Of a DNA stretch of 35,638 bases, positions 1 through 35,638 are shown one piece after another. Under the pieces are notes generated by a model. That model searched no databases, was not told where the DNA came from, and saw nothing but the letters and a program-made list of their open reading frames with translations. A program made the translations under genes and the position numbers. Within the stretch, counting starts at the first letter, position 1, and each line of letters begins with the position of its first letter. Source of the DNA: Chitinophagales bacterium (lineage in GTDB: Bacteria; Bacteroidota; Bacteroidia; Chitinophagales; CAIODY01); assembly GCA_026461075.1 (NCBI GenBank), contig JAPJNH010000033.1, positions 1 to 35,638 of the forward strand. Reading direction: 5' to 3'.

Positions 1-8
1 AAATAGAA

Positions 9-16
9 TATATTTG
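9..16 (+). promoter_or_regulatory. -7 promoter box for the regulator/kinase operon
   Basis: TATATTTG matches the Bacteroidota primary sigma factor -7 consensus TAnnTTTG exactly and lies 31 bases before the first ATG. Its -33 partner would fall outside the window. Transcription would start near position 23, giving a short A/T-rich leader without a Shine-Dalgarno sequence. Confidence 0.55.
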
Positions 17-47
17 TTCCTGTATCAATTTAAAATTATAAAGTTTA

Positions 48-1397
48 ATGGAACAGACCCCAATAAAGATTCAACTAGTTGAAGATGATTTAATTTATTC
101 AGAATTAATTTCTTTCTATTTAAGAGACAATTTATCATGTAATATTGAGACATATTATACAGGTAAGGATTTGTTGAATAATTTAAATCCAGAAGTTGAC
201 ATTATTGTGCTCGATTACGTTTTGCCAGATTTGAAGGGGGATGCCATGTTTGGAGAGATTAAAATGAAATGCCCAAACACCGAGGTTATTTTCTTAACTG
301 CTTATACTGATTTGAACAAAGTGGTGGAGCTCATCCGCTTGGGTGCTTATGATTATATCCTTAAAGATGAGCATGCACAAAGTTTATTGGTGGATGATAT
401 TCAAAAAATCCATGAAAAGAACGGCTTGAAACGTAGGGTAGAACAATTGCATGGACTTATACAAGACAATTATAAAAATAATCCGGGCTTTCTAGGGCAG
501 CATCCCGATATTGTCAAAGCGTCTGCCGTGGCAGAGAAAATTGCGTCTTCTTCAATTGGCGTTAGTATTGTTGGTGAGGCAGGAACCGGTAAAGAATATC
601 TTGCGCGCCTTATTCACATGAAGTCGGGTCGTGAAGTAGCCAATTATGTATATCTTAATTTAGAGGCAGTGCCTGTAAGTGGTGTTCGTGAAGCCCTTTG
701 GGGTAGTGTACAAGATGCTCGTCATGGTAGCGTGGGGGCCCTTCAACGTGCTATTAATGGAACCCTTGTAATCAATGCTCCGGAATTTATGAGCAGAGAA
801 ATACAAGCTGACTTATTAGATGTAATAAAACGTAAGGAACTTTTAGACTTAAGTATTGGAATGAACGTTCCAGCAGATATTCGCGTTATTCTTACTTCTG
901 CTCAGTCGCTTCAAATAAATGTCGGTCAAGGAAATAATCTTTTCTTATCTGATTTTTATTTCCAATTCGCTGCCGTGCAGCTGGATCTGCCACCTATGCG
1001 AAATCGTAAAATGGATATTCTTCCATTAGCGAAGCAGTTTTTAAATGACTTTACCAAATTGAATAAAATGGAGGAGGTAGAGTTGGCTGAGGATGCCAAG
1101 CAAAAGCTCCTTTCATATAATTATCCGGGTAATCTACACGAAATGAAAAATGTGCTTGAACTAGCGTTAGCTATGTCGGATAAGAAAAAAATAACGGCTA
1201 TCGATATCACCTTTGCGCCTGTTCAGTTACAACACAATTTCTTGGTAGAAGAAAAGACTCTTGATGAATACAACGCCGAAATTGTGAAACACTTCTTGAA
1301 GAAGTACAACGAGGATGTAAATCTAGTCGCTGAAAAATTAGGCGTAGGCAGATCTACTGTCTATAAATGGTTGCGTGAAGGAAGGTTAGATAAGTAA
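48..1397 (+). CDS. NtrC-family response regulator with degenerate AAA+ domain
   Basis: A 449-residue three-domain regulator. The receiver domain (about 6-122) has the acidic cluster E12-D14, phosphoacceptor D56, T84 and K106. The middle (about 148-390) is an NtrC-like AAA+ domain with Walker A GEAGTGKE at 176-183. The C terminus (about 405-449) is a Fis-type helix-turn-helix. The AAA+ core has decayed: the GAFTGA sigma-54 contact loop is absent (the region 213-232 lacks it), Walker B reads GTLVINAPEF at 238-247 so the catalytic Asp-Glu pair is Asn-Ala, and the arginine-finger positions hold L300 and Q306. It therefore probably binds DNA in response to phosphorylation without acting as a sigma-54 ATPase; that is inference. 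It is the first gene of an operon, 22 bases before a hybrid kinase that is its likely phosphodonor. Confidence 0.85.
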   Translation: MEQTPIKIQLVEDDLIYSELISFYLRDNLSCNIETYYTGKDLLNNLNPEVDIIVLDYVLPDLKGDAMFGEIKMKCPNTEVIFLTAYTDLNKVVELIRLGAYDYILKDEHAQSLLVDDIQKIHEKNGLKRRVEQLHGLIQDNYKNNPGFLGQHPDIVKASAVAEKIASSSIGVSIVGEAGTGKEYLARLIHMKSGREVANYVYLNLEAVPVSGVREALWGSVQDARHGSVGALQRAINGTLVINAPEFMSREIQADLLDVIKRKELLDLSIGMNVPADIRVILTSAQSLQINVGQGNNLFLSDFYFQFAAVQLDLPPMRNRKMDILPLAKQFLNDFTKLNKMEEVELAEDAKQKLLSYNYPGNLHEMKNVLELALAMSDKKKITAIDITFAPVQLQHNFLVEEKTLDEYNAEIVKHFLKKYNEDVNLVAEKLGVGRSTVYKWLREGRLDK

Positions 1398-1419
1398 GTT
1401 CGATTAATCGGATAAATTA

Positions 1420-4053
1420 ATGCAAGAGCAGAACTTAAATAGTGTTTTAACGCAAGAGCAAATCAACCAATTCCAAGGCTTGTTTGGCTTCTTAATTGCA
1501 GGGGACAGTCCTTTTCTGCAATTAGATGAGAGTGGCTTAATCCAATTTCAGAATGAAGCATCTAGCACTGTCGGAAAGCTAAAAATGCAGGAGGAATGGT
1601 TTGTGTCTTGGCAAACCTATTTTCGTCAGTATTGGGCTTTAAAGGGAAGACCGCATGGATTAACCGAATTTTGGGTTGAGTCGTCGAACACCGGTAATTT
1701 ATTGGTACTTCTTTTTGAAATACCCGCTAGCAAATTTTACGTAGTCCTTGCTCGAAAAGCAAAGGATGTGCATTCTGAAGAATATCTCAATCAGCTTCTA
1801 GCAGAGGTTCTGAAGAAATCAAGTCATTTTAAGTTAATCACCGATGCTTCCGGTAAAGTAGAATGGGTGAATGAAAGCTTTCTGAATTTTTTAGGATACT
1901 CCTTACAAGAACTAGTCGGACGAAAACCGGGTGAATTCTTGCAAGGCCCTTTGAGCGATACCGAAGAAATTTCAAAATTAAGTGAGCAAATAAAGCAAGG
2001 TGGACCTATTGACGCAACTTTGCTCAATTATAAGAAGAACGGAGAAACGTTCGTCGTTCAGTTAAAAGGTGATTCTATTCATAACGAATTAGGGGAAATT
2101 ACACATTTCTTCGCCGATGAATATGATGTAAGCGAGTTGCAACATACCCAAAATAGAATTGCTAGAAATTCAAAGTTTATTGAAGTGGTGATGGACACTT
2201 TCGTAAACGGGATTTTGGTGGAAGACGCGAATCGTAAAATATTACGTGCTAATAAAAAGTTCTGTGAAATTTTTGGCATACAAGCCTCTAATATATCCTT
2301 ACACGGTCAAGATTGTGCTACTGCTGCACAATTTTCTAAATCCTTATTTGTCGATGAGGATGGATTTATCAATTTTATAAATGAAGCGGTTCAAAACCGT
2401 GTTCTGAAGCGTCGTCACGAACTAGAACTAAAAGACGGACGAGTATTAAGTATCAGTTACATACCTATTGAGTATGAAAATAAATATGCTGGATGTTGTT
2501 GGAAGTATAATGATATTACTGACCGTAAAAAGAACGAACAGTTGCTTATCGAAGCGAAAAATAATGCAGAAGAACTAGCGAAATCTAAGCAAATGTTCTT
2601 GGCGAATATGAGTCATGAAATTCGTACACCGATGAATGCGGTTATGGGATTGAGTGCGCTTTTGGAAAATACGCCATTGAATGAAGAGCAGTCAGAATAT
2701 GTGAAAGCAATCAAAACATCTGCTGAAAATTTATTGGTTGTTATTAATGATATTCTTGATATCAGTAAATTAGATGTCAATAAATTAAAGATTGAAAAAA
2801 CACCGTTTAATTTCCAAAATTTCGTTCGACAAATTGAAATTTTACTTGGATTTAAAGCACGTGAGAAAGGACTGAATTTTCATATTCATGTGAAAGAAGG
2901 CGTTCCTGAATTTTTATTAGGAGATCATTTCAGGTTAAATCAGGTTTTGATCAATGTCATAGGCAATGCGATTAAGTTTACGGAAAAGGGGAGTGTTAAC
3001 ATGACCATTGAAGCAGTGCCCAAAAATAAAGAAGAGTACAATATTGAAATCGAAGTAGCTGATACGGGAATCGGTATCGAGGAAAAGAACTTAAAACATA
3101 TTTTTGATTCCTTCAATCAAGAGAATGCAAGTATCGCAAGACGATTTGGCGGAACAGGACTTGGTTTGAATATCTCTAAACGATTGACAGAGTTGATGGG
3201 AGGCACCTTGCTAATGCAAAGTAAAAAAGGTTTTGGTACTAAGGTCGAGATTCATGTACCGATGGAGCTAAGCAGTAATCCTGATTACTTACTCACGCAA
3301 GCAACGGATAAAGAAATTGATATTGCGGGTAAGCGGATTTTAATTGTAGAGGATAACGACTTTAATAGATTGTTGGCATCTACTATTTTACAAAAATCAA
3401 AAGTAATTGTTGACATCGCCAAAGATGGATTGGAAGCCCTTGTTGCTTGTGAAGACAATGAGTATGATTTGATATTGATGGATATTCAAATGCCAATCTT
3501 AGACGGTCATGAGGCAAGTGATTTATTGCGCGTTTTCAAAGTAAAAACACCTATTATCGGTCTTTCGGCCCATCCATCAGGTGAAGAGTGGAATATTTGT
3601 TTGGAACATGGGATGAATGATTATCTCTCCAAGCCGTTTAAGGAGCAAGAGTTGAAGGAGAAAATTGAGCGTAATCTAAAGGTGAATAAATTAGCCAACA
3701 ATTACGAGATTCCGTTGTTGTATAACTTGTCATATGTTGAACAAATTACTAAGGGGAATGAGGCCTTTTTAACACGTATTCTTCATACCTTTAAAGAAGA
3801 GCTAGGAAAAAGTATGCTGGAGATGAAGGCGGCTGCTACTGAAAAGAATTTACCGAAGTTGAAGTTCGTCGTTAATAAAATACGACCAACCATTAACAAC
3901 TTCAGTGTTTATCGTATGGCGCAGGAGATGAATGCAATCAGTGAATGGAAAGAAGATGGCGGCTTCGGTTCCGATCTCGACACCAAAGTTCGTGTGGTAG
4001 AAGCCATCATGATACAACTCATTAAGCAATTTGGAGAAAAGTTGAATAGATAA
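1420..4053 (+). CDS. hybrid histidine kinase, PAS-PAS-HisKA-HATPase-REC with HPt-like tail
   Basis: An 877-residue hybrid sensor kinase with no clear signal peptide or membrane segment, so probably cytosolic. Residues 20-115 form an unassigned sensor-like N terminus. Two PAS domains follow (about 130-245 and 250-370), then HisKA with phosphoacceptor H399 in SHEIRTPMN, and an HATPase with the N box at 512-516, DTGIG at 548-552 and GGTGLGL at 577-583. The receiver (about 638-752) has D688 and K738. The last 110 residues resemble an HPt domain, but the expected phospho-histidine is N819 (VVNKIRPTI, codon AAT), so this HPt should not carry phosphate. The downstream kinase starts on the base after this stop codon (TAA-ATG), indicating one transcript. 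The input signal is unknown. Confidence 0.9.
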   Translation: MQEQNLNSVLTQEQINQFQGLFGFLIAGDSPFLQLDESGLIQFQNEASSTVGKLKMQEEWFVSWQTYFRQYWALKGRPHGLTEFWVESSNTGNLLVLLFEIPASKFYVVLARKAKDVHSEEYLNQLLAEVLKKSSHFKLITDASGKVEWVNESFLNFLGYSLQELVGRKPGEFLQGPLSDTEEISKLSEQIKQGGPIDATLLNYKKNGETFVVQLKGDSIHNELGEITHFFADEYDVSELQHTQNRIARNSKFIEVVMDTFVNGILVEDANRKILRANKKFCEIFGIQASNISLHGQDCATAAQFSKSLFVDEDGFINFINEAVQNRVLKRRHELELKDGRVLSISYIPIEYENKYAGCCWKYNDITDRKKNEQLLIEAKNNAEELAKSKQMFLANMSHEIRTPMNAVMGLSALLENTPLNEEQSEYVKAIKTSAENLLVVINDILDISKLDVNKLKIEKTPFNFQNFVRQIEILLGFKAREKGLNFHIHVKEGVPEFLLGDHFRLNQVLINVIGNAIKFTEKGSVNMTIEAVPKNKEEYNIEIEVADTGIGIEEKNLKHIFDSFNQENASIARRFGGTGLGLNISKRLTELMGGTLLMQSKKGFGTKVEIHVPMELSSNPDYLLTQATDKEIDIAGKRILIVEDNDFNRLLASTILQKSKVIVDIAKDGLEALVACEDNEYDLILMDIQMPILDGHEASDLLRVFKVKTPIIGLSAHPSGEEWNICLEHGMNDYLSKPFKEQELKEKIERNLKVNKLANNYEIPLLYNLSYVEQITKGNEAFLTRILHTFKEELGKSMLEMKAAATEKNLPKLKFVVNKIRPTINNFSVYRMAQEMNAISEWKEDGGFGSDLDTKVRVVEAIMIQLIKQFGEKLNR

Positions 4054-6915
4054 ATGAAGATAAACCAACAGCAAATAGAAAAATTGTTCCCTTTCTTTAT
4101 TCAATTGAATAAAAAAGGAGAATGCTTAGCTGTAGGTCCTTCGCTCACAAAATTGGTTAATATCCCAATTGCAAAGCCTTGTTCGTCTTTTCTCAAAATA
4201 CATCAGCCGCAATTAGGCGACTTCTCATTGTTAGAGTATTGGAATGATCAAGATGGGAAACAAGCTTCTATACAAATTGAACAGTATATATTGCTTGGCT
4301 CTTGGAATATAATTGATGATTCAGTCTTTTTTCTAGGAGTCCCACAATTCGATTCCATCCAGTCATTCCATACGAGTGCTTTACAACAAAGTGATTTTGC
4401 TCCGCATGATACAAGTGTTCATTGGGTGAAGCAGTTCGCCGCTGATTTTGAATACAATAATGATTTACAAGAATTGTTTGCCATTCTAAAAAATCAAAGA
4501 GAGCAAATAAAGGAGGCTCAATTACAGCTTCGTAAGAATAATGATCAATTATTAGCAATCCTTAATAACCTTTCTTCTTGTGTTATTTTAGAAGACGGTA
4601 AGCGTAATGTACTTACCTTAAATAGGCCTTTCTGCGACTTGTTAAACATAAAAATCTCACCTACTAATTTCACGGGATTAGCAAATGAAGCACTCGCTGA
4701 ATACTTCGCTCCATTTCTTGGAGGTTCGCAGGCATGGAACCATCTAGCTAATCCAATTTTGGATGGCTTTAAACCAATACTTGATTTTGAAATGCCGACT
4801 TGGTCGGATGGTAAAATCGTTAGTTTAAGTTATGTGCCAATCCGTTTCGATGATAAATCGATCAATCATCTCTGGATTTTTAAAGATCGTACCATCCAAA
4901 GAAATGCCGAAAAAGTCCTTCGCTTGCGAGAGGAACGCTATCGTAATATTATTGCTAACATGAATCTTGGCTTGTTAGAGGTTGATTTGGAAGAAAGAAT
5001 TCTTTCTACCAACAAAAGCTTCTGCGAAATGAGTGGTTATTCGGAAGGAGAACTTATTGGAGTGAAAGCACCAGAGCTTTTCATTCAAGATAACCTCACC
5101 AAAGGTGAACACAAGGCCATCTTAGAACGTCGTACTAATCTTCAATCTGATGCTTACCAATTAAAAGTTAAAAATAAATTCAAACAACCACGTTGGTGGT
5201 TGGTGAGTGGTGCTCCTTTATTGAATGATCAAGGACAAGTAATCGGGTCTATTGGTATCCATCTAGATATCACCTCTCAAAAAGAAACAGAAAGCGAATT
5301 AATCGTTGCTCGCGATAGCGCACGTGAATCATCCAAAGCTAAGGAGTCCTTCTTAGCGAATATGAGCCATGAAATTCGTACCCCAATGAATGCGATTCTT
5401 GGGATGAGTAAACAATTAAGTAAAACAAAACTCAATAAAGAACAAGCGTTCTTTAACAGCACTATCGTAACGGCAGCCGATAATTTGTTGGTTATCCTTA
5501 ACGATATTTTAGATATCTCTAAAATTGAAGCAGGCAAACTTAGCGTCGAACATATTCCATTCAACTTAAAGGACCTTGTCACTAAGTTGTATAATCTCAT
5601 GGAGATGAAGGCTAAGGAGAAAGCCCTTCGTATCAACCTTCATTTTGATGTCGATCTACCGAATAATCTAATAGGTGATCCATATCGCTTAAATCAAATT
5701 CTTTATAATCTGGTTGGGAATGCGATTAAGTTTACTGATAAGGGGCATATTAATATTAATTGCAAACTGATGGAGGATGCTGTTGATAATTGTAGAGTCG
5801 ATATTTCAGTGAAGGATACTGGAATTGGAATGGATGAGAACTTTGCAACGCACCTATTTGAGAAATTCTCACAAGAGGATCGTTCTATTACTCGACGTTT
5901 CGGGGGTACCGGATTAGGATTGTCTATCTCCAAACAGTTGTCAGAATTAATGGGAGGTAGTATTAGCTTGCAGAGTAAAAAAGGGGAAGGGTCAACCTTT
6001 ACCTTGCATCTACCATTTGTGAAGTCAGATGTGGAAAGTATGCAGCTGGAAGAAAAGTCAACCGTGCTTTCTCCAATTGCTCTTTTAGGTAAACGGATAT
6101 TGTTAGCAGAAGATAATGAGCTAAATAGAATAGTGGCTGTTACCACCTTACAATCTTTTGGTGCAGAAGTTATAGAAGCTGAAAATGGTTTACGCGCTAT
6201 CGATTTGCTAAAATTTCGTGGACATTTTGATATTGTATTAATGGATTTAAGCATGCCAGAAATGGACGGTTTAATGGCGACACGTACTATTCGTCAAGAA
6301 CTTAAAATGAATATTCCGATTATAGCACTTACAGCTAATGCTATACTTGGAGAAAAACAAAAGTGCTTGGATGAAGGAATGGATGATTATATCTCTAAGC
6401 CTTTTGAAGAACTAGATCTTGTTCGGATGATTTTGAAGTATACCAATGAAAATAGTATTGTTGAAAATAATGATACAGCAGCGCTAGTCTCGAATACAAA
6501 CAGCGACGACGCCCTTAGCTTGCTGCGTGGGATGTTCTTGCCTGCTGATGAGCCAATACCTGTATTTGCGAATGTCGCTCCACAATATTCTTATGCTCGA
6601 CTAGAAAAAATGGGGAATGGCAATAAAGAATTAGTACGTAAGATTCGTGAAGTGTTCTTAAAGCAAATGCCAAGTTCATTAAGTGAACTAGAACTCGCGG
6701 TACGACAGCGCGACTACGACCAAGTATATATGGTGGCACATCGCTCTAAGTCGAGCCTAGTTAGTTTCTCTGCTGAAGAAGCGAAAGAACTCGCTAATCG
6801 AATGGAAGTCATTGCGAAAGAAAAAGGATCATTCGATGAAATCGATGCATGCTTTAATCAGTTTGCGGCAATTGTCAATAATATCCTGCTTGCGATGGAA
6901 CAAGATGTGGTTTAA
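4054..6915 (+). CDS. hybrid histidine kinase with HNOBA-like input, REC and intact HPt
   Basis: A 953-residue hybrid kinase. Residues 10-130 look like the heme-NO-binding-associated (HNOBA) PAS-like domain of H-NOX partners: FPFFIQL near 12-18, VGPSLTKL at 27-34, and FFLGVP followed by LQQSDFAPHDT at 110-120, which resembles the family's 'LxLSDIPLHDATRD' stretch. A coiled coil (about 140-165), a PAS-like segment (165-280) and a clear PAS domain (290-410) follow. HisKA has H439; the HATPase has DTGIG at 588-592 and GGTGLGL at 617-623; the receiver has D731 and K782. The C-terminal HPt (about 845-945) keeps its histidine, H896 in VAHRSKSS. The gene starts directly after the previous stop. Its stop overlaps the stop of the convergent repressor gene in the shared bases TTAA. 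The HNOBA assignment is less certain than the kinase call; no H-NOX gene lies in the window. Confidence 0.88.
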   Translation: MKINQQQIEKLFPFFIQLNKKGECLAVGPSLTKLVNIPIAKPCSSFLKIHQPQLGDFSLLEYWNDQDGKQASIQIEQYILLGSWNIIDDSVFFLGVPQFDSIQSFHTSALQQSDFAPHDTSVHWVKQFAADFEYNNDLQELFAILKNQREQIKEAQLQLRKNNDQLLAILNNLSSCVILEDGKRNVLTLNRPFCDLLNIKISPTNFTGLANEALAEYFAPFLGGSQAWNHLANPILDGFKPILDFEMPTWSDGKIVSLSYVPIRFDDKSINHLWIFKDRTIQRNAEKVLRLREERYRNIIANMNLGLLEVDLEERILSTNKSFCEMSGYSEGELIGVKAPELFIQDNLTKGEHKAILERRTNLQSDAYQLKVKNKFKQPRWWLVSGAPLLNDQGQVIGSIGIHLDITSQKETESELIVARDSARESSKAKESFLANMSHEIRTPMNAILGMSKQLSKTKLNKEQAFFNSTIVTAADNLLVILNDILDISKIEAGKLSVEHIPFNLKDLVTKLYNLMEMKAKEKALRINLHFDVDLPNNLIGDPYRLNQILYNLVGNAIKFTDKGHININCKLMEDAVDNCRVDISVKDTGIGMDENFATHLFEKFSQEDRSITRRFGGTGLGLSISKQLSELMGGSISLQSKKGEGSTFTLHLPFVKSDVESMQLEEKSTVLSPIALLGKRILLAEDNELNRIVAVTTLQSFGAEVIEAENGLRAIDLLKFRGHFDIVLMDLSMPEMDGLMATRTIRQELKMNIPIIALTANAILGEKQKCLDEGMDDYISKPFEELDLVRMILKYTNENSIVENNDTAALVSNTNSDDALSLLRGMFLPADEPIPVFANVAPQYSYARLEKMGNGNKELVRKIREVFLKQMPSSLSELELAVRQRDYDQVYMVAHRSKSSLVSFSAEEAKELANRMEVIAKEKGSFDEIDACFNQFAAIVNNILLAMEQDVV

Positions 6916-7721
6916 TCCTTCATCTTTACCACAACCGACTGTACCTCTTTCAAGATATTCGCAATACGCTCTTTCGTTAGTCCGCCCTCTGGCAACTCTG
7001 TGCTGATATAACTGATAAACTTCCATACTTCCTGCACCTCGCCAATCTTTACTACATAATCTTGATAGATCGGATTCAAAGAACGCATAATCAACTGCTG
7101 TTTTTGCTTGATTTCGTTTAATAGAATCTTGAAGACAAGCCCATCCTGCTTCGTCAATACAACATAAGCCATCTCATCTTTAATATCGTTCCAATTCTCT
7201 ACATATTCTGCCAGTACATACGACTTATCCGGAATTGGCAACATGCTATCTCCATCAATTTGGAACATACGATACTTGCGGTAGCTAGTCGTCAATACAG
7301 GCATTTGGAACTTCGGTAGAGAGCCGATAAACTCAGGGTCGAAAAAGCCCATCTGGTAGCCAGCTTTGGCACGTAAACCCACGACTTCGATATTGTCATT
7401 GTTCTCGCGATCGACTGTAGTAGCTAATACACGAAGCTTAGTGCCTGTAACGAAGACGTCATTCCCCGATTGCAATTCGCGCAACTTCCAAGCCGATAGC
7501 TGGGATAAGTCGTGCTTCAATAAAGCATCGATACTCAAGTTGAAATATTCCGCTACCGTCACTAAATCCTCCGGTGGCATATTCGAACGAATCCCGTTCT
7601 CATAACTGTTTAATTTGCCTCGGCTCATCCCTAATGCAGCCGCTAAATCTTCTTGGCTCTTGCCTTTTTGATTGCGCAATACTTTCATATTGCTCGCTAA
7701 ATAGATAATGCGTTCGCTCAT
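6912..7721 (-). CDS. S24-family (LexA/cI-like) transcriptional repressor
   Basis: A 269-residue repressor joining an XRE helix-turn-helix (about 8-70) to a C-terminal S24 peptidase domain. Seen in the sequence are the cleavage dipeptide A120-G121 in KAGY, the nucleophile S159 in DGDSML and the lysine K198 in VFKIL. Known S24 repressors cut themselves when RecA filaments form on damaged DNA, which lifts repression. The ATG at 7721 (MSERIIYL) was chosen because a longer in-frame start at 7784 would run through the promoter and a presumed operator. The gene is divergent from dinB-dnaE across about 100 bases containing two TGATAC-type inverted repeats, so it likely controls both itself and the polymerases. 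It is not a classical LexA, whose DNA-binding domain is a different winged helix. The 3' end meets the second kinase tail to tail. Confidence 0.9.
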   Translation of the reverse strand: MSERIIYLASNMKVLRNQKGKSQEDLAAALGMSRGKLNSYENGIRSNMPPEDLVTVAEYFNLSIDALLKHDLSQLSAWKLRELQSGNDVFVTGTKLRVLATTVDRENNDNIEVVGLRAKAGYQMGFFDPEFIGSLPKFQMPVLTTSYRKYRMFQIDGDSMLPIPDKSYVLAEYVENWNDIKDEMAYVVLTKQDGLVFKILLNEIKQKQQLIMRSLNPIYQDYVVKIGEVQEVWKFISYISTELPEGGLTKERIANILKEVQSVVVKMKD

Positions 7722-7753
7722 AGAATTTTTTTTTAAGAATTGCTTCCTTCTCA

Positions 7754-7785
7754 CAAAAATAGTGATACTTTGTGTAACATCCAAA
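7754..7785 (-). promoter_or_regulatory. promoter of the S24 repressor gene
   Basis: Read on the minus strand, TTTG (7785-7782) and TATTTTTG (7761-7754) are separated by 20 bases, an exact match to the Bacteroidota -33/-7 arrangement. The predicted start lies about 25 bases before the ATG at 7721. One operator-like repeat (7763-7779) fills the spacer and the other (7783-7805) covers the -33 box, which implies autorepression. Confidence 0.65.
7763..7779. promoter_or_regulatory. putative operator 1 (imperfect inverted repeat)
   Basis: TGATAC-N5-GTAACA is an imperfect inverted repeat with the same half-site and spacing as operator 2. It lies between the -33 and -7 boxes of the repressor promoter. 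Its centre is 23 bp from that of operator 2, about two helical turns, which would suit cooperative dimer binding. Confidence 0.6.
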
Positions 7786-7805
7786 TGATACTAAGTGTAT
7801 CATTT
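7783..7805. promoter_or_regulatory. putative operator 2 (perfect inverted repeat)
   Basis: A perfect inverted repeat with 9-base arms, AAATGATAC-N5-GTATCATTT. It overlaps the -33 box of the repressor gene and lies 17 bases before the dinB start codon, where a bound repressor would block transcription into dinB-dnaE. A loose -7 box, TATCATTTG (one base longer than consensus), overlaps its right arm and may belong to dinB. Confidence 0.7.
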
Positions 7806-7822
7806 GAAAATAAATCCTTTTT

Positions 7823-9037
7823 ATGACAGCTACACGAACCATTGCCCACATGGATCTCGATACCTTTTTTGTGTCGGTAGAACGCTTGCAAAACTCCGCC
7901 CTTATCGGTAAGCCGGTATTGGTTGGCGGCGCTAGCGACCGTGGGGTGGTAGCTTCTTGTAGTTACGAAGCGCGTAGTTATGGCATACATTCTGCCATGC
8001 CCATGAAAATGGCGCGACAGCTCTGTCCAGAAGCAATTATCGTTCGTGGCGACCATGAACGTTATAGCTATTATTCCAATGTCGTTTCAGAAATTATTGA
8101 AGAAGCGGTACCGCTCTATGAAAAAATGTCTATCGACGAATTCTATATGGACCTCTCCGGAATGGATCGCTTCTTTGGGTCTTATAAGTGGGCTACCGAA
8201 CTCCGTCAACGCATTATTCGCGAAAGTGGATTGCCCTTGTCTTTTGCCATGTCGATTAATAAAACAGTCGCTAAAATAGGAACAGGGCAAGCGAAGCCCA
8301 ATGGACAGCTGCAAATTGAATATGGAAAAGAGAAAGATTTTTTAGCCCCCTTATCCGTTCGTAAAATTCCAATGGTAGGCGAGAAGACCTATCAAATTTT
8401 AAAAAGTATGGGCATTGAAAAAATCGAAACGATTCAGCAAATGCCATCGGAGCTAATGCAACAAGTTTTGGGCGAAAACGGACTGGCAATTTGGCGGAAG
8501 GCGAATGCCTTGGATGATACGCCCGTATTGCCCTATTGTGAACAGCAGTCATTATCCACTGAAACTACTTTCGAGCGAGATACGATGGACTTGACCCATT
8601 TACACCGTGTATTGATTCATCAAATCGAACAGCTCACCTTTCAGCTTCGCTCGAGCGATCGGCTAACGGGTTGTATCACTATCAAACTACGCTATTCTGA
8701 TTTCAATACGCATACTATGCAATTGCGCATTCCGTATACCGCCCTTGATCACGTTCTGATTACGAAAGCTAAGGAGCTCTTTGCGAAACTCTATACACAA
8801 CGCTTACAGATTCGTTTAATCGGCGTCCGTTTTAGTCATTTGATTCAGGGGGCTTATCAATTTGATTTATTTGATGATACCAAAGAAAAAGTATTACTCT
8901 ATGCCGCCATGGATAAGCTCCGCAAGCGCTTTGGTAAGGATACGATACAAAGAGCGGGAGGGGTTGATTTTAAAGATGTAGCAGAAGTAAGAGATTCTCG
9001 TAAAACAAAACTATTGAATAAAGGGAAGAAGAAATGA
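7823..9037 (+). CDS. dinB: Y-family DNA polymerase (DinB/Pol IV type)
   Basis: A 404-residue translesion polymerase. The palm motifs are visible: D11 in HMDLDTFF and D105-E106 in SIDEFYMD, the metal-binding carboxylates of Y-family enzymes. The little-finger domain occupies about 240-345. A sliding-clamp binding motif, QFDLF at 346-350, is followed by a lysine-rich tail. It is the first gene of the inducible pair and shares four bases (ATGA) with dnaE, so the two are probably translationally coupled. In ImuB-DnaE2 systems the Y-family member is catalytically dead; here the catalytic acids are intact, so this looks like an active DinB rather than an ImuB. It is the only complete gene of the window ending in TGA. 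Confidence 0.93.
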   Translation: MTATRTIAHMDLDTFFVSVERLQNSALIGKPVLVGGASDRGVVASCSYEARSYGIHSAMPMKMARQLCPEAIIVRGDHERYSYYSNVVSEIIEEAVPLYEKMSIDEFYMDLSGMDRFFGSYKWATELRQRIIRESGLPLSFAMSINKTVAKIGTGQAKPNGQLQIEYGKEKDFLAPLSVRKIPMVGEKTYQILKSMGIEKIETIQQMPSELMQQVLGENGLAIWRKANALDDTPVLPYCEQQSLSTETTFERDTMDLTHLHRVLIHQIEQLTFQLRSSDRLTGCITIKLRYSDFNTHTMQLRIPYTALDHVLITKAKELFAKLYTQRLQIRLIGVRFSHLIQGAYQFDLFDDTKEKVLLYAAMDKLRKRFGKDTIQRAGGVDFKDVAEVRDSRKTKLLNKGKKK

Positions 9038-11976
9038 TCTTGGCGCATACGGCATATAGTTTTCATTACGGCGTATTGAGTACGGAAGAAATGCTCGAGC
9101 ACTTAGCTACTAACGGCTATACTCGATTTATTTTAGCTGACATCAATAATACCTCTGCTGTGTTGGATGCCTTGCGCCTAGCGCCTTTGAAAGGCTTAAA
9201 GCCCATTGTCGGAGTTGATTTTCGTAACGGCGTTCAACAACGATTCATCGCCATCGCTAAAAATAATGCAGGGTATCGTCGTATCAATGAATGCCTGAGT
9301 GCCTGCTTACATGCACAAGCATCCGTTCCCGAACAAGCGCCTGATCTCGGAGACGATGTAATTATCATCTATCCTTTAGCTGCGTATAAGTCGCAAACAC
9401 TCGGTCCCAATTGCTATATCGGCATTGCGCCGCATGAAGTGCAAAGCTTGGCCTTCTCTGCTGCAAAGCACCTCTTAAATCATTGCTTGGCACTGCCTGT
9501 TTTTAGCTTCGTGAACCGCGCTCACTTTGTGTCGCATCAATTATTGCGTGCAATTGATCAGAACATCGTTCTAAGCAAGTTGCAACGTCAAGATGTCGGA
9601 CGTGCCGATGAAAGTATTCTGCCAATCGAACAGATGAAGAAAGCCTATGAATGGCATCCGAAGCTGTGGACCAATGCAGAACGTATTTTTGAAGCTTGTG
9701 AGCTGTCATTTGAATACGGAAAGTTTGCAAACAAAAACCGAAAATGCTATACACGAAGTACGGTGGAAGATTGGCGCCTGCTCCGGCAGTTATGCGAAAT
9801 CGGATTGACAGAACGCTATCCTAAAGCAAATCGCGATATCCGCCAACGAATGGAGAAAGAGCTGCAAATCATCGGTCAGATGGAGTTTGCAGCCTATTTT
9901 TTAATCAACTGGGACCTGATTCAATATGCCCGAAGACGCAACTTTTATTATGTCGGCAGAGGTAGCGGCGCTAATAGCTTAGTCGCCTATCTGCTGCGTA
10001 TTACCGACGTCGATCCCATCGATCTAGATTTGTATTTTGAACGATTTATCAATCCGTATCGGACTAATCCGCCCGATTTCGATATGGACTTTTCCTGGAC
10101 CGACCGCGAAGATATTACGCAGTACATTTTTAATCGTTATGGCGATACACATACTGCTTTACTCGGCGCCTATAATACCTTTCAGCACGATGCGGTGATT
10201 CGTGAAATCGGAAAAGTAATGGGAATGCCTGCTCCAGAAATAGATCGTTTACAACGACTGCAAGATCTTTCGCAAGCCGATAGTCTGGGACAGCGCGTCT
10301 TGCGTTATAGCGCGATGCTCCAGGGATTACCCAGTCATCTTAGTATACACTCTAGCGGAATTCTTATTTCTGAAGAACCGATTTCGCAATACAGCGCCAC
10401 CTTCCTTCCTCCGAAAGGCTTTCCAACGACACAGTTTAGTATGCTTGAAGCAGAAGACATCGGCCTGTATAAGTTTGATATCTTAAGTCAACGTGGACTC
10501 GCGAAAATTAAAGAGGCGGTCGAGATTGTAGAACGAGAAGAGAAGGTGCGTTTGGATATTCATGATATGCCAAAGATTAAGAACGACCCTGTGGTAAAGC
10601 GTTTGCTAAAGGAAGGGGAGTGTATCGGTTGTTTTTATATCGAGTCGCCAGCTATGCGGATGTTGTTGACGAAGCTACGTGCAGATGATTATATCCGATT
10701 AGTTGCCGCCAGTTCTATTATACGCCCAGGAGTTTCTAAAAGTGGGATGATGGCAGAATATATCCGCCGTTATCGCAACGCCGACTTGCGTGAAAAAGCG
10801 CGTGAAGCACTACCGGAGTTGTATGATCTTTTACAAGAAACCTATGGCGTGATGGTCTATCAAGAGGATGTGATTAAAGTCGCGCATTATCTGGCAGGAT
10901 TGTCTTTGGCGGAAGCAGATTATTTGCGAAGAGGCATGACTTGGAAGTTTAAAAAGAGAAATGAATTCAACCAAGTGCATCAAAAGTTTTTGGAATCTTG
11001 CCGGGCTAAAGGCTTTTCCGAAAAGACGGTACAAGACTTATGGCATCAAATAGAGAGCTTTGCTAATTATGCTTTTTCTAAGGCGCATTCGGCTAGTTAT
11101 GCCGTGGAGAGTTTTCAAGCACTCTATATCAAAGCCTATTATCCTTTGGCCTATATGGCGGCGACCTTAAATCACGGAGGCGGATTTTATAAACCAGAGT
11201 TTTATGTACATGAGGCCCGTCGCTTTGGTGCAGATATACAAGCGCCTTGCGTGAATGAGAGCGATGCAGGTGTGCGTTTGAAAGGCAAACAGCTGTTCAT
11301 TGGCTTGAGTTGGATACAAGGTATCGAAAGCCCTTTTGTAGAATCTATTCTCCGCAATCGAAGTACAGAAGGCGCGTTTCAGCATTTAGCGGATTTTGTA
11401 GAGCGGCTGAATCCGGATATCAACCAGCTGCGTTTATTGATTAGAATTGGCGCTTTCCGCTTTACCCATTTAGCCAATAAGCAACTTTTGTGGGAAGCAC
11501 ATCTTTTAGTCGGGCAGCGGAAACGACAAGGTTCTGGACCTTTATTGTTCAGTACCGAGATTAGGCAAATTCAACTGCCGGCACTTACGGTAGACCCTTT
11601 GGAGGAGGCCTATACACAAATCGAGTTATTGGGCTTCCCGCTATGTTCTCCTTATTTGTTGGTAGCAGAAGATATCCCGAGTCCCTTACTAGCATCCGAT
11701 TTGAAACTGAATCTGTATCGCGAGGTGGAGCTAGTTGGCTATTTGGTAGCGTATAAAACAACCTATACACAGCAAGGGGATAAAATGTGCTTCGGTACCT
11801 TTCTCGACTTACACGGTCATTGGCTAGATACAGTTCATTTCCCCGCTGCTACGAAAGATTTTCCATTCCGCGGACCAGGGGTCTATCATTTAAAGGGAAG
11901 GGTAGAAGAAGAGTTTGATTTCTTTTATTTGAATGTCAGTTTTATGCGTCGCTTGAATAGTAAAAACGTAGGATAG
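9034..11976 (+). CDS. dnaE: second DNA polymerase III alpha subunit (short, error-prone type)
   Basis: A 980-residue C-family polymerase, shorter than the roughly 1160 residues of a replicative DnaE. The N-terminal PHP domain (about 1-210) begins directly at MILAHTAYS and keeps only H5 of the usual HxH metal motif, so PHP activity is doubtful. The polymerase aspartates are present: D348 and D350 in PPDFDMDF and D482 in KFDIL. The conserved finger stretch NYAFSKAHSASYAV lies near 678-691. Helix-hairpin-helix-like sequence follows at about 752-810 and an OB fold at about 890-975. The start overlaps dinB by four bases. Pairing with a Y-family polymerase under an S24 repressor suggests a lesion-bypass enzyme; the replicative DnaE should be encoded elsewhere. 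Confidence 0.9.
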   Translation: MILAHTAYSFHYGVLSTEEMLEHLATNGYTRFILADINNTSAVLDALRLAPLKGLKPIVGVDFRNGVQQRFIAIAKNNAGYRRINECLSACLHAQASVPEQAPDLGDDVIIIYPLAAYKSQTLGPNCYIGIAPHEVQSLAFSAAKHLLNHCLALPVFSFVNRAHFVSHQLLRAIDQNIVLSKLQRQDVGRADESILPIEQMKKAYEWHPKLWTNAERIFEACELSFEYGKFANKNRKCYTRSTVEDWRLLRQLCEIGLTERYPKANRDIRQRMEKELQIIGQMEFAAYFLINWDLIQYARRRNFYYVGRGSGANSLVAYLLRITDVDPIDLDLYFERFINPYRTNPPDFDMDFSWTDREDITQYIFNRYGDTHTALLGAYNTFQHDAVIREIGKVMGMPAPEIDRLQRLQDLSQADSLGQRVLRYSAMLQGLPSHLSIHSSGILISEEPISQYSATFLPPKGFPTTQFSMLEAEDIGLYKFDILSQRGLAKIKEAVEIVEREEKVRLDIHDMPKIKNDPVVKRLLKEGECIGCFYIESPAMRMLLTKLRADDYIRLVAASSIIRPGVSKSGMMAEYIRRYRNADLREKAREALPELYDLLQETYGVMVYQEDVIKVAHYLAGLSLAEADYLRRGMTWKFKKRNEFNQVHQKFLESCRAKGFSEKTVQDLWHQIESFANYAFSKAHSASYAVESFQALYIKAYYPLAYMAATLNHGGGFYKPEFYVHEARRFGADIQAPCVNESDAGVRLKGKQLFIGLSWIQGIESPFVESILRNRSTEGAFQHLADFVERLNPDINQLRLLIRIGAFRFTHLANKQLLWEAHLLVGQRKRQGSGPLLFSTEIRQIQLPALTVDPLEEAYTQIELLGFPLCSPYLLVAEDIPSPLLASDLKLNLYREVELVGYLVAYKTTYTQQGDKMCFGTFLDLHGHWLDTVHFPAATKDFPFRGPGVYHLKGRVEEEFDFFYLNVSFMRRLNSKNVG

Positions 11977-11985
11977 TAGTTAATT

Positions 11986-11998
11986 TATAACTTTACTT
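11986..11998 (+). repeat. direct repeat copy 1 upstream of the mobile mystery pair
   Basis: TATAACTTTACTT, identical to the copy at 12019-12031, with 33 bp between corresponding positions (about three helical turns). It overlaps a -7-like box, TACTTTTG at 11994-12001, so a bound regulator could occlude the promoter. This is probably an operator for the HTH protein encoded immediately downstream. Confidence 0.6.
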
Positions 11999-12018
11999 TT
12001 GATTTATTAAAGAAAAGC

Positions 12019-12031
12019 TATAACTTTACTT
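12019..12031 (+). repeat. direct repeat copy 2 upstream of the mobile mystery pair
   Basis: Second exact copy of TATAACTTTACTT. It ends one base before the ATG at 12033 and so occupies the ribosome-binding region. Two identical non-palindromic sites at this spacing suggest tandem binding by the neighbouring XRE-type protein. Confidence 0.6.
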
Positions 12032-12032
12032 A

Positions 12033-12491
12033 ATGAACAAAAAATCTATTCAATTACAGCAGCTAAATCAAAAAATGATGCGGATGGCGGTTTTGCGGAA
12101 AATGCCCATGCCAACGCATGGTTGGGTGAAAGCAATCCGTGGTGCAATAGGAATGTCGATGCAACAATTGGGGAATCGACTCTCGATTTCTAAGCAAGCA
12201 GTACTAGATTTAGAAAAGCGTGAGCAGACGGGTGCAATAACAATCAAAGCGCTGAAAGAAGTGGCGCAGGCCATGGATATGGAATTGGTTTATGGCTTTG
12301 TTCCGAAAGACGGCACTTTAGAAGCTTTGGTTGAACGAAGAGCAACAGAAATTGCAAGGGAAATTGTATTGCGTACTGCCACTACGATGCAGTTAGAGGA
12401 TCAAGCAAATTCAAAAAAAAGAATTGCCAAAGCAATAAAAGAGCGAGCGAATGCGTTATTACATGCAAAGTCTAAACTATTATGGGATTAA
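12033..12491 (+). CDS. mobile mystery protein A (XRE-type regulator)
   Basis: A 152-residue protein matching the 'mobile mystery protein A' pattern: a basic N terminus with the conserved PTHGWVKAIRGAIGMS stretch (27-42), a Cro/cI-type helix-turn-helix (about 32-85, SISKQAVLDLEKRE) and a helical C-terminal half. In this family the gene is found next to mobile mystery protein B, a Fic enzyme, in variable genome regions, and the arrangement resembles an antitoxin-toxin pair. Here it precedes and overlaps the Fic gene by ten bases. The two identical direct repeats just upstream suggest autoregulation. Its role as an antitoxin is inference. Confidence 0.85.
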   Translation: MNKKSIQLQQLNQKMMRMAVLRKMPMPTHGWVKAIRGAIGMSMQQLGNRLSISKQAVLDLEKREQTGAITIKALKEVAQAMDMELVYGFVPKDGTLEALVERRATEIAREIVLRTATTMQLEDQANSKKRIAKAIKERANALLHAKSKLLWD

Positions 12492-13078
12492 TGGATACTA
12501 GCTCATTCGGTCAGACTCCTTTGGATGCGGATGAGCGAGAAGGCTTGCTGATTGCGAGTATAACGACTAATGGAGAGCTGGATGAATTTGAGCAACACAA
12601 CATTGAGCATGCCTTGCAATGGCTGATGGGACGGTCTTTTACAGCGGATGTTGTTTTTAGTGAAGCATTTATTCGCTTGGTGCACAAACGAATGTTTGGC
12701 GAGGTTTGGGTATGGGCAGGGGAGTTTCGAAAGACGAATAAAAACTTCGGCGTTGATAAATGGGAAATTATTACCGAACTCCGTAAGCTAATCGATGATG
12801 CTAAATTTTGGCACGCGAATGCAATTTATCCTCCAGATGAATTAGCGCTACGGTTTAAGCATCGTATTGTACAGATTCATTGTTTTGCCAATGGTAACGG
12901 GCGACATAGTCGTTTGATGGCGGATATCATTATTGAAAAATTGTACCAAATGCCCGCCTTCACTTGGGGACGTAAGTTTCAACAGAAAGATGTTCTAATC
13001 CGAAACTTGTATTTAGACGCAATCAAGTTGGCTGACAATGGAGATTTTAGCGCGTTGCTGAAATTCGCTCGGTCTTAG
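12482..13078 (+). CDS. mobile mystery protein B (Fic-domain protein)
   Basis: A 198-residue Fic-family protein, a class that usually transfers AMP or other phosphate-containing groups to target proteins. The active-site motif is HCFANGNGRHSR at 133-144: catalytic H133, the GNGR anion-binding loop and R144 are present, while the usual Asp/Glu two residues before the second Gly of the motif is N137. The N-terminal stretch QTPLDADEREGLL (about 10-22) is typical of the family. An alternative ATG at 12491 would join the upstream stop as TAATG and remove three residues. With its HTH partner it forms a compact two-gene accessory module between the mutagenesis cassette and galE. Confidence 0.87.
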   Translation: MGLMDTSSFGQTPLDADEREGLLIASITTNGELDEFEQHNIEHALQWLMGRSFTADVVFSEAFIRLVHKRMFGEVWVWAGEFRKTNKNFGVDKWEIITELRKLIDDAKFWHANAIYPPDELALRFKHRIVQIHCFANGNGRHSRLMADIIIEKLYQMPAFTWGRKFQQKDVLIRNLYLDAIKLADNGDFSALLKFARS

Positions 13079-13114
13079 TCATCCGCTTAATTTTCTTATC
13101 TCCGCTTATTTGTA

Positions 13115-13122
13115 TATTTTTG
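13115..13122 (+). promoter_or_regulatory. -7 promoter box for galE
   Basis: TATTTTTG matches TAnnTTTG exactly but ends only four bases before the galE ATG. If used, transcription would begin at or next to the start codon and the mRNA would be leaderless. No good -33 TTTG stands 19-20 bases upstream. Confidence 0.4.
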
Positions 13123-13126
13123 ATTT

Positions 13127-14137
13127 ATGTCCAAGATTGTTGTAACGGGTGGATGCGGTTATATCGGCAGTCATACAATTGTCGATTTAATACAAAATGG
13201 CTATGAAGTTGTTTGTATAGATAATCTCGTACGTGGGAAACGTTCTCAATTGGATTGTATTGCCGTTATTACAGGTGTCGACGTACCTTTTTATGAGGTA
13301 GACATGTGCGATGAAGTGGCACTCTCAAAAGCTTTTGATGCGATTGGCGCAATTGGCGGGGTGATTCATTTTGCCGCACTGAAATCCGTACCGGAGTCGG
13401 TGGAGAAACCAGAATGGTATTTGAATAATAATATGGGAGCGCTGCAGAATTTGTTACAGCAGATGCAACTTCGTCAGATCAATCATTTAGTGTTCTCTTC
13501 TTCCTGCGCTGTTTACGGAAGCCCAGTAAAACTTCCGGTTACAGAAGACTGTCCGTTTGCCGACCAAGTTTCGCCTTATGCTCTTTCCAAACAGAAAGGT
13601 GAGCTTTTAGTCCAGGAGCAGATGCTCAAAAATCAAAACTTGCGCTGTTCTATTCTTCGTTATTTTAATCCTATCGGCGCACATCCTTCTGGTAAAATGG
13701 GGGAGAATCCGTATGAAAAAACGACGAATCTCTTGCCTCTTATTTTGAAGGTTGCTAAGCAAGAAATTCCTTTTCTGACAGTCAATGGGAATGACTATCC
13801 TACACCGGATGGTACTGCCATTCGCGACTATGTACACGTTTGCGATATCGCTCACGCCCACGTTTTAGCATTTAAAGCGCTTTCTGATTCTACCAAACCG
13901 CAATTGCAAACCTATAATCTCGGGAGTGAACAAGGGTATTCCGTACTCGAGATGATTCATGCATTTGAGGCATGCAATGGAAGAAAAGTACCGTATTCCA
14001 TTCATAAACGTCGCGTAGGTGATCCGGCCGCTATTTATGCAGATATTTCAAAAGCAAAAAAGGAGCTTAATTGGTTGCCCATCAACGACTTGGCTAGCAT
14101 GCTCGGAAGTGCTTGGGATTGGGCTAGAAAAAAATAA
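13127..14137 (+). CDS. galE: UDP-glucose 4-epimerase
   Basis: A 336-residue extended short-chain dehydrogenase that interconverts UDP-glucose and UDP-galactose using bound NAD+. The Rossmann motif GGCGYIGSH is at 8-16, the catalytic serine is S126 in SSSCAVYG, and the catalytic Tyr-Lys pair is Y151 and K155 in YALSK. Length agrees with bacterial GalE (about 338). It supplies galactose units for surface polysaccharides. The gene stands alone, with its own presumptive promoter and a 107-base gap before the surface-protein gene. Related epimerases acting on other UDP-sugars cannot be excluded by eye. Confidence 0.93.
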   Translation: MSKIVVTGGCGYIGSHTIVDLIQNGYEVVCIDNLVRGKRSQLDCIAVITGVDVPFYEVDMCDEVALSKAFDAIGAIGGVIHFAALKSVPESVEKPEWYLNNNMGALQNLLQQMQLRQINHLVFSSSCAVYGSPVKLPVTEDCPFADQVSPYALSKQKGELLVQEQMLKNQNLRCSILRYFNPIGAHPSGKMGENPYEKTTNLLPLILKVAKQEIPFLTVNGNDYPTPDGTAIRDYVHVCDIAHAHVLAFKALSDSTKPQLQTYNLGSEQGYSVLEMIHAFEACNGRKVPYSIHKRRVGDPAAIYADISKAKKELNWLPINDLASMLGSAWDWARKK

Positions 14138-14244
14138 ATATTCGCGTAAACTTTTTGATAGAATAGTTTGTCTTATTTACCGATTTCGCTTTGAAATATT
14201 GACAAAAATCAGCAATTTTAAAGGGTAAATTAGGTTATTACTGT

Positions 14245-17200
14245 TTGAGAAATTTTGTTAGATATTGTTTATTCGTACTCGTGTTTTTCATTTTTGGAAG
14301 AGCACAAGCTAGTCACATTGTTGGAGGCGACTTAACCTATACCTATAACGGAGGCACAAGCTATACTTTTACTTTAACCCTCTATCGTGATTGTCAGAAT
14401 TCGACCACTACCTTTCCTAATCCTGCAGGCGGAGGCGGTGGGACTGCGCCTAAACTATACGTGTATTATTCTTCAGGATTTGCTCCAGCAACACTAGGGA
14501 CCGCGTATGGCTCTGCCCTAAATCTAGCTTTCGCTCCTGGTTACAATACCACGGGAACAACAGTGAGTCCTTACTACTATTCACCCTGCCTCACATTCCC
14601 TGCAGGGATTTGCGTTAAGAAAGCGGTTTACACAGCTACGACCAATTTGCCTGCCACACCGGGCGGCTATACGGTTTTGTATCAGAATTGCTGTCGTAAT
14701 TCAAGCGTGAATTTTAATATTAATACTAGCCAAGACGGAGCAACCTATTTGTGTGAGGTCCCAGGTTCCCCTTACCAAGCGAATAGTAGCCCTGTCTTCA
14801 CAACATTACCTCCAATCGCAATTTGTCAAAACTCACCATTTTCATTCCCTTGTGGTGCAACGGATGCGAACGGAGATCAATTGGTATATTCTTTGAATAC
14901 ACCCTTCAATGGAACAATGACCCCTCCTGTTGGATTCTCGGGACTGACATGGAATAGTGCAGGGGGGTATTCAATAAGCAATTTCTTAGGAGGAACCCCC
15001 GCATTGGCTATCGACCCTAACACAGGAGTCCTTACTTGTAATCCTCCAAACGCTGGAACATTTTGTGTCGGAATCAAAGTGGAGGAATATCGAAATGGCG
15101 TTTATATTGGTTGTATCTATCGGGATATTCAATTCAATATCAATCCTTGCGTGACGGTTGTCTCTGCTGCTGTGGCAAATACTGCTGGATTCAATTACGT
15201 ACTTGCATGCGGAAGCAAGACGGTAACCTTTACCAATAATTCAAGTCCAATCAATGGAACCTTGACAACCTTCTTCTGGAATTTTGGGGATCCCCTCAGC
15301 ACCGCTGATACTTCAAAACTGCAATCACCGATTTATACCTATTCCGACACGGGTACCTATACAGCCTTGTATATCATGAATCCAGGACAAATAGGTTCAT
15401 GCTCTGATACGGTCTATAAAACAGTGAAGGTATACGATAAGCCTTTTGTGAATTTTGGTATAATTGGGAATAAAGTCTGCACGAATATCAGCTTTAAGGA
15501 TTCAAGTAAAATAAAACAAACGCCTGCAGTTGCCACCTATAAATGGTCGTTTGGGGATGGTTCCTATTCTACCTTGCAGAATCCAACTCATATTTATTCT
15601 GGAGGAGGAAATTATAATGTCAAACTTGTTGTTACCCAGGCCTCCGGTTGTAAGGATTCGCTCACGAAAGTTTTAACGGTTATCGGACCCTATCCAACAG
15701 CGGTTATTAATGTGGTGACACCTAACTGTAAATCCAAAACAATAAGTTTTGCCCCCGGTTCTTCCTATTATTCCTACTTATGGAACTTCGGCGACTTAAA
15801 TACACTGGCCGACTCTTCCATCAGCTCCAATCCAAGTTATACCTATCCCGATACGGGATCCTATACTGTTACGTTAAAGATTAATCAAAGCTTGGCTGCT
15901 GCTTGCCGAAGTACTGCCACAGTTGTCGTTAAAACCTATCCTCCATTTAATGCTGGATTGAAGCTCTTTCCAAATCCGACTTGCGTTAATACCCCAATTG
16001 TTTTTACCGATACCTCCAAAGGTATTTTAATGCCTAATTATTGGAGCCTGAATTACGGCGACGCCTCGCCGATACTTACCTCAACTGTTGCTCCTTTCAG
16101 CGCCTCGCATGCCTACAGCGCTACCGGTACCTATTCCATTAAGTTTTTGGTGAAGAATAGTGCAGGCTGTCGAGATAGCGTGCTTAGAAGTGTTCAAATA
16201 CAGACTCCTCCGGTTGCCGCTATCAGCGTTCCGCCTTTAGTTTGTAATTCTATGCAGGTAGCTCCCGCTTCAGTAAATACAGCCTATTCTTATGCGTGGG
16301 ACTTCGGACAAGCAAATACAAATGCAGATACATCTTCGTTCATAAGTCCTGCTTATACTTATACAGATACAGGGGCGCATCAAATTCGTTTAATCCTCAA
16401 TCCTACCATTGGAGGCACCTGCACCGATACCGCAACCGCTTGGGTAAAAGTGTATAGCCCACTAACGGCTAACTTCGCACAAAATCCATCCATTGCTTGT
16501 ATTGGCAACTCTACGCAATTCGTCAATTTGTCTGCTGGAATTGTAAATCCAAGTTCTTATCAATGGACTTTCTCCGACGGCTTTAGCTCTACAGCGCTTA
16601 ATCCTATTCATGCGTTTAACGCAGTAGATACTTTTCAAGTGAAACTAATCGCGAACTATGCCAGCATTGGCTGTTCGGATAGTACACAGAAGGATGTGAT
16701 CATTTACCCAATCGCTAATGCGATAATAGCAACGGCACCTTTACAATGTCAGTCTCTGGCAGTAAACTTTATGACGCCATCTATCGCTGGATCTTATTCA
16801 TGGAACTTTGGCGATATGTCGACCAATTTAGATACTTCGTCGATTCAAAATACAAGCTATACTTACCCAGATACTGGCGCCTATACCGTTCGTCAGATTT
16901 TGAATATCGGTATGCAGGGTACCTGTTCAGATACCGTGTATAAAACTATTCGCGTTTATGGTCCGCTGAAGTCATACTTTAAGTACGCTCCGCACATCGT
17001 TTGTCCGAATTACCCAATTCAGTTCGTCGATTCTTCCTATGGTCGTTCAAAACCTACCTTACGCAAGTGGGATTTCGGTGATGCCTCTCCAATTGCTTAT
17101 GGCACTAATGTCACCCATGCCTATGCTAATACAGGCTTTTATAATGTGACCTTAATTGTGTTCAACGCGCAAGGTTGCTCCGATACGAGTGTTCAAGTAG

Positions 17201-18912
17201 TAAATGTGCTTAATCCAGTACCTCCGAACTTTGCCATTAATGCGCCAACCCTAAGCTGCCGAAATACAGTCGCGTTTTCATCCAACTATGCGGCGCCTAC
17301 TTATTTGTGGAGCTTTGGAGAACCAAGTTCCCCTTTCAATACTAGCTCCTTCTCCAACCCAACGCACGCTTATGTGAATTCAGGATATTATACCGTAACC
17401 TTAATAGCCTATCCCGGAACAGGTTGCGCGGATACTGCGGTGCACGTAGTGAATGTGCAATTTGGTTTACAAGCAGGCTTCGATACCGTAGGTGTTTGTG
17501 TGTATGACTCCGCAGTCGTGCAACAGCAAACAATCCCTGGACCAGGAAGCTTGATTCAGGCAACTTGGTATTGGGGAGATGGAGATAGTTCGTCTACCTT
17601 GTCGCAGTATGTAAAACACCTGTATCAAAATGCGGGTACCTATCAAATAAATATGGTGGTAACGAATTCGTGGGGTTGCCAAGATTCCATACAAATGCCA
17701 ATCAATATTTATCCGCGTCCGATTATCAATATTGGAACTGCAGCTACCATCTGTAATCTTGATACGGTGAATCTCACTGCGCAAGGCGGGGGCACTTATC
17801 AATGGTCGCCAAACTATGCTATAGACAGTATTAACAGTGCGACGCCGAAAGTTACCCCTGATAAAACGACGCGATATCACGTCAAGGTAGTTTCTCCATT
17901 AGGCTGTTTCGATACGGCAAGCGTTTTTATTACGAATGTGAATCCTCCTTCTAGAGGAGTGGTTTTAGATACTACCATTTGTTATGGTGATAGCGCGCTT
18001 TTAAGAGCTGGTCCGACGAATTTAAAATACACCTGGTTGCCGAATTATAATCTATCATCGAATAAAGCGGCTAATCCATGGGCCTTCCCTTTGGTAGCAA
18101 CTACTTATACCGTTCACGTGGCTGATGGTGCTTGTGTGCATGATGATACTTTCCGTTTGAATGTAGTGAAATTGGCACAACCCAATGCAGGTCAAGATAT
18201 CACCATTTGTAAGGGAAGTACCGCTACGCTACAAGGTAGCGGCGGCGTATATTATACCTGGTCGCCAAACGCGAATATGTCCTTTTCAAATACTGCAAAT
18301 CCTGTAGTCTATCCAGATATAACCACTACCTATACATTGACAGTTATTGATACTTTCAGTTGTTTGAAACCTATCTCTGATAAGGTGACTGTGCATGTCG
18401 AAGATTTTAATTGGGCCTATGCCGGAGCGGATACTTCAGGCGTAAAAGGTATTCCAATTGAATTGCATGCAGAAGGGGGTGTAAGCTATTCATGGCAACC
18501 AATCTATGGTTTGGATAATCCGAATGTTCAGAATCCTAGCGCTACTTTAGATAAAGACATGACTTATGTCGTTACTGTAATATCTGCCAATGGATGTATC
18601 GATCATGATACCATCAATGTTGTAATATTCCCGGAGATAACGGCGTACATTCCGAATGCGTTCACACCTAACGGAGACGGGGTAGATGATATCTTTATCC
18701 CGATTTATGCTGGAGTAACTGGCTTGATGGAATTCTCCATTTATAACCGTTGGGGGAATAAAGTGTTTACCACAACAGATCGCAATGAGGGTTGGGATGG
18801 ACAATATAAAGGTCAAGATGCAGAAATTGGGGCCTATGTTTGGGTGATTCGCGTGCGTGATTTAACAGGTGCTGAATGGTTGAAAAAAGGGGATGTTACC
18901 CTAATACGTTAA
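14245..18912 (+). CDS. giant surface protein: alternating PKD repeats, Ig-like repeats, type B T9SS sorting domain
   Basis: A 1555-residue secreted protein. It starts at TTG (14245); no ATG lies upstream in frame after the stop at 14200, and the signal peptide begins there with cleavage likely after RAQA near residue 22. Residues 23-300 form an N-terminal domain (SHIVGGDLTYTY, conserved paired cysteines) common in Bacteroidota adhesin-like proteins. Residues about 300-1158 hold ten PKD-like units in strict alternation: five long units of WNFGDxxxxADTS type and five short units of WxFGDxxxx type. Four Ig-like 'WSPN' repeats (about 1158-1465) follow. The last 90 residues (AYIPNAFTPNGDGVDD, FSIYNRWGNKVF, then W-D-G and GAYVW) are the gliding-motility-associated C-terminal domain, which directs export and attachment by the type IX secretion system. 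A role in adhesion or gliding is inferred. Confidence 0.9.
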   Translation: MRNFVRYCLFVLVFFIFGRAQASHIVGGDLTYTYNGGTSYTFTLTLYRDCQNSTTTFPNPAGGGGGTAPKLYVYYSSGFAPATLGTAYGSALNLAFAPGYNTTGTTVSPYYYSPCLTFPAGICVKKAVYTATTNLPATPGGYTVLYQNCCRNSSVNFNINTSQDGATYLCEVPGSPYQANSSPVFTTLPPIAICQNSPFSFPCGATDANGDQLVYSLNTPFNGTMTPPVGFSGLTWNSAGGYSISNFLGGTPALAIDPNTGVLTCNPPNAGTFCVGIKVEEYRNGVYIGCIYRDIQFNINPCVTVVSAAVANTAGFNYVLACGSKTVTFTNNSSPINGTLTTFFWNFGDPLSTADTSKLQSPIYTYSDTGTYTALYIMNPGQIGSCSDTVYKTVKVYDKPFVNFGIIGNKVCTNISFKDSSKIKQTPAVATYKWSFGDGSYSTLQNPTHIYSGGGNYNVKLVVTQASGCKDSLTKVLTVIGPYPTAVINVVTPNCKSKTISFAPGSSYYSYLWNFGDLNTLADSSISSNPSYTYPDTGSYTVTLKINQSLAAACRSTATVVVKTYPPFNAGLKLFPNPTCVNTPIVFTDTSKGILMPNYWSLNYGDASPILTSTVAPFSASHAYSATGTYSIKFLVKNSAGCRDSVLRSVQIQTPPVAAISVPPLVCNSMQVAPASVNTAYSYAWDFGQANTNADTSSFISPAYTYTDTGAHQIRLILNPTIGGTCTDTATAWVKVYSPLTANFAQNPSIACIGNSTQFVNLSAGIVNPSSYQWTFSDGFSSTALNPIHAFNAVDTFQVKLIANYASIGCSDSTQKDVIIYPIANAIIATAPLQCQSLAVNFMTPSIAGSYSWNFGDMSTNLDTSSIQNTSYTYPDTGAYTVRQILNIGMQGTCSDTVYKTIRVYGPLKSYFKYAPHIVCPNYPIQFVDSSYGRSKPTLRKWDFGDASPIAYGTNVTHAYANTGFYNVTLIVFNAQGCSDTSVQVVNVLNPVPPNFAINAPTLSCRNTVAFSSNYAAPTYLWSFGEPSSPFNTSSFSNPTHAYVNSGYYTVTLIAYPGTGCADTAVHVVNVQFGLQAGFDTVGVCVYDSAVVQQQTIPGPGSLIQATWYWGDGDSSSTLSQYVKHLYQNAGTYQINMVVTNSWGCQDSIQMPINIYPRPIINIGTAATICNLDTVNLTAQGGGTYQWSPNYAIDSINSATPKVTPDKTTRYHVKVVSPLGCFDTASVFITNVNPPSRGVVLDTTICYGDSALLRAGPTNLKYTWLPNYNLSSNKAANPWAFPLVATTYTVHVADGACVHDDTFRLNVVKLAQPNAGQDITICKGSTATLQGSGGVYYTWSPNANMSFSNTANPVVYPDITTTYTLTVIDTFSCLKPISDKVTVHVEDFNWAYAGADTSGVKGIPIELHAEGGVSYSWQPIYGLDNPNVQNPSATLDKDMTYVVTVISANGCIDHDTINVVIFPEITAYIPNAFTPNGDGVDDIFIPIYAGVTGLMEFSIYNRWGNKVFTTTDRNEGWDGQYKGQDAEIGAYVWVIRVRDLTGAEWLKKGDVTLIR

Positions 18913-18956
18913 GCTTTTACTTAGATTTTATTTCTCTTTATTTGGTTGGAATATTC

Positions 18957-18964
18957 TATTTTTG
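18957..18964 (+). promoter_or_regulatory. -7 promoter box for mrp
   Basis: TATTTTTG is an exact TAnnTTTG match, 18 bases before the ATG at 18983. It overlaps an in-frame TTG at 18962, which argues that this TTG is not the start. A TTTG at 18941-18944 is too close (12 bases) to serve as a normal -33 box. Confidence 0.5.
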
Positions 18965-18982
18965 CAACCTAAATTTCAACTT

Positions 18983-20083
18983 ATGTCGTTTACAAAAGAA
19001 CAAGTGTTGCATGCTTTAAGTCATGTAGATGATCCAGATTTGCGTAAGGATATCGTGAGTTTAAATATGGTGAAAGACGTCGCAATTGACGGTGATAAAA
19101 TTGCTTTCACGGTTGAATTAACGACTCCTGCTTGTCCGATGAAGGATATGATTCGCACTGCTTGTTTGAATGCCATTAAAATGATGGTAAGCAAAGAGGC
19201 GATTGTTGAAATTAATATGTCTAGTCAAGTAACCTCACAGCGTAAGGATGATCAAGCGGTATTGCCGAAAGTGAAAAATATCATCGCTGTCGTGAGTGGT
19301 AAAGGTGGAGTAGGTAAGTCGACCGTCTCTACTAATTTAGCGCTTGGCCTCGGTAAAATGGGCGCAAAAGTAGGTTTGTTAGATGCCGATATTTACGGTC
19401 CTTCTTTGCCTTTGATGATGGGCTTGAAAGATCGTAAGCCGAATATGGTGAGTGTAGATGGGAAGCACAAAATAGAGCCTATTGAACATATGGGTATCAA
19501 GAGCTTGTCGATAGGTCTTTTAATAGATGAGTCGCAAGCAGTAGTTTGGAGAGGACCAATGGTTTCTTCTGCCATTCGTCAGTTGATAACCGATGTGCAT
19601 TGGGGAGAATTAGATTATTTGATTATTGACATGCCTCCTGGCACGGGAGATGTCCATTTAACCTTGGTACAATTAGTACCTGTTACCGGAGCTGTTGTTG
19701 TTACGACACCACAAGATGTGGCTTTAGCAGATGCGCGTAAAGCGGTAAGTATGTTTAGTATGGGACAAATCAAAGTGCCTGTACTAGGGGTGGTTGAGAA
19801 TATGAGTTGGTTTACACCTAAAGAATTACCAAACAATAAGTACTTCATTTTCGGAGAAAATGGTGGTCAACGTTTAGCCGATGAGTGTGGTTTGCCATTA
19901 TTGGCCCAGCTTCCTTTGGTACAAGGGATTCGTCAAGGTGGTGATGAAGGGCATCCTGCCGTATTGCAAGCAGATGAGTGGATTTCTGCTCCCTTCGATT
20001 CTTTAGCTACAACTGTCGCACAACAGGTTGCTATTCGTAACGCGAACATGTCACCTACCAAAACAGTTAACATCGTACATTAA
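18983..20083 (+). CDS. mrp: Mrp/NBP35-family P-loop ATPase, iron-sulfur carrier type
   Basis: A 366-residue protein with an N-terminal MIP18/DUF59 domain (about 3-85, conserved cysteine in TPACPMKD at 48-55) fused to a ParA-like ATPase. The deviant Walker A GKGGVGKS is at 106-113, followed by LLDADIYGPSLP and the DMPPGTGD motif. The family carries and inserts iron-sulfur clusters. The cluster-binding CxxC usually found after VENMS is absent: VENMSWFTPKELPNN has no cysteine, which I believe is common in Bacteroidota members. ATG 18983 was preferred over TTG 18962 because the latter lies inside the -7 box. The gene is monocistronic or the head of the following genes; the gap to pyrF is 85 bases. 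Confidence 0.9.
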   Translation: MSFTKEQVLHALSHVDDPDLRKDIVSLNMVKDVAIDGDKIAFTVELTTPACPMKDMIRTACLNAIKMMVSKEAIVEINMSSQVTSQRKDDQAVLPKVKNIIAVVSGKGGVGKSTVSTNLALGLGKMGAKVGLLDADIYGPSLPLMMGLKDRKPNMVSVDGKHKIEPIEHMGIKSLSIGLLIDESQAVVWRGPMVSSAIRQLITDVHWGELDYLIIDMPPGTGDVHLTLVQLVPVTGAVVVTTPQDVALADARKAVSMFSMGQIKVPVLGVVENMSWFTPKELPNNKYFIFGENGGQRLADECGLPLLAQLPLVQGIRQGGDEGHPAVLQADEWISAPFDSLATTVAQQVAIRNANMSPTKTVNIVH

Positions 20084-20114
20084 TTGTCAATAAATTGGGG
20101 AAATGTTGATTAAT

Positions 20115-20130
20115 GGGCTATAATTAGCCC
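20115..20130. repeat. perfect 16-bp inverted repeat upstream of pyrF
   Basis: GGGCTATAATTAGCCC, a six-base stem with a TAAT loop, lies between mrp and pyrF. No T-run follows it, so a strong intrinsic terminator is unlikely. It may be an operator or a weak hairpin. A near -7 box, CATTTTTG, lies at 20142-20149. Confidence 0.4.
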
Positions 20131-20168
20131 GTAATATTGTTCATTTTTGTAGGGTAAAAGCTATCAAA

Positions 20169-20978
20169 ATGAATAAACAGCAATTGGTACAATCTATCCG
20201 TACCAAAAAGAACTTTTTGTGTGTCGGTTTAGATACTGATTTGACAAAAATTCCTGCACATCTATTACAAGAAGAAGATCCGATTTTTGCCTTCAATAAA
20301 GCAATCATTGATGCTACGCGTGATTATTGCGTTAGCTATAAACCCAATCTTGCATTTTACGAAGCCCAAGGTATCGCAGGGTGGAATGCATTAATCAAAA
20401 CTGTAAATTATATTGGCAAGGAGCATTTTATTATTTTAGATGCGAAACGCGGTGATATAGGGAATACGGCAGAACAATATGCAAAAACATTTTTTGAAAC
20501 AATGCCAGGAGATTCTGTAACCATCGCTCCTTATATGGGTGAAGACGCGATTACTCCGTTTTTAAAATATGAAGATAAAGTCGCTATCGTATTAGCACTT
20601 ACTTCAAATCCCGGTGCAGCAGATTTTCAATTGACAGAATCAAATGGGCAGGCTCTTTACGAACAAGTGCTACAAAAATCTGCTAGCCTTGGCACAACGG
20701 ATAATATTATGTTTGTAGTCGGCGCTACCCGTCCTGCATATTTTACAAAGGTGCGTGCAATTGTTCCTGATCATTTTCTTTTAGTACCGGGTGTTGGTGC
20801 ACAAGGAGGTTCTTTGGAGGAAGTTTATAAATATGGCGCGAATCAGGAAGTTGGCTTAATTGTGAATGTGAGCCGTCAAATTCTATTCGCATCTAATGGA
20901 ACGGATTTTGCTGTAAAAGCAGGAGAAGTGGCGAAGGACTATGCTATTCAAATGTCTAAATTGATGGATCATGCGTAA
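20169..20978 (+). CDS. pyrF: orotidine 5'-phosphate decarboxylase (type 2)
   Basis: A 269-residue enzyme converting OMP to UMP, the last step of de novo pyrimidine synthesis, in the cytosol. The catalytic DxKxxD motif is DAKRGD (D91, K93, D96). The length and the N-terminal [11 protein letters not shown] pattern fit the longer type 2 PyrF rather than the roughly 230-residue E. coli form. Its end overlaps tpiA by eight bases, so it heads a five-gene operon that also contains pyrD. An inverted repeat lies upstream, but no known attenuator or RNA regulatory structure was recognised. Confidence 0.93.
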
Positions 20979-21717
20979 AAAAATTGTTGCAGCTAACTGG
21001 AAAATGAATCTCAATCAAAGTACTGCCAATACCTTATTGGAAGGATTAGCTACGATTGAAAATGCTGCTTGCGAAGTGGTGATTTGTCCCTCTTTTACAT
21101 TGCTATCCACTGCTCAATCAAAATTGCCAAGTAATTTTTCCTTGGGTGCACAAAATGTACATCCTGCTCCGGAAGGTGCATTTACCGGAGAAGTGAGTGC
21201 CTCGATGTTGAAAGATATGAAGGTGAAGTACTGTATCGTCGGCCATAGCGAACGCCGTGAATATTTTGCGGAAACAGATGCATTCATTGCAGAAAAAATC
21301 AAGTCGCTTTTATCGAATGGAATCACACCCATTTTTTGTTGCGGAGAAAATCTACAAATCAGACAAAATAATTCGCATCAATCCTGCGTAGAATCTCAAA
21401 TAAGAAATACGTTTAGTTTGTTTACTGCGAAGGATATTGAGTCAGTTGTCATAGCTTATGAACCTGTATGGGCCATTGGAACGGGGATGACTGCTAGTCC
21501 AGAGCAGGCAGAAGAAATGCATCTGCACATACGACAAGTATGGAAGGATATGTTTGGAGAAACGGCTGCGGCGCAACTGTCGATTTTGTACGGCGGAAGT
21601 TGTAAAGCGGATAATGCGGCATCCATCTTCGCTATGCCAAATGTCGACGGAGGTTTAATCGGCGGCGCCTCACTCAAACTCGACGAATTTAAAGTTATTG
21701 TAAACGCTTGTAAATAA
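20971..21717 (+). CDS. tpiA: triose-phosphate isomerase
   Basis: A 248-residue TIM-barrel enzyme that interconverts dihydroxyacetone phosphate and glyceraldehyde 3-phosphate in glycolysis. Substrate and catalytic residues are visible: N9 and K11 in NWKMN, H92 in GHSERR, E164 in [11 protein letters not shown], and the phosphate-binding GGS and GG turns near the C terminus. Length is normal for bacterial TIM. It overlaps pyrF by eight bases and ends six bases before the large secreted-protein gene. The lack of other glycolytic genes nearby is unremarkable for Bacteroidota. Confidence 0.96.
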
Positions 21718-21723
21718 TTATTT

Positions 21724-24700
21724 ATGCATCGTCTGCTTTGTTATTTAATGGTTTTGATCTTCGGAAGTCTTTCCTTTGCTAATGCACAGGAGACCGTCTT
21801 CGATACAAAAGACCCGTCCGCATTTCTAAAACAATTAGAGAAAGAAATCAAAGCTACACAAGTAGACGTCTATAAAGATTTTTTTAAAGACCTCGAAAAG
21901 GCGTATGAAAAAGATGCGCTTGTAACAGCAGCCGATTTGAATGCAATGGCTAGCGGATGTAATCGTTTTTCCACCGCAAAGCTTCGCTTCAACCCTTTTC
22001 AAATTCAGTATCTACAGTATTACTTATTAGCGAAGCAAAATAAAATCGATCCTACCTTTATTCAATCTTGGGATGATGTTTTGGGCGAAGTAATCACACA
22101 CATGAAGAAAGGGCTAACGAAAGACCTTTTGAATTATTATAAGTTTACGCAAGCTATGTTTGCCAAAGGTGCATTCATGGACTCTGGCGCGAAGTTGTGG
22201 AAAGGAACAGGAGAATCAATGGAATTAGTCTATGAAAAAGAACCCATCGTAAAATTGACGAATGGTTCCTTAATCATTCAAGCTACAGGCGATACCTCTA
22301 TTATTTCGAATACAAGTGGAATATGGTATGTCTTTGCCGAAAAGTTTGTGGGCGACCGCGGTATGATGGATTGGCGAAAGGCGGGGCTTGATTCTTCTAG
22401 TGTTTATTGCAAGTTTAATAGATATATGGTAGAGGTGAACAAAGCGGAGTTTCGTGTGGATACAGTAGTTTTTCATAATGCTCAATTCTTGAAAAAAGAC
22501 CTTACTGGAACTTTAACAGATAAGGTATTGTCGAAAGCGGTTGGTACAAAAAATGCCAACTTCCCTCGCTTTGACTGTCGCGAGAAATTCGATTTTGAAG
22601 AGTTTTCTCCTGGTGTGAAATTACGTGCAGGCTATACACAGCAAGGTGCACGCATAGTTGGTGTGGGCTCTAAAGATGAACCTGCAAGTTTGAATTTTTA
22701 TAATGCCCAAAAGAAAAGAGTTGCTGCGGCAACTGCTGCTAACTTCGTGATTAAAAAAGGGACTGAAATCACAGCTTCAAGTGCGGTGGTGAAATTGTAT
22801 ATGCACGATGACTCAATCTATCATCCAGGTGCTGGCTTTAAATTCAATATTCCGGATAGAATTATTCGTCTAGATCGCGGAGGCTTGGGGGTGAATAAGG
22901 TGAAGTTTTATGATTCTTACCATAAGTTAGAAATTGGCTCAGAGGTTTTGTTGTGGAAGATCGATAGTACACAAATGTATTTTTCAAATGTGACAGGGAG
23001 TGGTAAAACACCAAGTAATTTTCAATCGCAAGATTTCTTCGAGCCTGGTGAATTAGAAAAGTATACGAACGTAGCTGATTTTAATCCGATTGCTGTATTA
23101 AGCTTGTATTGCGAACGTAATAAAGTGACAGGCATGGATGCTGAAGACTTGGCACATGCATGTAATAAAAATTATACCGAGGAAACGATTAAGGGAACAC
23201 TTTATTCGATGATGGAAGATGGATTTGTTTTCTATGATGAAAACCATCACTGGGTAGAGATGAAGCCGAAGACTACTTTGTATGTGAAAGCAAATCGCAA
23301 GATTAGTGACTACGATAAAATTAGTTTTAATTCCTTACAACCTAACGGAGCGAATGGCGTTCTTGATATGAATAAGAATACCATTAATATTAACGGCGTT
23401 GATAAAATCGTCGTTTCTGATTCTAATGATGTGATATTCTTTCCAAATGAAAGTGACTTGCAATTAGCGAAAGGGCGTGATATTAAATTCAGCGGCTTAT
23501 TGCATGGTGGAAGAGCGGATATTCTTGCCAAAGACTTTCAATTTGATTACGAAAAATTTAGAGTACATATCAAAGATGGCGACTCCTTGCTAATTCATGT
23601 TCCAATCATGAGCAAGGATGGTTTTAATACACCTCAATTAAAACCTGTCCGCACCTTTATTTGTAAAGTAAGTGGTGACTTTATTGTGGATGCCGCTAAG
23701 AATAAATCTAGTCGTGTTCGTCTATGGAAATATCCTACCTTAAAAACGACAGAGCCGAGTTTTACTTTTTATGAAAGTCCGAAAATTCACAATAACGCTT
23801 ACAAACGCGATGTGTTTTATTTTAAGCTGGATACATTTACGCTCGATAGCTTACTTTGTTTTGATATCAATGGTATTCGATTCCCAGGAACTTTCGTCTC
23901 CGGAGGTATTATGCCTGAAATGAAACAAACCCTCACCTTACAAAAGGATCTATCTCTCGGCTTTCATGGAAAAACTTCTCCAGAAGGAATGTCAGTGTAT
24001 AATGGTAAAGGTACTTTCATTGGGGAATATGATTTGTCGAATAATGGTCTTTACGGAGATGGTACAATTGCGTACATATCAAGTAAAGCGCAGGCCAAAG
24101 GAATTCTCTTTATGCCTGACTCCTTAAATGCTCGAGCCTATCAATTTGATCAGGTAGCTACAGCAGGTACGGTTGAATTCCCAGAAGTGCACAATCAATC
24201 TACTTTCATTCATTGGGAACCGAAGAATGATCGACTTCTTGCAACCATGGATACGAGTCAGTTTAAAGTATTTGGCAACTTCGCTAAGTCGACAGGTACC
24301 TTAACAGTTACGCCAAAATGTATGTATGGCAATGGAATACTTGATTGGAAAGAGGGAACCTTGCAGTCGACCAATATGAAGTATGGTAAGATGAGTATCT
24401 CATCAGACACTGCTAATTTGGTTATTCGCGAGTTGGATCAAATTCATTCAGCTTATGAAGCGAAAGATTTGAATGCGAAAATTGATTTTGAAAAGCGTGT
24501 TGGCGATTTTGTAATGAATGTTCCGGGCTTGCCAACTGACTTTGTAACGCATCAGTTTAGTACCACAATGGATCGTTTCCATTGGGACATGTATCAGCAA
24601 ACGGTCGATTTTCAAAATAAAACAAACAAGGACACAGCTTGGATGATTTCTAAAAATCCTTCGCAAAATGGATTGAGATTTCCAGTAGTTACGGCGCAGT

Positions 24701-26196
24701 ATCAATTGGGTAGAAATTTGATTCAGGCCAAAGGTGTTTCAGGCATTCATTTAGGAGATGCTTATGTGATGCCGGATAGTGGCTATGTGTATATTGAACC
24801 GAAGGCAGCAATTCGTCCCTTGAAAAACGCTAAGATTAATTGTGATACGGTAAACAATTATCACAAAATATATGAAGCGAATGTTCAAGTGATTAGCAAG
24901 GATCAGTATTTGGCGACGAACGCTAAATATGATTTCAATAGTAAAGTAACTGGCAAACAAGTATTGCAAGTGGATTCCTTGTTTATGCGTGAAACTGCTG
25001 GCAAATGGAGTTCGTATGGATTCGCAAATATTAAAGCAGATCAAAATTTTGCCTTGAATAAAAAAATGACCTTCAAAGGTTACTTTAAATTCGATGCACA
25101 ACAGAAGGATCCTTCCTTAGATGGTTTCGCTCGTCTAAAATTAAACACGACTACGATACGTACGGATTGGTTTTCTTTGAACTCCGTGATCCGCGCCGAC
25201 TCAGGAAACTTCAATGTGTATCAACCGCGTAACGAATTGGGCTCTCCATTGTATTTTGGAATCATGCGTGGTGCTTATGATACTTTAGGATTATATCCAA
25301 GTATTTTTGCCGCAGCAGCCAATCCTTTAGATAAGATTGTTTTCCGTCCACAAGGCTTCTTACAGTATAATCCAGCGTCTAATGAAATTGTCTACGGTAG
25401 CAGTGCGAAGTTAAATGAGCAAACACGTCGTGGCGACTATTTGAAATTTAATGATGCCAACAATCGTTTGTATGGCGAAGGAAAATTTGATTTCGGTTTG
25501 AATCTCGGAGCTCCGATAGATTTGGTCACCGTGGGCAATGTAACAGCGGATTTGAATAAGAACTCGCAGATTTACAACTTATGTATGGGACTTAAATTAG
25601 ATCTTCCTAAAGAGATGATGGATGTTATGATTAAGGATTGGGTGGATTTGACTGCTGATAAGAATGATGTCGATTATAAAGCTCCATGGATTGGAAATGC
25701 CCTAGCGGAGTTGCTTACGGATCGTGAATTAAAGAAAGCACTTAAAAATGTGGAAGAAGATGCAGAGAACGCAAAGCTCGATTTGCCGCGCGATTTTCCA
25801 TATACCTTCTTCTTGACAAATGTGAAAATGGGTTATGATCCTTATTCCAATTCATTGAAAGGAGTAGGGAATGTTGGGGTGACTACAGTAGGGGGCCAAT
25901 ATTTTGGTAAACTCATTTATGCCTACATTGAAATAGATTTGAAGAAAGCAGGCGACAACTTCACTATTTTATTTGAAACAAGTGAAGCTGATTGGTATTA
26001 CTTCAGTTACGCCAATCACGTACTACAAGTGCTTTCGTCTAACGAAGCTTTCACAACGCCAATTCCAAAAATTACGCCGGAGAAACGTACGATTAAAGAT
26101 CCTGCTAATCCTGTAAGATATTATATCTATCAACAATCTCCAGAAGTAAAAAAGCGTCAGTTTAAAGAACATTTACGTAATTATCGTTATCAATAA
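21724..26196 (+). CDS. 1490-residue secreted protein of unknown function
   Basis: No family was recognised. The protein begins with a signal peptide (about 1-22, ending ANAQE). Residues 25-170 are helical and charged. Most of the remainder appears to be beta-strand sequence with repeated strand-turn patterns rich in Gly, Asp and Asn (for example GTLTVTPKCMYGNGILDW), somewhat like beta-solenoid or OstA-like proteins; this resemblance is weak. No obvious outer-membrane barrel, lipobox, PKD domain or T9SS C-terminal domain is seen, and the C terminus is hydrophilic. The gene sits six bases after tpiA and six before pyrD, inside an otherwise housekeeping operon that ends with the Kdo transferase gene. 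A periplasmic or envelope role is the most that can be inferred. Confidence 0.85.
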   Translation: MHRLLCYLMVLIFGSLSFANAQETVFDTKDPSAFLKQLEKEIKATQVDVYKDFFKDLEKAYEKDALVTAADLNAMASGCNRFSTAKLRFNPFQIQYLQYYLLAKQNKIDPTFIQSWDDVLGEVITHMKKGLTKDLLNYYKFTQAMFAKGAFMDSGAKLWKGTGESMELVYEKEPIVKLTNGSLIIQATGDTSIISNTSGIWYVFAEKFVGDRGMMDWRKAGLDSSSVYCKFNRYMVEVNKAEFRVDTVVFHNAQFLKKDLTGTLTDKVLSKAVGTKNANFPRFDCREKFDFEEFSPGVKLRAGYTQQGARIVGVGSKDEPASLNFYNAQKKRVAAATAANFVIKKGTEITASSAVVKLYMHDDSIYHPGAGFKFNIPDRIIRLDRGGLGVNKVKFYDSYHKLEIGSEVLLWKIDSTQMYFSNVTGSGKTPSNFQSQDFFEPGELEKYTNVADFNPIAVLSLYCERNKVTGMDAEDLAHACNKNYTEETIKGTLYSMMEDGFVFYDENHHWVEMKPKTTLYVKANRKISDYDKISFNSLQPNGANGVLDMNKNTININGVDKIVVSDSNDVIFFPNESDLQLAKGRDIKFSGLLHGGRADILAKDFQFDYEKFRVHIKDGDSLLIHVPIMSKDGFNTPQLKPVRTFICKVSGDFIVDAAKNKSSRVRLWKYPTLKTTEPSFTFYESPKIHNNAYKRDVFYFKLDTFTLDSLLCFDINGIRFPGTFVSGGIMPEMKQTLTLQKDLSLGFHGKTSPEGMSVYNGKGTFIGEYDLSNNGLYGDGTIAYISSKAQAKGILFMPDSLNARAYQFDQVATAGTVEFPEVHNQSTFIHWEPKNDRLLATMDTSQFKVFGNFAKSTGTLTVTPKCMYGNGILDWKEGTLQSTNMKYGKMSISSDTANLVIRELDQIHSAYEAKDLNAKIDFEKRVGDFVMNVPGLPTDFVTHQFSTTMDRFHWDMYQQTVDFQNKTNKDTAWMISKNPSQNGLRFPVVTAQYQLGRNLIQAKGVSGIHLGDAYVMPDSGYVYIEPKAAIRPLKNAKINCDTVNNYHKIYEANVQVISKDQYLATNAKYDFNSKVTGKQVLQVDSLFMRETAGKWSSYGFANIKADQNFALNKKMTFKGYFKFDAQQKDPSLDGFARLKLNTTTIRTDWFSLNSVIRADSGNFNVYQPRNELGSPLYFGIMRGAYDTLGLYPSIFAAAANPLDKIVFRPQGFLQYNPASNEIVYGSSAKLNEQTRRGDYLKFNDANNRLYGEGKFDFGLNLGAPIDLVTVGNVTADLNKNSQIYNLCMGLKLDLPKEMMDVMIKDWVDLTADKNDVDYKAPWIGNALAELLTDRELKKALKNVEEDAENAKLDLPRDFPYTFFLTNVKMGYDPYSNSLKGVGNVGVTTVGGQYFGKLIYAYIEIDLKKAGDNFTILFETSEADWYYFSYANHVLQVLSSNEAFTTPIPKITPEKRTIKDPANPVRYYIYQQSPEVKKRQFKEHLRNYRYQ

Positions 26197-26202
26197 TATT
26201 GC

Positions 26203-27213
26203 ATGTATCAATCGCTCATTCGTCCGATTTTATTCAAATTTCCTGCTGAGAAAGCGCATCATTTAACCTTTGCAGGACTAAAACTTTTGTCTGCTATTCC
26301 TTTTGCTAAAAGCATTGCAAAGAGTGGTGTCCCTAAGGTTAAACCGACTGTGTTATTTGGTCTTGAGTTTCCAAACCCAATTGGTCTCGCAGCAGGCTTG
26401 GATAAGAATGCGTTATTGATTGATTCATGGGAAATGTTTGGTTTCGGATTTATTGAATTAGGAACCATTACACCGCTTGCGCAAGACGGGAATCCGCAGC
26501 CACGCTTATTCCGTATTCCGCAAGATAAGGCCTTGATCAACCGCATGGGATTCAATAATGATGGAATGTTGGTGATTGCAGAACGTCTCAAGAATCGTAG
26601 TTCTAAAATTATTGTAGGCGGTAATATTGGTAAGAATAAAGTAACGCCTAACGAAGAAGCGGCATCGGATTATGTGAAGTGCTTTAATACGCTTTATCCG
26701 TACGTGGATTATTTTGTGTTGAATGTGTCGTCGCCGAATACGCCAGGTTTGCGTGCTTTGCAGGAGAAAGAGCCTTTATTAGAACTCTTAAATGCTGTTC
26801 AGTCTGCCAATGCAAAGATGCCAAAAGCAAAACCGATTCTGTTGAAAATTGCTCCGGACCTTACGGAAGAAGCAATTTTAGAAATTGTAGAAATTTTGCA
26901 TGAGTCGAAATTGGATGGTGTGATTGCCACTAATACAACTATAGATCGAACTGCATTGACTGCTGATTCAAAGCAAGTGGAAGAAATTGGTGGAGGAGGG
27001 CTGAGCGGTGCTCCCTTAACCAAAAAATCTACCGAAGTGGTACGTCTATTGCGTAAACATACTTCGCTTCCAATCATTGCTTCCGGCGGTGTAATGACTG
27101 CGGATGACGCCATCGAAAAATTTAATGCCGGAGCAAATTTGGTGCAGTTGTATACTGGCTTTATTTATGAAGGTCCTTCACTAGTGAAACAAATTTTACG
27201 TCGCCTACCTTAA
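26203..27213 (+). CDS. pyrD: dihydroorotate dehydrogenase (quinone), class 2
   Basis: A 336-residue flavoprotein that oxidises dihydroorotate to orotate and passes electrons to membrane quinone. The N-terminal amphipathic membrane-binding extension (about 1-45, LIRPILFKFPAEKAHHLTF) identifies the quinone-dependent class. FMN-site sequence GLAAGLDKN is at 61-69, the catalytic serine is S177 in NVSSPNTPG, and TNTT and GGGLSG motifs follow. It shares the operon with pyrF, the last pathway enzyme. Its stop and the start of waaA overlap as TAATG, suggesting translational coupling. Confidence 0.96.
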   Translation: MYQSLIRPILFKFPAEKAHHLTFAGLKLLSAIPFAKSIAKSGVPKVKPTVLFGLEFPNPIGLAAGLDKNALLIDSWEMFGFGFIELGTITPLAQDGNPQPRLFRIPQDKALINRMGFNNDGMLVIAERLKNRSSKIIVGGNIGKNKVTPNEEAASDYVKCFNTLYPYVDYFVLNVSSPNTPGLRALQEKEPLLELLNAVQSANAKMPKAKPILLKIAPDLTEEAILEIVEILHESKLDGVIATNTTIDRTALTADSKQVEEIGGGGLSGAPLTKKSTEVVRLLRKHTSLPIIASGGVMTADDAIEKFNAGANLVQLYTGFIYEGPSLVKQILRRLP

Positions 27214-28454
27214 TGATTTTAAAATTCTATTCTTTATTCATTCATCTTTATGGATTACTCATCCGTATAGCGGCTTTTAAGCTGCCACAGGCGAAGCTTT
27301 GGGTAAAGGGTAGGGAAGAGTGGCGTACTAGATATGCGGCTGTTTTAAAGGATAATCAGCACGCTATATGGATTCATTGTGCCTCTTTAGGAGAGTTCGA
27401 ACAAGGTCGTCCGCTAATTGAAAAAATACGTTCTGAGTTTCCAGACAAGAAAATTGTGTTAAGTTTCTTTTCGCCTTCTGGCTATGAAATAAGAAAAGAC
27501 TATAATCAGGTGGATGCGGTTATCTACCTTCCATTAGATACCTTCCGTAATGCAAATGACTTTATTGAATTACTGAATCCTTCGTTAGCATTATTTGTGA
27601 AGTATGAGTTTTGGTTTAATTACTTAAGCGTTTTACATCAAAAGCAAATACCGGTTGTCTATTTTTCTACCATCTTCAGAGCGAATCATTTTTTACTAAA
27701 ATGGCCGGGTAATTCTCTGCTTCCTTTAATAGCCCGTTGTCATAATATTTTCGTCCAAGATGAAGATTCCTTAAATCGGTTAGTCGCAGTAGGCTTGAAT
27801 AATGTTTCCCAAGCTTCAGATACGCGATTTGATCGTGTATGGAATACAGCGATGCGCGCAGAAGATGATTCCGTTATTAAAGAATTTACGAAGAATAGAA
27901 AGTTACTGATGTTGGGAAGTACTTGGTTGCCCGACATCGAAGCATTACTGGAAGTGCTCCCTACATTTGATTTTAAGCAGTGGTGTATTGCCATCGCCCC
28001 ACATCATATCGATGAGGTGAGTTTAGAAGAATTGATGTGTCAGTTGGGTTTAGAAGAGGCGAAACAATATTATACCAACTTTGATAGAAGTAAGTCGACT
28101 AATATTTTGGTGATTAATACGATGGGACGACTTTCTGCTTTATATAAAATGGCGGACCTCGTTTTTGTGGGAGGAGGCTTTGGAAAGGCGGTTCATAATG
28201 TCTTAGAACCCGCTGTCTTTGCGAAGCCAATTGTTTGCGGGCCGCGTATTCAAAAGTTTAAAGAGGTGCTCGACCTTAAAAACGAAAATGGAATTGTTGT
28301 AATTCCTGAAACGAGTGATTTCAAAGGCGCGTGGAATACCTTATCTCAGGACGAAAGCCTTCGTAAGAAAATGGGGGAAACCAATTTTCTATATGTGAAA
28401 AGTCGATTGGGTGGGGCAGATACTATTTTTAACTATTTGCGTACCTTCTTCTAA
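27213..28454 (+). CDS. waaA: 3-deoxy-D-manno-octulosonic acid (Kdo) transferase
   Basis: A 413-residue GT30 glycosyltransferase that adds Kdo from CMP-Kdo to the lipid A precursor at the inner membrane. A hydrophobic N-terminal anchor (about 1-22) is followed by IWIHCASLGEFEQGRPL, whose E61 matches the catalytic glutamate of the family. The second Rossmann domain contains FVGGGFGKAVHNVLEPAVFAKP (about 317-338), the expected sugar-nucleotide site. It is the last gene of the pyrF operon. Its final 26 bases overlap the convergent minus-strand gene, and no terminator hairpin is evident between them. Confidence 0.95.
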   Translation: MILKFYSLFIHLYGLLIRIAAFKLPQAKLWVKGREEWRTRYAAVLKDNQHAIWIHCASLGEFEQGRPLIEKIRSEFPDKKIVLSFFSPSGYEIRKDYNQVDAVIYLPLDTFRNANDFIELLNPSLALFVKYEFWFNYLSVLHQKQIPVVYFSTIFRANHFLLKWPGNSLLPLIARCHNIFVQDEDSLNRLVAVGLNNVSQASDTRFDRVWNTAMRAEDDSVIKEFTKNRKLLMLGSTWLPDIEALLEVLPTFDFKQWCIAIAPHHIDEVSLEELMCQLGLEEAKQYYTNFDRSKSTNILVINTMGRLSALYKMADLVFVGGGFGKAVHNVLEPAVFAKPIVCGPRIQKFKEVLDLKNENGIVVIPETSDFKGAWNTLSQDESLRKKMGETNFLYVKSRLGGADTIFNYLRTFF

Positions 28455-29193
28455 GGTAAATTTCCAATTGCTCTAAAGTCTTATGGTTTTGTTCCCATTC
28501 AGAACGTTTATAGTTATTGTGTAAATGCTGAATGGCAGCATCTAAATTTGCGCAATGGTTTAGGTTGACAATCGCTTGATTGAATTTATTCGCGTCTCCG
28601 CCAAATAATTGGGCAATGAATAAGAATCGATCATTGGTGCCAATCGCCGATTTTAAATCGTTGATTGGCTTTAGTGTCAATTGCTCCGCTAAGTTATTGG
28701 GCTTGTTGTTGTACTGATCGTTGATTGAGTTTTGACTTGGATTATTATTGCTAGGAGTTGCTACGACTGTTTCTTTAACTACAGCTACTGGAGGCTCAAC
28801 CGGAGCGATGTTTGTGGGTGCTACTGTAGGTGCAACAACTTCTTCTTTTGCTAGTAGGACAGGTTCTGGAGCTACAGCTTCAGGGAGGTGATTTTCTACA
28901 GCAGGAATTACTTCTACCGAAGCCGGGATTTGTTCTTCCATCGTTACGACTTGTACCGTTTCGGGCTCGATAGATGCTATATTTTCAGCAGCCTCGACAA
29001 TTTCATTATTTAATTGCTCTTCTTCAATGGCTTCTTCTTCGCTCATTAATTCGATGGAATTAGTGAGGCGCGTCATTTCTTTGGCCAATTCGTCTCGCAT
29101 AACTTTAATCGAGTGCCATTGTTCTAATTGACGGGCTTCTAATAATTCTAATTTAGCCTCTAGTTGCTTTAAAAAAATGATTTGCTCTAGCAT
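28429..29193 (-). CDS. conserved hypothetical protein: coiled coil, disordered linker, C-terminal domain
   Basis: A 254-residue protein without a signal peptide. Residues 1-65 form a charged coiled coil. Residues 66-170 are low complexity, first rich in Glu, Val, Pro and Ala, then in Asn and Gln. Residues 175-254 form a compact helical domain beginning DLKSAIGTNDRFLFIAQLFGGD, a stretch I associate with Bacteroidota proteins of unknown function. The layout suggests a structural or scaffold protein. Its 3' end overlaps waaA tail to tail by 26 bases, and its start is divergent from tdk. Confidence 0.8.
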   Translation of the reverse strand: MLEQIIFLKQLEAKLELLEARQLEQWHSIKVMRDELAKEMTRLTNSIELMSEEEAIEEEQLNNEIVEAAENIASIEPETVQVVTMEEQIPASVEVIPAVENHLPEAVAPEPVLLAKEEVVAPTVAPTNIAPVEPPVAVVKETVVATPSNNNPSQNSINDQYNNKPNNLAEQLTLKPINDLKSAIGTNDRFLFIAQLFGGDANKFNQAIVNLNHCANLDAAIQHLHNNYKRSEWEQNHKTLEQLEIYLRRRYANS

Positions 29194-29198
29194 ACTTA

Positions 29199-29206
29199 CA
29201 AAACTA
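29199..29206 (-). promoter_or_regulatory. -7 promoter box for the coiled-coil protein gene
   Basis: On the minus strand TAGTTTTG is an exact TAnnTTTG match. A TTG 18 bases further upstream (29227-29225) could be the -33 box. The box ends five bases before the ATG, so the transcript would be nearly leaderless. Confidence 0.45.
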
Positions 29207-29232
29207 AGATAAAGCTGTAAATTGCAATTCTG

Positions 29233-29240
29233 TATTTTTG
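29233..29240 (+). promoter_or_regulatory. -7 promoter box for tdk
   Basis: TATTTTTG matches TAnnTTTG and lies 29 bases before the tdk ATG. No clear -33 TTTG was found at the usual distance. Confidence 0.45.
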
Positions 29241-29269
29241 AAAATTACTAGAAGTTATACCACATTATT

Positions 29270-29845
29270 ATGTTTATTGAACCTCAAATACCACACGAAC
29301 AGACAGGATGGATCGAAGTGATCTGTGGAAGTATGTTTTCTGGCAAAACGGAAGAATTAATTCGTCGTTTGAAACGCGTTAAAATTGCCAATCAACCCGT
29401 ACAGATATTTAAACCTAAATTAGATACACGTTATCATTCAGAGGATATCGTTTCGCATGACGATAATGCGATTAATTCTATTCCAATAACCCATTCAACG
29501 GATATGTTAGAATTGTCGAAGGGATTTAAGGTAGTTGGAGTGGATGAAGCGCAATTTTTTGATGAACATTTACCAGAAGTCTGTGATCAGTTGGCACTTC
29601 AGGGAATTCGCGTGATTATTGCCGGCTTGGATATGGATTATACAGGAAAGCCCTTTGGGATTATGCCTACTTTATTATCAAAAGCCGAATACGTTACGAA
29701 AGTTCATGCCATTTGCATGCGCTGTGGCAGTATCGCTAATTATAGCCATCGTATTGTAGGGGACGATTCTCCAATTCTTTTAGGCTCACAAAAACAATAT
29801 GAGCCCCTATGTCGTTCCTGTTTTGGTGCAATGCCTGAACATTAG
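29270..29845 (+). CDS. tdk: thymidine kinase (type II, TK1-like)
   Basis: A 191-residue salvage enzyme that phosphorylates thymidine with ATP. The P loop GSMFSGKT is at 20-27; the Walker B-like VGVDEAQFF carries the catalytic glutamate. The zinc-binding lasso has C149/C152 (CMRC) and C181/C184 (CRSC). Length and motifs match tetrameric TK1-type enzymes. The gene is transcribed alone from the divergent intergenic region, and the tRNA with its own promoter follows. Confidence 0.96.
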   Translation: MFIEPQIPHEQTGWIEVICGSMFSGKTEELIRRLKRVKIANQPVQIFKPKLDTRYHSEDIVSHDDNAINSIPITHSTDMLELSKGFKVVGVDEAQFFDEHLPEVCDQLALQGIRVIIAGLDMDYTGKPFGIMPTLLSKAEYVTKVHAICMRCGSIANYSHRIVGDDSPILLGSQKQYEPLCRSCFGAMPEH

Positions 29846-29846
29846 T

Positions 29847-29877
29847 TTTGAAAATTTCAAAAAGCTCATTATATTTG
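29847..29877 (+). promoter_or_regulatory. promoter of the tRNA gene
   Basis: TTTG (29847-29850) and TATATTTG (29870-29877) are separated by 19 bases, an exact Bacteroidota -33/-7 arrangement. Transcription would begin near 29884, about 30 bases before the mature tRNA. The -33 box lies just after the tdk stop. Confidence 0.7.
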
Positions 29878-29914
29878 CGTCCCGAAACAAAAGCAACCTT
29901 TGGTTTCGGCGTAC

Positions 29915-29988
29915 GGTGGGGTAGCTCAGTTGGTTAGAGCACAGGATTCATAACCCTGAGGTCACGAGTTCAACTCTCGTTCCCACTA
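29915..29988 (+). tRNA. tRNA with CAU anticodon, probably elongator tRNA-Met
   Basis: A 74-base cloverleaf. The acceptor stem GGTGGGG/TCCCACT has G-U pairs at both ends. The D arm is GCTCAGTTGGTTAGAGC, the anticodon loop TTCATAA has CAT at 29949-29951, and the T arm is ACGAG-TTCAACT-CTCGT. Discriminator base A at 29988 is followed by CAT, so a full CCA is not encoded. The anticodon stem lacks the three consecutive G-C pairs and the unpaired first position of an initiator tRNA. A tRNA-Ile decoding AUA (modified CAU) cannot be excluded without comparing identity elements. Confidence 0.92.
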
Positions 29989-29992
29989 CATC

Positions 29993-30028
29993 AAAAAGCC
30001 TCTTTGCTAGCGCAAGGAGGCTTTTTTT
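29993..30028 (+). terminator. intrinsic terminator after the tRNA
   Basis: The stem AGCCTCTTTGC (29997-30007) pairs with GCAAGGAGGCT (30012-30022) around a TAGC loop, with one G-T pair, and a seven-T run ends at 30028. The A-run at 29993-29997 lets it work in the other direction too, for the convergent GH3-type gene ending at 30049. Confidence 0.88.
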
Positions 30029-30048
30029 ATGGAGGCAATCAAACTTAC

Positions 30049-31584
30049 TTAGGAAACAAACGCTTTCCAGCGTTCCAACTGCGCTTTCTTCAGTACACGC
30101 GGGAATTTAATCTGTGCTCCGACACGACCTTCCTCTTCTAAGAATTCATTAAAACGTTTAACAGGAACTAATTCAATAAATACATCCTTTAATGCCGAAG
30201 TTCTTTCTGTAGCGTAATCATCATTCATCTCGCAAAGCTTCTGATCAAGAATCGATTTAATTTTTGTTCTATCCAATTGATTGATTTGCTCCTCTTCAAC
30301 TCCTAAATACCAACGATGTGCGAAATGGTCGCCATGTTCTTCCGAACATACGGTAAATTCATTAATGAGAAGGTTCAATTCGTCGCTCACTTGCTCTAAG
30401 CCTGTAACCATATTCTCTACACTCAAATGCTCTCCTGTAACACTCAAAAAGTGCTTTGTACGACCTGTAATGACAATTTCGGCTTCGTCCACATTCGTAA
30501 AACGAATGGTATCTCCAATTAAGTAACGCCAAGTGCCCGCACAAGTTGAAATAACGAGGGCATAGTCGATTCCTTCCTTTACTTGATCAATCAAGTAAGA
30601 ATACGCGTTTGGTAAAATATTGCCGTCTTCGTCAAAGTTCTTTTCATTGAAAGGGACGAATTCATAAAAGATCTCATTGTTCAATACCAAATTCATTGCC
30701 TTTTGATTCGGCCTCGTTTGATAAGCAAAAAAGCCTTCAGAAGCCAAATAACACTCCATCGTATGAACAGGCTTGCCGAATAGCTTTTCGAATGCCTTTT
30801 CATACGGCGCAAAAGCTACGCCACTGTAGATATAAAAATCTAGATTAGGCCAAACATCATGGATGGTCTTCACGCCATTATGCGCAATGATTTTCTCCAT
30901 GAGCAATTGCATCCAAGCGGGTACACCTACCACACATCCAATATCCCATTTAGCCGCATTTTCTACAATCTGATCCAATTTCTCTTCCCAATTACGCTGA
31001 TCGGAGATTTTCTTTCCAGGCTTATAATAACGTTCAAACCAAAACGGACGATGCTTTGCGTTGATGCCACTTAAGTCGCCTTCGTAATAAGTATGCTTGA
31101 AAGTAAGTTTAGTGCTTCCGCCCAAAAGTAAAGCGCCTTTCCAAAAAGTATCTGGATTTAAAGGGTAATTCGACATGCACGCAATTTGTCTTAACTGCGT
31201 TTTCTTAATGCTGCTCAGCATTTCTTTTGTAATGGGGATACGTTTGCTAGCACTCTCACTTGTTCCACTGCTCAAAGCAAAGTATTTTACTTTCCCTGGC
31301 CAACAGATATCCTCTCCTCCCTCTAAATTCTTATACCACCACTGTTTAAACAGGCTGTTATAATCGTGAATAGGAACTTTGGCACGAAAGGCCGTTAAGG
31401 CTCCATTCCTTTGTTTTAAAATTTCTTCGAATTGATAATGCTTACCAAATTCTGTGTTAGCGGCTTTTTTTAATAAGGTTCTTAGCTGCTTCCTTTGCTT
31501 TGCAATGGCGCTAGTACGCTTACCCGCATTAAAACGGGTGCTCAGTTGTAGTGCATTCTTGATAATGTTCCCAACAAGCTTCAT
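30049..31584 (-). CDS. GH3-family acyl-adenylate-forming ligase
   Basis: A 511-residue member of the GH3 family, known in plants for joining amino acids to acyl acids such as indole-acetate and jasmonate through an adenylate. Many Bacteroidota carry homologues of unknown substrate. The first ATP-binding motif is ALSSGTSESASKRIPIT at about 103-119; a YLASEGFFAY region (about 279-288) and YRLIGD-like WRYLIGDTIRF with TGRTKHFLS further on match the second and third motifs. The N-terminal fold also fits. The gene starts 16 bases after the stop of the dioxygenase gene, so the two are probably co-transcribed. The substrate cannot be read from the sequence. Confidence 0.88.
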   Translation of the reverse strand: MKLVGNIIKNALQLSTRFNAGKRTSAIAKQRKQLRTLLKKAANTEFGKHYQFEEILKQRNGALTAFRAKVPIHDYNSLFKQWWYKNLEGGEDICWPGKVKYFALSSGTSESASKRIPITKEMLSSIKKTQLRQIACMSNYPLNPDTFWKGALLLGGSTKLTFKHTYYEGDLSGINAKHRPFWFERYYKPGKKISDQRNWEEKLDQIVENAAKWDIGCVVGVPAWMQLLMEKIIAHNGVKTIHDVWPNLDFYIYSGVAFAPYEKAFEKLFGKPVHTMECYLASEGFFAYQTRPNQKAMNLVLNNEIFYEFVPFNEKNFDEDGNILPNAYSYLIDQVKEGIDYALVISTCAGTWRYLIGDTIRFTNVDEAEIVITGRTKHFLSVTGEHLSVENMVTGLEQVSDELNLLINEFTVCSEEHGDHFAHRWYLGVEEEQINQLDRTKIKSILDQKLCEMNDDYATERTSALKDVFIELVPVKRFNEFLEEEGRVGAQIKFPRVLKKAQLERWKAFVS

Positions 31585-31600
31585 CTATTCATTTCTTTAT

Positions 31601-32518
31601 TTAGTCAATTACAAACTTACCCCAATTCTCTTTTTCCTCATCCGACCAAACCATTGGGAAGAAACATCTTTTTTGATAGCTCGGATGAAGATATTTTTGC
31701 CAATCACTCATTCCTGTGCTTGCGGTCTTATGACCAGCAGCCATTAAATAGGTTTCGGCAGTCATCAAATGACTTAAAGGCCATTTAACGTTGAATAAAT
31801 AATCTAACTTACGAAGAGCGTGCTTCAATGCCTCTGGTAATTCCTTGTCCTTTAATTGCGCAAAAAGGTTTTTACCTTGTAAGCGTTCGCCTTCTTTAAT
31901 TAAGGAGTCAAGGTATTTTTCTTCGAAGAATTTGAGCATTAAGCTGCGTTCTCCTGTCTTGTGATTTTTACCGGCATCTTGCCAATAGACAAATTTTAAT
32001 TTCGTCGCAACATCCGCTCCGTTAGGGACATTCGGCTTCATTTCCGGACGAATCAAATTGTCCAATTCAGTGCAATAAAGCTCAATATATCTAAACGAAA
32101 CCGCTTGGAACCCACTGGCAGGGGCTAGTGATAAACGGAATTCATTGTATTGCTGATAATCCATCCCACGTGACATCACTGCAAATGAATTATCTAAGAT
32201 TTCCGCATAGCGATTGATACGTTCAATTTTGCCTGTAATATCAGAAAGTGAAGCCTCTCTGCCTGATTCTACATCCACTACTTGTTTTAATTCATGTGAA
32301 ATTAATCCGAGTAATAGCTCACTTATTTGGTGATACACGATGAAAATATACTCATCTGGGTAATCAGTTTTAGGGCGTTGCAAAGACATTAAAGTCTCCA
32401 ATTGAATATAATCCCAATAAGTAAGCGGCTTGCTATGGTATAGTCCTTTTAAAAATGTATTCGGATCGTGGTGAAGCGCTTTGTATTTGGCCTCGATAAG
32501 GCTGATAATATCTTGCAT
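31601..32518 (-). CDS. tryptophan 2,3-dioxygenase family heme protein
   Basis: A 305-residue all-helical protein resembling tryptophan 2,3-dioxygenase, which opens the indole ring of tryptophan to N-formylkynurenine. Counting from the ATG at 32518, H63 (VYHQISEL) corresponds to the active-site histidine, R128 (FRLSLAPASGFQ) to the carboxylate-binding arginine, and H250 (WPLSHLMTAE) to the proximal heme ligand; spacing between them agrees with known bacterial enzymes. The GTGGSSG loop is altered to KTASTGMS. A TTG at 32527 could add three residues. No kynureninase or formamidase gene is visible. The GH3-type gene follows after 16 bases. Because the loop is divergent, a related indole substrate is possible. 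Confidence 0.85.
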   Translation of the reverse strand: MQDIISLIEAKYKALHHDPNTFLKGLYHSKPLTYWDYIQLETLMSLQRPKTDYPDEYIFIVYHQISELLLGLISHELKQVVDVESGREASLSDITGKIERINRYAEILDNSFAVMSRGMDYQQYNEFRLSLAPASGFQAVSFRYIELYCTELDNLIRPEMKPNVPNGADVATKLKFVYWQDAGKNHKTGERSLMLKFFEEKYLDSLIKEGERLQGKNLFAQLKDKELPEALKHALRKLDYLFNVKWPLSHLMTAETYLMAAGHKTASTGMSDWQKYLHPSYQKRCFFPMVWSDEEKENWGKFVID

Positions 32519-32637
32519 GTCTGACAATTCAGATTATAAAGATACGTAATTAAGCTGTTTTAGAGGATAAAAATTTATACGCAATACATGCAGCTTTTAG
32601 ACGATTGAACTAGGCGGATTTAAAAAGGTTGGAATGA

Positions 32638-33432
32638 TTAATTTAAAGCAGTTTTTTGCAAAGTAATGCTAATGTCATGACCTTCTAAAATGTCAAATAA
32701 CTTTGCGAAGTTATTATACTTAAAGCCAAGCACTAGGAAGTCAAATTCGTTGTAAATCGCGAAAGGAGAGTAGATGCCGGTGTTATCACCAGGATGAGAT
32801 GATATCTTATTGATGTTACTCGTTCCTCCGAAGGAAATCAGTATCCGTTCATCCTTGAAAATGCTTTCAACATGGGAGCGATGAATATTCGTAATAGCAT
32901 TCCCTGCATCATCTGTATAATATACCTGACCGCGAACCAGACCTTGTTTTTTAAACACGGTTAAAAAGTCCTTTTGAATTAAGGTGTATTCAGGATAAGC
33001 GATACTCTCCCAATTGTTGGAGTTGTGAATATTATTCAAGAAATTGTGTAAATCCAAGTGCCAATCCATGTTCCAGCGATCATTGATTTTTTTTGCTTTA
33101 TAGGATCTTCCTTGAAAGATCGCCGCAAACACACCATTATCTGGTCCAATAAAGTAATGTTGGCCAAACTCCGCAATGATTAGAGGATTATTCTCTGTTG
33201 AAAAAATATCATTGATGAAGAAATGTAAGGAACCTGGCGGAAGGGTGGTAAATAGGTTTTCTAGAATATACTTTCCTTCCAAAGGTTTGCCTGGCTTCAC
33301 GGAATGACTAAAGTCAATAATATTGCTTTTGCTGAAATGGCGAGCAATTAATGAACGCAAAAGTCCCACAGAAATATTGCGCAAACCGAAGTCTGTCGTC
33401 AGGCTAATAAATTGTGGTTGCAAAAGTGCCAA
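32638..33432 (-). CDS. SAM-hydroxide adenosyltransferase family protein (DUF62)
   Basis: A 264-residue protein of the family that contains SAM hydrolases and the SAM-dependent chlorinase and fluorinase. ISLTTDFGLR near the N terminus, IIDFSHSV and YFIGPDNGVF match the SAM-binding pattern. The usual VVDPGVGTxRR stretch is replaced by FINDIFSTENN, so the conserved Asp and Arg of the hydrolase triad are not in place. I believe Bacteroidota members often vary here. The start is TTG at 33432, and no ATG precedes the TTDFG motif. Transcription is divergent from phoH. A 119-base gap separates it from the dioxygenase gene, with no convincing promoter in it. Confidence 0.83.
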   Translation of the reverse strand: MALLQPQFISLTTDFGLRNISVGLLRSLIARHFSKSNIIDFSHSVKPGKPLEGKYILENLFTTLPPGSLHFFINDIFSTENNPLIIAEFGQHYFIGPDNGVFAAIFQGRSYKAKKINDRWNMDWHLDLHNFLNNIHNSNNWESIAYPEYTLIQKDFLTVFKKQGLVRGQVYYTDDAGNAITNIHRSHVESIFKDERILISFGGTSNINKISSHPGDNTGIYSPFAIYNEFDFLVLGFKYNNFAKLFDILEGHDISITLQKTALN

Positions 33433-33454
33433 GCTAGTAGTAGATTTATAACTA

Positions 33455-33462
33455 CAAATTTA
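33455..33462 (-). promoter_or_regulatory. -7 promoter box for the DUF62 gene
   Basis: On the minus strand TAAATTTG is an exact TAnnTTTG match, 22 bases before the TTG start at 33432. No clear -33 TTTG stands 19-20 bases upstream. Confidence 0.45.
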
Positions 33463-33497
33463 CGTTGTAATTCGTATATACTTTTAAATATTTCCCC

Positions 33498-34514
33498 TTG
33501 AACGAAACGATTATCCACTTAGAAGGTATTAACCCTGTAGACTTTTATGGAATTAACAATGCGAAATTGGAAATTCTAAAGCGAAGTTATCCTGAAGTAA
33601 AAATTAGCGCTCGCGGTAGTGCAATCAAACTTTTAGGAAACAAAAAGGATCGAGACGATTTAGAAGAAAAAATAAAACAAATTATTCAATTGTTGGAGCG
33701 CTTCGGAAAAGTAAGTGATACGACAGTTGAAAATCTTTGTAATACAGGCGAAGAAGTAGTGGGTAATTTCGGACTCGTTGAAATGAACGAAGATGTCATT
33801 GTTTACTGAGCCAATGGGCATGTCGTAAAAAGCAGAACAGAGAATCAACGTAAGCTGGTAGGCGCTGCAGAAAAAAATGATATCGTCTTTGCAATCGGAC
33901 CTGCAGGTACTGGAAAGACTTATACAGCCGTTGCACTAGCAGTTCGTGCGTTAAAAAATAAGTTAGTTAAAAAGATTATATTAACTCGTCCTGCTGTTGA
34001 AGCGGGTGAAAATCTGGGTTTCCTTCCTGGTGATTTGAAAGAAAAAATTGATCCGTATTTACGTCCATTATACGATGCTTTGGAGGATATGATTCCAATG
34101 GATAAGTTGCAGTTTTATATGACGAATCGCGTTATTGAAGTGGCTCCTTTGGCGTTCATGCGTGGACGTACATTGGATAACGCATTCATTATTTTAGATG
34201 AAGCACAAAACACAACGGAGCTTCAATTAAAGATGCTATTAACACGTATCGGACCGAATGCGAAGCTGATTATCACTGGTGATTTAACGCAGATTGATTT
34301 ACCAAAATATCAAAGAAGTGGTTTGTTTAAAGCCTTAGATTTATTGAATAATATTCAAGGAATCTCCATTGTTCGCTTGAATGAATCCGACGTTGTACGT
34401 CATCGATTGGTGAAAATGATCATCCAAGCTTACGACAAAGACCCGTCTAAAAAGGCTGAAAACACCAATTCTGAATCCAATAAAACTGAAAATATACAAA
34501 ATAATGAAAAATAA
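33498..34514 (+). pseudogene. phoH: PhoH-like ATPase gene interrupted by one in-frame TGA
   Basis: One continuous reading frame of 338 codons, broken only by TGA at 33807-33809 (codon 104). The first part (TTG start, MNETIIHLEGINPVDFYG) is the usual PhoH N terminus with its small nucleic-acid-binding-like domain. Directly after the TGA the frame continues [17 protein letters not shown], the normal family sequence, then Walker A GPAGTGKT at 134-141 and Walker B ILDEAQNT with D234-E235. Homologues usually have Gly before this point, so a single G-to-T change (GGA to TGA) would explain it. It may be a nonsense mutation, a sequencing error or readthrough. The first product would lack the whole ATPase. 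The next ATG after the TGA that heads an open stretch is at 34035, inside the ATPase and after Walker A, so it does not restore function. The lipoprotein gene overlaps its end by 11 bases. Confidence 0.85.
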
Positions 34515-35589
34515 ATTTTTTTTAGCATCCTTGTTGCTGCTTAGTTTGACGATCTCTTGTCAGAAGTTTTCGTTAGATCCGAAAAAGCAACCTTGGAGCT
34601 CTGAATGGCTAGTGCCTGTATTGAAAACTAGTTTTTCATTAGATAATTTAAAGTCACTTCAAAACTCAACAGTATCCTTTCCTTTGTCTGCATTTGATAT
34701 TGGCATTCCGAGTTTAGGAATACCTATAAATGTGTCACAGGTTTTTATTAATCATATTGGGCCATTCGCGCAGCCTGTTGCAGATTGGTTGCACAAAGCT
34801 AACTTGGACTCTTTACGACTGACGGTTAGTATGCAAAATGTGTTTCCGATTATTATTGACTCTTCCACAAAAGTGGTTTTTCGTAATGATCCTGATACAA
34901 ATAATGCCGCGAATATTTTGTATTCGACGGTGATTGGACATGATGTATTGCCTAATGAAACATTTACCTTGAATGTTGATGTGTTCAATAAGTCGATTGA
35001 AGATACTTTGTATCTATACCTTGACGAATTTAATTCACCAGGCGGAAGCAATATTACCTTCAATCCTCAACCAAGCATTATTACGTCTACGATTAAGGTA
35101 ATTGACGTAGCCTCAATGGAAGTAAAAACAAACCATGGATTCAGGTTTGTGGATACGGTTCCTACTTCCTTCTTATTAGGACAGGGGGTGAATACAGGTA
35201 ATGGGCAGTCGATTAACCTAAAGGGATTAGATTCTATTGTTACAGGAATGGTTCATGCTTTTGTAGATAATGGCATGTCTTTAAATATGGATTTGCAGGT
35301 GTACGTTTTAGATGCTAATCGTTCAAAAATTGACTCTTTCTTTAGTAATCGTGCAAATATTGTGGGAGGAAATAATAATGTAGTAACGGGAGATCCTACA
35401 CATGTAGCTACTACAGATAACTTAATCAATTTAGATAAGTCGAAACTTGGGCATCTAACGCAAGGTTCGTATTATTTATTTGATTTTGGAATGAACTCCA
35501 ATGGATATCCTGGGGCTTATGTTAAGATGAGTCGAAAAGCAAAAGTGGCCTTGCAATTGGTAGGCGATGTTAAAATTCAAAAACAATAA
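34504..35589 (+). CDS. hypothetical lipoprotein
   Basis: A 361-residue protein with a lipoprotein signal: a basic start, a hydrophobic stretch and lipobox LTISC with C19 as the lipidation site. The mature part is beta-rich with no recognised domain; it begins with [19 protein letters not shown] (about 32-50) and has two similar-looking halves of strand-rich sequence. The start overlaps the end of phoH by 11 bases, so it may be translationally coupled to it. Another signal-bearing gene starts ten bases downstream. Outer-membrane attachment is inferred from the signal only. Confidence 0.78.
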
Positions 35590-35598
35590 ATCATAGCT

Positions 35599-35638
35599 AT
35601 GAAGAAGATAATTTTTGGTGCGATAGTAATCGGAATGT
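35599..35638 (+). CDS. start of a further exported protein (partial)
   Basis: Thirteen codons, MKKIIFGAIVIGM, run to the window edge. The two lysines followed by a hydrophobic run look like the start of a signal peptide. The gene begins ten bases after the lipoprotein stop, so the two probably share a transcript. Nothing more can be said. Confidence 0.55.
   Translation, partial: MKKIIFGAIVIGM

What the first reader, a model, noticed from the sequence alone, without database searches (positions are those of the whole stretch)
7754..7805. Two-operator switch laid over the repressor promoter
A perfect TGATAC/GTATCA repeat with 9-base arms and a second, weaker copy lie 23 bp apart centre to centre. 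They cover the -33 box and the spacer of an exact TTTG-N20-TATTTTTG promoter for the S24 repressor, and the strong site is next to dinB. This layout predicts autorepression with cooperative binding and stronger repression at the dinB side, as in phage-type switches. The operator differs from classical LexA boxes.
Basis: partly seen in the sequence, partly recalled or inferred. Interest (0 to 1): 0.6.

Follow-up and report, generated by a model that had tools for sequence, protein, structure and literature searches.

The report
Paired operators of Bacteroidota SOS repressor
Two short mirror-image DNA sites between a LexA-like repressor gene and a mutagenic polymerase gene are very probably the repressor's own binding sites; they use a previously unlisted recognition word, and their 23-base spacing, the same as in phage lambda's switch, recurs in distant Bacteroidota.

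Summary
TGATACTAAGTGTATCA (7786-7802; perfect arms are 10 bp) and TGATACTTTGTGTAACA (7763-7779, 11/12) lie 23 bp apart, centre to centre. They overlap or abut an exact TTTG-N20-TATTTTTG promoter of an S24 repressor divergent from dinB-dnaE. The only other perfect TGATAC-N5-GTATCA in the 2.5 Mb genome is about 55 bp upstream of recA. Other near-matches examined lie inside genes. Four relatives keep the pair at exactly 23 bp; in one, dinB sits elsewhere with its own pair.

The protein fits the 'non-canonical LexA' of Bacteroidetes (PMC8565304): CI-like HTH, invariant Ala-Gly and Ser/Lys, extra C-terminal helix, no canonical LexA in the genome. Its motif is not one that paper names. It is a local variant (recognition-helix T36 to K36) of TGATTA-N5-TAATCA, found across a well-supported sister clade that includes records titled Bacteroidales, where the paper reported the regulators absent. 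There, 37 of 38 detected site pairs are 23 or 24 bp apart, the spacing annotated in lambda OR, and the upstream site usually merges into the -7 box. Binding, cooperativity and damage induction are inferred, not shown. Stronger repression of dinB is not supported.

The parts
7786..7802 (.). Operator 1 (strong): TGATAC-TAAGT-GTATCA, perfect 6-bp core arms; palindrome extends to 7782-7806
   Evidence: core arms unchanged in G002 while spacer and part of the outer arms differ
7763..7779 (.). Operator 2 (weak): TGATAC-TTTGT-GTAACA, 11 of 12; lies in the spacer of the repressor promoter
   Evidence: the GTTAC half-site and 23-bp spacing recur in G002-G005
7754..7785 (-). Repressor promoter TTTG-N20-TATTTTTG (Bacteroidota -33/-7 type)
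   Evidence: exact match; kept in G002; prediction only, start site not mapped
6912..7721 (-). S24 repressor (269 aa): CI-type HTH, Ala120-Gly121 cleavage site, Ser159/Lys198 dyad, C-terminal helix; non-canonical LexA type
7823..9037 (+). dinB-type Y-family DNA polymerase (404 aa), divergent from the repressor
9034..11976 (+). dnaE-type DNA polymerase III alpha paralogue, overlapping dinB by 4 bases (likely operon)

Best explanation
The two repeats are a tandem operator for the adjacent S24 repressor, a non-canonical LexA of the Bacteroidota. Repressor dimers bind both 17-bp sites, probably cooperatively, and block the repressor promoter and, in the same intergenic region, the dinB-dnaE promoter. 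In this genus they also bind a single site at recA. After DNA damage, RecA filaments would trigger self-cleavage of the repressor at Ala120-Gly121, releasing the mutagenic polymerases, recA and the repressor itself. Shown by sequence: the sites, spacing, promoter overlap, conservation, recA site and catalytic residues. Inferred: binding, cooperativity, cleavage and damage induction.
For: Only two intergenic locations with the motif were found in the genome: the window pair and recA (about 55 bp upstream of the gene); all other near-matches examined are inside genes. The recA site keeps its core arms in G002 while 2 of 5 spacer bases differ. Zero differences in the 24 operator-arm columns between G000 and G002 against 14 of 88 elsewhere. 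Tandem pattern in 299 genomes of the order: found in G000 and G002-G005 at repressor or dinB, plus one site in G007 with no SOS gene nearby; control 0. G003 has separate repressor and dinB loci, each with a 23-bp pair. Sister clade: 37 of 38 site pairs at 23 or 24 bp, in 12 of 18 clusters; 31 of 38 against 0.1 in shuffles. 26 of 32 TGATTA pairs have the -7 box TAnnTTTG sharing its TG with the upstream operator. Cleavage and dyad residues practically invariant in 103 homologues. No canonical LexA. Relatives in the same family of repressors bind N5-spaced palindromes at their own promoters and are mitomycin-inducible (PMC8565304).
Against: No binding or expression data for this clade. G001, with a 77% identical repressor, has neither the operators, nor a detectable dinB, nor a recA site (genome 89% complete). 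recA lacks the site in G003 and G004, and the SRAP genes of this family lack it, so the regulon is very small. The dinB promoter could not be placed. In the sister clade 25 of 83 rows have no recognisable TGAT-type pair.
Confidence: 0.85

Rival explanations
1. The repeats are operators of the adjacent repressor, but the two sites act independently, for example one per divergent promoter, with no cooperativity.
For: Some homologues have one recognisable site only, and recA in the window genome has a single site.
Against: Pairs at 23 bp also stand before genes with a single promoter: dinB of G003 and an SRAP gene in G063 (L202). Spacing is fixed at 23/24 bp although distance to the start codon varies widely. 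One Marinilabiliaceae region has two pairs, one per gene (L205).
Confidence: 0.25
2. The repressor works through the pair but answers a signal other than DNA damage, such as a small ligand or another stress.
For: Small regulon; no expression data for this clade.
Against: Invariant Ala-Gly and Ser/Lys, targets are dinB-dnaE, recA and SRAP, and relatives are mitomycin-inducible (PMC8565304).
Confidence: 0.08
3. The palindrome acts as an RNA hairpin (terminator or leader structure) and not as a DNA operator.
For: As RNA the 7780-7822 segment folds at -12 kcal/mol, z -5.9.
Against: No T-run directly follows it; part of the outer arms is lost in G002 while the 17-bp core arms are kept; the weak site and the 23-bp spacing are unexplained; the same motif stands at recA.
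Confidence: 0.03
4. Chance palindromes in an AT-rich divergent region.
For: Loose matches are common (23 against 15.7 expected in the window at 3 mismatches).
Against: Conservation of the pair, 0 control hits in 299 genomes, and the other perfect genome-wide match is at recA.
Confidence: 0.01

Closest known systems
Non-canonical LexA proteins of the Bacteroidetes (Sanchez-Osuna et al. 2021, PMC8565304)
   Same: S24 repressor with CI-like HTH, Ala-Gly cleavage site, Ser/Lys dyad and extra C-terminal helix; N5-spaced palindromic operators at its own gene; control of error-prone polymerases and recA; in Elizabethkingia also divergent from an error-prone polymerase gene; more than one site per promoter was noted there.
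   Different: Reported motifs are GGA-N5-TCC, CTAA-N5-TTAG and TTAC-N5-GTAA; here TGATAC-N5-GTATCA, and TGATTA/TGATTG-N5 in the sister clade. That paper found no regulator in Bacteroidales, and its main text does not mention cooperativity or a fixed spacing between sites.
Phage lambda CI and right operator OR
   Same: 17-bp operators at 23 and 24 bp between neighbours (annotated starts 37951, 37974 and 37998 in J02459); divergent promoters overlapped by operators; S24 repressor with CI-type HTH; folds like a lambda-hybrid repressor and LexA.
   Different: Two sites and not three; no cro gene opposite but a DNA polymerase operon; operator half-site TGATAC with N5; no viral relative found in IMG/VR.
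Canonical LexA SOS system
   Same: Autoregulated S24 repressor controlling translesion polymerases and recA.
   Different: No winged-helix LexA domain (PF01726 absent in 6 genomes); unrelated operator.

Membership tests
Non-canonical LexA of Bacteroidetes (PMC8565304) | N-terminal CI-type HTH (PF01381) | tested here: met
   PF01381 E 4e-12 at residues 13-66
Non-canonical LexA of Bacteroidetes (PMC8565304) | C-terminal S24 peptidase domain | tested here: met
   PF00717 E 6e-5, 23.2 bits against cut-off 23.3, just under; fold matches LexA and lambda CI C-terminal domains (moderate model, pLDDT 75.6)
Non-canonical LexA of Bacteroidetes (PMC8565304) | Ala-Gly cleavage site and Ser/Lys dyad | tested here: met
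   A120, S159, K198 in 103 of 103 and G121 in 102 of 103 homologues
Non-canonical LexA of Bacteroidetes (PMC8565304) | Additional C-terminal helix | tested here: met
   helix 250-268 in the model
Non-canonical LexA of Bacteroidetes (PMC8565304) | N5-spaced palindrome in its own promoter and at SOS genes | tested here: met
   window pair and recA; dinB in G003
Non-canonical LexA of Bacteroidetes (PMC8565304) | Motif GGA-N5-TCC or CTAA-N5-TTAG (the two named groups) | tested here: not met
   TGATAC-N5-GTATCA; own clade split from CTAA-type rows at 99/94 support. So it is not a member of the CTAA group; placement against the GGA group was not tested
Non-canonical LexA of Bacteroidetes (PMC8565304) | Specific DNA binding and damage induction | not testable with these tools
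   needs gel shift and RT-qPCR
Canonical LexA | Winged-helix LexA DNA-binding domain (PF01726) | tested here: not met
   absent in 6 genomes including the window's
Lambda-type CI switch | 17-bp operators spaced 23/24 bp | tested here: met
Lambda-type CI switch | Located in a phage with an opposing cro gene | tested here: not met
   opposite gene is dinB; no viral relatives found
Lambda-type CI switch | Cooperative binding of dimers | not testable with these tools
   spacing only suggests it

The most novel reading that the evidence does not exclude
A third, undescribed class of Bacteroidota SOS repressors, present also in environmental Bacteroidales thought to lack them, recognises TGATTA/TGATTG-N5 operators (locally TGATAC after a T36K change in the recognition helix). 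It typically works through two operators with lambda OR geometry, so an SOS repressor would have kept the cooperative operator architecture of a phage switch.
Probability: 0.5. Interest if true: 0.68.

Novelty: new variant of a known kind. Interest (0 to 1): 0.52.

Why it matters
The Bacteroidota SOS repressor is proposed to descend from phage repressors. A fixed pair of 17-bp operators at 23/24 bp, flush with the -7 box, gives that idea a concrete mechanistic feature, cooperative binding in the manner of CI, which the main text of the 2021 paper does not discuss. The motif class extends predicted SOS control to uncultured Chitinophagales and Bacteroidales lineages, and the TGATTA-to-TGATAC change with T36K is a compact, testable case of how SOS repressors change their binding word.

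Tried and rejected
Near-matches to the motif elsewhere in the genomes were rejected as coding chance, many in repeated Asp-Thr codons of secreted adhesin-like proteins. A regulated SRAP gene in the window's family was looked for and not found. Phage homologues were looked for and not found. A dinB promoter of the -33/-7 type was not found with fewer than 2 mismatches. Sequence search of the single protein against solved structures gave nothing; the alignment profile found only HTH domains. RNA hairpin reading considered and rejected. The tandem TGATTA search over 395 class genomes also hit places without a known SOS gene (15 forward hits against 3 in the control), so single hits there are not claimed. 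A CTAA-type 23-bp spacing was seen in a few rows only (L034, L035, L038) and is not claimed as general.

Full report
What is there. Between a minus-strand S24 repressor gene (6912-7721) and a plus-strand dinB-dnaE pair (7823-9037, 9034-11976) lie two related palindromes. The strong one has core TGATAC-TAAGT-GTATCA at 7786-7802 and perfect 10-bp arms at 7782-7806; nothing else in the window comes within 3 mismatches of the full palindrome and shuffles give none. The weak one is TGATACTTTGTGTAACA at 7763-7779, 11 of 12 core positions. Centres are 23 bp apart. An exact TTTG-N20-TATTTTTG promoter on the minus strand runs from 7785 to 7754; its spacer holds the weak site and its TTTG is the outer arm of the strong site.

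Genome-wide. In the organism's own 2.5 Mb assembly, perfect TGATAC-N5-GTATCA occurs twice: here and about 55 bp upstream of recA (L002 annotated, RecA confirmed). Relaxed patterns (one mismatch, or GWTAC-N5-GTAWC) give further hits, but every one examined lies inside a gene, and the GWTAC-N5-GTAWC count does not exceed its control (10 against 15). In G002 (same genus) the recA site is also perfect, with two of five spacer bases changed and the arms kept; G001, G003 and G004 have no recA site. No canonical LexA domain was found in six genomes of the family.

Conservation of the pair. G002, G003, G004 and G005 keep both sites upstream of the repressor at 23 bp, always with a GTTAC half in the weak site. 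Between G000 and G002 the 24 arm columns do not differ, while 14 of 88 other columns do; part of the outer arm of the strong palindrome is among the changed columns, so the functional core is probably the 17 bp. In G003 dinB is on another contig than the repressor and has its own pair, TGATACTTTACGTAACT and TGATACTAAATGTAGCA, 23 bp apart and ending 20 bp before the predicted dinB start. A search for the tandem with up to 3 mismatches in 299 genomes of the order hit these loci and one unrelated place in G007; the reversed control hit nothing. In G003-G005 an exact promoter TTTG-N18/19-TACCTTTG has its final TTTG inside the start of the strong operator (TTTGATAC), so promoter and operator overlap in a different register from the window.

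The protein. The repressor has a CI-type HTH and an S24 domain, Ala120-Gly121, Ser159 and Lys198 practically invariant among 103 homologues, and a C-terminal helix at 250-268 in the AlphaFold2 model (mean pLDDT 75.6, linker poorly modelled). Fold search matches a lambda-186 hybrid repressor, LexA and lambda CI C-terminal domains and, for the HTH, SinR. These are the features of the non-canonical LexA proteins of the Bacteroidetes, which bind N5-spaced palindromes at their own promoters and at SOS genes and are induced by mitomycin C (PMC8565304). In Elizabethkingia one such regulator is divergent from an error-prone polymerase gene, the same layout as here.

What is new against that paper. Its main text names GGA-N5-TCC, CTAA-N5-TTAG and a diverged TTAC-N5-GTAA, says that motif discovery gave only the first two, and reports the regulators absent from Bacteroidales. 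A scan of genome contigs with the window's repressor family returned 80 homologues from records titled Chitinophagales, Bacteroidetes and Bacteroidales, nearly all MAGs. In a tree of 103 proteins a 20-row clade holding all CTAA-type promoters splits with 99/94 support from an 83-row clade, and the window's family forms a 100/99 subclade of the latter. In the 83-row clade the promoters carry TGATTA-N5-TAATCA or TGATTG-N5-CAATCA. At least 10 of 12 matches to TGATTA occur in 38 of 103 promoters against 3.4 in shuffles. Supplementary tables of the paper could not be read, so a listing of this motif there cannot be excluded; no paper in the library holds TGATTA, TAATCA and LexA together.

Fixed spacing. 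With one site at 10 of 12 or better and a second at 9 or better within 17-60 bp, 37 of 38 pairs are 23 (34) or 24 (3) bp apart, in 12 of 18 clusters at 65% identity. In the first test the second-best site was at 23 or 24 bp in 31 of 38 promoters against 0.1 in shuffles. The rows are related, so these are not independent events, but the 12 clusters and the separate genes with pairs (dinB in G003, SRAP in G063, two pairs in one Marinilabiliaceae region) argue against simple inheritance of one sequence. In 26 of 32 TGATTA pairs the upstream operator shares its TG with a -7 box TAnnTTTG, so a bound dimer would sit on the -7 element. The lambda record annotates its right operators as 17-bp elements starting at 37951, 37974 and 37998: 23 and 24 bp apart.

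Specificity change. At recognition-helix position 36, TGATTA/TGATTG promoters go with Thr (51 of 52 rows) and the window's family has Lys in all six rows; the one other Lys36 row, L019 on a long separate branch, has weak TGTTAC/CGATAC-like sites 23 bp apart. This is a correlation confounded with descent except for L019.

Mechanism, step by step. Shown from sequence: sites, spacing, promoter overlap, conservation, recA site, catalytic residues. Established for relatives (PMC8565304): binding to such palindromes, binding to their own promoters, mitomycin induction. Inferred here: binding to TGATAC, cooperative occupation, RecA-triggered cleavage, and which side is repressed more.

Verdict. A real, conserved tandem operator of a known kind of SOS repressor, with a motif class and a fixed lambda-like spacing that the main text of the defining paper does not describe.

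Noticed in passing
window 12033-13078 (+): An HTH/Fic gene pair, mobile mystery proteins A and B (TIGR02612, TIGR02613), follows dnaE on the same strand 57 bp downstream. Whether it is co-regulated with the cassette was not tested.
   Followed up: partly
G000:C19:3945-4940 (L094): A second dinB-dnaE cassette, 61% identical in DinB, is cut by the contig end; it may be a paralogue or contamination (assembly 4% contaminated).
   Followed up: partly
G001:C25 (L062): A 77% identical repressor stands without dinB nearby and without operators; its recA also lacks the site. It may be an orphan repressor after loss of the cassette.
   Followed up: partly
L202 (G063) 1501-1540: A TGATTA pair at 23 bp lies at the start of an SRAP gene, suggesting that this clade controls SRAP in some genomes; L193 (Paludibacter record) has SRAP divergent from the repressor.
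   Followed up: partly
L221 (G519): A near-perfect TGATTA tandem lies directly upstream of a YifB/ComM-like AAA+ ATPase gene in a genome of another family; possible new regulon member or chance.
   Followed up: no
L145, L150, L189: Repressor upstream regions hold a CCCCCTCTCTTT-N5-AAAGAGAGGGGG palindrome, twice in L150; probably an interspersed repeat.
   Followed up: no

Follow-up and report, generated by a model that had tools for sequence, protein, structure and literature searches.

The mobile mystery A/B gene pair in the window analysed here, a stretch of 35,638 nucleotides from a Chitinophagales bacterium, probably forms an autoregulated module of the toxin–antitoxin type, in which A would restrain B, most plausibly in trans. 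Upstream of A, comparison of loci revealed an array of palindromic sites whose register is shared with a promoter-like box and with the start codon, and the letters of these sites co-vary with residues of A; invariant residues were also found. From these features we infer DNA binding and repression by A, contact between A and B, and toxicity of B.

In the proposed mechanism, A would bind 18-bp palindromes through its XRE-type helix-turn-helix (HTH), presumably as dimers, with residues 54, 56 and 59 of the recognition helix selecting the operator letters. The putative sites are phased by about three helical turns (33 bp) over the promoter and up to the start codon, and occupancy by A should thus silence A and B together. 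The 33-bp spacing may be set by contacts of neighbouring A units with each other or with B. The C-terminal domain of A, with its invariant M-x-L-E-x-Q, would supply an inhibitory glutamate in trans to B, a predicted Fic-fold modifier with a class I-like layout and no inhibitory motif of its own. Coordinates of these features are collected in Table 1.

Table 1. Features of the mobile mystery A/B locus and of the polymerase genes upstream of it (window coordinates).
Feature	Position	Strand	Remarks
S24-type regulator	6912-7784	-	Pfam S24 exactly at cut-off
Y-family polymerase	7823-9037		part of the "mutagenesis cassette"
DnaE-like polymerase	9034-11976	same strand as A	part of the "mutagenesis cassette"
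Operator 2 (distal; putative)	11979..11996	+	centre 11987|11988, 45 bp before ATG; GTTAATTTA.TAACTTTAC, left half degenerate
TAnnTTTG-like -7 box TACTTTTG	11994..12001	+	overlaps right edge of operator 2
Operator 1 (proximal; putative)	12012..12029	+	centre 12020|12021, 12 bp before ATG; GAAAAGCTA.TAACTTTAC
Mobile mystery protein A, 152 aa	12033..12491	+	XRE-type HTH (about residues 30-88) and helical C-terminal domain
Predicted recognition helix of A, residues 54-66	12192..12230	+	residues 54, 56 and 59 co-vary with operator letters
M-x-L-E-x-Q of A, residues 119-124	12387..12404	+	proposed inhibitory element against B; function inferred
Mobile mystery protein B, 198 aa, Fic-fold enzyme	12482..13078	+	overlaps A gene by 10 nt
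Fic signature HCFANGNGRHSR of B, residues 133-144	12878..12913	+	Asn137 replaces Asp/Glu

Family and distribution

The preliminary description had assigned the pair to the mobile mystery A/B family, and both members were found to exceed the corresponding NCBIfam cut-offs: TIGR02612 for A (144.3 vs. 122.6 bits over the whole protein) and TIGR02613 for B (226 vs. 124.4 bits). B also contains the Pfam Fic domain PF02661 (37.6 vs. 24 bits). The occurrence of the pair is patchy. A is over its cut-off in 47 of 396 genomes of the same order, as is B (47/396), and a presence/absence comparison showed that the pair is not fixed at this site in all relatives, A being present in two of six genomes of the family. 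Matches to B occur in 244 of 72,556 plasmid records and in none of the phage records. Against viral contigs, A alone retrieved no relative and the B alignment retrieved five loci, which were used solely in the protein alignments (82 rows for A and 74 for B). Despite these numbers (244 plasmid records; 47/396 genomes), "mobile mystery" turned up in just four of the papers covered by the literature search, once in each, and the family accessions in three.

An array of putative operators at 33-bp steps

Two exact copies of TATAACTTTACTT, 33 bp apart from start to start, are located at 11986-11998 and 12019-12031, as had been stated for this DNA. Their described placement is also correct: the first copy reads into the box TACTTTTG, and a single base separates the second from the ATG at 12033. 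TAnnTTTG is presumably the consensus of the -7 promoter box. Overlooked in the preliminary description was that the 13-mer belongs to a palindrome of 18 bp (about GTMARGNTATANCYTTAC), of which it represents the better-conserved side. The entire genome (2,525,610 bases in 166 contigs) contains no exact match to TATARCTTTACTT other than these two, and none to the reversed-pattern control. When the 56-bp spacer was shuffled 20,000 times, 9 of the shuffled sequences had an exact 13-mer repeat at 13-60 bp. With up to three mismatches, 24 matches were observed in the window against 22.0 expected; loose matches are therefore attributable to chance, and the strong evidence is comparative.

Regions upstream of A were gathered from genomes of the same order and from nine further loci found in a genome-contig scan (L033-L041), among them a Treponema locus and one from an Acidimicrobiales MAG. 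A motif-free autocorrelation of base matches over 55 loci (one of the 56 being too short) gave lag 33 as its top lag, with z 26.5, and a second peak at lag 66; in 200 shuffles, z did not exceed 3.5 at any lag. The lag-33 signal was absent (z -0.4) from the upstream regions of 35 genes taken from the 91 neighbours. In the same 55 loci, the three best palindrome centres precede the start codon by 45, 12 and 78 bp, and the half-site consensus of the palindromic weight matrix, read outward, is approximately T-A-A/G-C-Y-T-T/G-A-C. At least two sites were detected upstream of A in 46 of 56 loci; counting sites above a score of 5, four were found in 11 loci, three in 28, two in 7, one in 2 and none in 8. 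The 96 adjacent spacings were 33, 32 and 34 bp in 74, 20 and 2 cases, respectively. Since the weight-matrix scan was trained on the very sequences it scores and is confined to positions no more than 6 bp from fixed registers, it is the autocorrelation that provides the unbiased evidence. The operator-like nature proposed for the two repeats is supported by this array at 33-bp steps across loci. The window itself holds two sites, with weak left halves and scores of 15 and 19; the third expected place falls inside dnaE.

The promoter-like box was found in the -45 register in 28 of the 45 loci that have a scoring -45 site, and in the -12, -78 and -111 registers in 0, 1 and 0 loci. From the position of the box over the -45 site, operator 1 would therefore sit in a short 5' leader, in the ribosome-binding region up to the start codon. 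A TTG 17-23 bp upstream of the box is present in 15 of those 28 loci, and inspection of the window sequence found none at this distance from its TACTTTTG box.

At lag 33, identity was 1010/1332 within sites and 374/1031 in the spacers. Because the spacers repeat far less than the sites, the array is not a simple tandem duplication. That the repeats of the window are due to chance, or are a functionless residue of such a duplication, could be argued from the result of shuffling the full window 200 times with dinucleotides preserved, as 8 of the shuffled sequences had an exact 13-mer repeat at 13-60 bp. The comparative data already contradict this reading, in that the lag-33 signal was obtained in two separate sets of loci, the spacers are unrepeated and the site letters co-vary with A, and we regard it as extremely improbable.

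The second of these sets consisted of 20 proteobacterial plasmid loci, in which lag 33 was again the top lag (z 16.0, and 15.2 in a repeat of the calculation) and the site letters were quite different. An averaged palindrome profile of these 20 loci did not display clear peaks at 33-bp steps, and palindromes were seen in single loci, for example L113 and L128, at about -11, -43, -76 and -109; for the proteobacterial loci, it is thus the spacing that the sequences demonstrate, and the palindromes in individual loci only. When the first set was reduced to 20 loci at 60% identity of A, the signal persisted, but z was 10.7 at lag 32, slightly higher than the 9.8 at lag 33. Taken at the level of sequence, the spacing appears to be largely kept in distant relatives while the site letters change, and the A/operator set can serve as naturally occurring data on the specificity of XRE proteins and as a case of spacing outlasting site sequence. 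A more far-reaching proposal, which we put forward tentatively and consider doubtful as a whole, is that the rigid array geometry (a pitch of ~33 bp, with the proximal site ~12 bp before the start codon) would be selected more strongly than the letters, which would drift with three helix residues across phyla, A being both an array-forming repressor and a Fic antitoxin, and B an Asn-substituted Fic protein with unusual chemistry.

Protein A and its proposed recognition of the operator letters

Matches of the A HTH among PDB folds include HigA and HipB, with 6lty_A at Z 8.6 and rmsd 2.7 over 69 residues; the comparison covered about residues 26-87 and little of the C-terminal part. Foldseek with the A model yielded no match at E<=0.001.

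Co-variation was evaluated in the 46 loci that have two or more scoring sites. When the 135 columns of A were ranked by their association with operator differences, corrected for overall distance, residues 59 and 56 came first and second. Rules for individual letters, picked after inspecting the table, are as follows: CC at half-site positions 4-5 was observed in 17 of 18 loci with E59 vs. 0 of 28 without it, T at position 5 in 20 of 20 with A/G56 vs. 4 of 26 without, and C at position 9 in 35 of 38 with K/R54 vs. 0 of 8 without. A weaker rule is CT with D59 alone (14/19 vs. 3/27). The A protein of the window (K54, A56, D59), with its half-site TAACTTTAC, fits these rules. On a tree of 41 loci built from B plus A minus its HTH, disjoint pairs over all branches changed in the same direction, in the opposite direction or not at all in 8/0/0 cases for E59, 6/0/1 for A/G56 and 3/0/1 for K/R54; supported branches alone leave 1-2 independent pairs per trait, and tests there are low in power. 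Operator geometry and the three-residue letter code together offer a direct, testable handle on the role of A.

Protein B, a Fic-fold enzyme with Asn in its motif

The B model, built from a nine-sequence alignment, has a mean pLDDT of 78.2, with residues 1-29 under 50. Its best fold match was FICD (6i7i; Z 15.4, rmsd 3.7, 164 residues), and, as matches within 1 Z were counted as tied, Fic-1 (8wt0_A; Z 15.2, 170 residues) and VbhT (3shg_A; Z 14.9, rmsd 3.3, 178 residues, covering residues 10-198) rank with it. Class I toxins match B over residues 10 or 12 to 198. B also matches PDC-S04 at 9.7e-17, which is a candidate defence class only.

The signature HCFANGNGRHSR does not conform to HxFx(D/E)GNGRxxR, the canonical motif of Fic AMP-transferases. 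Asn137 is found in 74/74 rows of B at the place where canonical motifs have Asp or Glu as an acidic metal ligand, and this invariance bears on the question of which Fic enzymes still use ATP-Mg. Conceivably, B is not an AMP-transferase, Asn137 altering its use of metal and nucleotide such that B has another chemistry, or removes or binds modified groups. In class I Fic-1, E139 is described as required for AMPylation, and the E139A variant as losing toxicity (accessible portion of PMC13327609), which, with the invariance of Asn137, favours this possibility. However, AMPylation of FtsZ has been reported for CccR, which likewise has Asn in its motif, HPFGNGNGRTVR (PMC9755527, in the part available), and His133, Gly138-Arg141 and Arg144 are retained in 74/74 rows of B. 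Loss of AMP-transfer is thus somewhat unlikely, though it deserves serious consideration.

Possible inhibition of B by A

Met119, Leu121, Glu122, Gln124 and Trp151 of A are each conserved in 82/82 rows. The pattern (S/T)xxxE is present at residues 118-122 in 68/82 rows and is followed by G or N in 10/82. The strict inhibitory motif (S/T)xxxE(G/N) occurs in 12/82 rows of A, where position 118 accounts for 10 of its 13 hits; it is absent from A of the window, which has TMQLED instead. In B, the strict motif occurs in 4/74 rows, each time at a different place, and B of the window has none. The A helix predicted for residues 96-121 ends at the M-x-L-E-x-Q motif (model pTM 0.48). In class I antitoxins, the motif is described as lying at the end of the first antitoxin helix, where its Glu contacts the second Fic-motif Arg (PMC8401265, in the part available).

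A profile of the A C-terminal part compared with VbhA-type antitoxins gave a probability of 0.1, column-shuffled controls reaching up to 0.3; this is a weak test, because its eight templates are nearly alike. Pfam VbhA was absent among the 25 families listed for A. Separately, matches to VbhA-type Fic antitoxins (L134-L142) were found in 9 of 298 same-order genomes, five of them over the cut-off, and none in the genome of the window.

A simpler reading is that A is an autorepressor only, its M-x-L-E-x-Q domain serving dimerisation or array formation, with B controlled transcriptionally or by another factor. The invariant residues of A and the spacing co-occur across the family, the strict motif is rare in A (10/82 at position 118) and the weak profile test found no sequence link to VbhA, all of which this reading would accommodate. 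Against it, 70/74 rows of B are without (S/T)xxxE(G/N), and truncation is asymmetric: full-length A with incomplete B (six of 65 examined loci, among them L037, which runs to the contig end) is commoner than full-length B with incomplete A (one of 65, at the contig start). Both genes are full length in 50 of the 65 loci, and neither is in 8. A further point raised against the autorepressor-only reading is that two A-like proteins without a B match also are without M-x-L-E-x-Q; these solitary XRE proteins (L073 and L075) retain the HTH and are also without the lag-33 repeat, and since the array is missing there too, they do not discriminate between an autorepressor and an antitoxin. On balance, a role of A confined to autorepression appears rather unlikely, and restraint of B by A is the reading we prefer. 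In L055, L058, L059 and L081, B is incomplete or interrupted, A is full length and M-x-L-E-x-Q is kept.

Relation to known systems

The module resembles the class I FicT-FicA systems (VbhT-VbhA, EcFicT-EcFicA and Fic-1-AntF) in having a partner gene and a Fic core without its own inhibitory motif, in the fold of B over residues 10-198, and in (S/T)xxxE in the C-terminal region of A (68/82). Unlike these systems, A has an XRE DNA-binding domain and B has Asn in its Fic motif; in addition, the strict motif is rare in A and a VbhA profile match was not found, in what was a weak test.

CccR of Yersinia pseudotuberculosis, composed of a FIC domain and a C-terminal HTH, is similar to B in having Asn at the same place of the Fic motif. 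According to the available part of the report, it inhibits its own expression via its DNA-binding domain, which can be likened to the autoregulation proposed for A/B; unlike the two-gene A/B module, it is one secreted protein (PMC9755527).

The XRE-type toxin–antitoxin autorepressors HigA and HipB are similar to A in that they are fold matches of its HTH. Xre-RES is similar in binding a palindromic repeat in its own promoter, with its model sites about 20 bp apart, as described in the accessible portion, vs. 33 bp here (PMC12204516). In all three, the toxins differ from B.

A TIGR02612-like gene beside a Fic gene was earlier called an antitoxin (PMC3936711, in part), and TIGR02613 was counted under Fic/Doc among the immune cargo of Tn7-like transposons (PMC8649781, in part). 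In the accessible sections of other reports, the pair is listed with mobile elements, and B among plasmid cell-division regulators (PMC4750851, PMC4886054, PMC5651007). A toxin–antitoxin survey names AbrB, PHD and YhfG as Fic partners, and an XRE-Fic pair is not named in the portions covered (PMC2701414). The descriptions of mobile mystery A/B that were found, as far as their available text extends, do not include the 33-bp array, the letter code, Asn137 or M-x-L-E-x-Q. A literature search, with subscription papers outside its coverage, found no operator study of the pair. The locus in the window adds a member to a known family, as a variant that merits experiments on account of its array, letter code and invariant Asn137.

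Genomic context

The preliminary description had placed the pair directly after an inducible polymerase operon and raised the possibility of an accessory stress or defence island. The link to the polymerase genes proved to be local. The order dnaE-A-B-galE is common to G000 and G005, two species of the genus (dnaE of G005 being split over two contigs), and a third member, G004 (89% complete), has no A. Could the pair have been co-opted into the S24-dinB-dnaE stress-mutagenesis operon and be induced by read-through? In favour of this, only 57 bp separate the dnaE stop codon from the start of A, both genes have the same orientation, and the gene order is kept in two species. However, no dinB/dnaE match at 1e-10 was found beside any of the 54 other loci (L055-L108; flanks of about 4 kb in most cases, some cut by contig ends and some holding only remnants), G001 and G003 of another genus have dinB-dnaE without the pair, and the pair has a putative operator array and a -7-like box of its own. 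Co-option is accordingly very unlikely.

The idea of a stress or defence island fared no better. In a scan of 90 of the 91 neighbouring genes, with 25 families listed, the neighbour families were mixed and many were housekeeping, with a few matches to restriction and pAgo families; DRT-type labels assigned by PADLOC were left uncounted, as they may be ordinary DNA polymerase. With 0/54 loci having an adjacent dinB/dnaE match and with neighbours this mixed, both the mutagenesis-operon link and the defence island were set aside.

Several other features were noted. A perfect palindrome, CAAATGATAC-TAAGT-GTATCATTTG, is located at 7782-7806 between the divergent genes of the S24-type regulator and the Y-family polymerase and is likely the operator of the S24 regulator. 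A second dinB-dnaE-like pair, with a DnaE about 46-50% identical, lies near the start of contig C19 (L048) of the same genome, for which contamination is 4.13%. Just downstream of galE, 14245-18912 encodes a protein of 1555 aa that contains PKD repeats and ends in a C-terminal domain of the type IX secretion kind (CHU_C). An NtrC-like response regulator (48-1397) is followed by a tandem pair of genes similar to hybrid histidine kinases (1420-6915).
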